DNA of 64,000 nt, taken from the NCBI GenBank assembly GCA_030699385.1, contig JAUYMY010000054.1, forward strand, positions 1-64,000, written 5' to 3'. The translations under genes were made by a program, and so were the position numbers. The notes under the pieces were generated by a model, which was not told the DNA's origin, did no database searches, and saw only the letters and a list, made by a program, of their open reading frames with translations. Origin of the DNA: Methylobacter sp. Its GTDB lineage: Bacteria; Pseudomonadota; Gammaproteobacteria; Methylococcales; Methylomonadaceae. The stretch's first letter is position 1. Each line of letters opens with the position of its first letter. Positions 1 through 64,000 of the stretch are shown piece by piece.

Positions 1-55
1 ATAAGTTGTTGTTTATAATGAATAAACAATTTACACGGGAATGAATTAACGCTTA

Positions 56-424
56 TTAAGAGTGGCAAAATTTTCGAAAATTTTTCACTATTTTTTCGCT
101 TTCTGAATTTCTTGCTCCTGAAAAACTGGGAAACTTCAGTTCTGTGGAACATTCGCCGTTAAAAGGCAGTGTGACCGCATCCAGGCCGGCGTTGCGTAGC
201 TGTTGTAATAGCGGCTTACCGTTACGCTGTAAATAGCCTGCAGATAATAACAGCGCCGGATGCTTACAAGGCACAAGAGCCAAATAACGGGCAAGCTGCG
301 ATAAAACAGCACTACCCTGAATGTAACGCGCGGGCGCAATCAATACTTGAGGCACATTCAATAAGCCATTGCTGGCTGAAAATAGGTCTTGCGGCAGATA
401 GGGTAAAACGGGAGGTATGCTCAT
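56..424 (-). pseudogene. Truncated glycerol dehydrogenase (GldA-type) N-terminal fragment
   Basis: A 122-codon frame. The first ~95 residues resemble the N-terminal half of the Rossmann domain of iron/zinc-dependent glycerol dehydrogenases: an APARYIQG stretch like the family's PAKYLQG, then a strand-helix unit ending in FNGECS, which is nearly invariant in GldA proteins. After FNGECSTE the similarity stops and about 27 unrelated polar residues precede the stop. The family is normally ~360 residues, so the glycine-rich nucleotide loop and the metal-binding C-terminal domain are absent. The stop lies inside the window, so this is a real truncation and not an edge effect. No good ribosome-binding site precedes the start. 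Probably a non-functional relic. Confidence 0.6.
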
Positions 425-607
425 TAGGGGACTTACTTAAACGAATTCAACCGTAGATTATCGGCTTTGCCAAAAATAAAGACAAGTTAATCAGGCCGAC
501 CATCAGGGTGTTTGAATTGTAGACGACGCATAGACCCACCTAAGTTTTATTCAATTATTGCGATAAGGTCTTTAATTTTCATGTTACCTGCAACTAATGA
601 AAATGTA

Positions 608-634
608 CGTATTGGGAATCAAATTCCCAATACG
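608..634. terminator. Perfect 12-bp inverted repeat downstream of the NAD(P)-binding gene
   Basis: Two perfectly complementary 12-bp arms (CGTATTGGGAAT and its complement) flank a 3-nt loop, 25 bp beyond the stop of the minus-strand gene at 659-1270. The position suits a terminator, but no strong U-run follows, so a protein-binding site is also possible. Confidence 0.4.
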
Positions 635-658
635 ATTAAGCTGCGTAATGCCTCCGGC

Positions 659-1270
659 TCAGTAACCGACAGCAAAACGTTGGCGCGAATGTTTTGGCTC
701 TTCTAATTCATCGACAAAAGCGATGGCATAATCCTCCATTGATATCCAACTACGACCCTGGGCATCAATCAGTAATTGGTCAGAGCCAAGTCGATAGCGA
801 CCGGTACGCTCACCCGGATCGAACTCAGCCGCAGGAGACAGAAAAGTCCAATCAAGCTCTTTTTCCGAGTTTAACGCCTTCAGGAATTCGATACCGCCGA
901 TAGCCTCCGGCTTGTAGGCGTCCGGAAATTCCGGGCTATCCAGCAACATCATACCTGGCGCCACTTCCAGACTGCCGGCACCACCGACAACCATGAGACG
1001 AGGTGCGCCCGCTTTTTTTACCGCACCAATGACAGCCAAAGGATCGGTGAAGGCAAAATTGGTGCTACTGATAACCACATCATGACCCGCCAGCAAAGGC
1101 GCAAGCGCTTCGCTTTGATTCGCGTCAGCCTCCTTTAGGCACAGCCCCGGCTTCTCTTCTATATTGGCAACGTTACGGGCAATACCGGTTAACGTATGTC
1201 CGCGCTTAAGTAATTCTTCGGCTAATCGAGAGCCGACTCGGCCACTAATTCCTAACAATGCAATTTTCAT
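659..1270 (-). CDS. NAD(P)-binding Rossmann protein (atypical SDR / NmrA-like)
   Basis: A 203-residue cytosolic protein that opens with the dinucleotide-binding signature MKIALLGISGRVGSRLAEEL (GxSGxxG). It continues as an atypical short-chain dehydrogenase, with DANQ after the third strand, VVISSTNF, and RLMVVGGAGSLEV before the central helix. The layout and size match the COG2910 type, often labelled NADH-flavin reductase or NAD(P)H-binding protein, which lacks the classical YxxxK pair. The substrate cannot be deduced. It stands alone, with a hairpin just downstream and a family B repeat upstream. The fold call is firm; the enzymatic function is unknown. Confidence 0.75.
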   Translation of the reverse strand: MKIALLGISGRVGSRLAEELLKRGHTLTGIARNVANIEEKPGLCLKEADANQSEALAPLLAGHDVVISSTNFAFTDPLAVIGAVKKAGAPRLMVVGGAGSLEVAPGMMLLDSPEFPDAYKPEAIGGIEFLKALNSEKELDWTFLSPAAEFDPGERTGRYRLGSDQLLIDAQGRSWISMEDYAIAFVDELEEPKHSRQRFAVGY

Positions 1271-1395
1271 ATAGTCTCATATCAGTTGTGTGTGGTAAGG
1301 CAGGTTTATGGTAAACAGCCACTCATAATCGACCGGTCATACAAAAATAATATGACCGATTAATTAGGAACTTGCAGATTAGTTTTTTAGGTATA

Positions 1396-1604
1396 AGGCG
1401 ATTTCCTGAAAAAAACAGCCCCAAATAATTGTCCACGAAAAACACGAAAAACACGAAAAGCCAAAAACAGGGATCTCCAGTCGATACGAAAATAAGCAAA
1501 GCTATTATTTTTAATGCGTTTTTTCGTGGCTTTCGTGATTTTCGTGGACTCTGTTTTTTCTACAGCTTTCGATTATCAGGGACATTTTTTATTAGAAATC
1601 ACCT
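1396..1604. repeat. Family B MITE-like repeat, full-length copy 1
   Basis: A 209-bp element bounded by imperfect terminal inverted repeats, AGGCGATTTCC at the left and AGAAATCACCT at the right. Inside are tandem GTCCACGAAA/ACACGAAA units and their complements, able to fold into a long hairpin. A second full copy (~208 bp) lies at 57215-57422, and partial copies at 12511-12611, 29834-29919, 34350-34490 and 37999-38046. It fills most of the 380-bp gap between the two flanking genes. No coding capacity is credible. Confidence 0.8.
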
Positions 1605-1652
1605 AAGTGCGAATTTGTCGCACTTATACTAAATCGCCATTTGCAGCTGAGC

Positions 1653-3671
1653 TTAACCTCGTTCTACCGTAAAATTTTTATCGAAACGCCCCTCTGGATC
1701 ATATTTGACTTTGATCTGTTGTAAGCGGCTGTAGTTGTCGCCGAAATAACCGTACTGCCAATTTGAAAAACTTTCTTGTTGGTAGTTAAGATAGGCCGCT
1801 TGATTGGGAGCATCGGCGGGCGAAAATAGGTGCAGCAATTCGTCTGCAAGCTCCTTACCTAGATTGTATTGCTCTTCGTCTAGTACCTCTCTATATCCCG
1901 GCGGAATTTGAAAAGCGAAGAAAAATACAAACATTTTTTCTCGCCAAAAATAAGCAGTATCCGTTGGCTGTCTTTGAGCATAAGCGCCTCCAAGCATGTG
2001 ACCGCCGACATAAACCAAACCATGAACGACACTGCCGGCGATATACGCCTTGGAAAGTTCCAAGAAAAAGTCCGCGACTTTTTCAATCGTCTGAAGCGGT
2101 ATTTTGTCTAAAAAACGATTATTGACATACCAGTTTGCATGGTAGTGTTTGCCGCCTACCACCTGAGTGCCGAGAAAAGGGCTTGAAGGCAGTCCGTTCA
2201 CCGGTTTGCCACTGTATATCGCCTCTCCTATCGACTGATCCTGCATCGATTGCACCATAAAAGGTTGGCCATAAGCGTTCGACGAGAGACCATTGACGAC
2301 AGCCGCTGGAGTAGCCGGTTTGCCTGCGCCGCCCATCCATATAGTAAGCATGTTGGCAACATACCATTCATAGTAACTGTCATATTGACCCATCTCAACA
2401 AAGTCAACACTGCCGCCGACATCAAACAAAAGCCCGGCTGCGTTCAATTGAGCGATGGCCTCTTCTGAGGGACCGAAATAAAAGGCCAGAAAACTGAACG
2501 ATGGATTCGGTGTTCCAGACTTAACCGGCGCAAGGCCCGGTAAATCAAAGCCCCACAAACCGCCCGCCATAGGAAACGCGTCCTGAAAAGCACTAAAGCC
2601 CCTGACAAACGCATCCTTACCGGTATAGGTGAGTGAGAAAGCGTTAAGCTTTCCCTGGTTAGGCAAAATATGCAATTTGACACTGATAGAAGTAACGATG
2701 CCAAAAGTACCGCCGCCGCCACCGCATGAAGCCCAAAAAAGATCAGGATGATTTTGTTGATCGACCTCTACGATGCTGCCATCGGCCAAGACCATTTCCA
2801 GACTGACCAGATTGTCACAGCTTAAACCTAAGCGATGCCCCAAAAAGCCCAGACCTCCGCCCAGCGTAAACGGTACAACACCGACGAAGCCACATACGCC
2901 CGATGCAATAGTGAGACCTGGAATGCCGGTAGCAAACACCGCTTCATTAATCATAGGGCCGGTTGCGCCCGGCCCCGCCGTAGCAACCATATTAGGCACA
3001 TCCAAAGAAAAATCCTTTATATGCGTAAGATCAATAACAACATAGCCGTCAGGTGTCGCCATACTGAGGAAACTATTGCGGCCGCCAGCCGCACTGACTT
3101 GAAGATCCAGTTCAGCCGCACACCGCACCGCCGCTTGTACCTGGCTCGCATTTAACGCATAAAATATGGCAACGGGATAACGTTGATAGCGAGTGTTATA
3201 GGTTTGACGCGCATCCTCGTAAATCATGCCATCGGCAGGAACGACAATCTGAGGATATGCCGCCGCAACATAATCTGGACGCAAAGCTTCTGGCGGCCAT
3301 AGAGAATTATCCAGCCGTGATTGCAAAAGATCTTTGAATTTCTCGGGTGACGGGCCGTAGTACCAAGGGTTTTTATGGCGCCTGCTGAATACTTTAGAAG
3401 CCTGCTCAGTTGTTAAAGCAGCGGCATCTTTGCCCTGCTCAAGCAAAACCTCTGCAGGTTCGGCATAAGCGAGTCCTGCAACGTTGGTCAGCGCTGCCCC
3501 ACCCGCGATCAAGACACTGTTTTGCAAAAAGCGTCTGCGTCCACCTGATTCGATTGCAGAATGCTCATCATTCTGTTTGTCAGTGCTGCCCTCGGATTGC
3601 TCGATGACTGCCGACACCTGCTCTTCAGCAGAGACAGAAGCTGGGTTTTTAAGGCTAAAGCGTTTTTTCAT
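1653..3671 (-). CDS. Tat-exported FAD-linked oxidase (berberine-bridge-enzyme-like)
   Basis: A 672-residue protein. A Tat signal is visible: GGRRRFLQNS at residues 43-52 followed by a hydrophobic stretch to the AYA at 68-70, implying folded export to the periplasm. Residues ~155-340 form a PCMH-type FAD-binding domain, including LGGGLGFLGHRLGLSCDNL, and the C-terminus carries the BBE motif (YLNYQQ, WQYGYFGDNYSRLQQIKVKYDP). In BBE enzymes FAD is usually attached through a His in GGH and a Cys in GxC. Here the His position reads GGRNS (no His), whereas Cys260 in ASGVCGFVGV is kept, so at most single covalent attachment is expected. The start is supported by a GGAGA 8 nt upstream. The substrate is unknown; sugars, alcohols or aromatic compounds are all possible. 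Confidence 0.8.
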   Translation of the reverse strand: MKKRFSLKNPASVSAEEQVSAVIEQSEGSTDKQNDEHSAIESGGRRRFLQNSVLIAGGAALTNVAGLAYAEPAEVLLEQGKDAAALTTEQASKVFSRRHKNPWYYGPSPEKFKDLLQSRLDNSLWPPEALRPDYVAAAYPQIVVPADGMIYEDARQTYNTRYQRYPVAIFYALNASQVQAAVRCAAELDLQVSAAGGRNSFLSMATPDGYVVIDLTHIKDFSLDVPNMVATAGPGATGPMINEAVFATGIPGLTIASGVCGFVGVVPFTLGGGLGFLGHRLGLSCDNLVSLEMVLADGSIVEVDQQNHPDLFWASCGGGGGTFGIVTSISVKLHILPNQGKLNAFSLTYTGKDAFVRGFSAFQDAFPMAGGLWGFDLPGLAPVKSGTPNPSFSFLAFYFGPSEEAIAQLNAAGLLFDVGGSVDFVEMGQYDSYYEWYVANMLTIWMGGAGKPATPAAVVNGLSSNAYGQPFMVQSMQDQSIGEAIYSGKPVNGLPSSPFLGTQVVGGKHYHANWYVNNRFLDKIPLQTIEKVADFFLELSKAYIAGSVVHGLVYVGGHMLGGAYAQRQPTDTAYFWREKMFVFFFAFQIPPGYREVLDEEQYNLGKELADELLHLFSPADAPNQAAYLNYQQESFSNWQYGYFGDNYSRLQQIKVKYDPEGRFDKNFTVERG

Positions 3672-4196
3672 GGTACTAATCTCCGTCAGTTGTAGAACCG
3701 CTTAATTAAACATTCCAATAAACGCAAAACATTGCGTCAATAAATTTGCCTAAAAATGGGTGAAAACTAAAATTATTATTATTTTATTTAGCCGAATATC
3801 TCTCGGTTCGGTCATTTTTATAACCGCATGATTGTTAATCTCGACGATTTTTGCTAAAAAGCAACAGGCCGCTTTATTGTAATAGACTGAATCCATTGAA
3901 CTTTGAAAAGCGCGCTAACCATCGGGAATAAGTTTAGCGCGCATACTAAAATAAAGACAGCTAAGGTCATCAAAAAACATCAGCAATCGTAACTGCGTTA
4001 ACATCAAGCCTCCCAATCCAATTAAATATTTTATTCATCACGAAGAGCACAGAGGACACGAAGACAGCGTGACGTTTCGCCATTAAAATTCACATTTGAA
4101 AATAGCGGTTATATGCTATAGTTATTTTAATGAGAATGATTATTGATAACACCGGTGTAGTTTGTTTTTAATGCGCTTTATTCTAAAGGTTGCGGT
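3672..4196. other. Intergenic region upstream of the feo operon
   Basis: A 525-bp AT-rich stretch without a credible gene. It holds a 9-bp perfect stem-loop (GCGCGCTAA ... TTAGCGCGC, 3910-3942), possibly a terminator or relic, and the Fur-like box and leader of feoA at its right end. Confidence 0.5.
4126..4149 (+). promoter_or_regulatory. Probable Fur box of the feo operon
   Basis: The segment AATGAGAATGATTATTGAT (4129-4147) matches the classical 19-bp Fur box GATAATGATAATCATTATC at most positions. It lies ~50 bp upstream of feoA. Fur repression of Feo under iron sufficiency is standard in gammaproteobacteria; the site is seen, the regulation inferred. Confidence 0.7.
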
Positions 4197-4433
4197 ATGA
4201 CGACGATAAGCTTAAAAAATCTTGCTGTGGGCGATTCGGGCAGGATAGTCGGCTTTGAACAGGCGGGTAAGGCTTACCGTAAGCGCTTGCTGGCGATGGG
4301 CTTGACGCCCGGAACCGAGTTTCGTGTGACCCGTTTTGCACCGATGGGCGATCCTGTTGAAATAAAATTACGCGGATTTTCCTTAACCCTGCGCAAGGAT
4401 GAAGCGGCCATATTGTTGATAGAGAAACTCTGA
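4197..4433 (+). CDS. feoA: Ferrous iron transport protein A
   Basis: A 78-residue SH3-like cytosolic protein with the FeoA pattern: GDSGRIVGF, then YRKRLLAMGLTPGTEFRV, FAPMGDPVEIKLRGFSLTLRKDEA and a hydrophobic end. FeoA assists the FeoB channel, probably by binding its cytosolic domain. The stop overlaps the feoB start (ATGA), so the two are translationally coupled, and a Fur-like box precedes the gene. AAAGGT forms the ribosome-binding site. The length is typical of the family. Confidence 0.95.
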   Translation: MTTISLKNLAVGDSGRIVGFEQAGKAYRKRLLAMGLTPGTEFRVTRFAPMGDPVEIKLRGFSLTLRKDEAAILLIEKL

Positions 4434-6781
4434 TGAAAACTGATTTTATCGTGGGCGTGGTCGGCAACCCAAATTGCGGCAAGACAACTTTATTTAATGC
4501 ATTGACTGGTGCACGGCAGCATGTCGGCAACTGGCCCGGCGTTACCGTCGAGAAAAAAACCGGTGAATACAGCTTTGGCCATAAGCTCATCGAATTGGTC
4601 GATTTGCCCGGCACTTATTCGCTTGAAGCCGCTGACGATCAGGTGTCTTTAGATGAAAAAGTCGCCCGCGATTATGTCGCCTCCCAGCAGGCCGATTTAA
4701 TTATTAACATCGTCGACGCCTCCAATCTGGAACGCAATCTCTACCTGACTTCGCAGCTGATTGAGATGCGCGTGCCGATGATTTTGGTGCTCAATATGAT
4801 GGATGCGGTCAAGCAGCGCGGCATCAAAATCGATCTCGCTTTCCTTGAGCACTTGCTGGGCTGCCCGGTTATCCCTATTACCGCCTCAACTAAAGGCGGT
4901 ATCGATGCGCTAAAAGCGGCGATCAATAGCGCCGCCATCAGCAAGCCGATTCCTTCGGTCAAAATCGGCTATGTTCATGCACTGGAACAAGCCGTCGATG
5001 AACTTTCGCCGCTATTGACCGAAACCGCACGGCAGCACTCTTGCGATTTGCGCTGGCTGGCATTACGGACGCTGGAAGACGACACACTGGCTAAGCAGAT
5101 TGCCGGAGCTGGGTTGTTGCCGACGATTACCGCATTACAACGCCGGGTCGAAGCGGAAACCGATGATGAAATAGACATACTCGCCGCCGATGCCCGTTAC
5201 GGCTTCGTCAACGAATTGACCAACGGCGCGGTGTGCAAACTTAATGAAGTGAGCCGTCACGTCACCGAGAAAATAGACAACATCGTGCTCAATCGCTTCC
5301 TGGGCATCCCGATATTTTTGCTGGTGATGTACGCGATGTTCATGTTCACCATTAATATAGGCAGCGCTTTCGTCGATTTTTTCGACCAAGCCGTTGGCGC
5401 TGTATTCATTGACGGCTTAGGCCAAGTGCTCACCGCGCAACATTGGCCGGAATGGCTAATTGTATTAATCACCAATGGCGCAGGCGGCGGCATTCAGGTG
5501 GTTGCTACCTTTGTCCCTATTGTCGGTTTTTTGTTCATGTTTTTGTCGGCGTTGGAAGATTCGGGCTACATGGCCAGGGCGGCATTTGTGATGGACAGGT
5601 TCATGCGCATGATCGGCTTGCCGGGCAAATCTTTCGTGCCGATGATTGTCGGTTTCGGCTGCAATGTGCCTGCGATTATGGCGACACGGACACTGGAAAA
5701 TCAGCGCGACCGCATCCTGACCAACCTGATGAACCCGTTTATGTCCTGCGGCGCCCGCTTGCCGGTTTACGCCTTGTTTGCCGCCGCATTCTTTCCGGTC
5801 GGCGGCCAGAATCTGGTGTTCGGCTTGTATCTATTGGGCATCGCGGTTGCGGTGTTGACCGGTTTGATCATGCGCCATACCTTATTTAAAGGCGAATCGG
5901 CGCCGTTCATCATGGAATTGCCCGCCTACCACATGCCGACACTGAGCGGCGTTTTTATCCGAACTTGGGATAGGCTCAAATCGTTTTTGTTCAACGCAGG
6001 CAAAGTCATCGTGCCGATGGTATTAGTGCTTAATTTTCTAAACGCGTTGGGCACGGACGGCAGTTTTGGCCGGGAAAACAGCAACCAATCGGTGTTAAGC
6101 GAGATTGGCCGCAGTTTGACGCCCGCGTTTAAACCGATGGGCATAGAAAAAGACAACTGGCCGGCTACGGTGGGCATTTTCACCGGCGTATTAGCCAAAG
6201 AAGCGGTAGTCGGAACTTTAGATGCCTTGTACAGCCAGATGGCCGCGACCGGCGCAAACGCCGATGATGCCGCGCCGTTCGATCTTGCCCAAGCCTTAAT
6301 CGATGCCTGCTTGACTGTGCCGGAAAATTTACGTGCGGTGGCCGACAATCTGCTCGACCCGCTCGGACTGAATATCGGCAGTGTCGATGATCTTGATGCC
6401 GCCGCTACCGAGCAGGCGGTCAATACCGGCACCTTTACCGCGATGCAGTTGAGTTTCGATGGCAAAGCCGGAGCCTTTGCTTATTTGTTGTTCATTTTGC
6501 TGTACGCGCCGTGTGTTGCAGCAACGGCGGCGATCTACCGGGAAACCAACAGAAATTGGACATTATTTGTATTGTTCTGGACGACTGGCATTGCCTACAT
6601 GACGGCCACCATTTTTTATCAATCGATGACCTATACACGGCATCCCGAGTATTCTTTGGTTTGGATTAGCGGCTTGATCATTGCCTTTTTGGCGGTGTTG
6701 TTCGTGCTCTGGCTGCTCGGTAAAAACACCGATGCGACCGACGTTAAACAAGGCCGGGAGTCGCTCAGTGATACTGTCTGA
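4433..6781 (+). CDS. feoB: Ferrous iron transporter FeoB
   Basis: A 782-residue inner-membrane Fe(II) transporter. The N-terminal G domain has G1 GNPNCGKT (11-18), G3 DLPG (57-60) and G4 NMMD (121-124), followed by the helical regulatory domain to ~residue 265. The membrane part contains the two Gate repeats, including GFGCNVPAIMATR with its conserved Cys and the related segment around YAPCVAATAA near the C-terminus. It overlaps feoA by one base and feoC by 14 bases, forming a compact feoABC operon. The length is normal for gammaproteobacteria. Confidence 0.97.
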   Translation: MKTDFIVGVVGNPNCGKTTLFNALTGARQHVGNWPGVTVEKKTGEYSFGHKLIELVDLPGTYSLEAADDQVSLDEKVARDYVASQQADLIINIVDASNLERNLYLTSQLIEMRVPMILVLNMMDAVKQRGIKIDLAFLEHLLGCPVIPITASTKGGIDALKAAINSAAISKPIPSVKIGYVHALEQAVDELSPLLTETARQHSCDLRWLALRTLEDDTLAKQIAGAGLLPTITALQRRVEAETDDEIDILAADARYGFVNELTNGAVCKLNEVSRHVTEKIDNIVLNRFLGIPIFLLVMYAMFMFTINIGSAFVDFFDQAVGAVFIDGLGQVLTAQHWPEWLIVLITNGAGGGIQVVATFVPIVGFLFMFLSALEDSGYMARAAFVMDRFMRMIGLPGKSFVPMIVGFGCNVPAIMATRTLENQRDRILTNLMNPFMSCGARLPVYALFAAAFFPVGGQNLVFGLYLLGIAVAVLTGLIMRHTLFKGESAPFIMELPAYHMPTLSGVFIRTWDRLKSFLFNAGKVIVPMVLVLNFLNALGTDGSFGRENSNQSVLSEIGRSLTPAFKPMGIEKDNWPATVGIFTGVLAKEAVVGTLDALYSQMAATGANADDAAPFDLAQALIDACLTVPENLRAVADNLLDPLGLNIGSVDDLDAAATEQAVNTGTFTAMQLSFDGKAGAFAYLLFILLYAPCVAATAAIYRETNRNWTLFVLFWTTGIAYMTATIFYQSMTYTRHPEYSLVWISGLIIAFLAVLFVLWLLGKNTDATDVKQGRESLSDTV

Positions 6782-6995
6782 TTTGCGCGCTTATTTAATG
6801 CAGCATCATCGTGTTGCTTTGGCTGATTTGATTTTGCATTTCAACATGGATGCTGATGCGTTGCGCGGTATGCTGGACAAGTGGATCAGCAAAGGCAAAG
6901 TGCGCAAACTGCCGCTGACTGCGTCTTGCGGCACCAGCTGCTGTCAGTGCGACACCACGTTGACAGAAATTTATGAATGGATTAATCAGGATTGA
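6768..6995 (+). CDS. feoC: FeoC-like regulator with cysteine cluster
   Basis: A 75-residue protein with a small winged-helix N-terminus (ILSDLRAYLMQHHRVALADL) and a cysteine-rich loop CGTSCCQC, as in FeoC proteins that bind an Fe-S cluster and protect or tune FeoB. The GTG at 6768 was chosen because it overlaps the feoB end and directly precedes the conserved region; in-frame ATGs further upstream would run through the feoB C-terminus. The position as third gene of the operon supports the call. Confidence 0.85.
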   Translation: MILSDLRAYLMQHHRVALADLILHFNMDADALRGMLDKWISKGKVRKLPLTASCGTSCCQCDTTLTEIYEWINQD

Positions 6996-6998
6996 ACA

Positions 6999-7550
6999 AT
7001 GAATTGGCTTAATACTCAAAATCGTTACGGCACCTTGTCGATAGCGCTGCACTGGCTCATGCTGCTGCTGTTTATAGCGGTTTATGCCTGTATCGAATTG
7101 CGCGAATTTTTTCCCAAAGGCAGCGAGCCCCGCGAGGCGATGAAAACCTGGCATTTTATGCTGGGCTTGTCGGTGTTTACACTGGTTTGGCTGCGTCTGC
7201 TGCTGCGCTTGCTGAGTTTCACGCCGCGCATTGAGCCGGAACCGCCTAAATGGCAGCATGTATCGGCTAAACTGATGCATGGCGCGCTCTATGTATTGAT
7301 GATTTTCATGCCGCTGCTGGGCTGGCTGATGTTGAGCGCCAAAGGCAAACTGATACCTTTTTTCGGTCTGCAACTGCCGGCATTGATTGGCGAAAGTAAA
7401 GCTGCGGCAGAACTGATTAAAGAAGTGCATGAGATCGGCGGTACTGCGGGTTATATTCTGATCGGCCTACACGCCGCCGCCGCGTTATTTCACCATTATG
7501 TCGCCAAAGACAATACGCTCTCGCGCATGTTGCCAAAGCGCAATTCATGA
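6999..7550 (+). CDS. Cytochrome b561 family protein
   Basis: A 183-residue four-helix membrane cytochrome. It begins WLNTQNRYGTLSIALHWLM with the first haem-ligand His, continues with WHFMLGLSVFTLVWLRLLLR, then HGALYVLMIFMPLLGWLMLSAKG, and ends with HEIGGTAGYILIGLHAAAALFHHYV. The paired His residues in helices 1/2 and 3/4 are those expected to hold two b haems. Such proteins shuttle electrons between quinol and periplasmic acceptors, and some act on superoxide. It starts 3 bp after feoC, so it may be part of the iron operon, where it could help keep iron ferrous; that link is inferred. Confidence 0.9.
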   Translation: MNWLNTQNRYGTLSIALHWLMLLLFIAVYACIELREFFPKGSEPREAMKTWHFMLGLSVFTLVWLRLLLRLLSFTPRIEPEPPKWQHVSAKLMHGALYVLMIFMPLLGWLMLSAKGKLIPFFGLQLPALIGESKAAAELIKEVHEIGGTAGYILIGLHAAAALFHHYVAKDNTLSRMLPKRNS

Positions 7551-7560
7551 GTACGTTGTG

Positions 7561-7622
7561 GTAGGAGCGGCCACCCGGCCGCGACAATCGCGTACCGTTC
7601 GCGGCCCGGTGGCCGCTCCTAC
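7561..7622. repeat. Family D hairpin repeat, copy 1
   Basis: A 62-bp long stem: the arm GTAGGAGCGGCCACC plus CGGCCGCGA is mirrored by TCGCGGCC plus GGTGGCCGCTCCTAC. A second copy lies at 29680-29742. Here it sits just after the cytochrome b561 gene and could stop transcription, although no U-run follows. Confidence 0.75.
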
Positions 7623-7688
7623 ACGAACCCGTGCCACGCTAAAAAATAAGCCGGTATAATAGCCGAATTTCCCCCATTTTTGAGTGTT

Positions 7689-8735
7689 ATGAGTAAACAA
7701 AGAAAAGCTGTGGCGTTAATTTCCGGCGGCCTCGATTCCATGCTGGCCGCGAAAACCATTATGGAACAAGGCGTCCATGTCGAGGGCATCAACTTTTTCA
7801 CCGGTTTTTGCGTCGAAGGCCACACCCACGCCATCCGCGCTCAAGACAAGGCCAAACCTAAACGCAATAATTCCTTATGGGTTGCCGAGCAATTAGGTAT
7901 AAAACTGCACATCGTCGATGTCATCGAAGAATATAAAAAGGTGCTGATCAATCCCAAACACGGCTACGGCGCCAATATGAATCCTTGTTTGGACTGCAAG
8001 ATTTTCATGGTCAATAAGGCCAAACAATGGCTAGTGGAAAACGATTTTGACTTCATCATCACCGGCGAAGTGATAGGCCAGCGCCCAATGTCGCAACGCA
8101 AAGCCACCATGCCCATTATCTCCCAGCAATCCGGCGCCGATGATTTATTACTGCGGCCATTGTGCGCGAAAAATTTACCGGAAACCTTGCCGGAACGCGA
8201 AGGCTGGGTCGACCGGGAAAAGCTGCATGAGATTACCGGACGCTCGCGCAAGCCTCAGATGGCGCTGGCTAAACAATTCGGCTTTGATGATTATGCCCAG
8301 CCTGCGGGCGGTTGTTGTTTCCTGACCGATGCCAGCTATTCAGCCAAACTGGTCGATTTATGGAAAGCGCGTGACGGCGATAAAGAATACGATTTGGACG
8401 ATGTGATGCTGCTCAAAGTCGGTCGGCACATCAGGCCGGAGCAACATTTTAAACTGATCGTCGCCCGTGAAGAAGGCGAAGAGCGTTTTATGCAAGGCTA
8501 CAAAAAAGATTTTATCACCTTGAAATGTATCGATTATCCGGGCGCGCTAACACTGGTCGACGGCACGCCTTCTGCCGAGGATTTGTTTACCGCCGCCAGA
8601 ATTACCGCCCGTTATGGTCAAGGCCGCAATGCCGAGCAAGTCGATGTGAGAATAATCGGCAAAGACGGCTCCGAACGTATTATTCAGGTCAAGCCGTTTG
8701 CGGCTGACGAAATCCCACAGGCGTGGCTGATATGA
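7689..8735 (+). CDS. PP-loop ATPase, tRNA-thiolation-like (MnmA/ThiI-related)
   Basis: A 348-residue cytosolic protein. The PP-loop SGGLDSMLA near the N-terminus binds ATP and activates a carbonyl by adenylation. A CLDCK motif (NPCLDCKIFM) and a GCC motif (PAGGCCFLTD) provide cysteines of the kind that relay sulfur in tRNA 2-thiouridine or 4-thiouridine synthesis. The C-terminal third is a separate domain. The next gene, overlapping by 4 bp, encodes a TusA-like sulfur carrier, so a role in RNA or small-molecule thiolation is likely; the exact substrate is not visible. ATG 7689 is preferred over an in-frame TTG at 7680. Automatic annotation often names this family tRNA (5-methylaminomethyl-2-thiouridylate)-methyltransferase, but it is not standard MnmA. 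Confidence 0.75.
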   Translation: MSKQRKAVALISGGLDSMLAAKTIMEQGVHVEGINFFTGFCVEGHTHAIRAQDKAKPKRNNSLWVAEQLGIKLHIVDVIEEYKKVLINPKHGYGANMNPCLDCKIFMVNKAKQWLVENDFDFIITGEVIGQRPMSQRKATMPIISQQSGADDLLLRPLCAKNLPETLPEREGWVDREKLHEITGRSRKPQMALAKQFGFDDYAQPAGGCCFLTDASYSAKLVDLWKARDGDKEYDLDDVMLLKVGRHIRPEQHFKLIVAREEGEERFMQGYKKDFITLKCIDYPGALTLVDGTPSAEDLFTAARITARYGQGRNAEQVDVRIIGKDGSERIIQVKPFAADEIPQAWLI

Positions 8736-8959
8736 CCAGAGAAACGCTGAATGCCCGCCGCCTGCTGTGTCCGCTGCCGGTTATCCGTACTCAGGACAAG
8801 GTCAAGCAACTTAAAGTCGGCGACCAGTTGGAAGTGATTTGTACCGATCCCGGCGTGATGCAGGATATTCCGGCCTGGTGCCGCATCAATGGGCATAAGG
8901 TGTTGGAAACCGTTTCCGGCGATCATGAATACATTATTATTCTGGAAGTGGGCGGCTAA
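8732..8959 (+). CDS. TusA/SirA-family sulfur carrier
   Basis: A 75-residue protein with the TusA signature near its N-terminus, ARRLLCPLPVIRTQDKVKQL (CPxP with the persulfide-carrying Cys), and the following GDQLEVICTDPGVMQDIPAWC strand-helix unit. The ATG at 8732 overlaps the previous stop (ATGA) and is preferred over the GTG at 8723. In the operon it probably receives sulfur from a desulfurase and passes it to the PP-loop enzyme; this is inferred from order and family. Confidence 0.88.
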   Translation: MTRETLNARRLLCPLPVIRTQDKVKQLKVGDQLEVICTDPGVMQDIPAWCRINGHKVLETVSGDHEYIIILEVGG

Positions 8960-10104
8960 TGGCTGAACTGGTCGATGCCGCAACACTGGACAAATTAAAA
9001 GCCCGAGCCAGTTATGTCGGCGCGGCGATTAATGTTATCCAAACGCTGCTCAAAATCGGCTTTGGCATTTTGGGTCAATCGGCCGCGCTGATTGCCGACG
9101 GCATTCATTCGTTGTCGGATTTGCTCAGCGATTTGCTGGTGATTATCGCGGTCAAACTAGGCAGCCGCGAGGCCGATCACGAACATCCTTACGGCCATCG
9201 CCGCTTTGAAACCATTGCTACCGTTATTCTGGGCTTTAGCTTAATCGCGGTCGGGGGTGCTATCGCCTGGTCGGTCATGGAACGCATGGCGAAGCCGGAG
9301 CATTTGCCGGTGCCCAATGTGTTATCTCTGGCTGTTGCCGCGCTGTCCATTTTGATTAATGAGTGGCTGTATCATTACACCAAACGCATCGCCAAAAAGA
9401 CCCGTTCCAAATTATTGCTGGCCAATGCGTGGCATCAGCGCAGTGATGCGATTTCGTCGTTGGTGGTGCTATTCGGCATCGGCGCGGTGCTGTTGGGCTA
9501 TCCGTTAGCCGATGGCATTGCCGCTATCGTGGTCGCGTTGATGGTAGCTAAAATCGGTTTGAATTTGGTGTTTGAAAGCATTAAAGAATTGGTCGACACC
9601 TCCCTGCCGCCCGAATTGGTCGCCGAAATCAGGGCGGCGATTAACGCCATTGACGGCGTTGAAGGCATACATTTATTGCGCACCCGGCACATGGGCGAAG
9701 ATGCGCTGATTGATGCGCATATCGTCGTCGATCCGCGCATTACCGTGTCCGAAGGTCACATGATCGGCGACATTGTGCGTGATGATTTGATTAAGCGTTT
9801 TGATGATGTGATGGATGTGCTGGTGCATGTCGATCCCGAAGATGACGAAAGTTTGCAGGAGCAATCGAGGCCGTTGTCGCGCGGCGAAGTGCAACGCTTG
9901 TTGGAGCGCTATTTGGCCGACTTTAAACTGGCCATCGACGATTTTAGAATCCATTATCTGGACGGCCAGATTGAAGTGGAAGTGATTTTGCCTTTTGCGG
10001 TGAGCGAGTCGCCGGAACAGTTCGCGGCGATAAAAAAACAATGCCGGCAGATGACGGTTGAAATAAAAAAAATCGATAATGTGTTTTTGTTTTTTAAGGT
10101 TTGA
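8959..10104 (+). CDS. Cation diffusion facilitator (CDF) metal exporter
   Basis: A 381-residue inner-membrane transporter of the CDF family. The transport-site motif HSLSDLLSD follows ALIADGI in helix II, HEHPYGHRRFET forms the loop after it, and WHQRSDAISS supplies the HxxxD of helix V. A cytosolic dimerisation domain begins around residue 210, and the extra C-terminal ~90 residues are longer than in FieF. It likely exports Zn(II), Fe(II) or Mn(II) against protons. It overlaps the tusA-like gene by one base (TAATG), so the three genes probably form one operon. The link between metal export and sulfur transfer is unexplained. Confidence 0.9.
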   Translation: MAELVDAATLDKLKARASYVGAAINVIQTLLKIGFGILGQSAALIADGIHSLSDLLSDLLVIIAVKLGSREADHEHPYGHRRFETIATVILGFSLIAVGGAIAWSVMERMAKPEHLPVPNVLSLAVAALSILINEWLYHYTKRIAKKTRSKLLLANAWHQRSDAISSLVVLFGIGAVLLGYPLADGIAAIVVALMVAKIGLNLVFESIKELVDTSLPPELVAEIRAAINAIDGVEGIHLLRTRHMGEDALIDAHIVVDPRITVSEGHMIGDIVRDDLIKRFDDVMDVLVHVDPEDDESLQEQSRPLSRGEVQRLLERYLADFKLAIDDFRIHYLDGQIEVEVILPFAVSESPEQFAAIKKQCRQMTVEIKKIDNVFLFFKV

Positions 10105-10109
10105 AAAGA

Positions 10110-10240
10110 GAAATAGAACTCGGATGGCACGGGTCAGACTGATTTACACGGATTTTTTAAAATAGACCGCGCTTTTAATCCGTGGTTATCCGTTTTACTT
10201 GTGCCCCAGAGGGTATCAGTGCCATCCGTGTTCGATCATT
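10110..10240. repeat. Family A repeat, core copy 1
   Basis: A palindromic ~130-bp segment running from AACTCGGATGGCAC to GTGCCATCCGTGTT, with the internal element TTTACACGGATTTTTTAAAA. It is the reverse complement of most of the copy at 14125-14350 (shared GCCCCAGAGGGTATCAG). The TIR ends seen in other copies are missing here. It fills the gap between the CDF gene and argJ. Confidence 0.7.
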
Positions 10241-10260
10241 TAACTAATGAGGCTTAATTT

Positions 10261-11475
10261 ATGGCAGTAGGGCAATGCAGTTTTCCAACCATGCATCCGG
10301 TCGCAGGCATTACGCTGGGTACCGCCAATGCAGGCATCAAGCAAACCGTCAGGGATGATATTCTGGTGATGCAAATGGCTGAGCATTCGACTTGTGCGGC
10401 GGTGTTTACCCAAAACGCCTTTTGCGCAGCGCCGGTGCATGTCGCTAAAGCTAATCTGGCGCATAGCCCGCGCTGGTTATTGATTAATTCCGGCAATGCC
10501 AACGCCGGTACCGGCGAGCAAGGCATGAAAGATGCGTTGGCAACTTGCGCCGATGTGGCCGCCGTGGTCGAGGGCGCGGCAAACCAAGTGCTGCCTTTTT
10601 CTACCGGCGTCATCGGCCAGCCGCTGCCGGTGGGCAAAATCAAAGCTGCGTTGCGGGAAGCCGTCAGCAATCTGAATATTGATAACTGGGACAAGGCGGC
10701 TCAGGCGATCATGACCACCGATACTTTTGCCAAAGGCGTGTCCAAAGTCATCGACATTGACGGCCAAAGCATCACCATCAACGGCATTTCCAAAGGCGCG
10801 GGCATGATACAGCCGAATATGGCGACCATGCTGGGCTTTATCGCCACCGATGCGAAAATCGATCAAGCCCTGTTGCAAAACTGCCTGGCGCTGGCGGTCG
10901 AGCAATCGTTCAACCGCATCACTGTCGACGGCGACACCTCGACCAATGACGCCTGCGTAGTGATGGCGAGCGGCTGTTCGTTGGCTCCCGAAATCAAACC
11001 GGATAGCGAAAATTATCAAATTTTTGCCGCTGCGCTGATGAGCGTGTGCAAACAACTGGCGGAAGCCATTGTCAGGGACGGCGAAGGCGCAACCAAGCTG
11101 ATGCGCATTGTGGTCGAGCAGGCCTTGAGCGATGAAGAAGCGGTGCGCGTCGGCAAAACCATCGCCCATTCGCCGCTGGTGAAAACCGCTTTTTTCGCCA
11201 GCGACCCGAACTGGGGGCGGATATTGGCGGCAGTCGGCCGTGCCGGTGTCGAAAATATGGTGTTGGAAAATGTGCAGCTGTATCTGGACGATGTCTGCAT
11301 TGTCAGAAACGGCGGCCGGGCTGACGATTACACCGAGGAAGCCGGGCAGCGGGTGATGGATCAGCAAGAGATTACCGTGACCGTTAAACTCGGTCGCGGC
11401 GATGCGGTGCAGGAAGTGCTAACCTGCGATTTGTCTTATGAGTATGTAAAAATCAATGCGGAATATAGGACTTAG
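10261..11475 (+). CDS. argJ: Bifunctional glutamate N-acetyltransferase / amino-acid acetyltransferase
   Basis: A 404-residue Ntn-type ornithine acetyltransferase. It makes N-acetylglutamate and recycles the acetyl group from N-acetylornithine in arginine synthesis. The autocleavage site is visible in KGAGMIQPNMATMLGF, where the chain is cut before the Thr of ATML to give alpha and beta subunits. Other family marks are NSGNANAGTG, TVDGDTSTND and FFASDPNWGRILAA. A TGAGG precedes the start by 8 nt. Its 3' end overlaps the next gene by 20 bp. The length is typical. Confidence 0.96.
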   Translation: MAVGQCSFPTMHPVAGITLGTANAGIKQTVRDDILVMQMAEHSTCAAVFTQNAFCAAPVHVAKANLAHSPRWLLINSGNANAGTGEQGMKDALATCADVAAVVEGAANQVLPFSTGVIGQPLPVGKIKAALREAVSNLNIDNWDKAAQAIMTTDTFAKGVSKVIDIDGQSITINGISKGAGMIQPNMATMLGFIATDAKIDQALLQNCLALAVEQSFNRITVDGDTSTNDACVVMASGCSLAPEIKPDSENYQIFAAALMSVCKQLAEAIVRDGEGATKLMRIVVEQALSDEEAVRVGKTIAHSPLVKTAFFASDPNWGRILAAVGRAGVENMVLENVQLYLDDVCIVRNGGRADDYTEEAGQRVMDQQEITVTVKLGRGDAVQEVLTCDLSYEYVKINAEYRT

Positions 11476-12439
11476 GCGAAAGGCGAAAGGCACAAGGCGA
11501 AAGGTTTTTCCCTCGTTCCCACTTCAAGTCGCCGTAGGCGTGGTCAAAAACCCGGAAGGAAAAATCCTGATTTCCCTGCGCCATGCCGCTTTGCATCAAG
11601 GCGGTTTGTGGGAATTCCCCGGCGGCAAGATTGAAGCTTCGGAAACCGCAGAACTTGCGCTGGCCCGCGAACTCAAGGAAGAACTTAATATCACCGTAAG
11701 CGCCGCAACGCCGCTGATTACCGTTAGTCATCAATATCCCGACCTGTCCGTACAGTTAAAGGTTTTCCTAGTCGAGCAGTTTTCCGGCGAAGTGAAAAGC
11801 TTGGAAGGCCAGCCGTTTAAATGGGTCACACCGGCCGAACTGGGATATTACGCATTTCCCGCTGCCAACCAGCCCATTATTACCGCCGCCCGCCTGCCGC
11901 CGTATTACGCGATTCTGGATGATACGGATGAAAGCTTGTTATTGCCGAATCTGCAAAAACTATTGAACCGGGGCATTAAGCTGATTCAGGCGCGCTTGAA
12001 AAACCTGTCGCCCGCTGCGGTGGCAACGTTCATCGAACAGGCTTATCCGTTGTGCCAACAGCAGCAGGCGCTGTTGTTAATGAATTCTGCTGTTGATTAT
12101 CTGGCGCAGGTAGACGGCATCCATTTGACCAGCCAACACTTGATGGCGTTAAGCAAGCGTCCCGAAAACAGCCAATGGCTTGCGGCATCCTGCCATAACC
12201 TTGAACAGCTGCAACAGGCGCAAAACATAGGCGTGGATTTTGCTGTGCTGGCGCCGGTGCTGGCCACCCAAACCCATCCGGGCGCTGAAACACTGGGCTG
12301 GGAGATATTTTCTAATTTAATTGCCCAAGTGAATTTGCCGGTTTATGCACTGGGCGGCATGAGCGAATCTTGTTTAGCTACGGCGCGACAAAGCGGTGGG
12401 CAGGGTATAGCGGCAATCCGCGCTTTTCTTGTTGACTAA
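11456..12439 (+). CDS. MutT (Nudix) - thiamine-phosphate synthase-like fusion
   Basis: A 327-residue two-domain protein. Residues ~25-150 are a Nudix hydrolase of the MutT kind, with the complete box GGKIEASETAELALARELKE followed by EL. The remainder is a ThiE/TenI-like barrel (LIQARLKNLSP, HLTSQHL, ASCHNLEQLQQAQ, ALGGMS). This fusion is common in gammaproteobacteria and is taken to clean 8-oxo-dGTP; the role of the ThiE-like half is unclear. The first ~22 residues are basic, come from repetitive DNA (AGGCGAAAGG repeats) overlapping argJ, and are probably not conserved, so the true start may be further downstream. Confidence 0.88.
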   Translation: MRNIGLRRKAKGTRRKVFPSFPLQVAVGVVKNPEGKILISLRHAALHQGGLWEFPGGKIEASETAELALARELKEELNITVSAATPLITVSHQYPDLSVQLKVFLVEQFSGEVKSLEGQPFKWVTPAELGYYAFPAANQPIITAARLPPYYAILDDTDESLLLPNLQKLLNRGIKLIQARLKNLSPAAVATFIEQAYPLCQQQQALLLMNSAVDYLAQVDGIHLTSQHLMALSKRPENSQWLAASCHNLEQLQQAQNIGVDFAVLAPVLATQTHPGAETLGWEIFSNLIAQVNLPVYALGGMSESCLATARQSGGQGIAAIRAFLVD

Positions 12440-12510
12440 CTGCTTTCAGCAAGTCGTGACGTAAGCATCGCTCCCACGATTAGGCCATTTTCGAGAAATT
12501 TATGATTTGT

Positions 12511-12611
12511 AAAAAACAGAGTCCACGAAAAGCACGAAAGCCACGAAATTTTCGTGTTTTTTCGTGCTTTTCGTGGACAATTTTTGGTATGTCTTTTTCA
12601 GGAAATCGCCT
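12511..12611. repeat. Family B repeat, partial copy overlapping the rnt 3' end
   Basis: Inverted relative to the full copies: GAGTCCACGAAAAGCACGAAA, its complement, then the terminal GGAAATCGCCT. The distal TIR is missing. Its right end provides the last four codons and the stop of rnt. Confidence 0.75.
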
Positions 12612-13284
12612 TAGGCTTTTCTTGCTGATTGGTTTCAAACTGCTTCCAGCGGTTGACTATCATGCAGAACAATTCCGCCGTTTTTTCGGCATCGTAGAGC
12701 GCTGAATGCGCTTTTTCATTATCCCAATCCAATCCCGCTGCCTGGGCAATTTTTGCCAATACCGTTTGCTGATAGGCCAAGCCGCCCAAGGTGGCAGTAT
12801 CGAAAGAGCTGAACGGATGAAACGGGCTGCGTTTGATTTGCGTGCGTTGAATGGCGGCATTTAAAAAACCAATGTCAAAAGCCGGATTGTGGCCGACCAA
12901 AATGGCGCGGCTGCAGTTGTTGCGTTTGACCGCTTCTTTAATCGGTTTGAACAACAGGTTTAACGCGTCTTTTTCTTCAATCGCCATGCGAAACGGATGG
13001 TAGGGGTCGATGCCGTTAAACTTGAGTGCGGCTTCGTCCAGTTCGGCATTTTTAAAGGGGACGACGTGTGTGGTGTAGCGCTCGGTAATGCCCAAATCGC
13101 CGTTGCCGTCATATTCGACAATCACCGCCGCAATTTCCAGTAGGGCGTGTTTTTTGGCGTTAAATCCGGCGGTTTCTATGTCGACGATGACAGGAAGATA
13201 GCCTCGAAAACGTTTGTTTAAGGGGATTGCAGGTATATCCATTTTTTTAGGGTTTGGCCAGGATGTGTCGAAAAGATGAGCCAT
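12598..13284 (-). CDS. rnt: Ribonuclease T
   Basis: A 228-residue DEDDh exonuclease that trims tRNA and other stable RNA 3' ends. Exo motifs are visible: VIVDIETAGFNAKKHALLEI (ExoI, D and E), LVGHNPAFDIGFL (ExoII) and EKAHSALYDAEKTAELF (ExoIII, H and D). The FNGIDP and FHPFSSFDTATLGGLA segments are typical of RNase T. The start at 13284 (MAHLF) was chosen because residues upstream of it are non-conserved and hydrophobic; a shorter start at 13242 is possible. The last four codons and stop (KAIS-stop) lie inside a family B repeat, so the insertion replaced the native C-terminus. Confidence 0.93.
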   Translation of the reverse strand: MAHLFDTSWPNPKKMDIPAIPLNKRFRGYLPVIVDIETAGFNAKKHALLEIAAVIVEYDGNGDLGITERYTTHVVPFKNAELDEAALKFNGIDPYHPFRMAIEEKDALNLLFKPIKEAVKRNNCSRAILVGHNPAFDIGFLNAAIQRTQIKRSPFHPFSSFDTATLGGLAYQQTVLAKIAQAAGLDWDNEKAHSALYDAEKTAELFCMIVNRWKQFETNQQEKPKAIS

Positions 13285-13359
13285 AAATACAGCTATTTGT
13301 GGTATGTTACGCGAAAATCTACCCATTATAAAAATAATACAGAAACAGGAGATAATGTA

Positions 13360-14121
13360 ATGCCGCAGAAAAAATTGATAACCCAACTTGGATGTGTCTT
13401 TTTACTGAGTACCTTAGGGGGTTGCGCAACGGTTGCCCAAGATCCTAAAGATCCCTACGAAGAATGGAACCGGGGCGTGCAATCGTTTAATGACAATCTT
13501 GACGACTATGCCATGAAGCCGGTGGCCAAGGGCTATCGCTGGATAACCCCGTCGTTTGTTGATCAAGGTATTACTAATTTTTTCAGCAACATTAAAGACA
13601 TAGGCGTGACGATCAATGACCTGCTGCAGTTTAAAATAGCGCAAACCGGCATGGACGGCTCGCGTTTTCTGGTCAACAGCATTGCCGGTCTTGGCGGCTT
13701 TATTGATGTAGCCAGCATGATTGATTTGCCCAAACATAATGAAGATTTCGATCAAACGCTAGGCGTTTGGGGCGTGCCGTCCGGCCCTTATTTGGTGTTG
13801 CCGCTGTTGGGGCCGAGTTCTCCGCGTGGAGTCGGCGGTCTGGTTGGCGATGCGGCAATGAATCCAATCAGTTATCTTGATTACGGTGTGATTACCGGCG
13901 GGCTATTTGCGTTGAATGCTGCCGACTTGCGGGCTGACAATCTGGATACCGAAAAAATAGCCTCAGAAGCTGCCGTAGACCGCTACGCATTTTTTAAAAG
14001 CGCTTATTTTCAGCAGCGTGAATACCTGATTAACGATGGTCAATTGTCGGAAGAATCCGATTCGCTAGACCTTGATGACGACTTTAACAAGAATAACCTG
14101 GCGCCGGTTAAGCCTTATTAA
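13360..14121 (+). CDS. mlaA: MlaA (VacJ) outer-membrane lipoprotein
   Basis: A 253-residue lipoprotein with signal peptide and lipobox LGGC. The MlaA core is clear: PYEEWNRGVQSFNDNLDDY, then FFSNIKDIGVTINDLLQ, NSIAGLGGFIDVAS, DFDQTLGVWGVPSGPYLVLPLLGPSSPRG and NPISYL. MlaA removes mislocalised phospholipids from the outer leaflet and passes them to MlaC and MlaFEDB; no other mla genes are in view. ATG 13360 is chosen over 13276 because CAGGAGATA lies 7 nt upstream and a signal peptide follows at once. An acidic tail (DSLDLDDDF) ends the protein. Confidence 0.95.
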   Translation: MPQKKLITQLGCVFLLSTLGGCATVAQDPKDPYEEWNRGVQSFNDNLDDYAMKPVAKGYRWITPSFVDQGITNFFSNIKDIGVTINDLLQFKIAQTGMDGSRFLVNSIAGLGGFIDVASMIDLPKHNEDFDQTLGVWGVPSGPYLVLPLLGPSSPRGVGGLVGDAAMNPISYLDYGVITGGLFALNAADLRADNLDTEKIASEAAVDRYAFFKSAYFQQREYLINDGQLSEESDSLDLDDDFNKNNLAPVKPY

Positions 14122-14124
14122 ATT

Positions 14125-14350
14125 GTAACTGCTCAGCGGCTGTTAAAAATGACTAAAAGGAACACGGATGACACTGATACCCTCTGGGGCACAAGTAAAA
14201 CGGATAGTCACTGATTAAAAGCACGGTCTATTCTAAAAAATCCGTGTAAATCCGTCTGATCTGTGCTTTCCGTCGACTGCAGGGATGCAGGAGGTAGAGC
14301 AATGCAGGAGCAATTGCCGAGTTCTATTTCTTTTTTCGCTGAGTAGTCAC
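14125..14350. repeat. Family A MITE-like repeat, long copy
   Basis: A 226-bp element with terminal inverted repeats GTAACTGCTCAGCG (left) and CGCTGAGTAGTCAC (right). The interior includes GGATGACACTGATACC, CACTGATTAAAAGCAC and AATCCGTGTAAATCCGTCTG. It fills most of the 340-bp gap upstream of the HD-GYP gene; the remaining ~110 bp show no clear signal. Related copies lie at 10110-10240, 19108-19259, 22864-22960, 51165-51285 and 57422-57503. Confidence 0.8.
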
Positions 14351-14461
14351 ATTAAATTGTTTGTTTGTTTCTGTTCGACCTTCATTTAGTTTTGCTAAAG
14401 ATTATCGAGCTTAATCTATAAAAGGTCGTGCCGATTTAAATATTGCCCTCGGGAATTCATT

Positions 14462-16012
14462 ATGAACAAAGACGAATTACAGGCCATCAGAAAACAGGTG
14501 TTTGAGTTATCAGTCACCAATGCGACCGGATCGGATTTGGATGTGATGCTTGAGCAGGTATTCGCCCTATTGCTCAACTATCGTGATTTGCCTTTACAAG
14601 CGCAAGGCGCAGTGTTACTGCTGAATCCGCGTGGGCGTTATTTCCAAGTCGCGCAATTTGGTATGACGCCGGCCTGGGAAGGCAATTTGTGCTGGGATGC
14701 GGGCGTGTTTGCTTCGTCGCTGATTGCAGCGGGCTGCCGTGTTGAAACGGTGCCGCTGTTTCACGGTGAAGAAGGCAAGCAGCCGCAGCGCCTATTCTTG
14801 TTGCCGCTGTGTATTGATAACCAAGGCATCGGCTATGCGGCTTTTTTTATGCCGCTTGATTATCAAGCGTTGGCACCTCATGTCGAATTTATGGACGATT
14901 TGGCTTATGTCCTATCCGGCTTGGTTCATCGCGTACTCACCAATGAAACGTTGCGCATCCGCGAACTGGAGCTGGAAGAAGCCCGAGCCGATGCGATTCG
15001 TAACTTGGGCATAGCCTCTGAATACCGGGATAACGACACCGGCTGGCATATCATGCGCATGACCAATTATGCGCAGGCGATTGCCAAAGCGCTCGGTTTG
15101 CCGGCGGATCAGCGGGAATTGCTGTACGTGACCGCACCGATGCATGATGTCGGCAAAATCGGCATTGCCGATGCAGTATTGCTCAAGCCGGGCAAGCTGA
15201 CTGAAGAAGAATTTGAAATCATGAAGACGCACACTAATATCGGTGTGTCCATTTTGACCGGCAATGATGTATTGAATGCTGCCGCGCGCGATATTGCCGG
15301 CTCGCATCATGAGCGCTGGGATGGCGCCGGGTATCCAGAAGGTCTGGTGGGCGAACAAATCCCGATTTTGGCGCGCATTTGTTCAGTGGCCGATGTTTTC
15401 GATGCACTGACCTCGGTGCGCCCTTATAAAAAAGCATGGACAGTTGAGGATGCGACAGCTTGGGTGATAGCCGAATCCGGCAAGCATTTCGATCCGGCCA
15501 TCGTGACCGCTTTTCAAGCTGCCATGCCGGAAATCTTACGCATACGCGAACTGTACCGTGACGACATTATCGATCCCAAACAAGTGTTGACCTTGCCGCC
15601 GGTTGAGCCGAGAGCGGATGCTTGGGCACCCTGGGATGACTCGTTGCGTGTGGGCATTGATGTCATCGACGAGCATCACCGCTATCTGTTCGATTTGATT
15701 AATGATTTATACGACGTGGTAATCAACAAACTCGGCGCCCGCGAAGTGGCACGCTTAATCAAGGCCTTGGACGCCTATGCCAAAGTGCATTTTCGTAGCG
15801 AAGAGCTGATGATGGCGCACTACGATTATCAAGACATCGGTCGCCAGCAGCACCAGCACCATGCCTTTGAAGCGAAAATCCGCGAGTTTTACGAAGAACT
15901 GCACGACAATCCCTTAGTCGCCCAATTTGATGTTTTATCCTATTTGCGCAACTGGCTGGTGCAGCACATCCTGATTGAAGACATACAGCTGCGTTCATTG
16001 GTTAGTACTTGA
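14462..16012 (+). CDS. HD-GYP phosphodiesterase fused to a bacteriohemerythrin domain
   Basis: A 516-residue cytosolic signalling protein. Residues ~1-160 look like a GAF-type sensor. Residues ~175-370 form an HD-GYP domain, with the HD pair at 228-229 (APMHDVGKIGI), HH at 282-283 and GYP at 290-292 (HHERWDGAGYPEGLVGEQIP), which should hydrolyse cyclic-di-GMP. Residues ~388-514 form a hemerythrin domain with the diiron ligands: H405 or H406 in DEHHRYLF, H443 and E447 in HFRSEE, H464/H466/H467 in QQHQHHAF, and H502 and D507 in HILIED. Oxygen or NO binding at the diiron site probably tunes the phosphodiesterase. It is monocistronic and preceded by a family A repeat. Confidence 0.92.
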   Translation: MNKDELQAIRKQVFELSVTNATGSDLDVMLEQVFALLLNYRDLPLQAQGAVLLLNPRGRYFQVAQFGMTPAWEGNLCWDAGVFASSLIAAGCRVETVPLFHGEEGKQPQRLFLLPLCIDNQGIGYAAFFMPLDYQALAPHVEFMDDLAYVLSGLVHRVLTNETLRIRELELEEARADAIRNLGIASEYRDNDTGWHIMRMTNYAQAIAKALGLPADQRELLYVTAPMHDVGKIGIADAVLLKPGKLTEEEFEIMKTHTNIGVSILTGNDVLNAAARDIAGSHHERWDGAGYPEGLVGEQIPILARICSVADVFDALTSVRPYKKAWTVEDATAWVIAESGKHFDPAIVTAFQAAMPEILRIRELYRDDIIDPKQVLTLPPVEPRADAWAPWDDSLRVGIDVIDEHHRYLFDLINDLYDVVINKLGAREVARLIKALDAYAKVHFRSEELMMAHYDYQDIGRQQHQHHAFEAKIREFYEELHDNPLVAQFDVLSYLRNWLVQHILIEDIQLRSLVST

Positions 16013-16097
16013 GGCGGTGGTAGCGTTCAAAAATAGGCGCTTTAGACGGCACGAAGTTTTATTCTTCGCGCCCTCCGCGTGATCACCTTTTTGCCAA

Positions 16098-16781
16098 TTA
16101 CCGCTCTGATTCTTTCTTAGCCACCTTATCTCGCAAATAAACCGGCATCGCTTGTTCGACCGGAACGGCCAAACCCAGCTCAAAATCGTGCGCGCCTAAA
16201 CGGGCTATCGCACCGGCTCGGGGTAACATTTCAGCGTGGTAGTGATTGACGCGCCCAGCCAAGCGGCTGGTCAATTCTTGGGCATAAACGCCCCAGCCTG
16301 AGCCGATGCCTACGCCTTTTAAATCAGGAAATTCAACCGCATTAGCCGGCGTCACGGCTTCAAAGCCTATCAGCTCGGCATAGCCTTGGGCATCGCGCCG
16401 ATAAACGCCCCAGAAAACCTCACCCATACGCGCATCCATCGCGACATAGGCAACGTCATCTGCATTATTATCAAAAAAATCCTGAGCAATCGCCGCCAGG
16501 GTGGACACAGGAACCACCGGCAAGTCTGCGCCCAAGGCAATGCCCTGAATCACGCCGGTGGCGATACGCACGCCGGTAAACGAGCCGGGGCCGCGACTGA
16601 ACGCCAGTGCATCAAGCTGCTGCGGCTTTAAACCCGCGTCAGCCATTAATGAATCTATCATCGGTAAAATCAGTTGTGTGTGTATTTTTGGGGCCAGTTC
16701 AAAGCGTTCAGCTATCTTGCCATCAATAAACAGCGCGGCTGAGCAGGCTTCGGTGGAGGTTTCTACTGCCAATAATTTCAT
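16098..16781 (-). CDS. tsaB: tRNA threonylcarbamoyladenosine biosynthesis protein TsaB
   Basis: A 227-residue ASKHA-fold protein that partners with TsaD in making t6A on ANN-decoding tRNAs. The N-terminus MKLLAVETSTEACSAALFI, the FSRGPGSFTGVRIATGVIQG segment and YVAMDARMGEVFWGVY are TsaB hallmarks. The start at 16781 is preferred over 16793 because GGAG lies 6-8 nt before it and the conserved sequence begins there. A small dispersed repeat (CACGAAG, AATAAAACTTCG) follows the 3' end and recurs near 21055. Confidence 0.95.
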   Translation of the reverse strand: MKLLAVETSTEACSAALFIDGKIAERFELAPKIHTQLILPMIDSLMADAGLKPQQLDALAFSRGPGSFTGVRIATGVIQGIALGADLPVVPVSTLAAIAQDFFDNNADDVAYVAMDARMGEVFWGVYRRDAQGYAELIGFEAVTPANAVEFPDLKGVGIGSGWGVYAQELTSRLAGRVNHYHAEMLPRAGAIARLGAHDFELGLAVPVEQAMPVYLRDKVAKKESER

Positions 16782-17050
16782 TATTTTCTCCATGAAAAAT
16801 TATCTAACCACTTGAGCGAATTCGGTTCATAAACTGTCACTCTTCTTTTGATAAGCCGACAATCCGCATGAATTCTTTAAGGTTATCGGTGGGCAATTGG
16901 GCATAAGGTATCATGGCTTTTCGTATTTTCAGAGGTCAGACTGCTATTCTAACCCGATGAAGAATTACACACTCTCAACTATTTAGGAAAGATGTCTAAT
17001 AGAAATGAGCACAATCCAAAATCTAGCAAAAACCAGCCTTTTTGTTTGTG

Positions 17051-17617
17051 TCAATTCTTTAAACTTTCCTCAATTAAAATAATCGCCGCTTGTTTAGCGT
17101 GAGCAGCAGTACCTGAATGGCGTTTCATTTGCTCTGACACAATTGCCCCTTCAATCAATAAACTTAATTGTAACGCTAGAATTTCTGGCGATTTTGCACC
17201 GCATTCTTGAGCAAGCTGCGTAATATAACAGCGAAAATTATCATAAAACTCAGCTGAAACCTGATGTACTGGATTTCCTTCAACGGGAAATTCGGCGGCG
17301 GCATTGATAAACGCACAACCGCGAAATTCAGGAATTGCCATCCATTCTTCAATCACATCAAAAATCGCTAATAATTTTGCTTGCGCTGTACCCGCTTTTT
17401 GATTCACTTGCTCAACAAACCACGCCGTAAAATCCGCGTCGCGTTGGCGCAAAAAGGCGACCACCAACTCATCTTTAGATGAGAAATACTTATAAAGACT
17501 CATCTTTGTTGTATTGGCTTCTTTCACAATCGTATCAACGCCTGTGGCTTTAATACCTTGACTGTAAAACAGCTCCGTTGCGGCTTTTAAAATTCTTTCT
17601 TTTAATGTTAATGACAT
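17051..17617 (-). CDS. TetR-family repressor
   Basis: A 188-residue regulator. The N-terminal helix-turn-helix is typical: ERILKAATELFYSQGIKATG, then VDTIVKEANTTKMSLYKYFSSKDELVVAFL. The C-terminal ligand domain includes EFRGCAFINAAAEFP, as in TetR proteins that respond to small lipophilic or reactive compounds. ATG 17617 is used; the longer frame runs through the operator region. It is divergent from the membrane-protein gene at 17737, with palindromic sites between them, so it probably represses both. The inducer is unknown. Confidence 0.88.
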   Translation of the reverse strand: MSLTLKERILKAATELFYSQGIKATGVDTIVKEANTTKMSLYKYFSSKDELVVAFLRQRDADFTAWFVEQVNQKAGTAQAKLLAIFDVIEEWMAIPEFRGCAFINAAAEFPVEGNPVHQVSAEFYDNFRCYITQLAQECGAKSPEILALQLSLLIEGAIVSEQMKRHSGTAAHAKQAAIILIEESLKN

Positions 17618-17652
17618 GGCTAAACACGATAAAAAAATAGATTGATTGCCAC

Positions 17653-17696
17653 TATACAGGTCAGTATACTTAATCACAAAAGACAGACTGGTCTGT
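17653..17696. promoter_or_regulatory. Operator region for the TetR regulator
   Basis: Two inverted repeats lie between the divergent genes: TATAC-N6-GTATA at 17653-17668 and ACAGAC-TG-GTCTGT at 17683-17696. Both contain the related half site (A/G)(C/T)CTGTATA. Their location suits autoregulation and repression of the membrane protein. Confidence 0.6.
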
Positions 17697-17736
17697 ATAT
17701 AGATTAACAATCAAAAAAATAAATGAGGGCAAGACA

Positions 17737-18126
17737 ATGGAAATTTTGTTAGTAGGCGCGGCATTGATGATTTTTGCGCTTTTAGCGTCGGCATGGTTGA
17801 TGACGTTTGCAAGATGGTTTCCAATCAAAGGTATTGATGGTGAATTTTTGCCTGACTATAAAACATTGATTAGAGCGCACATCGATTTTGCCTTGATGGC
17901 GTTATTTTGCTTAGGATTTTACGCAGTCAAAGTGCCATTATCCGTAACAGCTTGCTGGTTAGTTGTGATAGGCGGCATTGCCAATCCGATGGTTTTTGTC
18001 ATTGCGGCGTTTAATCCAAAATTCTGGGAAGATTCATTCTGGAAAATTTACACTGCCGCCAGTTTTGTAATTACAACTGTCGGTTTTGTTTGGATTGGTA
18101 TTTCATTATTACAATTTGCACTATAA
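17737..18126 (+). CDS. Small membrane protein, probable TetR target
   Basis: A 129-residue hydrophobic protein with about four membrane helices (around residues 3-25, 47-65, 72-92 and 107-127) and a short hydrophilic stretch WFPIKGIDGEFLPDYKTLIRAH after the first. I do not recognise the family. It is divergent from the TetR gene and shares its operator region, and a clear terminator follows 8 bp after the stop. A role in tolerance to the TetR ligand is possible, but nothing in the sequence proves it. Confidence 0.75.
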   Translation: MEILLVGAALMIFALLASAWLMTFARWFPIKGIDGEFLPDYKTLIRAHIDFALMALFCLGFYAVKVPLSVTACWLVVIGGIANPMVFVIAAFNPKFWEDSFWKIYTAASFVITTVGFVWIGISLLQFAL

Positions 18127-18133
18127 CCATCAT

Positions 18134-18163
18134 AAAAAAGGCTGGTAAAAACCAGCCTTTTTT
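18134..18163 (+). terminator. Intrinsic terminator after the membrane-protein gene
   Basis: A stem AAAAAAGGCTGGT / ACCAGCCTTTTTT with an AAAA loop, ending in a U-run, 8 bp after the stop. The right half (AAAAACCAGCCTTTTT) also occurs at 17028-17041, just past the TetR gene, so the regulator/membrane-protein pair is flanked by direct repeats. Confidence 0.85.
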
Positions 18164-18200
18164 ATTTGAATGAAAAGTTAATGCGTCGTGTTCCACCTTG

Positions 18201-18423
18201 ACCCAATTGGCCATTCGACGTCAGGATTGGCTCGAGGCGCTGGCCCATGCCCAACAAGGTTTGCAGTCTGACCCAGACAGTGAGTCGTGCGCAGTGCTGC
18301 TGGCTACATCCTATGCTAGGCGCAATGAACCGGGCGATTTGCAAACGGCCATTGACCACTAGCGAATGGCTCAAAGACTTGCTGGATCGGTATCAACCTT
18401 TGCCCGCGCCTTTGTTTGAGTGA
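18201..18423 (+). pseudogene. Unidentified frameshifted gene remnant
   Basis: A plus-strand frame reads TQLAIRRQDWLEALAHAQQ and on through a TPR-like helical pattern to a TAG at 18360. A +1 frame then continues TSEWLKDLLDRYQPLPAPLF to a TGA at 18421. Protein-like composition in both frames with a break between them suggests the 3' end of a decayed gene. The family is not recognised, and there is no start in view. Confidence 0.35.
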
Positions 18424-18439
18424 AGCGCTCCCGCATGAT

Positions 18440-18931
18440 TTACCGGGTGCTAGCTCGGGCGCCTGCTTCGGTATCGACAGTGCCGGTTATACGATTTAGC
18501 AAATTGGTTTGTTGTGATTTTCTATCAGCTTGAGTTAAATCAATCATGCCTTTAAGATCTGAAAAACGGGTCTCGGCTTCTTTTAGCAATTCCGTTGCTT
18601 TAACCGAATCACCTTCATGTACCGCTGTGCGCGCTTTTTTCAAATAATCATTAGCACGGTTACGATTACGGTCAAGTTTGTCATTGGCATTGATTTCTTT
18701 ACTCAGCTTTAACGCCTCTTTGATGTCGTTGATCACGACATCGTCATCCGCCTTGTCATTGATAGCTATCAATGCCTTAGTAATTTGACCTACAGTCGCA
18801 TCAATGCCTTCAGCGGGAGTCATTCTGTTGTACATACAGGCCATGCCCAAACAGATTTCAGCTGTAGCCGGAAAAGATCCTAAAGAAAGTGCCAATGTAG
18901 TTGCTACGGCAGCGCTTTTTAATAATTTCAT
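18440..18931 (-). CDS. Exported helical protein of unknown function
   Basis: A 163-residue protein with a signal peptide (MKLLKSAAVATTLALSLGSF ... ATA). The mature part starts EICLGMACMYNRMTP with two Cys and is then largely alpha-helical and charged (NDIKEALKLSKEINANDKLD, ATELLKEAETRFSDLKG). The pattern suggests a small helical-bundle periplasmic protein. I do not recognise the family. It is monocistronic; downstream lies the decayed gene remnant, upstream a family A repeat. Confidence 0.7.
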   Translation of the reverse strand: MKLLKSAAVATTLALSLGSFPATAEICLGMACMYNRMTPAEGIDATVGQITKALIAINDKADDDVVINDIKEALKLSKEINANDKLDRNRNRANDYLKKARTAVHEGDSVKATELLKEAETRFSDLKGMIDLTQADRKSQQTNLLNRITGTVDTEAGARASTR

Positions 18932-19107
18932 ATCATGGAATCCTTGTTGTAGTTATTGTTATTAGGCTTGCAACTGTTTAGATATTAAGCATATTTAATT
19001 AGTTACGGGGGGCAATGTGAACGTTATCAGAACACTTGTCAATTTAAACCTGAGCCGTGTGGGACTTCTGCCCACACGCAACGATACTGCAAGGCTAAAC
19101 GGTAGGC

Positions 19108-19259
19108 ATAACTGCTCAGCGGTTATTAATTAGGGCGCGGATGGCGCTGATAAAAACGGATAATCACTGATTAAAAGCACAGCCTATTTTAAAAAATCCG
19201 TATAAATCCGTCTGATCTGTATTTTCCGCGTTCTATTTCTTTTTTCGCTGAGTAGTTAC
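19108..19259. repeat. Family A MITE-like repeat, copy 3
   Basis: A 152-bp copy with left TIR ATAACTGCTCAGCGG and right TIR CGCTGAGTAGTTAC. The interior CACTGATTAAAAGCACAGCC and AATCCGTATAAATCCGTCTG match the copy at 14125-14350. It occupies much of the 355-bp gap between the exported protein and the SagB-like gene; nothing else is visible there. Confidence 0.8.
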
Positions 19260-19286
19260 CAGTAAACAAAAGCCTGCCCACCTGAC

Positions 19287-20870
19287 TTACACGGCATTTT
19301 CTAAATGCCCATAAGCCGGTAGCGTTTCCAGGCGTTTGTCTTCCAGCGGTTTGCCCACGGTAAAATGATAAAGACTTTGGAATTTATCGTCTTTAATACC
19401 CAGCACTTCATGCACGCTGTCATCAAAATAACAGCCGATACCGGTGCCGCGAAAACCTGCGGCTTCGGCTTCCAGATACAGCGTTTGCCCTATCAGGCCG
19501 CATTCCCAAAATAATCGGCGATAGAGCCATGGCGCCGCTTCGATGGTTTCGGCAAATTCTGCAACCATGCCCAGACTGAATGCGCTGTCGCTGGCGATGG
19601 GCTGATGGCAGGACAATGTTTTGGCAAGTTGCCTGCAATCGCCTGAATACAAATGATAAAGCGGTATTGCCTCGGATACTTTTTGCCAGTCGAAATCAGC
19701 CAGCGTTGCAGCCTGCAATGTTCCCAGCGCCTCATGATCTCTTGGCAGTGCATAAAGGCCGGGGGCTAAGCCTTCAACGCGATGGACAAAAATAAACAAG
19801 TGGATTTTCGGCGGACAGCGCCACAGCTCAAATGCCGCTGTACCCGGTAAAACGGCGGCCAGCATCCGGTAAAAATCAGCGATTGGCATTGGCGGCATTT
19901 TGCCGTCAAACTGTTGCGCGCTGCGGCGTTGGCGGATGATTTGGCTTGCGGTTTTGGTGCAGGCTGATGCCATAAGTTGCTGTTTGTTAGCCTGCCAATC
20001 AGCTTCTTCCGTTCGCGGTTTGCTTGCGGCCATTGAAACTTCATCAATGATCGGCCAGTGATACATGTGATAGGCGCGCAGGCTGTCGGCTTTACCGAAC
20101 CAGACCCCTGATTGTGCGGCTTCGAGTAGCGCTTTGGCATCGAATGGATTGCCGGAAGCGGGCGTAATGATACGGCAAATCATATCGGGCGATTCATGTT
20201 CCTGTTTTTTGAAATCATCCCGAGTTAGCCCTAATAAGTGGCCAATGTCCTCATCCGACGCGTCGGCCAGCAATTCCACCGACCAACCCAATGTCGCCGC
20301 CGCGTAGCGTAACGCACCCAAGGCATGACCAATATCATGCTGACAATAACGAAACGCCCGTTCGCCGTATTTCCAGGCTTCCCGCCAATGGACTGAAGAC
20401 AGGCCTATCACCAGGCCGGAATCGGGCAAATTGCTGCTGAATTGGCAACGCTGTTCAAGGTGATGGTCATGGCTGACATAGTGATAAACACCGGGCTTGA
20501 TAAAATCATCGCCGGTGCTGATCAAATAGGCTTCCGTCGGGTGCAAGTTGCCGCTGGACGGGTTGCAGCGCAATGCCCAGCGGCTTGGCCCGAATTGTTT
20601 CCATGCCGACAGGCCAAAGGCCAATTCCAGCAATAAACCAGCATTCATCAGGTTTAACGGTTTTGCCGGAATGGTTTCCGGGTTGTCCAGATCGCTAAAC
20701 AACGCGTCGAGTTCGGCGCCGGGTTTGGGCAGAGTGACAATTTCGCAACCGGAAAAACGCCGTAATTGATCGGGCTGGTCTTCCCAATCGATTGATTCCG
20801 GGGCGTTGGCGTAGCGCTCCAGGCTATGTTTGGTGCGGTTGTGGTAGTTAAAAACGGTCTGCTTGCTCAT
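19287..20870 (-). CDS. SagB/ThcOx-type nitroreductase-fold oxidase, tandem domains
   Basis: A 527-residue protein with two nitroreductase-like halves. The first holds SRWALRCNPSSGNLHPTEAYL, the FMN-binding segment typical of SagB-type dehydrogenases, and later RYCQHDIGHALGALRYAAATLGW. The second holds RRSAQQFDGKMPPMPIADFY, ECGLIGQTLYLEAEAAGFRG and TGIGCYFDD. SagB/ThcOx enzymes oxidise thiazolines or oxazolines in peptide natural products, but no cyclodehydratase (YcaO) or precursor peptide lies in this window, so this may be a stand-alone member with another substrate. The start at 20870 is supported by GAGGGATT just upstream; the 20906 start lacks one. Confidence 0.82.
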   Translation of the reverse strand: MSKQTVFNYHNRTKHSLERYANAPESIDWEDQPDQLRRFSGCEIVTLPKPGAELDALFSDLDNPETIPAKPLNLMNAGLLLELAFGLSAWKQFGPSRWALRCNPSSGNLHPTEAYLISTGDDFIKPGVYHYVSHDHHLEQRCQFSSNLPDSGLVIGLSSVHWREAWKYGERAFRYCQHDIGHALGALRYAAATLGWSVELLADASDEDIGHLLGLTRDDFKKQEHESPDMICRIITPASGNPFDAKALLEAAQSGVWFGKADSLRAYHMYHWPIIDEVSMAASKPRTEEADWQANKQQLMASACTKTASQIIRQRRSAQQFDGKMPPMPIADFYRMLAAVLPGTAAFELWRCPPKIHLFIFVHRVEGLAPGLYALPRDHEALGTLQAATLADFDWQKVSEAIPLYHLYSGDCRQLAKTLSCHQPIASDSAFSLGMVAEFAETIEAAPWLYRRLFWECGLIGQTLYLEAEAAGFRGTGIGCYFDDSVHEVLGIKDDKFQSLYHFTVGKPLEDKRLETLPAYGHLENAV

Positions 20871-21138
20871 AATCCCTCGAATCAATTTTTTAACGACATT
20901 AGCCAAGTAGGCTGCGGATTTCGCGCTTAATTGTACTGGATATTTTGATTGTCAAAATGGATTATCCGTTAGAATGCTTTTAAAAATATCCCGGTCATTT
21001 TGGTATTTGTAAATTCCCATTAATGACAGATAAAAAGATTATCACCAAGAAGAGCACGAAGAATAAAACTTCGCGCCGCCTAAAAGTCTTCGCGGCGGAT
21101 AAAATGCTGGCTCGAAAATCACCCTACAATAAAACCTA

Positions 21139-22131
21139 ATGATTGAAACCATTTATATAGAACAAGCGGTACGGCAGCATCCGCGCGTTGCCGACATCGT
21201 CGCCCGTTTCCCGCAAGCCAGAATCATAAACTGCGACCGCTACGGCGAAGTGTTCAACCCTAAAGCGCAAAATTTTCGTCTGCAAAAGCAGCGCCCCGCG
21301 CTGATATTGGCAGAAAAATATAAAAACTTTGCCCTGCCTGCGCCGGTGGGTTACGGCATCGGTGCGAGTAAAAACTACTATTTTTCGCACATGCTCAATT
21401 GCCTGTACGATTGCCGTTACTGTTTTTTACAGGGCATGTACCAGTCGGCCAATTATGTGCTGTTTGTCAATTACGAGGATTTTCAGCAGGACATTAAACA
21501 GCTGTGCTTGGCGTCGCCGACTGAAAACCTGCATTTTTTTTCCGGCTATGATTGCGACAGTTTGGCTTTAGAGCCGGTCACCGGTTTTGCCGAACAGTTT
21601 TTGCCGTTTTTTGCTACGCTGCCGAATGCCTGGCTGGAATTGCGCACTAAAAGCACTCAGGTCAGAAGCCTGTTAAACCGCGAGCCGTTGCCGCGCTGCA
21701 TCGTCGCTTTCAGCCTGTCCCCGGATGAAATAGCGCAAAAAGTCGAGGCCAAAGCGCCATCGGTGGCGCGCCGTCTGGATGCTTTGGTCAAATTGCAGGA
21801 ACAGGGCTGGCAGATTGGCCTGCGTTTCGATCCGCTGATTTATCAAGCCGGTTATCAACAGCAGTACCGGGACTTGTTCGAGCAGGTTTTTGCCCGCATT
21901 AATTTAGACCAGCTGCATTCGGTGAGCCTTGGCGTGTTTCGGTTGCCGGAAAACTTTTTCAAGAAAGTGCATAAGTTGTACCCGGAAGAAAAACTTTTTT
22001 CCAGCCCACTGGTCAGCCAGCAAGGCATGGTGTCTTATCAGCCGACGCTGGAACAGGACATGATGAATTATTGCAGCGAACAGCTGTTGACTTATATTCC
22101 CGCCGACAAATTTTTCCCATGCACACTCTAA
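21139..22131 (+). CDS. SplB-like radical SAM protein
   Basis: A 330-residue protein related to spore photoproduct lyase. The radical SAM cysteines are in NCLYDCRYCFLQG (CxxxCxxC), ligating a 4Fe-4S cluster that cleaves S-adenosylmethionine. Other SplB-like parts are the N-terminal IINCDRYGEVFNPKAQNFRL, the ELRTKSTQVRSLL strand and VAFSLSPDEIAQKVEAKAPS. In a non-sporulating proteobacterium it may repair DNA photoproducts or modify another substrate; this is not established. It overlaps the following SDR gene by 13 bp. Confidence 0.85.
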   Translation: MIETIYIEQAVRQHPRVADIVARFPQARIINCDRYGEVFNPKAQNFRLQKQRPALILAEKYKNFALPAPVGYGIGASKNYYFSHMLNCLYDCRYCFLQGMYQSANYVLFVNYEDFQQDIKQLCLASPTENLHFFSGYDCDSLALEPVTGFAEQFLPFFATLPNAWLELRTKSTQVRSLLNREPLPRCIVAFSLSPDEIAQKVEAKAPSVARRLDALVKLQEQGWQIGLRFDPLIYQAGYQQQYRDLFEQVFARINLDQLHSVSLGVFRLPENFFKKVHKLYPEEKLFSSPLVSQQGMVSYQPTLEQDMMNYCSEQLLTYIPADKFFPCTL

Positions 22132-22835
22132 AACGCACGATTTTAGTCACCGGCGCCAGTTCCGGCATCGGCCGCGCCATTGCCAGAAGCTTGTTGCAAC
22201 AAGGCCATCAGGTGCTGGGCGTGTCCCGCGACAGCGCTAAGTTTAGTCGGCCCATGGCTAACTTCATCCCGGTGCAGCTCGATTTCAGCCGCTTGAGCGA
22301 GCTGCCGCAGAAATTACGTGAATTGCAGCAGACTTTTCTAGGCATAGACGCCGTGGTTTTTTGTGCCGGCATGGGGCAATTCGGTTCAGTGGAAGAGTTT
22401 TCTTACACGCAGATTGAAGAGTTAATCGCCTTAAACTTCACCAGTCAGGCTTTTTTGACCCGTGCGCTATTGCCTGCGCTAAAACGTAAAGCACGCAGTG
22501 ACTTGATTTTTATCGGCTCCGAAGCCGCGTTAAAAGGCAGCCGCAAAGGCGCGGTGTATTGCGCCAGCAAATTTGCCGTGCGCGGCTTTACCCAAGCCTT
22601 GCGCGAAGAATGCGGCAAAAGCAATGTGCGGGTGTGTCTGATTAATCCGGGCATGGTCAAAACGGCATTTTTTGAGGCGCTGGCTTTTGAGCCGGGCGAT
22701 GATGACAGCAATTTTATCGAGCCGGAAGATGTCGCCGAAGCGGTGTCTTATGTGTTGCAGTCAAGGGCGCAGATTGTGGTCGATGAAATTAATCTGAGCC
22801 CATTGAACAAGGTGGTGAAGTTTAAAAAAACCTAA
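22119..22835 (+). CDS. Short-chain dehydrogenase/reductase
   Basis: A 238-residue classical SDR. The cofactor motif TGASSGIG is near the N-terminus, followed by a VFCAGMG loop (an NNAG equivalent), a Ser in IFIGSEAALKG, and the catalytic YCASK. An INPGMVKTAFF loop shapes the substrate site. The start at 22119 lies within the end of the SplB-like gene and precedes the Rossmann strand by about 7 residues. The substrate is unknown; co-translation with the radical SAM protein suggests joint function. Confidence 0.9.
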   Translation: MHTLKRTILVTGASSGIGRAIARSLLQQGHQVLGVSRDSAKFSRPMANFIPVQLDFSRLSELPQKLRELQQTFLGIDAVVFCAGMGQFGSVEEFSYTQIEELIALNFTSQAFLTRALLPALKRKARSDLIFIGSEAALKGSRKGAVYCASKFAVRGFTQALREECGKSNVRVCLINPGMVKTAFFEALAFEPGDDDSNFIEPEDVAEAVSYVLQSRAQIVVDEINLSPLNKVVKFKKT

Positions 22836-22863
22836 TGCGGGAGTTGTCCACGAAAAATATTTT

Positions 22864-22960
22864 GTAACTACTCAGGGACTGTTAAAAATGACCAAATAGA
22901 ACACGGATGACACAGATGGGACGGATTTACACAGATTTTTTAAAAATATATCGCGTCAAA
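22864..22960. repeat. Family A repeat, truncated copy in the integron 5' flank
   Basis: Begins with the TIR GTAACTACTCAGGG and continues AACACGGATGACACAGATGGG and ATTTACACAGATTTTTTAAAA. The other end is cut off where the 62-bp palindrome begins. A short family B fragment (GTTGTCCACGAAAAATA) precedes it. Together these replace the expected distal part of intI. Confidence 0.7.
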
Positions 22961-22966
22961 GACGGG

Positions 22967-23028
22967 GTCAGGTCTTGCATTGTGCATTTCTTTAAAACAA
23001 TTTGATTGTGCAAAATTCAAGACCTGAC
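22967..23028. repeat. 62-bp palindromic element next to the intI remnant
   Basis: Perfect 11-bp arms GTCAGGTCTTG / CAAGACCTGAC with further near-complementary bases inside (CATTGTGCA, TTTTGCACA). The size and structure resemble REP-type units mobilised by RAYT transposases, but no transposase is in view. It lies directly beyond the intI reading frame. Confidence 0.6.
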
Positions 23029-23031
23029 ACT

Positions 23032-23199
23032 TTATTTGTTCTTTATTTGTTTCTTGCCAAAATGCAGAATAAAGCGTTTAATCCAGTCCGTGTAAGCCTG
23101 CTCAGTTCGGATACTATAATGCTTCAAGCGGATTTTGCCCCTGACTTGATCGAGCAACTTAGGCTCTTGCTTAGGTAAGTTTTCTGATGGGTATTGCAT
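23032..23199 (-). pseudogene. intI: Integron integrase N-terminal remnant
   Basis: A 55-codon frame: M at 23199, then LLDQVRGKIRLKHYSIRTEQ, AYTDWIKRFILHFGKK and a stop at 23032. This is the SAM-like N-terminal core-binding domain of IntI tyrosine recombinases, in which the pattern RIRxxHYSxRTExAYxxWxxxFIxFH is characteristic. Integrases are ~320-340 residues; the catalytic R-H-R-Y domain is missing, and the frame ends in non-homologous residues (QIKNK) beside a palindromic repeat. Position and orientation, divergent from the cassettes with ~120 bp to the first core site, are exactly those of intI. Recombination activity must be lost. Confidence 0.78.
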
Positions 23200-23327
23200 T
23201 TGATTTAGGATATGCTAAATCTCTCTAGGTTAATGAATTTGAAACATTTTTACATTTTTATAAATCATTTAGACAACCGTTTGACGCAATGTTTTGCGTC
23301 TATTAGGCTGTCTAATATTAGTTAGGG
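23200..23327. other. Probable attI site and intI/cassette promoter region
   Basis: An AT-rich 128-bp stretch between the intI remnant and the first cassette, ending in the core site GTTAGGG (23321-23327). The bases before it (GTCTAATATTAGTTAGGG) form an inverted pair of core-like boxes, as expected for the simple site of attI. A short palindrome GACGCAATGTTTTGCGTC lies at 23283-23300. A cassette promoter would be expected here, but none stands out. Confidence 0.55.
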
Positions 23328-23335
23328 TTAATTTG

Positions 23336-23848
23336 ATGTTGAAGTATGTTTTATTTTTCACGCTAATACTTCCAACTGTGGCAATTGCAAATGGTTCTCT
23401 TTGTAAACAAAATGAAGTGGATTTGTTTTTCTGCCAATCCGCTAAAAAAACGGTCTCACTATGTGCTTCAAAAAACTTATCCAAAACTGATGGTTACCTT
23501 CAATATAGGTTTGGAAGTAAAAGAAAAATCGAATTAAATTACCCGGAACAGCTAGAACACCCTTCAAATTTTTTCACTTATGGTTCGGGGTTTTATTCAG
23601 GCGGTGGATCGAATTCGTATCTTCGTTTTAATATAAATAAATTTATTTATACAATATATACGGCAGATGGGTCTGTCTCTAAGACAAGAGGTCCAGATAA
23701 TTCATTTCACTGGGAAGAATCGGGGATAGTGGTAGAAAAAAACGATAAGATAATTTCTAATTTTATATGTCGTCGTTTCACTGGTTGGGCTGATAAGCTT
23801 GATGAAATTTTACCGATTGATAATTCAGGTCTACGGTTACCAGAATGA
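23336..23848 (+). CDS. Cassette 1: exported protein of unknown function
   Basis: A 170-residue protein with a signal peptide (MLKYVLFFTLILPTVAIANG). The mature part has several Cys (SLCKQNE, LFFCQSA, SLCASK, NFICRR) that could form disulfides, and a Tyr/Gly/Ser-rich middle (GSGFYSGGGSNSYLRF). The family is not recognised; short exported unknowns are common in cassettes. ATG 23336, 9 bp after the attI core, fits better than the in-frame ATG at 23294, which lies within attI. The stop at 23848 abuts attC1. Confidence 0.65.
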   Translation: MLKYVLFFTLILPTVAIANGSLCKQNEVDLFFCQSAKKTVSLCASKNLSKTDGYLQYRFGSKRKIELNYPEQLEHPSNFFTYGSGFYSGGGSNSYLRFNINKFIYTIYTADGSVSKTRGPDNSFHWEESGIVVEKNDKIISNFICRRFTGWADKLDEILPIDNSGLRLPE

Positions 23849-23937
23849 CCCTAACATGGCGCTCAACCGGAGCGCGGTTATAATGCGGTTTTGTTTTTCA
23901 GCTTTCCGGGCCGCGCCCGGTTAGCTCTACGTTAGGC
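23849..23937 (+). other. attC1
   Basis: 89 bp from CCCTAAC (R-double-prime) to GTTAGGC (R-prime). The left arm GCTCAACCGGAGCGCGG pairs with the right arm CCGCGCCCGGTTAGC. The centre reads TTATAATGCGGTTTTG. Almost identical in the arms to attC7 and attC8. Confidence 0.88.
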
Positions 23938-23947
23938 GTATTATCAT

Positions 23948-25027
23948 ATGACCACCAATCTCCAAGACATCTTTGCAAGCCTCTATCGCTTTACCGCAAT
24001 GTACGATAAAGATCAGCAAGCAATGACAAACTGGTGGTACACCAATGCTGCAATGGACATTGCCCGTGTGTTCAAAAACCTAGAAGGAAATAAAATCATT
24101 GTTAATTGCAAAAATCTTAAAAATTGGGAGTACGCGGCTGACAAACTTCTATTAATCGCAGATGCCGTTGCCATCCGTGATATTAGACCTTTCGAGACTA
24201 AAATTGGTTTTATAATTCATCCCAATTGGAAACCATACGATAGATCATCACTTGATAATCTACCATTGCCACCCATCGGTCGCCTTCTCACAATGGAACC
24301 AGGTTATTTGAATGGCGATTTAGTAGATATTCCATTGGTTGGAAAGACTCCATCTAGCATGTCTGTCTATGAAGGATTTCCAGACGATGCTTACGAATGG
24401 ATACATGGCGCAGGCAAACGTTACCATAAGACAGGCTCTATTTTTTACGCACCATTCATACCTGCGTTAGAAGTAGAGCTTGAGTTCATGAAAAACCGTG
24501 TCTCAGTTGCCAATCTTCTTGGCGGTGAATCGCTCTATACCGAATCAATAGATTTTGTTGACGAGAATTCACTTATGGCTCTCGCGTCTCTCAAGCTCCC
24601 TACGCTTGAGAATGTATCACTGGAAACTCTGAATAAAATCAAATATGATCATATTGAAGACTTTACATCGTTTTCTCGTTCAATTTTGAAAGCCACTACT
24701 GCCATTAAATCAGCCGCTGGAGCAGAGTTATTTGCCAAGGAAGTGAGGGCAATTCAGAGAGACTTAATTGATGATAATCTTGACAAGCTAGATAAAAAGT
24801 ATCGTCAAATATCTAAAATGCGGACACTCAGCTCAAGCGGTGTGTTTGTCGGGGTGGTTGGATTATCGTTTGCTGCAATTGAAGGAGCAGCTTTACCTGC
24901 AATTACAACAGGTCTTGCTAGTGCAATTACCGCAGGCATCGCTTATGCGGCTGCACAAATTAAGGAAAAGTACACGCAAGAAGAAAACCCGATGCACTTT
25001 TTATGGCGTTTACATCGTAGCTCATAA
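23948..25027 (+). CDS. Cassette 2: 359-residue protein with C-terminal hydrophobic segment
   Basis: A soluble-looking N-terminal ~280 residues, including TNWWYTNAAMDIARVF, DDAYEWIHGAGKRYHKTG and an Asp/Lys-rich helix before residue 290, followed by a hydrophobic Gly/Ala-rich stretch (SGVFVGVVGLSFAAIEGAAL, then ITTGLASAITAGIAYAAAQ) that could insert into a membrane as one or two helices. I do not recognise the family. The layout (sensor or catalytic part plus terminal membrane segment) recalls abortive-infection effectors, but that is speculation. The gene starts 11 bp after the core site and ends 38 bp before attC2. Confidence 0.7.
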   Translation: MTTNLQDIFASLYRFTAMYDKDQQAMTNWWYTNAAMDIARVFKNLEGNKIIVNCKNLKNWEYAADKLLLIADAVAIRDIRPFETKIGFIIHPNWKPYDRSSLDNLPLPPIGRLLTMEPGYLNGDLVDIPLVGKTPSSMSVYEGFPDDAYEWIHGAGKRYHKTGSIFYAPFIPALEVELEFMKNRVSVANLLGGESLYTESIDFVDENSLMALASLKLPTLENVSLETLNKIKYDHIEDFTSFSRSILKATTAIKSAAGAELFAKEVRAIQRDLIDDNLDKLDKKYRQISKMRTLSSSGVFVGVVGLSFAAIEGAALPAITTGLASAITAGIAYAAAQIKEKYTQEENPMHFLWRLHRSS

Positions 25028-25064
25028 TAAAATCAAAACAAATGGGGGAAACAACCGTTTTCTG

Positions 25065-25157
25065 GCCTAACACAACGCTCAACTGGAGCGCGGCCATTTG
25101 GCACTTTGTGTATTTTCAAGCTTTCTCAGGCCGCGCCCGGTTAGCTTTACGTTAGGC
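25065..25157 (+). other. attC2
   Basis: 93 bp from GCCTAAC to GTTAGGC. The arms CGCTCAACTGGAGCGCGGCC and GGCCGCGCCCGGTTAGC pair. A diverged member of the attC1/7/8 family. Confidence 0.87.
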
Positions 25158-25183
25158 ATCTACAGGCAAATATAGAGAACAAA

Positions 25184-25759
25184 GTGGCTGAATTTATAAA
25201 TTTACTAAAATCAGTCCCCTCTGTGGTTTGGACTGGTATCGTAGGGGCTCTTATTGGCTCTTCATTGACAATAATTGGTGTTGTACTTACGAATCGATCG
25301 AATACTGAGCGTCTGAAAACTCAACTTCAGCATGAGCAAAATGTTCGGAGACAAGAGCTAAAAAGAGAAAGAGCTGAAGAGCTGTATGTTGAATCAAAAA
25401 AATACCTAAATGCCGTCGGAATTCATTACCTGCCATATAAAAAGGTAATGAAGGGCGAATTAACATTCAATCAAGCGCTGGACTTAACTATCGATAATGG
25501 CTCAAAAAGAGATTTTGAACCTCATAGAGTTACGATGATTATCGATATGTATTTTCCTAATTTACAGATGCCATTTAATGAAATCATGGCAAAAAGAGAT
25601 TTCCTTAACCGTATCGTCACGGGCTATAAGGAGCAATATAAAACAGGCGACACCAATGGCACAAAGTGGCTAGATCCATTTCAAGCCACGCTTGAAGAGC
25701 TTAGCCAGGCAATAACAACCTTTGAAAAACTGGTCGCATCTTTGGAAATTGAAAAATGA
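25184..25759 (+). CDS. Cassette 3: membrane-anchored coiled-coil protein
   Basis: A 191-residue protein with one N-terminal membrane helix (VVWTGIVGALIGSSLTIIGV) followed by a charged, probably coiled-coil stretch (RSNTERLKTQLQHEQNVRRQ) and a cytosolic helical domain. The family is unknown; such single-pass helical proteins are frequent in cassettes and in mobile defence regions. It uses a GTG start with GAGA 5-9 nt upstream. Confidence 0.7.
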   Translation: MAEFINLLKSVPSVVWTGIVGALIGSSLTIIGVVLTNRSNTERLKTQLQHEQNVRRQELKRERAEELYVESKKYLNAVGIHYLPYKKVMKGELTFNQALDLTIDNGSKRDFEPHRVTMIIDMYFPNLQMPFNEIMAKRDFLNRIVTGYKEQYKTGDTNGTKWLDPFQATLEELSQAITTFEKLVASLEIEK

Positions 25760-25778
25760 ATCTCAGTCGCTACTTTCC

Positions 25779-25900
25779 GCCTAACATAGCGCTCAAAGGG
25801 ACGTGCCGCCTCAGGGCGGTTTTAAAGTTTTGTAATTTATCAAGCTTTGGGGCTTCGTTTAGCGTCCGTGAGCGGCACGCCCCTTAGCTTTATGTTAGGG
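25779..25900 (+). other. attC3
   Basis: 122 bp from GCCTAAC to GTTAGGG. The arms CGCTCAAAGGGACGTGCCGC and GCGGCACGCCCCTTAGC pair. The long central part (TTTTAAAGTTTTG, CAAGCTTTGGGGCTTCG) resembles attC5 and attC6. Confidence 0.87.
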
Positions 25901-25942
25901 TGCAATTTCCCACACCACTTCACATTTATTGAGACTATCTAC

Positions 25943-26350
25943 ATGGAAGAATTCGAACACGTTGCAAAAGGCCTTCAACAAGACAAAAAAGTTGTATTTA
26001 CGGCTCAATCTTGCAAGAACTTTCACCAACGAATGCTTATATGCAAACACGCTTTTGAACAGGGAGCTGTCCCAATAAACCCTTTCAATTTGTTTGGCTA
26101 TTTTCTCTACGAACTTGTCGACAGAGACTTGGTTAGAAGCGGGAATAACAATCTTCTGAGACGGTGTGACGAGCTATGGGTATATGGAGAAATTAGCGAT
26201 GGCGTCCTCGCTGAAATTCAGATGTTCAAGGACTCCAGGAAACCCGTGAGATTCTTCGATATTTCTAATCTCCCAGCGGAGGTAAAGGAAATTTCCAAGA
26301 ACGACCTCATCTTTGAAGACAACGTCAAACAGCACAAGGGGGCTATTTAA
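25943..26350 (+). CDS. Cassette 4: nucleoside 2-deoxyribosyltransferase-like (DUF4406-type) protein
   Basis: A 135-residue protein. CKHAFEQGAVPINPFNLFGY, then NNNLLRRCDELWVYGEISDG and VLAEIQMFKDSRKPVRFFD follow the layout of small Rossmann-like nucleoside deoxyribosyltransferase relatives: a helix with a conserved His, PINPF, CDELWVYG and a Glu in the EI/QMF helix. In that superfamily the Glu attacks or binds the sugar. Related domains act on nucleotides, NAD-like molecules or ADP-ribose. Start 25943 is chosen because the longer frame runs back into attC3. The function in the cassette is unknown. Confidence 0.6.
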   Translation: MEEFEHVAKGLQQDKKVVFTAQSCKNFHQRMLICKHAFEQGAVPINPFNLFGYFLYELVDRDLVRSGNNNLLRRCDELWVYGEISDGVLAEIQMFKDSRKPVRFFDISNLPAEVKEISKNDLIFEDNVKQHKGAI

Positions 26351-26378
26351 CAAGTGGCAAGCATGTACCCACGCACCC

Positions 26379-26448
26379 TCCTAACCCGGCAGTCAACAGG
26401 GACGCTGCGCGATAAAGCCGCGCAGCGCCCGTTACTTCTACGTTAGGT
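26379..26448 (+). other. attC4
   Basis: A short, 70-bp site from TCCTAAC to GTTAGGT. The arms AACAGGGACGCTGCGCG and CGCGCAGCGCCCGTTAC pair with a minimal loop. Unlike the two other attC families of the array, so it is likely of separate origin. Confidence 0.8.
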
Positions 26449-26505
26449 AGTTCGGGAAAAGCTGGCGCCCCGACCTAATGCGCCGCACATTGAGGGGAAA
26501 ATACA

Positions 26506-27009
26506 ATGAGAATAACTTTACCAATTCTGTTTCTACTCACGGCTTCAATGTCGAATTCTTATGCTGGGCCGGTGGAAGACTTGAGCGCGGTATTAAACAA
26601 CCGTCTTGGTACATCTTCCGAGGACAGACGTGTTGACGATACAACAAACGTCCTTGGCGCAATTGTGAAAACAGGGTGTCATGGCGACGTGTTGGATGCA
26701 AATGTGCGGATAACTGGCGTTTCTGGAAAACTCGAAGGAGACACCGCAATTATGACTGTCACTTATAGTGGTGGTTATACGCGACAAGGGTGGGCATTCC
26801 CATGCCAAAAGGTATCTTCAAACTTAGGCGGCTTAGAAGAGAAAAAGGTATCAGGATCATATGAGTTCCGTGTCACAGGGAAAGCCTTTCAGAAGCCAAC
26901 GATAACGTGGGGAGCAGGACGTAACTTTGGGGAGGTTACTGATCCGAACCATGATTCAAATAAAATGGCGATTCGCGCAGTGGAGAATGCAATCGCTTCC
27001 GCATTCTAA
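26506..27009 (+). CDS. Cassette 5: exported protein of unknown function
   Basis: A 167-residue protein with a signal peptide (MRITLPILFLLTASMSNSYA) and a beta-rich mature part (VRITGVSGKLEGDTAIMTVT, YEFRVTGKAFQKPTITWGAG). It has two Cys (KTGCHGDV and AFPCQKV) that may form a disulfide. A strong ribosome-binding site (GAGGGGAAA) is carried in the cassette. The family is not recognised; probably periplasmic. Confidence 0.68.
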   Translation: MRITLPILFLLTASMSNSYAGPVEDLSAVLNNRLGTSSEDRRVDDTTNVLGAIVKTGCHGDVLDANVRITGVSGKLEGDTAIMTVTYSGGYTRQGWAFPCQKVSSNLGGLEEKKVSGSYEFRVTGKAFQKPTITWGAGRNFGEVTDPNHDSNKMAIRAVENAIASAF

Positions 27010-27016
27010 CAAAACT

Positions 27017-27139
27017 GCCTAACAAGTCAGTCAAAGGGACGCGCCGCCCGTTGGTGGTTTTGAAGTTTGGTTTTTCATCAAGATTCGGTGGCTTCGTTTC
27101 GCTTTCGTCAGCGGCGCGCCCCTTACCGTAACGTTAGGC
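27017..27139 (+). other. attC5
   Basis: 123 bp from GCCTAAC to GTTAGGC. The arms AGTCAAAGGGACGCGCCGC and GCGGCGCGCCCCTTACC pair. Nearly the same as attC6. Confidence 0.87.
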
Positions 27140-27167
27140 AAAGAAGTATAAATATTGGAGAAGCTAT

Positions 27168-27479
27168 ATGTATGTTGAAGCAAACGGGAAAGCAAAATTC
27201 AAAGTAGACGAGACGGGCGAAATCATTACTGTTGATGCAACTGATCTCGGTTGGGAATGCGAAGGTACTGGCGAAGAGCGTGGAATGGGATCGGAATTGG
27301 TTCATTCCGCCGAATATTCTATTGAGAGCAAATCTGGCGAGATTTTCGACGTGACATGGAGTGTTTGGGAATACCCTGTTGGGGTAGAGAATACAAGTGA
27401 AACCAGCGTTCCACATGGGATTTCCTTATTGGAAGACCTACAGTATGGCTTGTCACATGAGCCGGAGCAGGACGACTGA
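27168..27479 (+). CDS. Cassette 6: small acidic protein of unknown function
   Basis: A 103-residue cytosolic protein, acidic, mostly beta in its first half (KAKFKVDETGEIITVDATDL, EYSIESKSGEIFDVTWSVWE) with an acidic tail (HEPEQDD). GGAG precedes the ATG by 6 nt. I do not recognise the family. It ends 6 bp before attC6. Confidence 0.62.
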   Translation: MYVEANGKAKFKVDETGEIITVDATDLGWECEGTGEERGMGSELVHSAEYSIESKSGEIFDVTWSVWEYPVGVENTSETSVPHGISLLEDLQYGLSHEPEQDD

Positions 27480-27485
27480 TATAGA

Positions 27486-27607
27486 GCCTAACAAGTCGGT
27501 CAAAGGGACGCGCCGACCGTTGGCGGTTTTCGAGTTTGATTTTTATCAAGGTTCAGCGGCTTCGTTTAAGCTCACAGAGCGGCGCGCCCCTTACCGTAAC
27601 GTTAGAC
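27486..27607 (+). other. attC6
   Basis: 122 bp from GCCTAAC to GTTAGAC. The arms CGGTCAAAGGGACGCGCCG and CGGCGCGCCCCTTACCG pair; the middle TTTTCGAGTTTGATTTTTATC matches attC5 closely. Confidence 0.87.
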
Positions 27608-27636
27608 GTCTTTCACCCACACGGCATCACACGACC

Positions 27637-28395
27637 ATGAACATTTGCGACGCACACCTTGCTCTCGACCTAGAAGTACGACGATTCATGGAGAACGTCG
27701 GCAACGTTAAGGAGGAATCTATTACGGACTTCCTCGTTTGGAGGTGGCGCGAGTTAGACAAGCGTTTCAATTACCTACGAGTCCATCCCTTTAATCATGA
27801 AGAGGAAAGCTCAAAAACCGGCGCAGATTTCGACATGGAGCTTTGGTTAGTGGGTCGTCGGCATCACTTTGCACTCGCTGTGCAGGCCAAGAAATTCATC
27901 AAACCCACCAACGCGTATGTGGCGCAGCTGCGATACCCTGGCGGTTCAAAGGCACAAATGACTACGCTCCTTTCCTACGCATCATCGACGAATCGGCGTC
28001 CCTTCTACTTTATCTACTCACTTCCAGACTCCAAATCAAATACCATGTGTGGGGGTAGATCAAATACTCTTGGTGCGGTGTTTACAGCTGACGCACGCCG
28101 CCTCGAAGAATACGCTGACGGCAAGCACGGAAAGCGAATCACGAGAGATCAGTTGCTTGCGACTACCAATCCATTTCACTGCATGTTTTGTTGCCCGCTC
28201 TCTCAACACGGCGACTACTTCGACTCTTACTTTGGCTACCCTAGCGGAAGGCGTTCGGAAAATGGCAATGAACCATTACCCGGTTACGTCAAGCAATTGC
28301 TAGAACGGAGCGATAACGTCATCAACGTCGAGGAATCTGAGGCACCACGCCAGTTTCGTCTCGTTGGTGTTTACGATATGCGAAACGATGCCTAA
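27637..28395 (+). CDS. Cassette 7: DUF6615-like, PD-(D/E)XK-type protein
   Basis: A 252-residue protein. A helical start (ITDFLVWRWRELDKRF) precedes KTGADFDMELWLVG and, after a short turn, FALAVQAKKF. The series D, E-x-W, Q-A-K resembles the active site of restriction-like PD-(D/E)XK nucleases, as in the DUF6615 family. A cluster of Cys (HCMFCCPLS) could bind metal. A defence or nucleic-acid processing role is plausible but unproven. The ATG at 27637 is the first after attC6. The stop codon TAA lies within the R-double-prime box of attC7. Confidence 0.62.
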   Translation: MNICDAHLALDLEVRRFMENVGNVKEESITDFLVWRWRELDKRFNYLRVHPFNHEEESSKTGADFDMELWLVGRRHHFALAVQAKKFIKPTNAYVAQLRYPGGSKAQMTTLLSYASSTNRRPFYFIYSLPDSKSNTMCGGRSNTLGAVFTADARRLEEYADGKHGKRITRDQLLATTNPFHCMFCCPLSQHGDYFDSYFGYPSGRRSENGNEPLPGYVKQLLERSDNVINVEESEAPRQFRLVGVYDMRNDA

Positions 28396-28478
28396 CATGG
28401 CGCTCAACCGGAGCGCGGTTATAATGCGGTTTTGTTTTTCAGCTTTCCGTGCCGCGCCCGGTTAGCTCTACGTTAGGT
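28390..28478 (+). other. attC7
   Basis: 89 bp from GCCTAAC to GTTAGGT. Identical to attC1 over most of its length (CGCTCAACCGGAGCGCGG, TTATAATGCGGTTTTG, GCCGCGCCCGGTTAGC). Confidence 0.88.
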
Positions 28479-28485
28479 TCCCACA

Positions 28486-28593
28486 ATGAAATCCAAAAAT
28501 AACATGCAGGCTTATAAGATATTACCACCAGGAGAAACGCCACTGTGGCGTTTTATGAGTATATCTAAACGCTGTAAGGTGGATTCGCCGTAG
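28486..28593 (+). pseudogene. Cassette 8: truncated 35-codon frame
   Basis: A short frame starting MKSKNNMQAYKILPPGETPL, 8 bp after the attC7 core. It ends in a dispersed GC-rich repeat (GGTGGATTCGCCGTAGGC, later GCGGTTTGCTGCGCGAAACC) covering about 28580-28675. The insertion seems to have removed the rest of the gene and the left half of its attC. The original product cannot be recognised. Confidence 0.45.
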
Positions 28594-28677
28594 GCAATCC
28601 ACCACAACTTCGGTAGGATGTCATCGGCGTGGTACGTGTGTGGCGGTTTGCTGCGCGAAACCGCCCTACGGAGCTAC

Positions 28678-28747
28678 GGAGCGCGGTTATAATGCGGTTT
28701 TGTTTTTTTAGCTTTCCGGGCCGCGCCCGGTTAATTCCACGTTATGC
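28678..28747 (+). other. attC8, right-hand part only
   Basis: GGAGCGCGGTTATAATGCGG through GCCGCGCCCGGTTAATTCC to GTTATGC matches attC1 and attC7, but R-double-prime and L-double-prime are missing, replaced by the dispersed repeat. This attC should no longer fold properly. Confidence 0.75.
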
Positions 28748-29541
28748 ATAAACACATGAGTAAGTTCTTCATCGCTTCTTTAGCTTTTTTAGCCTTTCTA
28801 CTGTCGGTGCCAGCAGTCGCTGAAGACCAGGCACTTGCCAAGCTCTTTGCCCAACAAGGTATTGACGGGACTATAGTGATTTCGTCGCTACACAACGGAA
28901 AGACATTCATCCACAACGATCCCCGCGCTAAACAGAGATTCTCGCCAGCCTCCACGTTCAAGATACTGAATACGCTGATCGCGCTCGAAGAAAAAACCAT
29001 CTCTGGAAAAGACGATGTGCTGAAATGGGACGGGCATATTTACGATTTGCCAGATTGGAATCGTGACCAGACGCTGGAAAGTGCGTTCAAGGTTTCCTGT
29101 GTCTGGTGTTTTCAGGAGCTTGCACGCCGGGTCGGCGCGGAGAAGTATCGAAATTATTTACGTAAGTCAGCTTACGGAGAATTACGCGAGCCTTTTGAGG
29201 AAACAACATTCTGGCTTGATGGTTCGCTTCAAATCAGCGCAATTGAACAAGTGAATTTCCTCAAGAAAGTTCATCTGCGCACTCTCTCATTCAGTGCATC
29301 GTCCTACGAAACGCTACGACAAATCATGCTTATCGAGCAAACGCCGACTTATACGCTGTGGGCCAAGACAGGCTGGGCAACAAGAGTAAAGCCGCAAGTA
29401 GGCTGGTATGTGGGCCATGTCGAAACGCCAAAGGATGTATGGTTCTTTGCCACGAATATTGAAGTCCGTGACGAAAAAGACTTGCCATTACGCCAGAAAC
29501 TGACGCGAGAAGCATTACAAGTAAAAGGGATCATCGAATAA
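28744..29541 (+). CDS. bla: Cassette 9: class D (OXA-type) beta-lactamase
   Basis: A 265-residue periplasmic enzyme with a signal peptide ending near AVAED. Class D motifs: PASTFK at 68-73 (Ser70 nucleophile, Lys73 normally carboxylated), SCV at 118-120, YGE at 144-146 where most OXA enzymes have YGN, Trp157 in TTFWLDG, and KTG at 208-210. It should hydrolyse penicillins; the wider spectrum cannot be read from sequence. The first ATG lies inside the core site GTTATGC; an alternative ATG at 28756 gives a cleaner signal peptide. There is no ribosome-binding site at either, so expression depends on the context. The stop is followed directly by the cassette's own GCATAAC box. Confidence 0.93.
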   Translation: MHKHMSKFFIASLAFLAFLLSVPAVAEDQALAKLFAQQGIDGTIVISSLHNGKTFIHNDPRAKQRFSPASTFKILNTLIALEEKTISGKDDVLKWDGHIYDLPDWNRDQTLESAFKVSCVWCFQELARRVGAEKYRNYLRKSAYGELREPFEETTFWLDGSLQISAIEQVNFLKKVHLRTLSFSASSYETLRQIMLIEQTPTYTLWAKTGWATRVKPQVGWYVGHVETPKDVWFFATNIEVRDEKDLPLRQKLTREALQVKGIIE

Positions 29542-29542
29542 T

Positions 29543-29672
29543 GCATAACGAATAAGGTTAGATTGTGTGAGCGCAGAAATACGGGGTCAAAATACGCTAT
29601 TTTCGGGAAATAACATACCTTGATGACTATCCCTTGATCCCTCGTTCCCACGCGGCGCGCTCATCGTTATAC
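29543..29672 (+). other. Possible attC9, end of the array
   Basis: GCATAAC at 29543 is exactly complementary to the core GTTATGC that opens the cassette, so the left boundary is well supported. The right end is less sure: GTTATAC at 29666-29672, preceded by GGCGCGCTCAT that can pair with TGTGAGCGC. That same segment also resembles a common dispersed repeat (inverse copy at 29811-29834). Confidence 0.4.
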
Positions 29673-29679
29673 ATAAGTT

Positions 29680-29742
29680 GTGGGAGCGGCCACCCGGCCG
29701 CGAATAGTGCGCGATTGTTCGCGGCCGGGTGGCCGCTCCCAC
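29680..29742. repeat. Family D hairpin repeat, copy 2
   Basis: A 63-bp palindrome with arms GTGGGAGCGGCCACC plus CGGCCGCGA and their complement. Nearly identical to 7561-7622. It lies just past the last cassette. Confidence 0.75.
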
Positions 29743-29833
29743 AAATTTCATCTATTTTCACGCGTTCCTAAACGCCTAAAATTGCAAACCGGAATACTTG
29801 TGTATAAACATGAGCGCGGCGCGTGGGAACGAG

Positions 29834-29919
29834 ACAAAAACACGAAAGCCACGAACTTTTCGTGTTTTTTCGTGCCAAGCGTGGACAATTTTTGGTATGT
29901 CTTTTTCAGGAAATAGCCT
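29834..29919. repeat. Family B repeat, partial copy
   Basis: ACAAAAACACGAAAGCCACG followed by CGTGTTTTTTCGTGCC and the terminal TTTTTCAGGAAATAGCCT. It matches the right half of 12511-12611. With the family D copy it accounts for most of the 29673-30100 gap. Confidence 0.7.
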
Positions 29920-30100
29920 TACTTGATCCAGCGGCTATTGCCTGGGAAAATAAAAACTTTTTTTACGCATTATATAGATATGCTATCTTTCTTCTTTGGT
30001 TGGATGATTGAATGTTCTCATGGGACACCTCTTGGTTTTTTTGTTTTGGCAGACGGAAACTATACCATCCAGCCTTTTTAAGAAATGTGGCATTTATTAT

Positions 30101-32941
30101 ATGAATTCAAGTCCTATGAAGCGTTGGATCAGACTATTTACACTGCTGCCGGTCTGGGTCATTTTGGCCTTTTCCGGTTCCGTGAACGCTGAACAGCCCC
30201 CCCTACGCGTCGGTTCGGAAATCAGTTTTCCGCCTTATGTCGATATCGATGCCCAAGGCCACTCGACCGGTTTCGCCGTTGAACTGTTCACAGCAGTTGC
30301 CGCTGCGATGGATATTCCCGTCACTTTTCATCCCGATAAATGGGATGTTGTCTGGCATAGCCTGAAGGCGGGCAAAATCGACGCCCTGCCGTTAGTGTCA
30401 CATACCCCGGAACGTGAAGGCCAAGTGGAATTCACCCAACCGCATACTATCGGTTATGACAGTTTCTTCGTCCGCAAAGGTAGTGCCCCCATTAACTCCA
30501 TCGAACAAGCCCGTACCATGAGTATCATTGTGCTGCGTTCGGATGCAGCCCATGAAGCCCTCGTCAGTCGCGGTTTCACCCGTCAGCTTACCCCTGTCGA
30601 TAATCTGACTGACGGCCTTCGCCTGCTGGCTTCAGGGCAGCATGATGCGCTGCTGACGCCGTTGCTACAGGGCAATGCGCTGGTAGGTGAAATCGGCCTG
30701 GATAAAATCGTCGTACCCGGTCCACTACTCAAGGAATACCGGCGCGAGTTCAGTTTCGCAGCACACAAAGGCAACACCGAACTGCGCGACCGCCTCGATC
30801 AGGGATTGGCTATCGTCAAGGCCAATGGCGAATACGATCGGCTCTACAGGAAATGGCTGGGCCTCTACGAGACGCCGACTTTTCCGCTTAAATATGTAAT
30901 TTGGGGGGCAGCGGCTGCCGCCAGCCTATTGGCGCTCCTGGGTCTGTGGACATGGCAGTCGCGCCGTCAGGTGGCGCTACGCACGGCCGAGCTGGCACAA
31001 ACTTATACCGCCGTTCAGGCTGAACGTCAGCGGCTGCATGACGTACTACAGGCGTTGCCGGTCTATGTGATATTGCTGTCGCAGGATTACCAGGTGGCTT
31101 TCGCCAACCGCTTCTTTGAACAGCGTTACGGCAAGGCTAGCGGACGGCCTTGTCATGAGTACCTGTTCAACCGCGACAAACCTTGCGAGATCTGCGAGAC
31201 TTTCAAGGTATTGAAAACCAATACGCCGATCAATTGGGAGTGGACCGGCCCGGACGGGCGCGACTACGAGATTCGCGACTTTCCGTTCAGAAACTCCGAC
31301 GGATCACCGATGATTATGGAAGTCGGCATCGACGTCACCGAGATGAATCAAGCCAAACAAGCGCTACGCGAAGCCAATGCTTCATTGGAACAGCGCGTGG
31401 CCGAGCGCACCGCCGAATTGGAGACGGCGCGGCAGGAAGCCGAACAGGCTCATGATCTGCTGCAGGTGACCATGGACAACTCGCCGGCGCTGATATCTTA
31501 TATTGACAAAGACTGCAAATACCGTCGCGTCAACAGGAACTACGAGAGGTGGTTCGGCCATAACGATGAACAGGTGAATGGCCGCCACATGCGGGAGATT
31601 CTGGGCGAGGCGGCCTGGCAAGCCATCACGCCTTATATTCAGCGGGTTCTGGCCGGAGAGCAGGTCGATTTCGAACTCCAGGTACCTTATATTAGAGGCG
31701 GCCCGCGCTGGATTCACGCAACCTATTCCCCGGACTTCGATGCCACGGGACGGGTGCGCGGATTCGTGGTACATGTGCTCGACATCAGCGAACGCAAACA
31801 ATCTGCAAATGCGCTAAAGGAGATCGACCAACGCAAAGATGAATTCCTCGCCATGCTCGCCCACGAACTGCGCAATCCCCTGGCGCCGATCAGTAACGCC
31901 GTGCAGATCATGAAACTGTCCAACCTCGACGAAACGCGGCTCGCCTGGTGCCGCGACGTTATCGACCGTCAGGTCGAACACATGGTCCGGCTGGTCGACG
32001 ACCTGCTGGATGTCTCTCGTATCAACCGAGGCAAGATCGAACTCAAGAAGGAACGACTTGAGATATCGACTATCGTGCAACGAGCGGTCGAAACCAGTCA
32101 GCCGCTGATTGATGCTCACCGGCATGAACTTTCCGTACACCTGCCGCCTGAACCGGTAGTCGTCGAAGGCGATCTGGTGCGTCTGTCGCAAGTCGTGTCG
32201 AACCTGATCAATAATGCCGCCAAGTATACCGATGAAGGCGGCAGTATCGATCTGACTATTGAGTCGACGGATCGTCAGGTATTTATCCGGGTCCGTGACA
32301 ATGGTCGTGGCATCGACCCTTCGGCGTTGTCCGGCCTGTTCCGATTGTTCTATCAAGTGGATCGTACTCTCGACCGGGCGGAAGGCGGTTTAGGCATTGG
32401 TCTGGCGCTGGTCAAAAGTCTGGTGGCGATGCATGGCGGCGAGGTATGGGCGCAAAGTGAGGGCCTCGGCAAAGGCAGTGAATTTGTCATTCGTCTCCCT
32501 TGTTTGCGGTCATCACCGGCCGTTCCGGTTCCTCATTCCGCAGAACCGAAGTCGGCCGAAAGCCTGCTACGCATCCTCGTGGTCGACGATAACCGTGATG
32601 CCGCCCAGAGTTTGTCCATGCTGTTGACCAGTGAAGGTCATACCGTATGGCTGGCCTACGATGGCTATGAGGCATTAGAAGTCGCACTGGTCGAGCAGCC
32701 ACAAGTCGTGCTGCTCGATATCGGCCTGCCAGGCATGGATGGCTACGCAGTTGCGCGGACGCTAAGACAGCATCCCGAGCTAAAAACGACTCATCTGATC
32801 GCCCTGAGCGGCTACGGGCGAAAGGAGGATCGTGAACAGGCGAAAACAGTCGGATTTAACAGTTATCTGGTCAAACCGCTTAATTTTAGCGAGCTGCAAG
32901 ATGCACTGGACTCGATTATTATTTCTCACAAGCAGGGTTAG
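30101..32941 (+). CDS. Hybrid sensor histidine kinase with periplasmic solute-binding domain
   Basis: A ~946-residue inner-membrane kinase. A signal/anchor helix leads into a periplasmic SBP_bac_3 domain (residues ~30-260: PLRVGSEISFPPYVDID, GFAVELFTAVAAAMDIPVTF), then a membrane helix, two PAS domains (one with Cys pairs, KPCEICETF) and a coiled coil between them. HisKA carries EFLAMLAHELRNPLAPISNA (phospho-His), HATPase has NLINNAAKY and GLGIGLALVKSLVAMHGG, and a C-terminal receiver has VVDDNRDA, LLDIGLPGMDGY (phospho-Asp) and the Lys in LVKPL. It likely senses an amino-acid-like solute. No separate response regulator lies next to it. Starts at 30101 or 30116 are equally possible; neither has a good ribosome-binding site. 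Confidence 0.92.
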   Translation: MNSSPMKRWIRLFTLLPVWVILAFSGSVNAEQPPLRVGSEISFPPYVDIDAQGHSTGFAVELFTAVAAAMDIPVTFHPDKWDVVWHSLKAGKIDALPLVSHTPEREGQVEFTQPHTIGYDSFFVRKGSAPINSIEQARTMSIIVLRSDAAHEALVSRGFTRQLTPVDNLTDGLRLLASGQHDALLTPLLQGNALVGEIGLDKIVVPGPLLKEYRREFSFAAHKGNTELRDRLDQGLAIVKANGEYDRLYRKWLGLYETPTFPLKYVIWGAAAAASLLALLGLWTWQSRRQVALRTAELAQTYTAVQAERQRLHDVLQALPVYVILLSQDYQVAFANRFFEQRYGKASGRPCHEYLFNRDKPCEICETFKVLKTNTPINWEWTGPDGRDYEIRDFPFRNSDGSPMIMEVGIDVTEMNQAKQALREANASLEQRVAERTAELETARQEAEQAHDLLQVTMDNSPALISYIDKDCKYRRVNRNYERWFGHNDEQVNGRHMREILGEAAWQAITPYIQRVLAGEQVDFELQVPYIRGGPRWIHATYSPDFDATGRVRGFVVHVLDISERKQSANALKEIDQRKDEFLAMLAHELRNPLAPISNAVQIMKLSNLDETRLAWCRDVIDRQVEHMVRLVDDLLDVSRINRGKIELKKERLEISTIVQRAVETSQPLIDAHRHELSVHLPPEPVVVEGDLVRLSQVVSNLINNAAKYTDEGGSIDLTIESTDRQVFIRVRDNGRGIDPSALSGLFRLFYQVDRTLDRAEGGLGIGLALVKSLVAMHGGEVWAQSEGLGKGSEFVIRLPCLRSSPAVPVPHSAEPKSAESLLRILVVDDNRDAAQSLSMLLTSEGHTVWLAYDGYEALEVALVEQPQVVLLDIGLPGMDGYAVARTLRQHPELKTTHLIALSGYGRKEDREQAKTVGFNSYLVKPLNFSELQDALDSIIISHKQG

Positions 32942-32988
32942 AACAAAAAAAACAATAGAACAATAAGGGACAGCCCCTATTAAATACC

Positions 32989-33106
32989 GAGACTGTGAAA
33001 GTATTCTGAAACTAGGCAGAATTGCCAATTTCGACAACCAAAATCAATAGTTTACAGCGCTTTTTCTGCTGTTTTTTAGTGGTTTTGATAAAACTTTCAC
33101 AGCCTC
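32989..33106. repeat. Family C MITE-like repeat, copy 1
   Basis: A 118-bp element with ends GAGACTGTGAAAGTATT and AAACTTTCACAGCCTC. The interior AATTGCCAATTTCGACAACC and GCTTTTTCTGCTGTTTTTTA is shared with 40419-40537. Both copies are followed by GCTTGGGAGTGA. Confidence 0.8.
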
Positions 33107-33164
33107 TGGTGCTTGGGAGTGAGAAAACTGCAATAAAACGGCACGCGATGTACCCGCTACCAAA

Positions 33165-34199
33165 CTAAGCCGGCAAAAACCGCTCGCTCATCACTTGTCT
33201 ATCGGGCACGCCTTTAGCGCGCGCGGCGGCTTCGGCGGCATCAATCAGCTTTGGCGGCCCGCATAAATAAATATCCGGCATGACCGTGGCATCGGCCAGG
33301 TCTTGCGCTAACGCATCAACCGGCGTGCCGCTAAAGCCTTGCCACTGGTCATCCGGTTTCCAGACACAATAAATCACCTGCAATTGCGGCAGTTCTGCCT
33401 GCAAGGCTTGCAACTCGGCTTGGCAAAACAATTCTTCGGCGCGGTTGGCGCCAAAATACAGCCGTGCCGGATGCGGTTCCTGAAATTCGGCCATGCGCCT
33501 TAACATCGACAGCATCGGCGCCAGACCTGTGCCGCCCGCGACAAACCAGCGCGGTCTCAGGCCGTTTTCAGCCAGGCCGAAAGCGCCTTTGGGGCCATGC
33601 ACGACCAGCGTTTGCCCGACAGCGGCCTGCTCTTTCAACCAAGTGGAAAAAAGGCCGTCCGGTTGCAGACGGATTAAAAATTCCAGCCGACCGTCCCAAT
33701 TGCTGATATTGGATAATGAATAGGCGCGTTTGATGTCTTGACCCGGCACTTCCAGTTCCATGAATTGGCCGGGTTCAAATTCGGCGGCGCTGCCGCTGTC
33801 TTCATTCGGTTCGAGGTGCAATTCCAAACGCAGGGTATTTTCGCCGACGCTGTCAATCGCGATGATGTCGGCGTTTCTGACTTGAATTTCGCCAAGCAGC
33901 ACGCGGTCATGGTCGAACGGCAGGGCAATGCGCAAATCGCTGTTGGCAAAGGTGCAGCACAGCAGTACGCCGCCTTTGGCGCTATCGGCTGTGGGCAAGG
34001 CCGATGGATTATGTTTGCCTAAGGTAAAGTCGCCTTCAGTGACTTCGGCATAACAGGTGCCGCAATTGCCCTGTCCGCATTGGGCGGGCAAGACGATATG
34101 GGCGCTGGCGGCGGCTTCGAGTAAATTTTGCTCAGCCGGACAGTCGAAATGGAACTGTTCGCCGTCGCGGGTGGTGAGTTCTATAGCGTGAGTGTTCAT
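33165..34199 (-). CDS. 2Fe-2S / FAD reductase (MmoC/BenC type), probable HCP reductase
   Basis: A 344-residue electron-transfer protein. An N-terminal plant-type ferredoxin domain has C41, C46 and C49 (CGQGNCGTC) and a fourth Cys at 81/82. The FAD domain holds FEPGQFMELEVPGQDIKRAY (RxYS), and the NAD domain GGTGLAPMLSMLR and DIYLCGPP. The order ferredoxin-FAD-NAD is that of the methane monooxygenase reductase MmoC and BenC, to which it is very similar. E. coli Hcr has the 2Fe-2S domain at the other end. It lies downstream of hcp on the same strand and no oxygenase genes are nearby, so reduction of HCP by NADH is the best inference. The start at 34199 is where conservation begins. Confidence 0.85.
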   Translation of the reverse strand: MNTHAIELTTRDGEQFHFDCPAEQNLLEAAASAHIVLPAQCGQGNCGTCYAEVTEGDFTLGKHNPSALPTADSAKGGVLLCCTFANSDLRIALPFDHDRVLLGEIQVRNADIIAIDSVGENTLRLELHLEPNEDSGSAAEFEPGQFMELEVPGQDIKRAYSLSNISNWDGRLEFLIRLQPDGLFSTWLKEQAAVGQTLVVHGPKGAFGLAENGLRPRWFVAGGTGLAPMLSMLRRMAEFQEPHPARLYFGANRAEELFCQAELQALQAELPQLQVIYCVWKPDDQWQGFSGTPVDALAQDLADATVMPDIYLCGPPKLIDAAEAAARAKGVPDRQVMSERFLPA

Positions 34200-34349
34200 G
34201 TGGGTTTTAACTCTGAAAAAAATGTTGCCGGAAACGCGGCTAAGCGTCCGGCAACTGAGTGGGGGATAGGTGTGATTTTTTACCACGAAGATCATGAAGG
34301 GCTTAAAGATGTTGTGGTATTGGCTTCCTTCATCTTAGAAAAATCATTT

Positions 34350-34490
34350 TGTCCACGAAAAACACAAAAATCACAAAAATTTTCAATTAGATAGCGAACT
34401 GTAGACCGCTTATCCAGCGGGGGAATGGCTAAATCAATTGAAGATACTGATTTGTTCGTGTCTTTCGTGATTTTCGTGGACTCTATTTTT
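34350..34490. repeat. Family B repeat, diverged copy between hcp and its reductase gene
   Basis: GTCCACGAAAAACACAAAAATC on the left and TTTCGTGATTTTCGTGGACT on the right, with an unrelated ~70-bp centre. It covers much of the 323-bp gap; the family B tips are not visible. Confidence 0.6.
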
Positions 34491-34522
34491 CTGCCCTTTG
34501 TCGTTTCAGCTCTTGGCTTGAT

Positions 34523-36190
34523 TTAAGCAGCTTTGCGGGTTAATGAAGCTTCAATATCGGCTTCTGCGGTAGTAATCGGCAACAAGCCAAACTTATCTAC
34601 CAGCACTTGCACCAGATTTGGCGTCAGGAAAGCAGGCAATGTCGGCCCTAAGCGAATGTTGCGGATTCCCAATGATAATAAGGTCAGCAGCACGGCGGCG
34701 GCTTTTTGCTCAAACCAGGACACGACCAGCGATAACGGCAGTTCGTTGACGCCGCATTCAAAAGCACCGGCCAGCGCGGTGGCAATTTTGATCGCGGAAT
34801 AGCTGTCGTTGCATTGGCCTAAATCCAGTAAACGCGGAATGCCGCCGATGTCGCCGAATTCATGCTGATTGAAGCGGTATTTAGCGCAACCGAGTGTCAT
34901 CACTACGGTGTCTTGTGGTGCTTGTTCGGCGAACTCGGTGTAATAATTACGCCCCGATGCCGCGCCGTCACAGCCGCCGACTAGGAAGAAATGTTTGATG
35001 GCGCCGGTTTTGACGGCATCGATGACTTTATCGGCCACGCCCAACACAGCCTCATGGCCGAAACCGACGGTGACGAATTTTTCCGCGCCATCTTCTTTAA
35101 AGCCGGGTAAGGCTTGAGCCGCCTGAATTAACGGCGCAAAATTTTTGTCACTGACATGACGTACACCGGGCCAACCGACTGGACCGGCGGTAAAAATGCG
35201 CTGACGGTATTGCGCTTGCGGCTCAATGATACAGTTCGAGGTCATCAAAATAGCGCCGGGGAATTCGGCAAATTCTTTTTGTTGATCCTGCCACGCGCCG
35301 CCGTAATTACCGGCCAAATGCGGGTAAGCTTTCAATTTTGGATAAGCGTGCGCAGGCAACATTTCGCCGTGGGTGTAAATGTTGATGCCGGTGTCTTTGG
35401 TTTGCTCCAATAAAGCCGCCAAATCGCCCAAATCATGGCCGGAGACCAAAATGGCCTTGCCTTTAATCGGAGTGGTGCGTACTTGCGTGGGCTGTTGCGC
35501 GCCAAAAGTGCCGTTATTGACTTTATCCAATAAGGCCATCACTTCAAGGTTTATCGTGCCCAACGCCATAGCCTGATTCAACAAGGCATCGACATCGGTA
35601 GGATCGGTGCTGAGAAAATCCAGCGCTTCTTCGATACCGGCATAAATACTGGCGCTTTCACCGCCCAATACATAAGCATGATGCGCGTAAGCACAAACGC
35701 CTTTAAGGCCGTACAACACCAAAGAACGCAGGCCGATAATGTCCGCGCCCACTTTATCAAGGTCGGCATTAATACCGACATCGGCGGCTTGTTTCAACAT
35801 GCCTTCCATATCGGCAGCCGGTTGCCAAGCGGCAGCGCCGTCCAATTCTTCGGGCGTGATACCGGCGGCTTGTGCAGCGGCAAGATAGCTGGCTTTAACC
35901 CGGTCGCGTATTTGCGCGGCTTCCTGAATCAAGGTCACAAAACGAGTGGCGTTGAAATTGACGTTGGTCAAGGTGGTGAACATCGCGTACAGCACAAATT
36001 CATCGGCAGCATTATCCGGCACATTCAGCGCACGGGCGCGCTTGGTGTATTGGGCAATGCCTTTAACCGCGTGTATTAATACATCTTGTAAATCAGACGT
36101 GGTCGCATCTTTGCCGCACATGCCTTTAGCAGTTGCGCAACCGCTGTCGGCATTGGTGCGGTCGGTTTGTTCGCATTGGTAACAAAACAT
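34523..36190 (-). CDS. hcp: Hybrid cluster protein (hydroxylamine reductase / NO reductase)
   Basis: A 555-residue cytosolic enzyme. The N-terminal cluster motif is C3-x2-C6-x11-C18-x6-C25 ([21 protein letters not shown]), the spacing of the facultative-anaerobe type that carries 2Fe-2S. The hybrid-cluster part includes [63 protein letters not shown] and [23 protein letters not shown] reduces NO at low levels and also hydroxylamine. ATG 36190 is preceded by GGAGAC at the right spacing. A -24/-12 promoter and NorR-like sites lie upstream. Confidence 0.96.
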
Positions 36191-36256
36191 CAGATAAGTC
36201 TCCTTGAGATTGAAAAAAAAGTGAGGGGCTTGGATTTTTCCCAACTTCCAGACAAC

Positions 36257-36272
36257 AGCATTTACCATGCCA
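36257..36272 (-). promoter_or_regulatory. Sigma-54 promoter of hcp
   Basis: On the minus strand TGGCATGGTAAATGCT has the invariant GG and GC 12 bp apart required for a -24/-12 element (consensus TGGCAC-N5-TTGCW). It lies ~70 bp from the hcp start, between hcp and the NorR-like sites. Confidence 0.72.
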
Positions 36273-36314
36273 AGAAAAAAGCCTTGTGTTTACTGCTTTC
36301 ACCCAAGTATCGTT

Positions 36315-36349
36315 GTCAAATTAACATCAATAAAAGCTGTCAAATTGAC
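36315..36349. promoter_or_regulatory. NorR-type enhancer sites
   Basis: Two sites spaced 24 bp apart: GTCAAATTAAC (36315-36325) and the palindrome GTCAAATTGAC (36339-36349). NorR recognises GT-N7-AC with flanks like GTCA-N3-TGAC. They lie ~45-90 bp upstream of the -24/-12 element, a usual enhancer distance, and just upstream of norR. Confidence 0.72.
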
Positions 36350-36364
36350 AGCACGGTTATCCTT

Positions 36365-37915
36365 ATGACAACAAATCTATTTTTTACTTCCTTAATCGCC
36401 ATTGTGGCCGACCTGTCCGCGCAAATGACCACAGCGCAGCGTTACCAACGTTTGCTGGAACATTTGTGCCGTATTTTTCCGTGTAACGCCTCGGCCCTGC
36501 TCAAACTTGAAACCCCTTATCTACTGCCGCTGGCGGTTAACGGCTTATCGGAAGACACGCTGGGACGGCGTTTTAAGGTCAGCGAACATCCGCGTCTGGC
36601 GCAGATTTTGGCGTCCGAGAACTCGGTGCGCTTTGCTGCCGATTGCGAGCTGCCCGATCCTTACGACGGCTTGGTTGAATCGGAAAGCGAACAACTGTTG
36701 GTGCATGATTGCATGGGCGCGACGCTGTTTATCGACGGTAAACCCTGGGGCGTTTTAACTCTGGATGCGCTGACGCCCGGCTCGTTCGACAATATCGACC
36801 CGATGCAGCTGAACACTTTTATCAGCCTGACGGCGGCGACGGTCAAAGCGGCGGGGCTGATAGCATCGCTGGAGCAGCGGGTGCGTTATGCCACCCAAAC
36901 CGTGTTTCAAGAAAACACCGACCAAGACATGATCGGCGACAGCGACTGTATGCGTAAATTGCGCAGTGAAATTTCCATCGTTGCGCCTTCGGAATTGGCG
37001 GTGTTAATTTTGGGCGAAACCGGCGTGGGCAAGGAGCTGGTCGCCCGGCGCATTCATCTGGAATCGAACCGCGCCGATCAGGTGATGGTTTATGTCAATT
37101 GCGCGGCGATGCCGGAAAGCATTGCCGAGAGCGAGCTGTTCGGTCACGTTAAGGGCGCCTTTTCCGGCGCGATTAACGACCGGGCGGGCAAGTTTGAATT
37201 GGCTGACGGCGGCACGATTTTTCTCGATGAAATCGGCGAACTGCCGTTGTCGATTCAGGCCAAATTATTGCGCACTTTGCAAAATGGCGAAATCCACCGC
37301 GTCGGCAGCGATCGGCAAATCAAAGTCGATGTGCGGGTTATTGCCGCCACCAACCGCAATCTGCAACAGGAAGTGGCGGCCGGGCTGTTTCGTCCCGATC
37401 TTTATCATCGTCTGGCGGTTTATCCGATGCAGGTGTCGGCCTTGCGCGAACGCGGCAAAGACGTGTTATTGCTGGCCGGGGCTTTTTTGGAAAAAAACCA
37501 GCAACGTCTGGGCATTAAAAAACTGCGTCTGGATCAAGCCGCCAAGCAAGCCTTGTTGTCTTATCACTGGCCGGGCAATATCCGTGAACTGGAACATTTG
37601 CTGAGCCGAGCGGCGCTAAAATCGGCGACCCGCACCAACCGGCAGGCTGATTTCATCACCATTTCTTTGGCTTATCTGGATATAGTGGCGGAGCCTTTGC
37701 CCACGCCTGACATTAACCGCGCAACCGCATTATTAGCGGAACCGACTGCACCCATTGATTTCAAACAAGCCGTGGATGAGTTTCAGCGTCAACTGATTCG
37801 GCAGCAATTGGCCGCGCAGCAGGGTAATATGGCGGCAACAGCACGGGCACTGGGATTGGATAGGGGCAATTTCCACCGCTTACTAAAGCGCTTGGCCGTT
37901 AATACGGATGCTTGA
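36365..37915 (+). CDS. norR: NO-responsive sigma-54 activator NorR
   Basis: A 516-residue enhancer-binding protein. The N-terminal GAF domain (1-170) keeps the residues that hold the NO-sensing non-haem iron in E. coli NorR: LPDPYDG around 97-102, VHDC with Cys116, and LTLDA with Asp134. The AAA+ domain has Walker A GETGVGKE (217-224), GAFSGA (264-269, a variant of the sigma-54 contact GAFTGA) and DGGTIFLDEIGELP. The C-terminal HTH is Fis-like (NMAATARALGLDRGNFHRLL). ATG 36365 is chosen over the longer frame, which would run back through the operator region. It is divergent from hcp and probably activates it. Confidence 0.93.
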   Translation: MTTNLFFTSLIAIVADLSAQMTTAQRYQRLLEHLCRIFPCNASALLKLETPYLLPLAVNGLSEDTLGRRFKVSEHPRLAQILASENSVRFAADCELPDPYDGLVESESEQLLVHDCMGATLFIDGKPWGVLTLDALTPGSFDNIDPMQLNTFISLTAATVKAAGLIASLEQRVRYATQTVFQENTDQDMIGDSDCMRKLRSEISIVAPSELAVLILGETGVGKELVARRIHLESNRADQVMVYVNCAAMPESIAESELFGHVKGAFSGAINDRAGKFELADGGTIFLDEIGELPLSIQAKLLRTLQNGEIHRVGSDRQIKVDVRVIAATNRNLQQEVAAGLFRPDLYHRLAVYPMQVSALRERGKDVLLLAGAFLEKNQQRLGIKKLRLDQAAKQALLSYHWPGNIRELEHLLSRAALKSATRTNRQADFITISLAYLDIVAEPLPTPDINRATALLAEPTAPIDFKQAVDEFQRQLIRQQLAAQQGNMAATARALGLDRGNFHRLLKRLAVNTDA

Positions 37916-37998
37916 GTCTATATTCAAGCATGAAATAAATTGAACAACTGCTTACAGTCGGAGTGCAGGCTTTGCTTGCCTATGCAGGCGAAGCCAAG

Positions 37999-38046
37999 AC
38001 ATACCAAAAATTGTCCACGAAAGGCACGAAAAAACACGAAATTTTC
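37999..38046. repeat. Family B repeat fragment
   Basis: GACATACCAAAAATTGTCCACGAAAGGCACG and the short complement CACGAAATTTTCG. It corresponds to the outer part of one arm, reverse of the copy at 12511-12611. Confidence 0.6.
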
Positions 38047-38451
38047 GGCACCCTTCATTTGCAAGCAAAAATAGTAGGCACATAGGAGTAGAGAAGAGCC
38101 TTTTCGACTCTCCCTCCGGGTCATCGAAGGCGGTCACCCGTCCCCGATGACCCGGTGCTTGGGGACAATCAATGATGCGCAGCGAAATTGTTTGTGATCA
38201 CGTAGTAGCCGCGTGCGGTGAGGCGTATCAACAAAGGTTGTCGTTGATTATTGCCAACGGCATGGCATTCAAGTGCTGCCCACAGTGGCACAGCTAATCG
38301 CAGGCGACATTGGCCCGTGGAAACTTTAATTTAAAAGCTCAATCTGGTATCTTTGCCGCTTGACTTCATTTCCACGCAATCCATTAATTTTTATACACAT
38401 CTCGCAGCACGCCGCGTGGAAACGAGAAAAAAAACAGCACAAGGGACTCAA
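38047..38451. other. Gap between norR and the helicase gene
   Basis: About 400 bp without a recognisable gene. It holds a perfect 11-bp stem (CCGGGTCATCG / CGATGACCCGG, 38116-38155) and a 42-codon open frame from 38172 that I cannot assign. The right end carries CCGCGTGGAAACGAG, part of a common dispersed repeat. Confidence 0.4.
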
Positions 38452-40374
38452 TTGACCGAATTAGAAAAGTTTTTCAGCAGTAACGGCGGCTTAGCAGACG
38501 TCATTCCCGGCTACCAGCCACGCGCCGCTCAGATTGAAATGGCCGAGGCCATTGCCTACGCTATCGAAGCCAACCAACATTTAATCGCCGAAGCCGGCAC
38601 CGGCACCGGCAAAACCTTTGCCTATTTGGTGCCCGCCATTTTATCCGGCAAAAAAGTCATTGTCTCCACCGGCACTAAAAACCTGCAGGATCAGCTGTTT
38701 AACAAGGATTTGCCGGTGATCCGCAAAGCCATGAAAACGCCGTTTATCGCCGCGCTGTTAAAAGGCCGCAGCAATTATTTATGCACTTACCGGCTAAAAA
38801 ACGCACTGACTTCGACGCTCGGATTCAGCAAGGAAGATGCGGTTGCGCTGGCAAAAATCAAATCCTGGTCAAAACGCACCCACACCGGCGACACTTCGGA
38901 AATGTCCGACGTGGCCGAAAGCGACCCGGTCTGGTATCAGGCGACTTCATCGCTGGACAATTGTCTTGGACAGGAGTGTTCGGATTACACCGACTGCTTT
39001 CTGGTCAAGGCGCGGAAAAAGGCGCAGGAATCTGAAATCCTGGTGGTCAACCATCATTTGCTGTGCGCGGATTGGTCGATACGCGACAGCGGTTTTGGCG
39101 AATTATTGCCCAATGCCGAAGTGGTCATCATCGACGAGGCGCACCAACTGGCCGACACCGCGTCCAACTTTTTAGGCATCAGCGTCAGCGCCAAACAGCT
39201 GAACGATCTGGCAAAAGATACGCTGATGGAATATTTCAAAGACGCCACCGACCTGCCCGCGCTGCGCACAGCCTCTGAAGACCTGGAACACGAAGTGAAA
39301 GATTTGCGGCTGGCATTCGGCATTGAGTTGAAACGCGGCGACTGGAAGGACATCGAAAACAACCCGAAAATTGCCGCCAATTTGACTGCGGTTAAAGACC
39401 AGTTGCAGCGCCTAACCGAGCAACTGGAACTGGCCTCGGTCAAAACCAAAGGCCTGGATGCTTGTTTTAAACGCGCCGACGAACTGCTGCAGCAGCTACA
39501 AATCATCCTCGAAGACAACAGCGGCAAATGGATACGCTGGTACGAAACCTATAAAAACACCTTCACCTTGAGCCGCACGCCGCTGGACATTGCCGCCGAA
39601 TTCCGCTCTTTCATGCTGCAACATCAGGCGGCGTGGATTTTTACCTCGGCAACCTTGAGCGTGGCCAACAAGTTCGACCATTTCGCCAATAATTTGGGGC
39701 TAAGCAATGCCGCCAGCGAAAGTTGGGGCAGCCCGTTCGATTACGCGCATCAATCGCTGTTTTATCACCCGAAAGGCTTGCCGCAGCCCAATGACCCCGA
39801 GTTCATCCCAACCATTGTCGAGTTCGCCATTCCGGTGTTGCAGGCCAGCAAAGGCCGGGCATTTTTTCTGTTCACCAGCCATCGCGCACTGAAACAGGCC
39901 GCCGAATTACTGGAGAAAAAAACCGATTTCCCGCTGCTGATTCAGGGCAGTCGCCCCAAGGCTTTGTTGCTGGAGCAATTTAAAGCGGCAGGTAATGCCG
40001 TGTTGCTGGGCACATCGAGTTTTTGGGAAGGTGTCGATGTCAGGGGCGAAGCCTTATCCTGCGTCATCATCGATAAACTGCCGTTCGCCTCGCCCGGCGA
40101 TCCAGTGTTAAAAGCGCGCCTGGACGCCATGACACAACAAGGACGGAACCCGTTTTTCGAATACCAACTGCCCACTGCCGTGATTGCGTTAAGGCAAGGC
40201 ATAGGCCGCCTAATCCGCGACGTGACCGACCGGGGCGTATTAATGGTGTGCGATCCGCGCCTGTTAAAAAAAGCTTACGGGCAGATATTTTTAGACAGCG
40301 TACCGGCAATGAAACGCACCCGCGACATAGACGAGGTGCGGGCGTTTTTTCAGAATGAGCCGTTAGAGAAATAG
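38452..40374 (+). CDS. yoaA: XPD-like Fe-S helicase, YoaA/DinG family
   Basis: A 640-residue superfamily 2 helicase. Motif I is EAGTGTGKTFAYLVPA, with VSTGTKNLQDQLF (Ia), the four Fe-S cysteines YLCTYRL and NCLGQECSDYTDCF, VVNHHLL, the Walker B VVIIDEAHQLAD, then FTSATLS, FLFTSHRAL, GTSSFWEGVDVRGEAL and QGIGRLIRD (motif VI). It unwinds 5'-3' on DNA with damage or structured substrates. There is no ATG at the start: the TTG at 38452 has AAGGGA 5-10 nt upstream and begins the conserved region; an earlier TTG at 38353 would add a basic, repeat-derived extension. The acidic variant of the box favours YoaA over DinG, but the split is not certain. Confidence 0.9.
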   Translation: MTELEKFFSSNGGLADVIPGYQPRAAQIEMAEAIAYAIEANQHLIAEAGTGTGKTFAYLVPAILSGKKVIVSTGTKNLQDQLFNKDLPVIRKAMKTPFIAALLKGRSNYLCTYRLKNALTSTLGFSKEDAVALAKIKSWSKRTHTGDTSEMSDVAESDPVWYQATSSLDNCLGQECSDYTDCFLVKARKKAQESEILVVNHHLLCADWSIRDSGFGELLPNAEVVIIDEAHQLADTASNFLGISVSAKQLNDLAKDTLMEYFKDATDLPALRTASEDLEHEVKDLRLAFGIELKRGDWKDIENNPKIAANLTAVKDQLQRLTEQLELASVKTKGLDACFKRADELLQQLQIILEDNSGKWIRWYETYKNTFTLSRTPLDIAAEFRSFMLQHQAAWIFTSATLSVANKFDHFANNLGLSNAASESWGSPFDYAHQSLFYHPKGLPQPNDPEFIPTIVEFAIPVLQASKGRAFFLFTSHRALKQAAELLEKKTDFPLLIQGSRPKALLLEQFKAAGNAVLLGTSSFWEGVDVRGEALSCVIIDKLPFASPGDPVLKARLDAMTQQGRNPFFEYQLPTAVIALRQGIGRLIRDVTDRGVLMVCDPRLLKKAYGQIFLDSVPAMKRTRDIDEVRAFFQNEPLEK

Positions 40375-40418
40375 AACGCGGATAGCACGGATTTTCCCAC
40401 GCCCACGCCCAAGCTCCA

Positions 40419-40537
40419 GAGACTGTGAAAGTATTCTGAAATTAGGCGGAATTGCCAATTTCGACAACCAGCAATCAATAACTTACAGTGCTTTTTCTGC
40501 TATTTTTTAGTGATTCTGACAATACTTTCACAGTCTC
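40419..40537. repeat. Family C MITE-like repeat, copy 2
   Basis: A 119-bp element with exact 17-bp terminal inverted repeats GAGACTGTGAAAGTATT / AATACTTTCACAGTCTC, flanked by a further inverted pair (CCCAAGCTCCA / CCAGCTTGGG). The interior matches 32989-33106. Confidence 0.85.
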
Positions 40538-40629
40538 TCCAGCTTGGGAGTGACTATCTGCCAAGCTGCTTACATCCCACTTTCGGCGCGCTTATATTCC
40601 CGGCGCGATAACTCTCGCGTTATAAGCGT

Positions 40630-40660
40630 TCAGTCCCCTCTTTTTCAAAGAGTGGACTGA
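40630..40660. other. Stem-loop upstream of the EAL-CBS-GGDEF gene
   Basis: TCAGTCC-C-CTCTTT and AAAGAG-T-GGACTGA pair with a 3-nt loop, ~90 bp before the start of the next gene. It could be a leader structure or the terminator of something lost. Confidence 0.4.
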
Positions 40661-40752
40661 ACACGTACCAAAATATCACCGCGATGACATATTCATGTAA
40701 TAAAAGCCCTCTATGCTGAGTATAACCTCAACATGATTAGGCGAATTATCAG

Positions 40753-42564
40753 ATGCCGGATTTACGCAAAGAAATAATTAGCATACTGGACGAAAGGCAG
40801 TTAACGCCGCATTTTCAACCTATCGTTTCCTTGACCCAAAAGAAAATTATCGGCTATGAGGCGCTGATACGCGGGCCGTCGGACAGTTCGCTGCACAGCC
40901 CGTTCAATTTATTTACGACTGCCGAAAAATATAATTTAAGCACCCGCCTGGAGTTTTTATGCCGGGAAATCACCATACAACGTTACGCCGATCTGGATAT
41001 TAGAGAAAAGCTGTTCATTAACGCCAGCCCTCTCGTATTGCTGCAACCGGAATTTAAAAAGGGCGAAACGCTGCGTTTGCTCGATCACTATGGCGTTAAT
41101 CCGCGCTCTGTGATTATTGAATTGACTGAGCATAAGCCTGCCGATAATTATCAAATCATGCGCGCTTCGGCCAAACATTATCGGAGTATGGGCTTTGCGA
41201 TTGCGCTGGATGATTTAGGTGCGGGTTATTCAGGTCTGCGGCTGTGGTCGGAATTGCTGCCCGAATACGTAAAAATAGACAAACACTTCATCCATGCACT
41301 GCATGACGATGCGGTCAAACTTAATTTTGTCCGTTCGATTCAAAGTATGGCGGCGTCGCTAAACTGCAATGTGATTGCCGAAGGTATTGAAACGGAAGAC
41401 GAATTTAAGGCGATCGAAAAATTGGGCATTACTCATGCCCAAGGCTATTATTTTGCCCGGCCGACGATGATTCCGGTAGAAAAAATAGACAGCTCGCTCT
41501 TTACCACGCCAGATCGCAGCAAAGAGTACAAATCCAGCTTGCCTAATGCCATCACCGCAATTCATATCATCCGTGACATCACGCCTATTTCGGCAAAAAC
41601 CTCGATCAGCGAGGTGATGAATCTGTTTCATCACAACGGTGAACTCACACTGTTGCCATTGGTCGATGACAATATGGCTTCGGGCATTATTTTTCGCGAC
41701 AAGTTTCTGACCAAGCTGTTTTCCACCCGCTACGGCATCGATTTGCATGGGAAAAACGCGATCAAAACTTTTGTCGAAAACACCCCGTTATGTATCGATA
41801 AAAACATGCCTATTGATTTAGTCAGCAAACAATTGACCTCCTTAACCACCAGCGACCCGGCTTTTATCATCACCGATAACGGCGAATATATGGGCATCGG
41901 CACGTTGCTGGATTTGTTGGCCGAATTTACCCGCCAGCAAATCGATAATGCCAGACATGCCAATCCGCTGACTTTATTGCCGGGTAGCGTGCCGATTAAT
42001 AACCAGATTAACCAATTGCTGGCCAGTAATACGCCGTTTGCGTTCGGCTATTTTGATTTGGATAACTTCAAGCCTTTTAACGATGTTTACGGCTACGATG
42101 CCGGCGACCAAATTATCAAAGCCGTTGCCAACACCTTGACTCAATGCATTCCGGCAGAAAACGGGCGGGTCGGCCATATTGGCGGCGACGATTTTATTGT
42201 GATTTTTACCTGCAATGACTGGCTGCAGCGTTGCGAAAATATATTGGACAGTTTTAAAAATACTGTCCCGGCCTATTACAGCGACAACGATATTAAAGCA
42301 GGCGGCATTCATACTGAAAACAGAGCGGGAGAATCCTGTTTTTTTCCGTTAATCAGCCTGTCCATCGGCTTGGTCAATCCACTGTCAACCGGCTTGTGCC
42401 GCTCCCATGTCGATCTGGCCGATTTAGCCTCCGAAGCCAAGAAAATGGCTAAAAAAACCAGCGGCAACAGCCTTTTCATTAACCAGCGCACGAGCACAAA
42501 AAACGTTGAAAACTTTAAAACCGGCTTACATAACCCAGCCATCAAGCTGCATGTTGTTAATTAA
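40753..42564 (+). CDS. EAL-CBS-GGDEF bifunctional c-di-GMP protein
   Basis: A 603-residue cytosolic protein. Residues ~10-245 form an EAL phosphodiesterase domain (GYEALIRGPS, then INASPLVLLQPEF, ELTEHKP, LDDLGAGYSGLRLWSE, KIDKHFI, IAEGIETEDE), with the main metal ligands in place. Two CBS motifs cover ~270-400, where adenine nucleotides may bind. GGDEF covers ~430-590 (FGYFDLDNFKPFNDVYGYDAGD, then GHIGGDDFIVIF), with an active-type GGDDF. Similar proteins include E. coli-like EAL-CBS-GGDEF regulators. It is the first gene of a co-directional group ending with glycogen phosphorylase. Confidence 0.93.
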   Translation: MPDLRKEIISILDERQLTPHFQPIVSLTQKKIIGYEALIRGPSDSSLHSPFNLFTTAEKYNLSTRLEFLCREITIQRYADLDIREKLFINASPLVLLQPEFKKGETLRLLDHYGVNPRSVIIELTEHKPADNYQIMRASAKHYRSMGFAIALDDLGAGYSGLRLWSELLPEYVKIDKHFIHALHDDAVKLNFVRSIQSMAASLNCNVIAEGIETEDEFKAIEKLGITHAQGYYFARPTMIPVEKIDSSLFTTPDRSKEYKSSLPNAITAIHIIRDITPISAKTSISEVMNLFHHNGELTLLPLVDDNMASGIIFRDKFLTKLFSTRYGIDLHGKNAIKTFVENTPLCIDKNMPIDLVSKQLTSLTTSDPAFIITDNGEYMGIGTLLDLLAEFTRQQIDNARHANPLTLLPGSVPINNQINQLLASNTPFAFGYFDLDNFKPFNDVYGYDAGDQIIKAVANTLTQCIPAENGRVGHIGGDDFIVIFTCNDWLQRCENILDSFKNTVPAYYSDNDIKAGGIHTENRAGESCFFPLISLSIGLVNPLSTGLCRSHVDLADLASEAKKMAKKTSGNSLFINQRTSTKNVENFKTGLHNPAIKLHVVN

Positions 42565-42607
42565 ATACCGATTTACACATCATATTGCACTCTAAGAGAG
42601 GTTCAAA

Positions 42608-45079
42608 ATGCTTAACTATATCAATTTTAAAGCACGCATCATGCTCGGTTTTCTCGCCATCATCAGCTTGATGATGGTCATTTCGGCCTCGAGTTTAATC
42701 AATCTGTTCAACACCAAGCGCGATCTGAGCGAAATCAACAGCACGCTGCTGCCCAATGCCCTGCTGATGGGACAAATGGCGCGTGATATTGTGCTGGTGC
42801 AGCAATTTTTAACCGGTGTTTCGGCCTCGCATTCGCCGACAGGCTATGAGGATGCGGAAAAATCGGCCCAGGATTTCAAAGAGGGCTTACAGCAATTCCG
42901 CCAGCGTGTCGGAAATGATGCCGAAAAATTAAAGCAGGCGGATATACTCGAACAGCGCTTCGACCTGTTTTATCAAGACGGCAAACGCATGGCCACAGCC
43001 TACATCAGCGAAGGCGTTGAAGCCGGCAATAGCTTCATGCAAGACTTCGATCAGGGCTCCTACAAGCTGTCCTCGCAAATGATCAAACTCAGAAATGCCG
43101 AGGTCAACGCCGCCAAGAACCATGTCGGCCATGTCACCGAAACCACACACCAGGTTTCCGGCGTATTGTGGACGCTGTCTTTGACTATCATCACGCTGGC
43201 AATCGGCATCGCATTGTTTTTGACCCGCCATCTCAGCAAACAAATCGGCATTGATCCGCTTTACGCCAAAGGCATCGCCAAAGAAATTGCCGCAGGCGAT
43301 TTGTCCCGGACTATCCATCTGGATGCCGATGACAAAGACAGTCTGTTACATGCGATAAAAAACATGCAACAAAAACTGCTGGCGCGCAGAACGGCGGAAC
43401 ATCAGGCCGCCGAAGAAATATTGCGCATCAAAATGGCGCTGGACAACACCAGCATAGGCATCATGATTGCCGACAATGAGCGCAACATCATTTATGTCAA
43501 CAAATCGGCAGTTAACGCATTCGGTACTATCGAGGCAAAAATCCGCGAGCAGATACCCGGCTTTTCTGCGGCAACCCTGATCGGCAACAGCATGGATAAC
43601 TTTTATCAAAATCCAGGTAAACAAGCCGAATTATTTGCCGCCTTAACCGGTACGCATAGCGAAGACATGGAACTGGGCGGACGCACCCTGATGGTCGTCG
43701 CCAACCCGATTATCAACTCACAGGACGAACGCATCGGCACCGTTACCGAGTGGCATGATCGCACCGCCGAAGTCGCTGTCGAAAAAGACGTTTCCACCAT
43801 TGTGGTTGCCGCCAGCATGGGCGATTTCAGCAAGCGTTTCGACTTGCATGGCAAAACAGGCTTTTTGCGCGAACTGGGCGAAGGTCTAAACCAGATGCTC
43901 TACACCAGCGAAACCGGCCTCAATGAAATGGTGCGAGTGCTCGGCGCACTGTCCCGTGGCGACCTGACCGAAACCATCAGCAATTATTATGACGGCACCT
44001 TCGGCCAGCTGAAAGACAACGCCAACACCACCGTAGAAAAACTCGAAAACATCATCCATCAAATCAAGGACGCCACCGACTGCATCAACACCGGCGCCAA
44101 AGAAATCGCTGCCGGCAACAATGACCTGTCGTTCCGCACCGAACAGCAGGCTGCCAGTCTGGAACAAACCGCCGCCAGCATCCATCAACTGACCTCAACG
44201 GTACAGGCCAACAGCGAAAACGCCAAACAGGCCAATTTGCTTGCGATTGGCGCAGCCGCAATCGCAAGCCAAGGCGGCGATGTGGTCGGCCAGGTCGTCA
44301 GCACGATGAATGAGATAAAAGAAGCCTCACAAAAAATCGAGGAGATCGTTTCGGTGATTGATGACATTGCGTTTCAGACCAACATTCTCGCCTTTAACGC
44401 GGCCATAGAAGCCGCTCATGCCGGTGTCCACGGACAAGGTTTTGCCGTGGTTGCCAGCGAAGTACGTCATCTTGCGCAGCGTGCCACCGTCTCCGCCGAG
44501 GAAATCAAAAGCCTGATTGAAAATTCGGTGGAAAAAATCGATGACGGCAGCAAGCTGGCAGCACAAGCCGGTTGCACGATGGATGACATACTCAGCGCCA
44601 TTACCGGTGTTACCGGCATGATGGCGGACATCAGCACCGCCTCGATTGAACAAAGCGCCGGCATCGGACAAGTCAATCTGGCCATGACACACATGGATGA
44701 AATGACACAACAAAATGCCGCGTTAGTGGAACAAGCCGCCGCCGCTGCCGAATCGTTGGGCGAGCAAGCGCAAACCCTGGCCGTCTCGGTCAGCGGCTTT
44801 AAGCTAAAGGCACAAGCCGCCGCTGCCGAATCGCTGGGCGAGCAAACGCTGAACAGCGAGGTGCTGGCTGCGCTTGAAGGCGTCATGCCACTGGCCGATG
44901 TCGCCACGCTACTGGATATGCAGCCACAACAGCCCGTACAAGACTACAAAGAACATGTTATTTGGGATGCTATAAAAACCAACAGCAACAATGCCTTGCA
45001 TAGCCTTGAACAAGCGGCAAAAGCAACATCAAAACCGCAACAACTGGCTTTTGCTAATTCCGATTGGGAGGATTTTTAA
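42608..45079 (+). CDS. Methyl-accepting chemotaxis protein with PAS domain
   Basis: An 823-residue receptor. A first membrane helix (~10-30) and a second (~175-200) border a helical-bundle periplasmic domain. HAMP and a PAS domain follow (IKMALDNTSIGIMIADNERN). The signalling hairpin is typical: IDDIAFQTNILAFNAAIEAA HAG, then GFAVVASEVRHLAQRA. AAAAESLGEQ is repeated twice near residues 715-745, from a short in-frame duplication. The last residues, DWEDF, resemble the NWETF pentapeptide that tethers CheR and CheB. GAGAGG precedes the start. It overlaps the next gene by one base. Confidence 0.95.
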   Translation: MLNYINFKARIMLGFLAIISLMMVISASSLINLFNTKRDLSEINSTLLPNALLMGQMARDIVLVQQFLTGVSASHSPTGYEDAEKSAQDFKEGLQQFRQRVGNDAEKLKQADILEQRFDLFYQDGKRMATAYISEGVEAGNSFMQDFDQGSYKLSSQMIKLRNAEVNAAKNHVGHVTETTHQVSGVLWTLSLTIITLAIGIALFLTRHLSKQIGIDPLYAKGIAKEIAAGDLSRTIHLDADDKDSLLHAIKNMQQKLLARRTAEHQAAEEILRIKMALDNTSIGIMIADNERNIIYVNKSAVNAFGTIEAKIREQIPGFSAATLIGNSMDNFYQNPGKQAELFAALTGTHSEDMELGGRTLMVVANPIINSQDERIGTVTEWHDRTAEVAVEKDVSTIVVAASMGDFSKRFDLHGKTGFLRELGEGLNQMLYTSETGLNEMVRVLGALSRGDLTETISNYYDGTFGQLKDNANTTVEKLENIIHQIKDATDCINTGAKEIAAGNNDLSFRTEQQAASLEQTAASIHQLTSTVQANSENAKQANLLAIGAAAIASQGGDVVGQVVSTMNEIKEASQKIEEIVSVIDDIAFQTNILAFNAAIEAAHAGVHGQGFAVVASEVRHLAQRATVSAEEIKSLIENSVEKIDDGSKLAAQAGCTMDDILSAITGVTGMMADISTASIEQSAGIGQVNLAMTHMDEMTQQNAALVEQAAAAAESLGEQAQTLAVSVSGFKLKAQAAAAESLGEQTLNSEVLAALEGVMPLADVATLLDMQPQQPVQDYKEHVIWDAIKTNSNNALHSLEQAAKATSKPQQLAFANSDWEDF

Positions 45080-46179
45080 TGAACGCTATTGATGTAGACC
45101 CTGCCCTTAATGATATGCCCGAGTCCGAGAAAAAAAGTATGTCCAAGAAACTGAAAAAGAACGCCTTACAAGCGCAAAAAGAAGCGCTGCGCACCTTGCA
45201 AAAAAACTCAGAAAAATTAACTCTTTTTAATGTGCAGCTTAGCCGATTGATCAATGAACTACCGGATACCGTGCTGCTTAAGAGCCGTGAGGGGCGAAAA
45301 TTAATTACCAATAAACTCACTAAACAGCTGTTTAAGCTGCATGATTTGGACTGGTACGGCAAAACCGAATTGATTTCATTGATCGCGCAGGAGGCGCATA
45401 ACAGGCTGTTGTTAGAAGATGAATTGAAATCGGCCTTAGCTAAAAATCAGTTCAAATTGTACTATCAAATTCAAGTAGATAACGACCGTCAAATGATAGG
45501 TTGCGAAGCGCTGCTGCGCTGGGAACATCCGCAATACGGGTTGATTATGCCGGAGCAATTTATCACCATTGCCGAAAACAACGGCCTGATTCTGCCTATC
45601 GGTGCCTGGGTGTTGCAGACCGCCTGCGAACAGCTCAAACACTGGCAAGATCACCCGCAACTCAAAGAGTTACCGATTGCCGTCAACATCAGCTCGTACC
45701 AATTTAGCCAGCCTGAGTTTGTTAAACAATTGCGCAAGCTGTTAAAAAAAACCGACATCAAACCCGAAAAGCTCAAGTTGGAACTGACCGAAAGCCTGAT
45801 GCAGAAAAACATCAGTGATACCATCGAAAAAATGGACGCGCTGAAACAGCTCGGCATCCGCTTTTTAATGGATAATTTCGGTACCGGTTATTCCTCGTTG
45901 AGCCATTTAAAAAAGCTGCCCATCGACCAGCTGAAAATCGACCAGTTTCTGATGCGCGACATCGCTTTCGACGACACTGACATCATGATGGTCAAAACCA
46001 TCATTGACATGACCTGCAGACTGGGCATCGGCATGGTGGCCGGTTACGTGGAAACCGAACAGCAATTTAGCCGCCTAAAAGACATCGGCTGCACCGCCTA
46101 TCAAGGTTATTTGTTCGGCAAGCCGATGCCGCCGGATGAATTTGAACAACAGATGAGTGAGGTACCGGCGCTTGTTTAG
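45079..46179 (+). CDS. EAL-domain protein with degenerate catalytic site
   Basis: A 366-residue protein. The N-terminal ~110 residues are basic and helical, and the rest is an EAL domain: GCEALLRWEHPQYGLIMPEQ, AVNISSYQFSQPEF, ELTESLMQ, DNFGTGYSSLSHLKKLPID. Active EAL enzymes have DDFGTGYSSL and an EGVET loop; here these are DNFG and GYVET, so an acidic metal ligand and the catalytic Glu position are altered. It may bind c-di-GMP as a receptor and not cut it. The ATG overlaps the chemoreceptor stop (TAATG) with GGGAGG upstream, so the two are coupled. Confidence 0.9.
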   Translation: MNAIDVDPALNDMPESEKKSMSKKLKKNALQAQKEALRTLQKNSEKLTLFNVQLSRLINELPDTVLLKSREGRKLITNKLTKQLFKLHDLDWYGKTELISLIAQEAHNRLLLEDELKSALAKNQFKLYYQIQVDNDRQMIGCEALLRWEHPQYGLIMPEQFITIAENNGLILPIGAWVLQTACEQLKHWQDHPQLKELPIAVNISSYQFSQPEFVKQLRKLLKKTDIKPEKLKLELTESLMQKNISDTIEKMDALKQLGIRFLMDNFGTGYSSLSHLKKLPIDQLKIDQFLMRDIAFDDTDIMMVKTIIDMTCRLGIGMVAGYVETEQQFSRLKDIGCTAYQGYLFGKPMPPDEFEQQMSEVPALV

Positions 46180-46224
46180 AGGTATCAACAAAAACAGCCA
46201 TAAAAATTTCACTCAGGATTAACC

Positions 46225-48735
46225 ATGCCGACCCATCAATTTGTTATCAGCAAACCCAAAGCATCTATCACCAAATTGCCCGAACGGGGCATCAAGAAAG
46301 ATGATTTTATCGACAACTTCAAACAATATTATGTGCATTTGCTAGGCCGTGATGAAAACTGCCGGTCGCCTTATTATGCCGGCGAGGCTTTATCACTGGC
46401 GATACGCGACCGCCTGATGGAGCATTGGAAAGTCACCCACCAAACCTATAAAAGCAACGATTGCAGGCGGGGCTATTATCTGTCGATGGAGTTTTTAATG
46501 GGGCGGACCTTGAGTAATGCCATGCTCAATCTCGGTGTAACCGGCACCGTCACCAAAGCCATGTATGATCTCGGCATCGCCATTGAAGAGCTGATTAGCA
46601 GTGAACAAGATGCAGGACTCGGTAACGGCGGCTTGGGCCGTCTCGCCGCCTGTTTTATCGACAGCTGCGCGACCTTGCAACTGCCGGTTATCGGTTACGG
46701 TTTACGTTATGAATACGGCATGTTTACCCAAACTATTGTTGACGGCGAACAGGTAGAAAAACCCGACCATTGGCTGCGTCACGGCAACGTTTGGGAAATA
46801 GAACGGCTGGAATATTCGCACAGCATTAAATTTGCCGGCCATACCGAAGTGCAAACCGATGAAGACGGCAAGCAACGGCATTGCTGGGTCGGCACCTCTG
46901 ACGTGTTGGCCGTGCCTTTCGATACGCCGATACCCGGTTATCAAAACGGCACTGTCAATTCGTTGCGGCTGTGGAAGGCGGTAGCAACCGAAGAATTCAA
47001 TCTGGATGAATTTAACGCAGGCGATTATGCCGAAGCCGTCGCCGCGAAAATTATCGCCGAAAATATCACCATGGTGTTGTACCCGAACGACGCCAACGAA
47101 AACGGCAAAGAGCTGAGATTGCGCCAGCAATATTTTTTAGCCTCCGCCAGCTTGCAGGATGTTCTTGCCCATTGGGTCGGAGGCGTACACGGCAGCGATT
47201 TTAGCCGCTTTGCCGAAAAAAGCTGTTTTCAATTAAACGACACTCATCCGAGTATTGCGATAGCCGAACTGATGCGCCTGCTGATGGATGTTCACGGCTT
47301 AAGCTGGGACACAGCTTGGGACATCACCGAAAACACCATGGCTTACACCAATCATACCCTGTTACCGGAAGCCCTTGAAAAATGGCCGGTTGAGTTGATG
47401 CAACGCTTATTGCCGCGCTTGATGGACATTATTTTTGAAATCAATGCCCGCTTTATGGCTAAAGTGTCGATGCACTGGCCCGGTGAGAACGAGCGATTAA
47501 GCCGAATGTCCATCATCGAAGAGAGCAATGGACAACAAATAAGAATGGCGCATCTGGCCATCGTCGGCAGTTTTTCCGTCAATGGCGTTGCAAGGCTGCA
47601 TTCGCAGTTGTTGCAACAAGGCTTGTTCAGCGACTTTTATGCCTTGTGGCCGGATAAATTCAACAACAAAACCAATGGCGTGACGCCACGGCGCTGGCTG
47701 GCCGCCTGCAATCCGGAGCTGGCAAACCTGATAACGGAAACCATAGGCGACCTTTGGATTACCGATTTATCGCAACTGAAAAAACTGGAACCTTATGCCA
47801 ATAACGCGCACTTTCGGCAGCGCTGGCATGGCATCAAACAGGCCGCCAAACAGCGCCTAATCGATTATAAAAGAAGCAAGCATGAAACCGAACTGCATCT
47901 GAATGCCGATGCGCTGTTCGATGTGCAGGTCAAGCGTATTCATGAATACAAGCGCCAACTGCTCAATGTCCTGCACGTCATCCATTTGTATAACTGCCTC
48001 AAAAAAGGCGATACCGACCGGGTGCCGCGCTGCGTGTTAATCGGCGGCAAAGCGGCGCCCGGTTATCGCATGGCGAAAAAGACCATCAAATTGATCAATA
48101 ACGTCGCCCAAGTTATCAATTCCGACCCGGATGTAGGCGACCAATTGACCTTGCTATTTTTACCGGATTACCGCGTTTCGGCGATGGAAAAAATCTGCCC
48201 CGGCGCTGACTTGTCCGAACAAATATCCACCGCCGGCAAGGAAGCATCCGGCACCGGCAATATGAAACTGATGATGAACGGCGCTATCACCATCGGCACA
48301 CTGGACGGCGCCAACATTGAAATCCGCGAAGAAGTGGGCGATGAAAACTTTTTCCTGTTCGGCTTGACCGAAGAACAAATCGAAGCAAGGCGCCCCCACT
48401 ACGATCCGCTTGAGATAATCGACCAGGATGAAGACTTGCAGCAAGTCATGCATCTGCTGGAATCCGGCTATTTTAACCAGTTCGAACCGGGGTTATTTGA
48501 CGACCTGATTAACTCCATCAAAAGCCCGCATGACCCGTGGATGACCATTGCCGATTTTCGCAGCTTTATCGATGCTCAAAAACGTGTCGAAGACGCCTAT
48601 CGGGATAAAGATCATTGGACAAAAATGAGTATCTTAAATTGCGCCAACAGCGGCAAGTTTTCTACCGACAGGACGATTAGCGAATACAACCGCGATATAT
48701 GGAAATTAGAAAAGCAGCCGGTAAAACGCAAGTAA
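46225..48735 (+). CDS. glgP: Glycogen/starch phosphorylase
   Basis: An 836-residue enzyme releasing glucose-1-phosphate from glycogen. Landmarks: YYLSMEFLMGRTLSNAMLNL, DAGLGNGGLGRLAACFIDS, GYGLRYEYGMF, QLNDTHPSIAIAELMRLL, NHTLLPEALEKWP, the NGV loop in KFNNKTNGVTPRRWL, DVQVKRIHEYKRQLLN and the PLP lysine in ASGTGNMKLMMNGAITIGTL. It follows the c-di-GMP and chemotaxis genes with a 45-bp gap and its own CAGGA, so stored carbon use may be linked to those signals. The length is standard. Confidence 0.97.
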   Translation: MPTHQFVISKPKASITKLPERGIKKDDFIDNFKQYYVHLLGRDENCRSPYYAGEALSLAIRDRLMEHWKVTHQTYKSNDCRRGYYLSMEFLMGRTLSNAMLNLGVTGTVTKAMYDLGIAIEELISSEQDAGLGNGGLGRLAACFIDSCATLQLPVIGYGLRYEYGMFTQTIVDGEQVEKPDHWLRHGNVWEIERLEYSHSIKFAGHTEVQTDEDGKQRHCWVGTSDVLAVPFDTPIPGYQNGTVNSLRLWKAVATEEFNLDEFNAGDYAEAVAAKIIAENITMVLYPNDANENGKELRLRQQYFLASASLQDVLAHWVGGVHGSDFSRFAEKSCFQLNDTHPSIAIAELMRLLMDVHGLSWDTAWDITENTMAYTNHTLLPEALEKWPVELMQRLLPRLMDIIFEINARFMAKVSMHWPGENERLSRMSIIEESNGQQIRMAHLAIVGSFSVNGVARLHSQLLQQGLFSDFYALWPDKFNNKTNGVTPRRWLAACNPELANLITETIGDLWITDLSQLKKLEPYANNAHFRQRWHGIKQAAKQRLIDYKRSKHETELHLNADALFDVQVKRIHEYKRQLLNVLHVIHLYNCLKKGDTDRVPRCVLIGGKAAPGYRMAKKTIKLINNVAQVINSDPDVGDQLTLLFLPDYRVSAMEKICPGADLSEQISTAGKEASGTGNMKLMMNGAITIGTLDGANIEIREEVGDENFFLFGLTEEQIEARRPHYDPLEIIDQDEDLQQVMHLLESGYFNQFEPGLFDDLINSIKSPHDPWMTIADFRSFIDAQKRVEDAYRDKDHWTKMSILNCANSGKFSTDRTISEYNRDIWKLEKQPVKRK

Positions 48736-48774
48736 CCATTAACTTTCCACTCGTTTAATACGAGGGTATACACT

Positions 48775-49359
48775 ATGAAACGTAATACACCATTTAAAAG
48801 TCTTAGACACGATCAATTATTAGAACACAGCCACTATATTGCTTTCCATGAAGCAGGACATGCAGCGGCTATTTATTTAAATAACAAAATCAGGAATCTT
48901 GCGCCGGTTTCTTTTCAGATAATAATAAAAGATTTACAGAGCACATCTGAAGAAAGCATCCTGGTTTATCAGGTCGCCCAAAACGATAATAGGGCAAAGG
49001 AAGATCATATAACTGCGTTTGAAGTAGACATTATTAACCTGCTTATCGGTCCACTGGCGGAGGCTAAATATATTGCAGATACCGATGATGAACTGTTTAG
49101 CCACAAATTAGTTAATCTGAAAGCATTGAAAAACTATGGCGGCAGTTCCGATCTTGATAGTGTCGATGAATATTTAAATTATTTTTCTACCTGCAAACAA
49201 CAGCAGGCCAAAAAATTGGATGAGTTGTTTGCCGTCGCCGTTAATTTCATTAATGACAGAACAAACTGGGCAGCGATTACCAAGCTGGCTCACTATATAC
49301 TCAATAGCAATAAAAATATTATTAATTGCGAAGATGTGGCTTATCTATTGGAACATTAG
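48775..49359 (+). CDS. HExxH-containing protein (M41-like metalloprotease motif)
   Basis: A 194-residue protein with HYIAFHEAGHAAAIYLN near the N-terminus, an HExxH zinc motif placed as in FtsH-type (M41) peptidases, and later LLIGPLAEAKYIAD, which resembles the GGRxAE helix of M41, with a conserved Glu. There is no AAA domain or membrane helix. It may be a small stand-alone peptidase or an inactive relative. It is 39 bp after glgP with GAGG upstream, so probably in the same operon. Confidence 0.7.
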   Translation: MKRNTPFKSLRHDQLLEHSHYIAFHEAGHAAAIYLNNKIRNLAPVSFQIIIKDLQSTSEESILVYQVAQNDNRAKEDHITAFEVDIINLLIGPLAEAKYIADTDDELFSHKLVNLKALKNYGGSSDLDSVDEYLNYFSTCKQQQAKKLDELFAVAVNFINDRTNWAAITKLAHYILNSNKNIINCEDVAYLLEH

Positions 49360-49472
49360 GCCGCGCTTAGCAAAATCATAGGCACCTTATATAAGCAGAT
49401 TGAAATATTTTTCTAACAACCAGAAAAACCGTATATACTGTTTTTTTATTAAACCTAATAAGGTGAGACCTG

Positions 49473-49910
49473 ATGAACCCCAAACCCGCTAAAGCCAAAG
49501 AAACGTCAACAGAGCAAAGCCAAAACGAAGCGGCTGTCGAGCCCTTAGTAAAGCGCGAAGCCATCAAAAAAACGTCAAAAAAACCGGCAACTACAGCGCC
49601 CGATAAAGCTACAAATACCAAAGAAGCCGTTGATGAACCGGTAAAAAAAATGAAAGACCCGGTTAAAAAAAGAAAAAACCTTAAAGAAAAAGTAATCAGG
49701 GATAGCTTTTCATTTCCAGAACAGGATTATCTGAAAATTTCAGCACTGAAAAAAGCCTGCTTGGCAGAAGGAGTCCATGTTAAAAAAAGCGAGCTTCTTC
49801 GTGCAGGACTTAAGTTACTTCAGCAGTTAAGTATGACCGAACTAAAGCAAGTCATCGAAGAGGTTGAAAAAGTGAAAACCGGCCGCCCGAACGCTTCACA
49901 CATTTCTTAA
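49473..49910 (+). CDS. Lys-rich protein with ribbon-helix-helix-like C-terminus
   Basis: A 145-residue basic protein. The first ~70 residues are disordered and rich in Lys, Ala, Pro and Glu, like histone-H1-type tails. The last ~70 (VIRDSFSFPEQDYLKISALK, HVKKSELLRAGLKLLQQLS) fit a ribbon-helix-helix fold: a basic beta strand, then a helix and a KSELLRAGL helix. Likely a nucleoid-associated or regulatory DNA-binding protein. AAGGTGA precedes the ATG. It may have its own promoter (114-bp gap). Confidence 0.68.
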   Translation: MNPKPAKAKETSTEQSQNEAAVEPLVKREAIKKTSKKPATTAPDKATNTKEAVDEPVKKMKDPVKKRKNLKEKVIRDSFSFPEQDYLKISALKKACLAEGVHVKKSELLRAGLKLLQQLSMTELKQVIEEVEKVKTGRPNASHIS

Positions 49911-49990
49911 AATATGCCTCGTTCCCAATTTCCAGTTTTCATCGTTACACACATCCTGCAACAGCCCGCCTGATTAGGGTATTACACAGT

Positions 49991-50074
49991 AGACCTTCCA
50001 GTTTTTTACTGGAGCCGCTCCCGGCGGCTCCAGCACTTCCGCCATCCATGGCAGTCGTAAAACCTGGAAGGTCT
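49991..50074. repeat. Family E repeat, copy 1
   Basis: An 84-bp hairpin between AGACCTTCCAG and CTGGAAGGTCT, with an inner stem TGGAGCCGCTCCCGGCGGCTCCA. The copy at 55355-55438 is its reverse complement over nearly all of its length. Confidence 0.85.
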
Positions 50075-50112
50075 AGCCGGCATGGTTCCCAGATTCAAAC
50101 GCGCCAGGAAAA

Positions 50113-51132
50113 TTATTTCAACAAGCCGCGCAAATTAACCAGTCTTTTGACAATTTCGCCGCGCATTTGCTCGCGTCCTATTGAATGTTTCACACCGCTG
50201 CCCAAACCCGCTACTTGATCGGTAAAACTGCGGTTGGCGTAAAAAACCAGCGAACCGTCGCGATACGGCAGACAGGCAATACTGAGCTGATTGGAATTAT
50301 AAGAATGGCCGACATAAAACTGCCGGGACAACATCACTTCACCGGCCTCAGACGACAACAGGATGCGATGACCCAATATCGCGGTCGGACGGCCTTCAAC
50401 CTTGCGATTGAGCCAGAAAAACTGTTCGGTCGCGCCGGCCGGCATTGCCGCCGGGTAGTTTAACCACATCTTGTAGACAGCTGGAAAATAGCGCGTCAAC
50501 ACTTTGTTAGCCATCGTCGCTGCGCGCAATTCTTCAGAGGGCCTAGCAAACAAACCATCGCCACGATCATAATGGGCCAGGCCTTTCAAACCCTTTTGCC
50601 GATAAGCTTGCAAGCGTTCCAGCAGAATGGCTCGATAGGCTTGAGAGGCCGCGTCGGCATCAGTAGCCTTAATGTCGGCCAGAGTATTGAACTCGTCAGT
50701 CGACAGATTGAATTGACTGCCCGGTTCTGCGCGCAATAATTTTTTGGCTTCGCTACTGCCCGCCTTTAAGCTGAAACCTTTGAACGATTCCAAGCCGGCG
50801 TTGGCCGGTATCATGCCTTGAGCCGTGATGTCGGTATCGACACTTGCCAAACTTTTTTCGTTAATAAATTTAACCAGCGTGTCCGGTTTAGCCGGCATAT
50901 ACATCACCACGCCAGCGGCCAATTCTTTATCGTTGTTTTCTGCAATGTCGAAAGGAACGGTTTTACCCTGCTCCAGTTCCGCCAACTGTTTCGCGTCCAT
51001 GCCCAGCAATTTCATCAATGCCGGAACCTCCGACGCAGTGTCGGCTTGCGCTGAAAAAGCGCCCAGCAATCCCAGTACCATCACAATGCGGGGGAAAATC
51101 CTGTTAAATCTTATAGTCTGTTGAACTGACAT
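50113..51132 (-). CDS. Exported protein of unknown function
   Basis: A 339-residue protein with a signal peptide (RIVMVLGLLGAFSAQA) and a largely soluble mature part. It includes a segment AQGMIPANAGLESFKGFSL and a C-terminal beta-rich part (RILLSSEAGEVMLSRQFYVG, LSIACLPYRDGSLVFYANRS). I do not recognise the family. AGAGGT is a good ribosome-binding site. It is the last gene of the minus-strand envelope series. Confidence 0.72.
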   Translation of the reverse strand: MSVQQTIRFNRIFPRIVMVLGLLGAFSAQADTASEVPALMKLLGMDAKQLAELEQGKTVPFDIAENNDKELAAGVVMYMPAKPDTLVKFINEKSLASVDTDITAQGMIPANAGLESFKGFSLKAGSSEAKKLLRAEPGSQFNLSTDEFNTLADIKATDADAASQAYRAILLERLQAYRQKGLKGLAHYDRGDGLFARPSEELRAATMANKVLTRYFPAVYKMWLNYPAAMPAGATEQFFWLNRKVEGRPTAILGHRILLSSEAGEVMLSRQFYVGHSYNSNQLSIACLPYRDGSLVFYANRSFTDQVAGLGSGVKHSIGREQMRGEIVKRLVNLRGLLK

Positions 51133-51164
51133 TATTACTTACCTCTTAAGTTTTACTTAGCGAG

Positions 51165-51285
51165 AAAAAATAGAACACGGATTGCACGGATAAAACGGGT
51201 TTACACAGATAATCAGTGATTATCCGTCTAATCAGTATTATCCGTGTTCCATTTGATTTTTTTTAGCCTTCGTTGAGCAATTACT
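51165..51285. repeat. Family A repeat, diverged copy
   Basis: AGAACACGGATTGCACGGAT, GGGTTTACACAGATAATCAG and ATTATCCGTGTTCC form the palindromic core; the ends (TTAGCGAGAAAA, TTCGTTGAGCAATTAC) are worn versions of the family A TIR. It separates two genes of the envelope series. Confidence 0.65.
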
Positions 51286-51290
51286 ACAAA

Positions 51291-51839
51291 TTAATGAGCT
51301 TGTACCGGATAATCCTGGACGATTTTCTCGACCACTTCTTTTATGTGTTCGGCGTTGGTTTCCGGTTTATCCACCGTGGCTGAACCGGTTCCGCGAAAGA
51401 CCAGTTTTTGTGTCTTTGCATCGACGAAATCCAGCACCAACGTACCTTGGGTATATTGCGACACATCGGTATAACCCGCAGGCGCGCCCGTCCAGCTGCC
51501 GTAATGCCCATAGCGATAGGGTGCGCCATAACTCATTGATGATGATTGATGCACGCTCAGTTTTTCCTGGGTAGAAAGTCGGCGCACGATATGAAGATCG
51601 GCGTTTTCAGAGACTTCGACCAGCGAGCGGGCGCCTAATTGCGTGCGCAGTGTATTCTGAAAAGCCGCTTCAACCGAGGGCGCCAACGGCATTTGATCAT
51701 CGGAGGGCACCAAGCTATAGGTTTTGTAATTTTGGAAAACAGCCGATTTATCATAATCGGTAACGACGCTGACCGATGAACAAGCGGCCAAATACAAGCT
51801 TGCGGCCAAGATGGCATAGCGTTTAATGGTTACATTCAT
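51291..51839 (-). CDS. DUF4136-type lipoprotein
   Basis: A 182-residue outer-envelope lipoprotein with signal and lipobox LAAC (LAASLYLAACSSV). The start of the mature part, VSVVTDYDKSAVFQNYKTYS, is the DUF4136 hallmark, and TQGTLVLDFVDAKTQKLVFR with GTGSATVD is the conserved C-terminal strand pair. The function of the family is unknown. AAGGAGA gives a strong ribosome-binding site, 24 bp after the next gene upstream ends. Confidence 0.85.
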   Translation of the reverse strand: MNVTIKRYAILAASLYLAACSSVSVVTDYDKSAVFQNYKTYSLVPSDDQMPLAPSVEAAFQNTLRTQLGARSLVEVSENADLHIVRRLSTQEKLSVHQSSSMSYGAPYRYGHYGSWTGAPAGYTDVSQYTQGTLVLDFVDAKTQKLVFRGTGSATVDKPETNAEHIKEVVEKIVQDYPVQAH

Positions 51840-51863
51840 AAAATATCTCCTTAATTTAATTAA

Positions 51864-52859
51864 TTATTTGGTATTCATGCGGATACGCTTTGAAAAATCA
51901 AGCGCTTGGTCGGCGGCGCGCGCACGCTCATTAATCAGCGCTCGCCGCTGCAATTCATCAAAAGGAAGCGTTGTGTCCAGCCGCTGAGATTCATAAAGAT
52001 ACTCTGGCAGATAGCCGCTTAACAAAACTTTCCAGGAGAAGCGAAGATGATCCACATTAACCCGCGAACGCAGCCAGATAGCGGTGGTGCAATTATCCAG
52101 CAAGGTATTGTAAAACTGAGGGCTTTCATTCAATACGTTAATCTTGTTTAGATATTCCAAAAACAAGCGTTTGGCGTTTTCTGTTGAACCTTGCAGCTTG
52201 TACAAATAAACCTGCTCGGGCGGATCGTTCCGATAATGGGTACGCAGCCGAACCACATCGCGCTCATCTGCGACAATATAAATCAATTCATACTGGCGAA
52301 AAAAACCCTTGATGGTCGAATAGCCCTCACCCAATTCTTTGCGCGCCTCGATGGAAACCGCCAGATGATCGTCGCCGAAATTGAAGCTTAGAATCGTATG
52401 CGCAATCGCCGGCCCCATCCAATACACCGACAGCAAATCCACGCCTTCTAATTTTTTCAAATCAAAGGTTTTTGTGTAATAAGCCGACTGATAATCAAGC
52501 TCGCTGCGGTAATCGAAATTGCGGATATTGTGGACGGTGACCAGATCGCCGTCGAAAGTCGCATAAGCCAATTTAGCCACATCCGGCTGCCATTGCCGCT
52601 GATTGGACGGACTGATAGCAAACCAGCCGATTAGAACGAGCGCAAAAACAAGCGCATAAGCGTAAAGGCCGCGTTGGCGCCAGCGCGGCAAACCCAAACT
52701 GAACAGCGTGAGCAGAGCGAACAGGCCAAAAGCGGCGGATAAACTGATGTTAATGGCGCCGGTATAAGAGTCACCGAAATAAAGGGCCAATGCACCCCAT
52801 AGCGCGGTGCTAATCAGCGCAAAAACCAGTAATGACGTTTTGATAAGGGTGACCATCAT
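51864..52859 (-). CDS. DUF4105 (Lnb N-terminal-like) membrane protein
   Basis: A 331-residue protein. About three membrane helices occupy the first ~90 residues, then a periplasmic DUF4105-type domain: VHNIRNFDYRSELDYQSAYY, GVDLLSVYWMGPAIAHTILS, ARKELGEGYSTIKGFF, NTLLDNCTTAIW. The NC in LLDNCTT is the likely catalytic Cys of this papain-like group, with His in AHTILSF. The ATG at 52859 overlaps the upstream stop (TAATG). It may cleave an amide in peptidoglycan or lipoprotein, but the substrate is unknown. Confidence 0.8.
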   Translation of the reverse strand: MMVTLIKTSLLVFALISTALWGALALYFGDSYTGAINISLSAAFGLFALLTLFSLGLPRWRQRGLYAYALVFALVLIGWFAISPSNQRQWQPDVAKLAYATFDGDLVTVHNIRNFDYRSELDYQSAYYTKTFDLKKLEGVDLLSVYWMGPAIAHTILSFNFGDDHLAVSIEARKELGEGYSTIKGFFRQYELIYIVADERDVVRLRTHYRNDPPEQVYLYKLQGSTENAKRLFLEYLNKINVLNESPQFYNTLLDNCTTAIWLRSRVNVDHLRFSWKVLLSGYLPEYLYESQRLDTTLPFDELQRRALINERARAADQALDFSKRIRMNTK

Positions 52860-53788
52860 TAAAGCCCACCGCCAAAACGGGTTTGCCAAGCAATGCCCAC
52901 GGTATCAAAATCACTGCCGGTACGGCCTGAAGCGCCGGTACTGGCATACAATTTAACTGAGTTATAGCGGTTTACCGGCAGTGCGAGCGTGACGCCGACG
53001 CGTGAATTTTTAAGCCTATCATCTTTAGCTTCGCCATTGATGGTGGTCTCGCCGCCGGTATAAAAAGTGCCGTCTAATGCGGCCCAAATCCCAAACGGGA
53101 AACTGTAAATCAAATGCCCCTGTAACGAGTACATCACGGCCTGTTCACGGACACTGCCGCCGAAAAATTCTTCGTTATCGGTATAAAAACGAACCGCACC
53201 GGCCATTTCCAAGGTCACTGGCCCCAAACGCTTGGACACGCCCAACTCAGGCTTGATCGACCAGCGATTGGTGCCGATATTGACCAGTTTATCGGCGTCA
53301 TATTGCCCACCGGGCGCGGTCACTTCAAGCACGGTGCCGACAATCAAATCTTGCTGATAGCTGGGGAATTTATCCAGCGTCAGCGCTGGCGCGCCAAACA
53401 GATTGACGGAAAAGCGGACACGGGGATCGGCAAAACCGTCAACGACCCGATCACGTTCGTCTCCAGAAACCTTGCCGGTGCCGGACAGCCAGGCATAAGG
53501 CAACACCACGTCGAACTTGGCCGATTTTCCCGCTATATCCAGTGTGCGGGCATACGCGGCAACCGTAGAATGCACCTCGATATTGACATCAGTGAGCGGC
53601 AACGACGAGTCAACTCCGACGCCGCCTTCAGTGTGTCCATAACCCATGACCAAAAAATTCAGGCCAACCGGTGCATTGGCATAAGTACGCGGCTCAAGAT
53701 CCTGAGCTTCCACGCAGAAAGCTCCGGCCAACAGCGTCACCGCAAAGCCAAGTTGCCGCCTTAGACGAAAAGCATTCAAAATCAGCAC
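52859..53788 (-). CDS. Outer-membrane beta-barrel protein (phenol MetA-pathway-like)
   Basis: A 309-residue protein with a signal peptide (FAVTLLAGAFCVEA) and a beta-barrel pattern of alternating residues. ANAPVGLNFLVMGYGHTEGG, FDVVLPYAWLSG, PRVRFSVNLFGAPAL, LEVTAPGGQYDADKLVNIGT and the end VGIAWQTRFGGGL are typical of the MetA-pathway of phenol degradation transporter family. The reading uses a GTG start 12 bp after the OprB gene. It may serve uptake of hydrophobic compounds. Confidence 0.8.
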   Translation of the reverse strand: MLILNAFRLRRQLGFAVTLLAGAFCVEAQDLEPRTYANAPVGLNFLVMGYGHTEGGVGVDSSLPLTDVNIEVHSTVAAYARTLDIAGKSAKFDVVLPYAWLSGTGKVSGDERDRVVDGFADPRVRFSVNLFGAPALTLDKFPSYQQDLIVGTVLEVTAPGGQYDADKLVNIGTNRWSIKPELGVSKRLGPVTLEMAGAVRFYTDNEEFFGGSVREQAVMYSLQGHLIYSFPFGIWAALDGTFYTGGETTINGEAKDDRLKNSRVGVTLALPVNRYNSVKLYASTGASGRTGSDFDTVGIAWQTRFGGGL

Positions 53789-53799
53789 CTTGAGCCCAT

Positions 53800-55218
53800 T
53801 TAAAATTTAATGTTCATACGCAAACTGGCTTCAAGCGACACGTCCAAGTCTTGCAACTCGCCGTTGTTATCGAGTGTTTTATTCATTGCCGAATTGACCA
53901 CCTGAAGATTGGGGCTCACGCTAAACCACGGTGTAACCGAGGCGGTGTAATACATTTCGATAGCGTCTTCCTTATCTAACCCAAGATTGAGTTGCTGGCG
54001 CAGTAGCGGTATAAACTGGTCACTGAACTGGGTGCGCGCCCAGCCGACACCAAACGAGTCATTAGAGCGACCCGGCACCACGCCCTTGCCGCCAATACCC
54101 ATCATATAGGTGTATTGAATAGGATTCGGATTGCCGTCGGTGGCGCCAAAGTTGAAGAAAAGACCAATGCCTTTATGGGCTTCGCCTTGCGGTTGCCATA
54201 AATACTGATCGAACCCGTACATGATCGCCCAAGTGCTGTCGGTTCTGTTGGCCGGACGAATCGGCACCAGCAGTTCAGGAAAATATTTTGCCAGTATCCG
54301 ATGCAGCACCGGCCCAGGGCTTGACAGCCGAGGATATTGTTCATTCAACAGCAAGCGACCGATGTTATTAGGATCCTGATCCAACGACAGACGGCTTTTG
54401 TCACTCCAGAGCCCGGTCACCGTCTGATTACCGGCCAGCCCGAACGGCTTGATTTTTATACTGGCGGACGTCAGGACAGTGGCGCCGTCATCAAACGCTT
54501 TGTCGATATTATTTTCAGTCGACTTGCCGCTTGCATCCAGCGCCATCGCCGCGATAGTGATATTTTCGGTCGGCAACAACAAGATACCGCCGCCATAAGC
54601 CGAAATCGGCATCATGGAGGTCGCCAAGGAAAAGTTCAACGCGGTATTGGAAAACTGAGTGCGATAATTGCCGTAGAACTCGGTTGGCGTCAGATCCAAG
54701 GTATTAATTTTCCCCATGAACACGCCAAAATGGGTGCTGAAAAACTGGGTAAAGGTCGCTCCCATCAGCGCGTTATCGGCTTCATTAACTCCCGGAAACA
54801 AATAGCTTACGTTGGTGGGCACGACTGCGCCAACGTCGTTGAACAGGGTATTGCCGAAACTGGAAACGCCTTGAAACTTGAAAAAGCCACCCGGCCAAAG
54901 CCCCATTTTGCCCATGTCCAGATTAAGGCTGTAATCGACATTGCCCCAAAAGTCAGCGTCGCTGTCCTTACCGCCAGTAATGACGCCCTGCGGCAGCAAA
55001 TACATGTCCGCATCCAACACCACGCCTTTTTTAGCCAGCTCGTCTCTTGCCCCGCCCCAATTGCCGCTAAGCCGGGGCCGTGAGGCTAAATCGCCGCCCC
55101 AAGTCGGCGGCGTCTCAACCGGCCCAAAGGCATTGGCCGCAGGATTTGCAGCCATCAAAAAAACCGTGCCGAGCAGGAACGGTGCGACATGCCCGTCCCG
55201 ACTATATTGCTTTGTCAT
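53800..55218 (-). CDS. OprB-type carbohydrate porin
   Basis: A 472-residue porin with a signal peptide (PFLLGTVFLMAANPAANA). The N-terminal RPRLSGNWGGARDELAKKGV is the OprB hallmark, and the beta-strand-rich rest ends with an aromatic strand SLRMNIKF. Related porins admit glucose and other sugars through the outer membrane. In this series it follows two exported-protein genes and a family E repeat. Confidence 0.88.
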   Translation of the reverse strand: MTKQYSRDGHVAPFLLGTVFLMAANPAANAFGPVETPPTWGGDLASRPRLSGNWGGARDELAKKGVVLDADMYLLPQGVITGGKDSDADFWGNVDYSLNLDMGKMGLWPGGFFKFQGVSSFGNTLFNDVGAVVPTNVSYLFPGVNEADNALMGATFTQFFSTHFGVFMGKINTLDLTPTEFYGNYRTQFSNTALNFSLATSMMPISAYGGGILLLPTENITIAAMALDASGKSTENNIDKAFDDGATVLTSASIKIKPFGLAGNQTVTGLWSDKSRLSLDQDPNNIGRLLLNEQYPRLSSPGPVLHRILAKYFPELLVPIRPANRTDSTWAIMYGFDQYLWQPQGEAHKGIGLFFNFGATDGNPNPIQYTYMMGIGGKGVVPGRSNDSFGVGWARTQFSDQFIPLLRQQLNLGLDKEDAIEMYYTASVTPWFSVSPNLQVVNSAMNKTLDNNGELQDLDVSLEASLRMNIKF

Positions 55219-55354
55219 GGAATTACTCTTTAGTTTATTTTATCGATAAATAACAGAAACTTAGCCCGCTTAATGCAAATGACCGCAAAGTATACAATAT
55301 ACTTCAAACGGCCACGTTTTCGGCTTATGTTAGACCAGAAATAGGCCGAACTGC

Positions 55355-55438
55355 AGACCTTCCAGGTTTTACGACTGCCATGGATGGCGGAAGTGCTGGA
55401 GCCGCCGGGAGCGGCTCCAGTAAAATCCAGGAAGGTCT
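55355..55438. repeat. Family E repeat, inverted copy 2
   Basis: An 84-bp hairpin, the reverse complement of 49991-50074 (shared ACGACTGCCATGGATGGCGG and GTGCTGGAGCCGCCGGGAG). The two copies flank five genes. Confidence 0.85.
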
Positions 55439-55475
55439 AACTCGCAATGCTTAGGCGATTATAAGACCTGTTCTT

Positions 55476-56258
55476 TTAGTAAGGCGCCGGCACAGGCATA
55501 TACATCACGCCGCTGCTGCCATAAGCCTGGGTGTACCACGCTACGCCGCATTGATAATAAGTAATACCTTTAACGACCGCCGTATTAGGATTACACGGCA
55601 AGCCACTGCTGCCTGAAGGCGGCGTTGTGTAAACCACCGTCGTTGACGGCGCGGTTGTTGTTTGCGAAGCGTTAGACGAACCGGCGGCATAACCCGCCAC
55701 TGCGCCAACCGCCAGCGCGCCGACAGCAACAGCGGCGACTTCGCCGTCATCCCAGTTGTTATTATCGTAACTGCCATTGCCGTAATAGTAATTATTGTTA
55801 TTGCTGTTGTAATTACCTTGATAATTCTGCGCCGTTTGCTGCCGACTTTGCGAACGCCCGGTCGCGCCTTGCTGGCGTGTCTCTACATTTTCACTCGAAT
55901 ATTGCTGACGTTGCGCTTGATTCTGGGTCGCCGAGTCCTGCCGCTGAGCCTGATTCGCAGTTGAGGTAGACTGCCGACTTTGCTGAGTTGCCGCTTTGTT
56001 AGTGGAAGCGGTCTGAGCCGTCTGAGCTCGATTAGTCGAAAACGTTTGCGCAGATGCAGACCGGCTCGAAGCCGTTGATGCGGCGGCCGCTGAACTGCGC
56101 CCTGCGCCGGATGAAAAACTGCCGCTAGCGGCAGCGCCGCTGCTACGAGAAAATCCACCGCCACCGCCACCTCGTGCGGCTGCCTGATCCATAGCGCCTG
56201 CCATCATGATAAAGGTCGCGGTTACCGCGCTCACTTTCAAATTAAATTTTGGGTTCAT
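55476..56258 (-). CDS. Exported low-complexity protein (Ser/Ala/Gln/Asn-rich)
   Basis: A 260-residue protein with a signal peptide (TATFIMMAGAMDQAAA) and a Gly/Ser/Ala/Gln-rich body (repeats around QSRQ, NQAQRQ), an Asn/Tyr stretch, a Gly/Ala helix (VAAVAVGALAVGAVAGYAAG), and a final compact part NTAVVKGITYYQCGVAWYTQ, which resembles ends of small exported proteins (DUF6515-like). It starts 1 bp inside the stop of the previous gene, with a strong GGAGGTAAGTA site. Likely a surface or periplasmic structural protein. Confidence 0.72.
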   Translation of the reverse strand: MNPKFNLKVSAVTATFIMMAGAMDQAAARGGGGGGFSRSSGAAASGSFSSGAGRSSAAAASTASSRSASAQTFSTNRAQTAQTASTNKAATQQSRQSTSTANQAQRQDSATQNQAQRQQYSSENVETRQQGATGRSQSRQQTAQNYQGNYNSNNNNYYYGNGSYDNNNWDDGEVAAVAVGALAVGAVAGYAAGSSNASQTTTAPSTTVVYTTPPSGSSGLPCNPNTAVVKGITYYQCGVAWYTQAYGSSGVMYMPVPAPY

Positions 56259-57097
56259 TACTTACCTCCGGCTTGTTTTGGGCTTACAGGACTGATAGTG
56301 GGTATTTGTGCCGCAAAAGCAATCTTTTTGCTTTGCTCGGTTGGCGTAAATACAAATTGAGCCTCATCGACTTTCGGCGTCAGATTCCAATCTGCAAATT
56401 GCGCTTTAAATTGCGGCTGACCGGGTGCATTTTTGTAGCTGAGCACGATGCGCAGCGGTAACGGCTGTGCGCCTGCGGCAACCCACACCTGATAATCGAC
56501 AGTTTCGGTGCGTCCCGCCAAATGATGCGCCGTGCTTCCGTTGATAACGGTTTTTCCCACATAATCAAGCGTTTGAGTTCTACGCTCCAGCTCGTCCGGC
56601 AACTGGGTTACCAGCAGCACCGCCAGCGGCAAACGCATCCCTAAATCTTTAAGAAAATACTTAACGGCCTCATCGATGCCTCCCGGTTTGTCAACTTGCG
56701 CATACACATTTTGGTCAGGGCTAAACGTGGTTATCGTATTGCCGTCATATTGCACAAGATGCCGCTCGCCGTTGCTGTGCTCAGTGTCGACGCGCAGTCC
56801 GTTAGGTCGATTGACGATGATGTTCCTGCTTTCGCCAAATTCGATCATCTGCCCCGATTCTTGGAGTACATCGTAATTGCTTGCAATAGTGACACTGTAC
56901 TTCGGCGCCTTGGCCAGAAATTGAGCCATGCGCATCAGAATATCCTTAGCGTCCGCAGGCTCCGCTACGCTTTGAGCACTCGCCGCTGGCACCGCTACCG
57001 CCTCTGCTACCAGTGGTTTTTCGGCACAACCCACCGTTGCCGCGATAACAGCCCCGTAAAGCGCGATTCGCAGTCCCGTTTGTAATGTTGTCTTCAT
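56258..57097 (-). CDS. DUF2092-type lipoprotein
   Basis: A 279-residue protein with a signal and lipobox VGCAEK. The mature part DAKDILMRMAQFLAKAPKYS, then QSGQMIEFGESRNIIVNRPN and DYQVWVAAGAQPLPLRIVLS match DUF2092 (a LolA/LppX-like fold suspected to carry lipids or bind envelope ligands). GGAGATGA precedes the start. It overlaps the next gene by one base (TAATG). Confidence 0.85.
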   Translation of the reverse strand: MKTTLQTGLRIALYGAVIAATVGCAEKPLVAEAVAVPAASAQSVAEPADAKDILMRMAQFLAKAPKYSVTIASNYDVLQESGQMIEFGESRNIIVNRPNGLRVDTEHSNGERHLVQYDGNTITTFSPDQNVYAQVDKPGGIDEAVKYFLKDLGMRLPLAVLLVTQLPDELERRTQTLDYVGKTVINGSTAHHLAGRTETVDYQVWVAAGAQPLPLRIVLSYKNAPGQPQFKAQFADWNLTPKVDEAQFVFTPTEQSKKIAFAAQIPTISPVSPKQAGGK

Positions 57098-57214
57098 AAG
57101 TCATCTCCGTTGGTTGATAGCATTGAAACTGAGGTCTTCATAGATAATCTCCTTTGCTTATTGAGTCAATAAATAACCGGGCTAAAGCGGCTCCAATTTA
57201 GAAAAAATAGTGTA

Positions 57215-57422
57215 AGGCGATTTCCTGAAAAAAACAGCCCCAAATAATTGTCCACGAAAAACACGAAAAGCACGAAAAGCCAAAAATAGGCATCTCCATG
57301 CGACACAAAATAAGAAAAACTATTGTTTTTAATTTCTTTTTTTCGTGTCTTTCGTGATAAGCGTGGACTCTGTTTTTCTACAGCTTTCGATTATCAGAGA
57401 CATTTTTTCTTAGAAATCACCT
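57215..57422. repeat. Family B MITE-like repeat, full-length copy 2
   Basis: A ~208-bp element with TIRs AGGCGATTTCC and AGAAATCACCT, closely matching 1396-1604 throughout (GCCCCAAATAATTGTCCACG, CTACAGCTTTCGATTATCAG). It abuts a family A copy on its right; together they make up most of the 391-bp gap. Confidence 0.85.
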
Positions 57423-57503
57423 AACTACTCAGCCTATGCCAAAAATGATTAAATAGAACACGGCAATTGCCATGTTCTATTGCTTTTTTCACTGAGTAGT
57501 TAC
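57422..57503. repeat. Family A MITE-like repeat, short copy
   Basis: An 82-bp copy with TIRs TAACTACTCAG and CTGAGTAGTTA and a short interior (AATAGAACACGGCAATTGCC, ATGTTCTATTGC). Its right end lies inside the mscS-type gene and supplies its last codons and stop. Confidence 0.8.
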
Positions 57504-59828
57504 AGTTTTTGCGCCGACCAGCTCGACTTGAATCGGCTTAGGGCTGTCTAAGTGCACATCGTGCTGAGAAAAAGCAATGCCGATGCCGCGCTCATGAAAC
57601 AGCCTCACGATACGATGGCGTATATCGCTCATCACGCGGCGGCGATTGATCTGGGGCAAAAGCTCGACCCAAAAATCCAAGGTCAGATTCAGCGCATCGC
57701 TGCCAAATTCCTCCAGATAAACTTCGGGGGCCGGTTCTTTCAGTACCTGACCGTGCTCATTAGCCGCCTGCCCCACCAGTGCCAACGCTTCGCGCACCGA
57801 CGAGCCGTAAACGATGCCGATGGTAATGGTGCAGCGCACACTCTGACTGGAAAGCGTCCAATTGGTGACACTCTTTTCCAGAAAACTGCTGTTCGGTATC
57901 AGCATGTCGATACCGTCGAAACGATGCACTTGACAACAGCGGCTGCCGATATGGGTCACGGTGCCGCGCACCCCTTCAACATCGACAATATCGCCCAACT
58001 TGATAGGGCGTTCCACCAGCAGAATTAAACCACTGATAAAATTGTTGATAATATTCTGCGCACCAAAACCGACACCGATAGCCAAGGCGCCGCCAAAAAA
58101 CGTAAAAACAGTGAGCGGTATATGTACCCTGACCAGCGCAAACACGACAATGCCAACGACAGCAATCAAGGTAAACAGCCTAAAGCCCAACAGCACTGAA
58201 CTTTCTTGCGCGGGCAGCCATTTCGTCACTAATCGACGGCCGTGATCGGCAATTTTAGCGACCAGCCATAAGCCGAGGCCCAAAATAAAAAGTATCCGTA
58301 CAATCTTATCGACAGTCACACCGCGCCGACTGACGATCTCTCTGCCGTCCGCAATAATGCTGTCCTCGACAGTAAACAGCTCAAAATTCCACGCCGTAGC
58401 GGCCATGTCGCCAATGCTGCCATACAATTTATTAACGCGATCGCTCAATGCATTGCTGTCATAACGCAATTGCAACGATTGCTTCACGCTGTGGATAGCG
58501 GCATCCAGCTCATCGGCATCGGCAACCATACGCCGCAACACCGACTCATGCTGAGCATAAGCGAGACGCTGCCGCTCAGCCAAGGCCATATCGCCGTATT
58601 CGGCTTTCCAGTCGGCGAGTTTTTTTTCTTGATTATCCAAACGGCGACGCGCCGTATCGAGGCTGGAAATAAAAAACTGCCGCCATGTTGCCAATTGACG
58701 TTGGCCTTGCTCAATTTTCACCAAGGCAGCATCAAACACTTTGTAATTTTGGCTATTTTCGACGTCATAACGAATTTCCCACATTTGACGATGTGCGTTC
58801 AATAGCCGTGTCCTTAGACGCATAACCTGTATAGCCGACTCCGACACACTGACTTCAACGGCTAAGGTATTTAATTCGTTCTGCAAACGTTGGCTATTCA
58901 AACTCTGTGCATCGGCGGCACCGGCATCGCGTAATTTATCGCGCATCTGTTGCCATTGTTGATCAATGGTCTTGCCCGCCTCAATCGCCTGCTCGGTTTC
59001 TTTGTCCACTTGTTGCTGCAATCGTGAAAGCTCAGCAAACTTCGCATCACGATCCTGCAAGGAAATCGGCGAGGCCAGACTGGCGCGCCTGACTTGGCGC
59101 TGCAACAGCTCAGCTTCGCTACGCCGAAAACTCAACATCTCGACGCGGAGCTCGCGCTCACTATCGCGCAAGCCCACGTGCGCTTGATTATAAAGATTGC
59201 GTAGTTCGTGCAGATCGCGAGACCAGCGCAAGCGACTCGCCGAATCTGAGTCTGCAGTATCTAGCAGTTCCTGCGCTCTTCTTAACGCCTGCTCGCTAAG
59301 TTTAAGATCCTTTCGCCGAGCCTCAAGCAAATCGGCATACATGGATTGTTCGATAGCAGCAGCTTCGATTTCTTGTTCCTTGGCACGCACTTGCCGCCAC
59401 AAGTCATCGACGAAATCGAGCGAATAAGCCCCCGATTTGGCAAAATCGAACCAAGCTGCCGATTTTTCTTGAAAATCTTGCCGGGCGACACGCACCGTTT
59501 TTAGCTTATTCAACGCATCGAGATGGCTTTCATAGGCATTGACAACCAGATTGAGCAATCGCTTGTACTCGACCCATTCCGTCTCATCCGCTTCCGGCGG
59601 AGCGTCAGCAGGCAAGGCGAACAGCCGCTTTTCCACCTGAACAAGCCTTGACTGAACAGCGGCGACACGCGCATCGACAGAGGCCGCCAGCGTTTTTTGC
59701 GTCTGTGCATCATCACTGGCCGCCCACGCCGTCGGCATCATAAAAATCAAGCAAACAGCGACAGTCACGGGCAGCAACGCCAATAACGCTTGAATTTTAT
59801 TTCGCTGTTTGTTTAATAGATTGCTCAT
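57489..59828 (-). CDS. Large MscS-family mechanosensitive channel
   Basis: A 779-residue protein: signal peptide (VAVCLIFMMPTAWA), ~450 residues of periplasmic coiled coil (ELRNLYNQAHVGLRDSEREL and similar), then three or so helices (DKIVRILFILGLGLWLVAKI, GFRLFTLIAVVGIVVFALVR, TVFTFFGGALAIGVGFGAQN) and the MscS domain with the pore-lining AIGVGFGAQNIINNFISGLI and KLGDIVDVEGVRGTVTHIGS. It opens on hypo-osmotic shock. Its last four codons and stop (VTTQ-stop) come from the TIR of a family A repeat. Confidence 0.92.
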   Translation of the reverse strand: MSNLLNKQRNKIQALLALLPVTVAVCLIFMMPTAWAASDDAQTQKTLAASVDARVAAVQSRLVQVEKRLFALPADAPPEADETEWVEYKRLLNLVVNAYESHLDALNKLKTVRVARQDFQEKSAAWFDFAKSGAYSLDFVDDLWRQVRAKEQEIEAAAIEQSMYADLLEARRKDLKLSEQALRRAQELLDTADSDSASRLRWSRDLHELRNLYNQAHVGLRDSERELRVEMLSFRRSEAELLQRQVRRASLASPISLQDRDAKFAELSRLQQQVDKETEQAIEAGKTIDQQWQQMRDKLRDAGAADAQSLNSQRLQNELNTLAVEVSVSESAIQVMRLRTRLLNAHRQMWEIRYDVENSQNYKVFDAALVKIEQGQRQLATWRQFFISSLDTARRRLDNQEKKLADWKAEYGDMALAERQRLAYAQHESVLRRMVADADELDAAIHSVKQSLQLRYDSNALSDRVNKLYGSIGDMAATAWNFELFTVEDSIIADGREIVSRRGVTVDKIVRILFILGLGLWLVAKIADHGRRLVTKWLPAQESSVLLGFRLFTLIAVVGIVVFALVRVHIPLTVFTFFGGALAIGVGFGAQNIINNFISGLILLVERPIKLGDIVDVEGVRGTVTHIGSRCCQVHRFDGIDMLIPNSSFLEKSVTNWTLSSQSVRCTITIGIVYGSSVREALALVGQAANEHGQVLKEPAPEVYLEEFGSDALNLTLDFWVELLPQINRRRVMSDIRHRIVRLFHERGIGIAFSQHDVHLDSPKPIQVELVGAKTVTTQ

Positions 59829-59860
59829 TTAATTCATCATGCCAAGCGCGTTTAATTCGC

Positions 59861-60325
59861 TCAATTAACCGAATAACCCAGCGCTTCCAGACAAGATTTC
59901 ATCGCCCGGTTATAAGTGTCCAGACCTGCAGGCGGCGCGGCAGCATCCTTAGCCTGTTGGTCTCGGGATTTCATCGCGCCGCCCATGCCGCCGGCAGTTG
60001 CCCCGATTGCCGCACCTTTACCGGCATCACCGGCTATCGCGCCAATCGCAGCACCCATTGCCGCACCACGCGCGCCGCCTTTTAACAAGCCTTTACCTGT
60101 AGCGCCGCTGCCCAGCCCCGTTGATGCCGGAGCCGGCGGATTATTAGGATCAAAGCCGGATTGCTGTACCGACCAACCGTGGCAATTATTTTGATCCATC
60201 TGCTGTTGTTGCGGATTTTGTCCCATTTTCGGGAAAATCATCAATTGCGCCTGTGCGGCCTGCGACCCTATCGCTATAGCGCCGACTAAAATAACCTGCA
60301 TGGCATTGCGAGTTGATTTCTTCAT
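59861..60325 (-). CDS. Exported glycine-zipper protein
   Basis: A 154-residue protein with a signal peptide (MQVILVGAIAIGSQAAQA), a short Gln-rich part with one Cys (NNCHGW), a glycine-zipper (GGARGAAMGAAIGAIAGDAG and a repeat of the pattern) and an end LDTYNRAMKSCLEALGYSVN, where the Cys and the LEALGY motif are typical of exported glycine-zipper family members. Probably envelope-associated. AGAGGT precedes the ATG. Confidence 0.82.
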   Translation of the reverse strand: MKKSTRNAMQVILVGAIAIGSQAAQAQLMIFPKMGQNPQQQQMDQNNCHGWSVQQSGFDPNNPPAPASTGLGSGATGKGLLKGGARGAAMGAAIGAIAGDAGKGAAIGATAGGMGGAMKSRDQQAKDAAAPPAGLDTYNRAMKSCLEALGYSVN

Positions 60326-60367
60326 TTTTGTACCTCTATTGTTTTATGCTCGATGGAAGGTGTAAAG

Positions 60368-61069
60368 CTAGTTGGCCGGCTTCGCGCCACAATTTGCCAA
60401 ACGGTAGGCCATGCGTTCGGCCCAATAATCGAAAGCCTGATTCACGTCATCCCATTGTTGGGTGACACCTTCGTAAGATTTTTTGCCAACGCGCCGGTCG
60501 ACAGCGGCGGCAATGCGTTCACCGCTTATCGCGTCAGTAATATCCGCTTCGGCTCCAGCCATGCCGACGAAAGCGGCTGTTCCGGTAGCCACCTCTTTTA
60601 AGGTGGATATAGCCAACATTTGCGGTACAAAAGTCGAGACTGTATCTAAGGCCACCCAAGACCCTTCGGCTTCGGTAATCGCCGCTTTGATTTTTATCGT
60701 TCCAGGCTCAGGGGCTGTGACAATTTGATAATGTTTGCCCAGCTCGTTAACCAAGGCACCATGTAAATGGTTGACCAAGGTTTGTCTATCCGCTGCCGGC
60801 AGTGAAACCAAGTCATTCTTTTCGTTGACATAAATGCGGACGGGCTCAATCATAACCTTGCTGTAGTTTTTACAACTGCGCGGATAGGTCGGATTAATAT
60901 AGACTTTCAGCGCCTCGCCTGCCTGCCCTTCCCTAAGCATTGAATAATCGCCGAGGAAACCGGCGGCTTCAACATCTCTGGCCTGTTTGGTCGGCGTACA
61001 GCCCAGCATCGGCAGCACCAACATCAAGCCGCACAGGCTCAGTTTTGTTCGTTTGTGATTGTTTTTCAT
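60368..61069 (-). CDS. DUF3313-type lipoprotein
   Basis: A 233-residue lipoprotein with signal and lipobox MLGC. AAGFLGDYSMLREGQAGEAL is the DUF3313 start; EPVRIYV, LHGALVNELGKHYQIVTAPE and a Gly/Ala-rich VATGTAAFVGMAGAEADITD helix follow. The function of the family is unknown. The start at 61069 has GGAGAT at 5-10 nt and begins the signal peptide. Confidence 0.85.
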   Translation of the reverse strand: MKNNHKRTKLSLCGLMLVLPMLGCTPTKQARDVEAAGFLGDYSMLREGQAGEALKVYINPTYPRSCKNYSKVMIEPVRIYVNEKNDLVSLPAADRQTLVNHLHGALVNELGKHYQIVTAPEPGTIKIKAAITEAEGSWVALDTVSTFVPQMLAISTLKEVATGTAAFVGMAGAEADITDAISGERIAAAVDRRVGKKSYEGVTQQWDDVNQAFDYWAERMAYRLANCGAKPAN

Positions 61070-61207
61070 ATAGTAATCTCCTGATTTGTAAAAGATTGTA
61101 AAAATAGAGTCCACGAAAAAAAAAGCAGTGAAAATAATGGTATTTGATTCACCACACAGCGATAAAAAGCTCTCATCTTTATCCGCAAGTTGTTCATTGA
61201 GTATTTA

Positions 61208-61469
61208 AAACCCCAGCGGGGTTTAAGCCATTAGCCGGGGGTTGAGCGTAGCGACACCCCCGGATAGCCGCGACGATAATATTCCGACCCTGGAGGGGTC
61301 GCAGCGGGCACCTGAAAAATAATGTATTTATAAATCAAAGCCATAACACTTTAACTCTTACACAGCATAGTCACTGCGACCCTTCCAGGGTCGTGTGTTT
61401 TTTTTATCGCATACCGGGGGTGTCGCTACGCTCAGCCCCCGGCTAACGGCTGGCAAACCCTCCGGGTTG
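61208..61469. repeat. Family F long inverted repeat
   Basis: A ~260-bp imperfect palindrome. The left arm includes TTAGCCGGGGGTTGAGCGTA and GCGACACCCCCGG; the right arm CCGGGGGTGTCGCTACGC and AGCCCCCGGCTAACGGC. Inner arms GACCCTGGAGGGGTCGCAG and CTGCGACCCTTCCAGGGTC also pair. It divides the envelope series and makes up most of the 478-bp gap. A family B fragment (AGAGTCCACGAAA) lies near 61106. Confidence 0.8.
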
Positions 61470-61547
61470 CATTTATGTTATCGATGTAATTGTATATAAC
61501 GATGAGCGAAAGACTTAGTGGTAATAGTCTTTTTAGCCCGGCATTAA

Positions 61548-62153
61548 TCAAGGCTTAATTCGGGTAATTTTGGAACCTTGTAATCCTAAGCCGGCCATTA
61601 AGCCTTTTTGCCCGAATACCACGGCATAAACATCATCGCGTGCTGTCGTTGTGGTTATGTTTCTGGCCATGCCTTCATCCAGAACAACGATGCTGGGGCC
61701 GACGCCCACTTCAAAGCCTTTGCTGCTATTGAGATGAGCCAGCGCCGCATCATTCATAAAAAATAAAACATAATCAAACGTCTGTACGCCGGCCTGCAAA
61801 CCGTAAGAACCGGCGACCAGATTGTAGTAGCCGACGGTTCTACCCTGTTTCCGCATCGCGCCTTTTCCGTATTGAGCTCCGCCGATAAACCCAGCTTTCA
61901 ACACATTTGGAAACACCAGCACGCCTTTAGCCTTTGCCGCCAGTTGCTTGAAGGAAGGCGACTGCTGATACAGCGTAGTCAACGCGGTACTGACATCGCG
62001 ATCGATTTCAGCCGCCGACATCGCATCCCCGCCCTTGACACCATTGCTTTGACAGCCGGACAGCATGGCAACCGCAATCAGCATTAAACAAGTCAGCTGT
62101 CTGATGCCGAACTTTGCGCTGATGGTTTCAGTGTTTAATTTTAAGTTATTCAT
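61548..62153 (-). CDS. SYLF/YSC84-type lipoprotein
   Basis: A 201-residue lipoprotein with lipobox LSGC. FKQLAAKAKGVLVFPNVLKA, then GFIGGAQYGKGAM and GSYGLQAGVQTFDYVLFFMN, and DVYAVVFGQKGLMAGLGLQG are the SYLF (Ysc84) domain, which binds phosphoinositides in eukaryotes and has an unknown envelope role in bacteria. The order of strands is complete. GAGAG precedes the start. It is part of the envelope series. Confidence 0.88.
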   Translation of the reverse strand: MNNLKLNTETISAKFGIRQLTCLMLIAVAMLSGCQSNGVKGGDAMSAAEIDRDVSTALTTLYQQSPSFKQLAAKAKGVLVFPNVLKAGFIGGAQYGKGAMRKQGRTVGYYNLVAGSYGLQAGVQTFDYVLFFMNDAALAHLNSSKGFEVGVGPSIVVLDEGMARNITTTTARDDVYAVVFGQKGLMAGLGLQGSKITRIKP

Positions 62154-62200
62154 AATTTACTCTCTCGTTAATTGATTATTCGACGCGTTGCCGCGTTTAT

Positions 62201-62560
62201 TCAGCCGCGCAACCATTGCTCAGCCTCTGCCGCTAAGGACGGATCAAAAAATTTTATTTCAGTGCTGCGAAGCCCTGCCCCGACGAACATCAACATCGAT
62301 TCTTCCCAGCGCTGCTCGCCGACAATCGCAATTTTGGCGATTTCATCTCCCTGTTCCAACAATAAATCGTCCTCAGCCCAGTGTTCTGATTTTTCCCACC
62401 CGTCAAAGTCTTCGGTGAGCACCAATACCTTCGGCTGCACGCCGCGTTCGATAAAATCGCGAGCCACGTTCTGTAGCGCCTTTTGATCGGACAGCAGCAT
62501 CGCCCCCCGAATATGAACGGTTATTACATTGCCATCAATTTTTATAATCTCGTGAGACAT
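62201..62560 (-). CDS. SpoIIAA-like (STAS-related) protein
   Basis: A 119-residue cytosolic protein. IIKIDGNVITVHIRGAMLLS, then KVLVLTEDFDGWEKSEHWAE and KIAIVGEQRWEESMLMFVGA, and the end IKFFDPSLAAEAEQWLR form the SpoIIAA-like/DUF3478 fold, related to CRAL-TRIO or STAS. Its ligand is unknown; it may bind lipids. GAGAG precedes the ATG. It lies between a membrane protein and the SYLF lipoprotein. Confidence 0.85.
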   Translation of the reverse strand: MSHEIIKIDGNVITVHIRGAMLLSDQKALQNVARDFIERGVQPKVLVLTEDFDGWEKSEHWAEDDLLLEQGDEIAKIAIVGEQRWEESMLMFVGAGLRSTEIKFFDPSLAAEAEQWLRG

Positions 62561-62579
62561 CGCTTACTCTCGTTTGTAG

Positions 62580-63089
62580 TTAATTTGGGTCATTCGGTAG
62601 TTGGGTGATTAGCTTGCGAAGACTGCCCGTTCCAAGACGGCGATCGAGTCCTGCGTAAAGGTGATATCCAAAAAACGTCAAGCCGATCACGATAACCTTG
62701 CCTAGCATGATGTTGCGATCCTTATGCTCCCAGGCGTAGATGAAGGCCTGCCCTATCATGCCAACCTCCCGGTAAGCATGAAAAAGCTTTTCCATAAATA
62801 ACACCAGGAAGGTCACAAGCGCATAAACCAGCGTCTTATACAACGCAGCCATTCCCAAGGCATGGCTGGCGTCGAAACGCTTACCGGCTGGCGTCTTATC
62901 GAGAATGATCACGATTTTCGCGACAATCAGCGCGCTGACCGCCGCCGTCGACAGCGCATTAACTTCAACCTGATAGTCAGCCAAGAATAACTTTTTCAAT
63001 GTCAGCATGATGGCAAAACACAAGAAAAAATACAGGCTGAGCCAAGCAACTTCCTTGAGCTCATGTTGTAAGTCTGATAGTCGTATCAT
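62580..63089 (-). CDS. Four-helix membrane protein of unknown function
   Basis: A 169-residue inner-membrane protein with about four helices (WLSLYFFLCFAIMLTLKKLF, TAAVSALIVAKIVIILDK, TLVYALVTFLVLFMEKLF, KVIVIGLTFFGYHLYAGL). I do not recognise the family. It lies 19 bp before the SpoIIAA-like gene, so the two are probably co-transcribed. Confidence 0.75.
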   Translation of the reverse strand: MIRLSDLQHELKEVAWLSLYFFLCFAIMLTLKKLFLADYQVEVNALSTAAVSALIVAKIVIILDKTPAGKRFDASHALGMAALYKTLVYALVTFLVLFMEKLFHAYREVGMIGQAFIYAWEHKDRNIMLGKVIVIGLTFFGYHLYAGLDRRLGTGSLRKLITQLPNDPN

Positions 63090-63144
63090 AGTTTCGCTTT
63101 TGAATGATTAAATAACATTTAAAAATGAGGTGACTGCTTTACTG

Positions 63145-63951
63145 CTATTTAGGAAACATCAAAGTCACCACAAAACGCAGCCCCCAATCCGCTATGCCGT
63201 CCGGTTTCTCGGCATAATAACGGCCACCCAGCGTAAAAGCGACGGGTTGAGGGCCGATCTTGATCAGTTGTTGCACAGTCAAGTTAAGCGGCGTATTCCA
63301 ACGCTCACCTTCCCAGTCGTAGGTCGATTCGGTATTAACACCGAAGGTCGTGAACGTTTTCGTGGTATAGGCCAGAAACGGCTGCATAAATGTAGAGCTC
63401 ACTTCGGAACGCCTGTTGTTGCCGCTAAAAGACCACAGATGATTGGCCAACATGCCGTAAGTCCAACCGTTATTCTGCCGCAGCGCAACGGCGGTCGGCC
63501 CTGCTCCCCATTTCTGGCCGCCCAAGGCATCATCCGATGCGCTCGGATACAAAAAAACCGGCCCGCCGCCTACGATCCAACCGCCGACCGATTCCTTTGG
63601 CGACATAAAGAAGCTTTGCACGATGTCGCCTAGTCCGCTCACGTCTGAACCACCGGACACGGGCGATTCAGCATGGACGATGGGCATGATCGTCCGCGTA
63701 ATCAGATTCCAGTCGTCGCCTACCGAAAACGGAATCACCGGTTGCACATTGGCGGTAAAACGCATGGCATCGGTTGAACCAATGCCGAAATCCCAGTTAT
63801 TTTGCACTGGAACGCTGATCAGATTGGCAATCGGATTTTGCAGTTTTTTGGCCAGTTCGGCGGCATTGGCCTGAGCATCGTCCGCAGCCATGACAGACCT
63901 TGTTGTCATGGCTGCGCTTAACGCAAGAGCAATGGTTAAGTAACGCTTCAT
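63145..63951 (-). CDS. Outer-membrane beta-barrel transporter-like protein
   Basis: A 268-residue protein with a signal peptide (IALALSAAMTTRSVMA). The mature part has AAELAKKLQNPIANLISVPV, a barrel of about ten strands (FTANVQPVIPFSVGDDWNLI, DIVQSFFMSP, GVNTESTYDWEGERWNTPLN) and the end WGLRFVVTLMFPK with a C-terminal aromatic-basic signature. Related proteins are usually labelled transporter. The ATG overlaps the stop of the next gene upstream (TAATG). Confidence 0.82.
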   Translation of the reverse strand: MKRYLTIALALSAAMTTRSVMAADDAQANAAELAKKLQNPIANLISVPVQNNWDFGIGSTDAMRFTANVQPVIPFSVGDDWNLITRTIMPIVHAESPVSGGSDVSGLGDIVQSFFMSPKESVGGWIVGGGPVFLYPSASDDALGGQKWGAGPTAVALRQNNGWTYGMLANHLWSFSGNNRRSEVSSTFMQPFLAYTTKTFTTFGVNTESTYDWEGERWNTPLNLTVQQLIKIGPQPVAFTLGGRYYAEKPDGIADWGLRFVVTLMFPK

Positions 63952-64000
63952 TATTTGACCAACTCAATCTCGCCCGGCCGCCAGCTTTTATCGAACCAGG
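63951..64000 (-). CDS. Partial gene, C-terminal 15 residues only
   Basis: The window ends inside this gene. The last residues read WFDKSWRPGEIELVK and the stop overlaps the start of the outer-membrane barrel gene (TAATG), so the two are translationally coupled. The product cannot be identified from so little. Confidence 0.55.
   Translation of the reverse strand, partial: WFDKSWRPGEIELVK

What the first reader, a model, noticed from the sequence alone, without database searches (positions are those of the whole stretch)
22864..29672. A cassette array left behind by a dead integron
Nine attC-bounded cassettes follow a fragment of intI in the classical divergent position. The array cannot be rearranged by its own integrase, so it is a fossil unless another integrase acts in trans. 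Chromosomal integrons with this content outside Vibrio and Pseudomonas-type hosts are less well described, and this one carries a beta-lactamase.
Basis: partly seen in the sequence, partly recalled or inferred. Interest (0 to 1): 0.85.

Follow-up and report, generated by a model that had tools for sequence, protein, structure and literature searches.

The report
Dead methanotroph integron holding OXA-198-like gene
A relative of methane-eating bacteria keeps the wreck of a gene-collecting system whose cutting enzyme and last recombination sites are broken, and the last gene in it is a close cousin of a hospital antibiotic-resistance gene whose source is not established.

Summary
The array is real, with corrections. 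Seven complete attC sites (not nine) lie between 23849 and 28477; an eighth lost its left arm to a dispersed repeat and a ninth keeps only its left part. An intI relic (first 50 codons) lies divergently beside an attI; a same-genus relative with an intact intI matches both and stops matching at the core site. No intact intI was found in the held assembly (87.8% complete); a different intI relic lies on another contig. This is a decayed chromosomal integron in the family of Methylomonas. Genus genomes often carry intI (12 of 23 over the family cut-off) and intI pseudogenes are well known, so the death is ordinary.

The notable part is the last cassette: an intact-looking beta-lactamase gene of the OXA-198 carbapenemase family, 94.6% identical in DNA to the hospital cassette across exactly the cassette borders. 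Both attC sites flanking it are broken, so it is locked in place. A 92% relative sits beside another beheaded integron of the same family. Methanotroph integrons are a plausible, unproven reservoir of OXA-198; the searches I made showed no report of the link.

The parts
22861..23047 (.). dispersed repeats that stand where the rest of intI is missing, including a ~71-bp element at 22967-23037
   Evidence: copies on other contigs and in relatives
23050..23199 (-). intI relic: first 50 codons, then cut
   Evidence: TIGR02249 positions 1-40, 33 bits, under cut-off; PF13495 over cut-off; 84.6% DNA identity over 23048-23327 with the intact intI start of same-genus G006
23200..23327 (+). attI region, core site GTTAGGG at 23321-23327
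   Evidence: homology with G006 upstream of intI stops at 23327
23336..23848 (+). cassette 1 gene, 170 aa, unknown function
   Evidence: ORF; no family hit above cut-off
23849..23936 (+). attC1, complete
23948..25027 (+). cassette 2 gene, 359 aa, unknown function
   Evidence: ORF; no family hit above cut-off
25065..25156 (+). attC2, complete
25184..25759 (+). cassette 3 gene, 191 aa, unknown function
   Evidence: 25151-25812 has 90% DNA identity in G160 and G036, other genera; dN/dS 0.16 over 188 codons against G160; against G036 only 54 codons lie in one frame (0.36), so that copy may be broken
25779..25899 (+). attC3, complete
25943..26350 (+). cassette 4 gene, DUF7768
   Evidence: PF24963, 43.1 bits, cut-off 26
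26379..26447 (+). attC4, complete, short
26506..27009 (+). cassette 5 gene, 167 aa, unknown function
   Evidence: ORF; no family hit
27017..27138 (+). attC5, complete
   Evidence: (E 0.11)
27168..27479 (+). cassette 6 gene, 103 aa, unknown function
   Evidence: ORF; no family hit
27486..27606 (+). attC6, complete
   Evidence: (E 0.15)
27637..28395 (+). cassette 7 gene, DUF6615
   Evidence: PF20320, 40.8 bits, cut-off 23.8
28390..28477 (+). attC7, complete
28486..28567 (+). cassette 8, start of a truncated gene
   Evidence: open frame running into the repeat, read by eye
28568..28671 (+). ~105-bp dispersed palindromic repeat that cuts cassette 8 and attC8
   Evidence: 12 strong matches (E 1.5e-25 or lower) among 15 in the genome; flanks
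28674..28747 (+). attC8, left arm lost
   Evidence: model positions 20-71 of 88 only
28756..29541 (+). cassette 9: OXA-198-family class D beta-lactamase, 261 aa
   Evidence: NF040806, 561.4 bits, cut-off 515; 94.6% DNA identity to the clinical cassette over 28740-29549; dN/dS 0.34
29543..29573 (+). attC9, left part only
   Evidence: shares 22 bases with sites after the M. lenta gene (L034) and in the array of G022 (L155); 29543-29610 does not fold
29641..29839 (.). dispersed repeats beyond the end of the array
   Evidence: tens of matches in the genome

Best explanation
A sedentary chromosomal integron, in a bacterium of the family of Methylomonas, that has lost function in place. It once worked in the usual way: IntI recombined folded single-stranded attC sites with attI (established knowledge of integrons). 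A deletion ending at dispersed repeats removed intI beyond codon 50 (the absence is shown; the deletion as event and the order of events are inferred). Further repeats stand in place of the left arm of attC8 and the right part of attC9 (shown). Cassettes 1-7 therefore keep complete sites and could move only if an integrase acted in trans; the last cassette, an OXA-198-family beta-lactamase, has broken sites on both sides and is fixed in the chromosome (inferred from the anatomy). The gene itself is an open, conserved frame and probably makes an active beta-lactamase (inferred).
For: Seven attC sites by two methods with a shuffle control, folding as single strands. intI relic and attI match a relative with an intact intI and stop at the core site. 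No IntI over the cut-off in the held assembly; two fragments look like IntI pieces. The left-flank SDR gene is present in 21 of 23 genus genomes. OXA-198 family call over the curated cut-off, identity to the clinical cassette bounded by the cassette ends, dN/dS 0.34. In the first 50 codons of the relic 12 of 15 codon differences from G006 are synonymous, so the loss looks recent relative to that divergence.
Against: The assembly is 87.8% complete in 84 contigs, so an intact intI could be missing. attC5 and attC6 score weakly with the independent model (E 0.11 and 0.15) and rest on the arm scan and folding. No expression or enzyme data. The relic on C69 shows that this genome held more than one intI, so one more is possible.
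Confidence: 0.9

Rival explanations
1. The integron is whole in the cell and the breaks are assembly errors at repeats.
For: The three breaks lie at repeats, most of them in many copies, and several contigs of this assembly end in such repeats.
Against: The breaks lie inside a 99-kb contig; no missing part of this intI type was found on another contig, the C69 piece being nearer to the other lineage (85% against 52%); in G042 a beta-lactamase of the same family sits beside another cut intI.
Confidence: 0.07
2. A cassette cluster that never had its own integrase (CALIN) lies beside an unrelated intI scrap.
For: attC sites occur on C79, C22 and C29 with no IntI-like match near them.
Against: Relic, attI and first cassette junction are collinear with G006 up to the core site.
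Confidence: 0.03
3. The array still works in trans, using an IntI encoded elsewhere or arriving from another cell.
For: Seven attC sites keep complete arms and fold; intact IntI genes exist in the genus.
Against: No intact IntI in the held assembly; the two sites flanking the beta-lactamase are broken.
Confidence: 0.1

Closest known systems
Sedentary chromosomal integrons with intI pseudogenes
   Same: attI, divergent intI, attC array, decayed integrase; nearly a third of intI genes in an early survey were pseudogenes (PMC2426708, abstract and passages)
   Different: here most of intI is gone and dispersed repeats also broke two attC sites around one cassette
CALIN (attC clusters lacking an integrase)
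   Same: behaves now as such a cluster; other attC sites without an IntI-like match near them exist in this genome
   Different: keeps an intI relic and an attI
OXA-198 cassette in class 1 integrons (P. aeruginosa pOXA-198, C. pasteurii pCfr-OXA-198)
   Same: 94.6% DNA identity over the cassette, same 5' leader and same first attC box
   Different: the clinical cassette has a complete attC of another type; here the site is truncated and the host belongs to the family of Methylomonas
G042 integron (other genus, same family)
   Same: 92% OXA-198-like gene at an attI (by eye) beside an intI cut near its start
   Different: other intI lineage, one cassette seen, attC after the gene (weak model hit, E 0.009)

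Membership tests
Integron (sedentary chromosomal) | intI gene of the IntI family | tested here: not met
   only a 50-codon relic at this locus; it is filed as a decayed integron, not a working one
Integron (sedentary chromosomal) | attI next to intI | tested here: met
   homology with G006 ends at the core site
Integron (sedentary chromosomal) | array of attC sites with R/L boxes and hairpin | tested here: met
   7 complete sites
Integron (sedentary chromosomal) | chromosomal location | tested here: met
   left-flank SDR gene in 21 of 23 genus genomes, own included; radical SAM gene beside it at 11 of 12 relative loci inspected
OXA-198 family class D beta-lactamase | NCBIfam NF040806 over cut-off | tested here: met
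   561.4 bits against 515
OXA-198 family class D beta-lactamase | STFK, S-x-V and KTG motifs | tested here: met
   STFK, SCV and KTG are in the translation; STFK and KTG named in PMC4790369 (passages), S-x-V recalled
OXA-198 family class D beta-lactamase | carbapenem hydrolysis | not testable with these tools
   needs an enzyme assay
CALIN | attC cluster with no integrase gene nearby | tested here: inconclusive
   no intact intI, but a relic and attI remain

The most novel reading that the evidence does not exclude
Chromosomal integrons of Methylococcales methanotrophs are the reservoir from which the hospital carbapenemase cassette OXA-198 was taken up by class 1 integrons; in this genome the cassette has since been locked in as its integron decayed.
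Probability: 0.3. Interest if true: 0.7.

Novelty: new member of a known kind. Interest (0 to 1): 0.5.

Why it matters
Where clinical resistance cassettes come from is an open question; a study that modelled attC sites of 11 taxa, Methylococcales among them, assigned 29 of 108 resistance cassettes to three other taxa (PMC8352920, abstract and passages; the word OXA does not occur in its main text). If methanotrophs carry OXA-198 cassettes in chromosomal integrons, that source becomes directly testable by sampling methanotrophs. The locus also shows a beta-lactamase cassette that lost its mobility through breaks on both sides.

Tried and rejected
Rfam at gathering score gave one hit in the window, a miRNA family at 29680-29744; it falls in a palindromic dispersed repeat and is taken as a chance match. 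A first alignment of mixed attC types aligned badly; a model from it was asked for with a structure string of wrong length and not pursued. Rest of this intI on other contigs: the C69 fragment proved nearer to a different, N-extended lineage. The same array at the same place in relatives: neither the intI start nor any of the 7 intact cassette genes nor the beta-lactamase of the window was found at 12 of 12 relative loci around the SDR gene (L129 is only 4.4 kb; other integrons were not sought there). The OXA protein trees do not resolve whether chromosomal or cassette forms came first, nor do methanotroph copies form one clade (two long rows and one partial row were left out of the second tree). 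The attC model as a mark of origin: in the two clinical loci it hits only the OXA-198 site (42.9 and 45.8 bits) and it misses the M. lenta locus; in an even draw of 369 genomes of the class, with stricter filters and few of the order, 13 had a match at E <= 1e-5, 11 of them outside the order, so it is not exclusive. A general rule that the 105-bp repeat targets attC: 3 of 12 strong copies in this genome lie in attC sites, but of 34 distinct copies inspected in relatives (one search counts 71 there) 2 have an attC arm nearby. Promoter and terminator scans of the array were no richer than shuffles.

Full report
What is there. The window is bases 1-64000 of a 99-kb contig of a 3.57-Mb, 84-contig assembly, 87.8% complete. 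The host shares a family with Methylomonas: the flanks of the beta-lactamase in family member G111 are the same as those in Methylomonas lenta R-45370. The family name Methylomonadaceae, and that the host oxidises methane, are recalled or inferred from kinship, not tested. A scan for attC core boxes joined by hairpin arms finds seven + strand sites, all between 23849 and 28477; 20 dinucleotide shuffles of the window gave 0-2 hits each on both strands together. A covariance model from three sites on other contigs, none from the window, finds the same seven (E 3e-30 to 0.15) and a partial eighth. All seven fold as bottom-strand hairpins, z -2.4 to -5.7.

The integrase. On the - strand 23050-23199 encodes the first 50 codons of an IntI. 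An intact 330-aa ortholog lies in same-genus genome G006; DNA identity is 84.6% over 23048-23327, and the match stops at the core site GTTAGGG (23321-23327), which marks attI and the start of cassette 1. Of 15 differing codons in the 50, 12 are synonymous. Beyond codon 50 only dispersed repeats were recognised up to the SDR gene. The whole-assembly search gave 11 matches to TIGR02249, none over the cut-off: this relic, a fragment on C69 (172.5 bits), and nine matches in frames of 295-356 aa that I take for Xer-type or phage recombinases (not tested further). All 14 control genomes also ring, none over the cut-off. The C69 relic belongs to another, N-extended intI lineage, lacks the middle of the gene, and has attC-like sites upstream, one found by the model. 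In the genus 12 of 23 genomes have an intI over the cut-off, 10 of them with a copy free of internal stops.

The cassettes. Seven genes with a complete site downstream; two match DUF families over their cut-offs (DUF7768, DUF6615), five none. The region of cassette 3 recurs at 90% DNA identity in G160 and G036, other genera of the family; 104 of 237 family genomes had a match to 23340-28390, the listed ones (capped list, at most two candidates scored per genome) nearly all on attC sites. The gene of cassette 8 and the left arm of attC8 are cut by a ~105-bp palindromic repeat with 12 strong copies in the genome.

The beta-lactamase. The last gene scores 561.4 bits with the OXA-198 family model, cut-off 515. 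Among plasmid records it is nearest to OXA-198 of P. aeruginosa pOXA-198 and C. pasteurii pCfr-OXA-198: 94.6% DNA identity over 28740-29549, from the preceding core box to the first box of its own site, and 91.6% protein identity over 261 aa (89.1%, which took an upstream start). dN/dS against the clinical gene is 0.34. After the first box the sites differ: the clinical cassette has a complete attC, while the window has 22 bases shared with sites after the M. lenta gene and in the array of G022, then unrelated sequence; that block occurs once in this genome. The M. lenta site does not fold well (z +0.34), so it may itself be decayed. A review says OXA-198 was found in P. aeruginosa and C. pasteurii, in class 1 integrons (PMC7855592, passages); an older one and a 2026 paper name P. 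aeruginosa (PMC4790369, PMC13321841, passages). Three original OXA-198 papers are not held.

Reservoir question. In the family 29 of 237 genomes have a match at E <= 1e-30; 14 including this one are at 53% identity or more, in 7 genera. In the order 18 of 311, own included, match at E <= 1e-85. The nearest, G042, has a 92% gene as the cassette next to an attI (by eye), with an attC after it, beside an intI of the other lineage cut after about 16 codons; no further IntI match was found in its 20-kb stretch. But close relatives also sit outside methanotrophs: a Pseudomonadota MAG (91%), a Tepidiphilus MAG with an attC (87%) and a Thiogranum MAG with an attC (70%). Of the 8 loci at 60% or more found in genome contigs by close peptide patterns, 3 are methanotrophs. 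The trees are unresolved. The attC model built from this genome hits the OXA-198 site in both clinical loci and no other cassette site there, yet is not exclusive to the order. Hence 0.3 for a methanotroph source.

Literature. Searches for 'class D beta-lactamase' with Methylomonas (0 papers), 'carbapenem-hydrolyzing class D' with 'Methylo' (3 papers, unrelated by their listing), OXA-198 (43 papers, 20 listed), OXA-198 with integron and environmental (16 papers, 15 listed), integron with methanotroph (39 papers, 15 listed) and Methylococcales with integron and attC (3 papers) showed no report of the link in what I saw (listings, and passages of the papers named). Integrons in Methylococcus are published (PMC8527097, passages).

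Verdict. A decayed chromosomal integron, ordinary in kind, with a beta-lactamase cassette of real interest that is locked in place by breaks on both sides. The breaks are shown by sequence; that they immobilise the cassette, that the gene is active, and that methanotrophs supplied the clinical cassette are inference.

Noticed in passing
L017 (G000:C69) 7098-11646: A second integron relic: N-extended intI lacking its middle, attC-like sites and several possible cassettes upstream, one pair of small frames looking like a toxin-antitoxin pair (by eye).
   Followed up: partly
L020 (G000:C79) 9960-12350; L018 (G000:C29) 9378-9852: Further attC sites and likely cassettes with no IntI-like match near them.
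   Followed up: partly
L019 (G000:C22) 80-1660: Two cassettes between two copies of the ~105-bp repeat in the same orientation, with a left attC half at one end and a right attC half at the other, as if a circle with the repeat inside its attC had entered by recombination between repeats (reading by eye).
   Followed up: partly
window 28568-28671: The ~105-bp palindromic repeat lies in attC sites in 3 of 12 strong copies in this genome, but near an attC arm in only 2 of 34 distinct copies inspected in relatives.
   Followed up: yes
L029 589-885: Group II intron domains just upstream of a 91% OXA-198-like gene in a Pseudomonadota MAG; such introns can target attC sites (recalled).
   Followed up: no
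window 29543-29573, L034 8777-8844, L155 13388-13450: OXA-198-like genes carry different kinds of attC in different hosts; window and clinical cassette agree in the first box and part right after it.
   Followed up: partly
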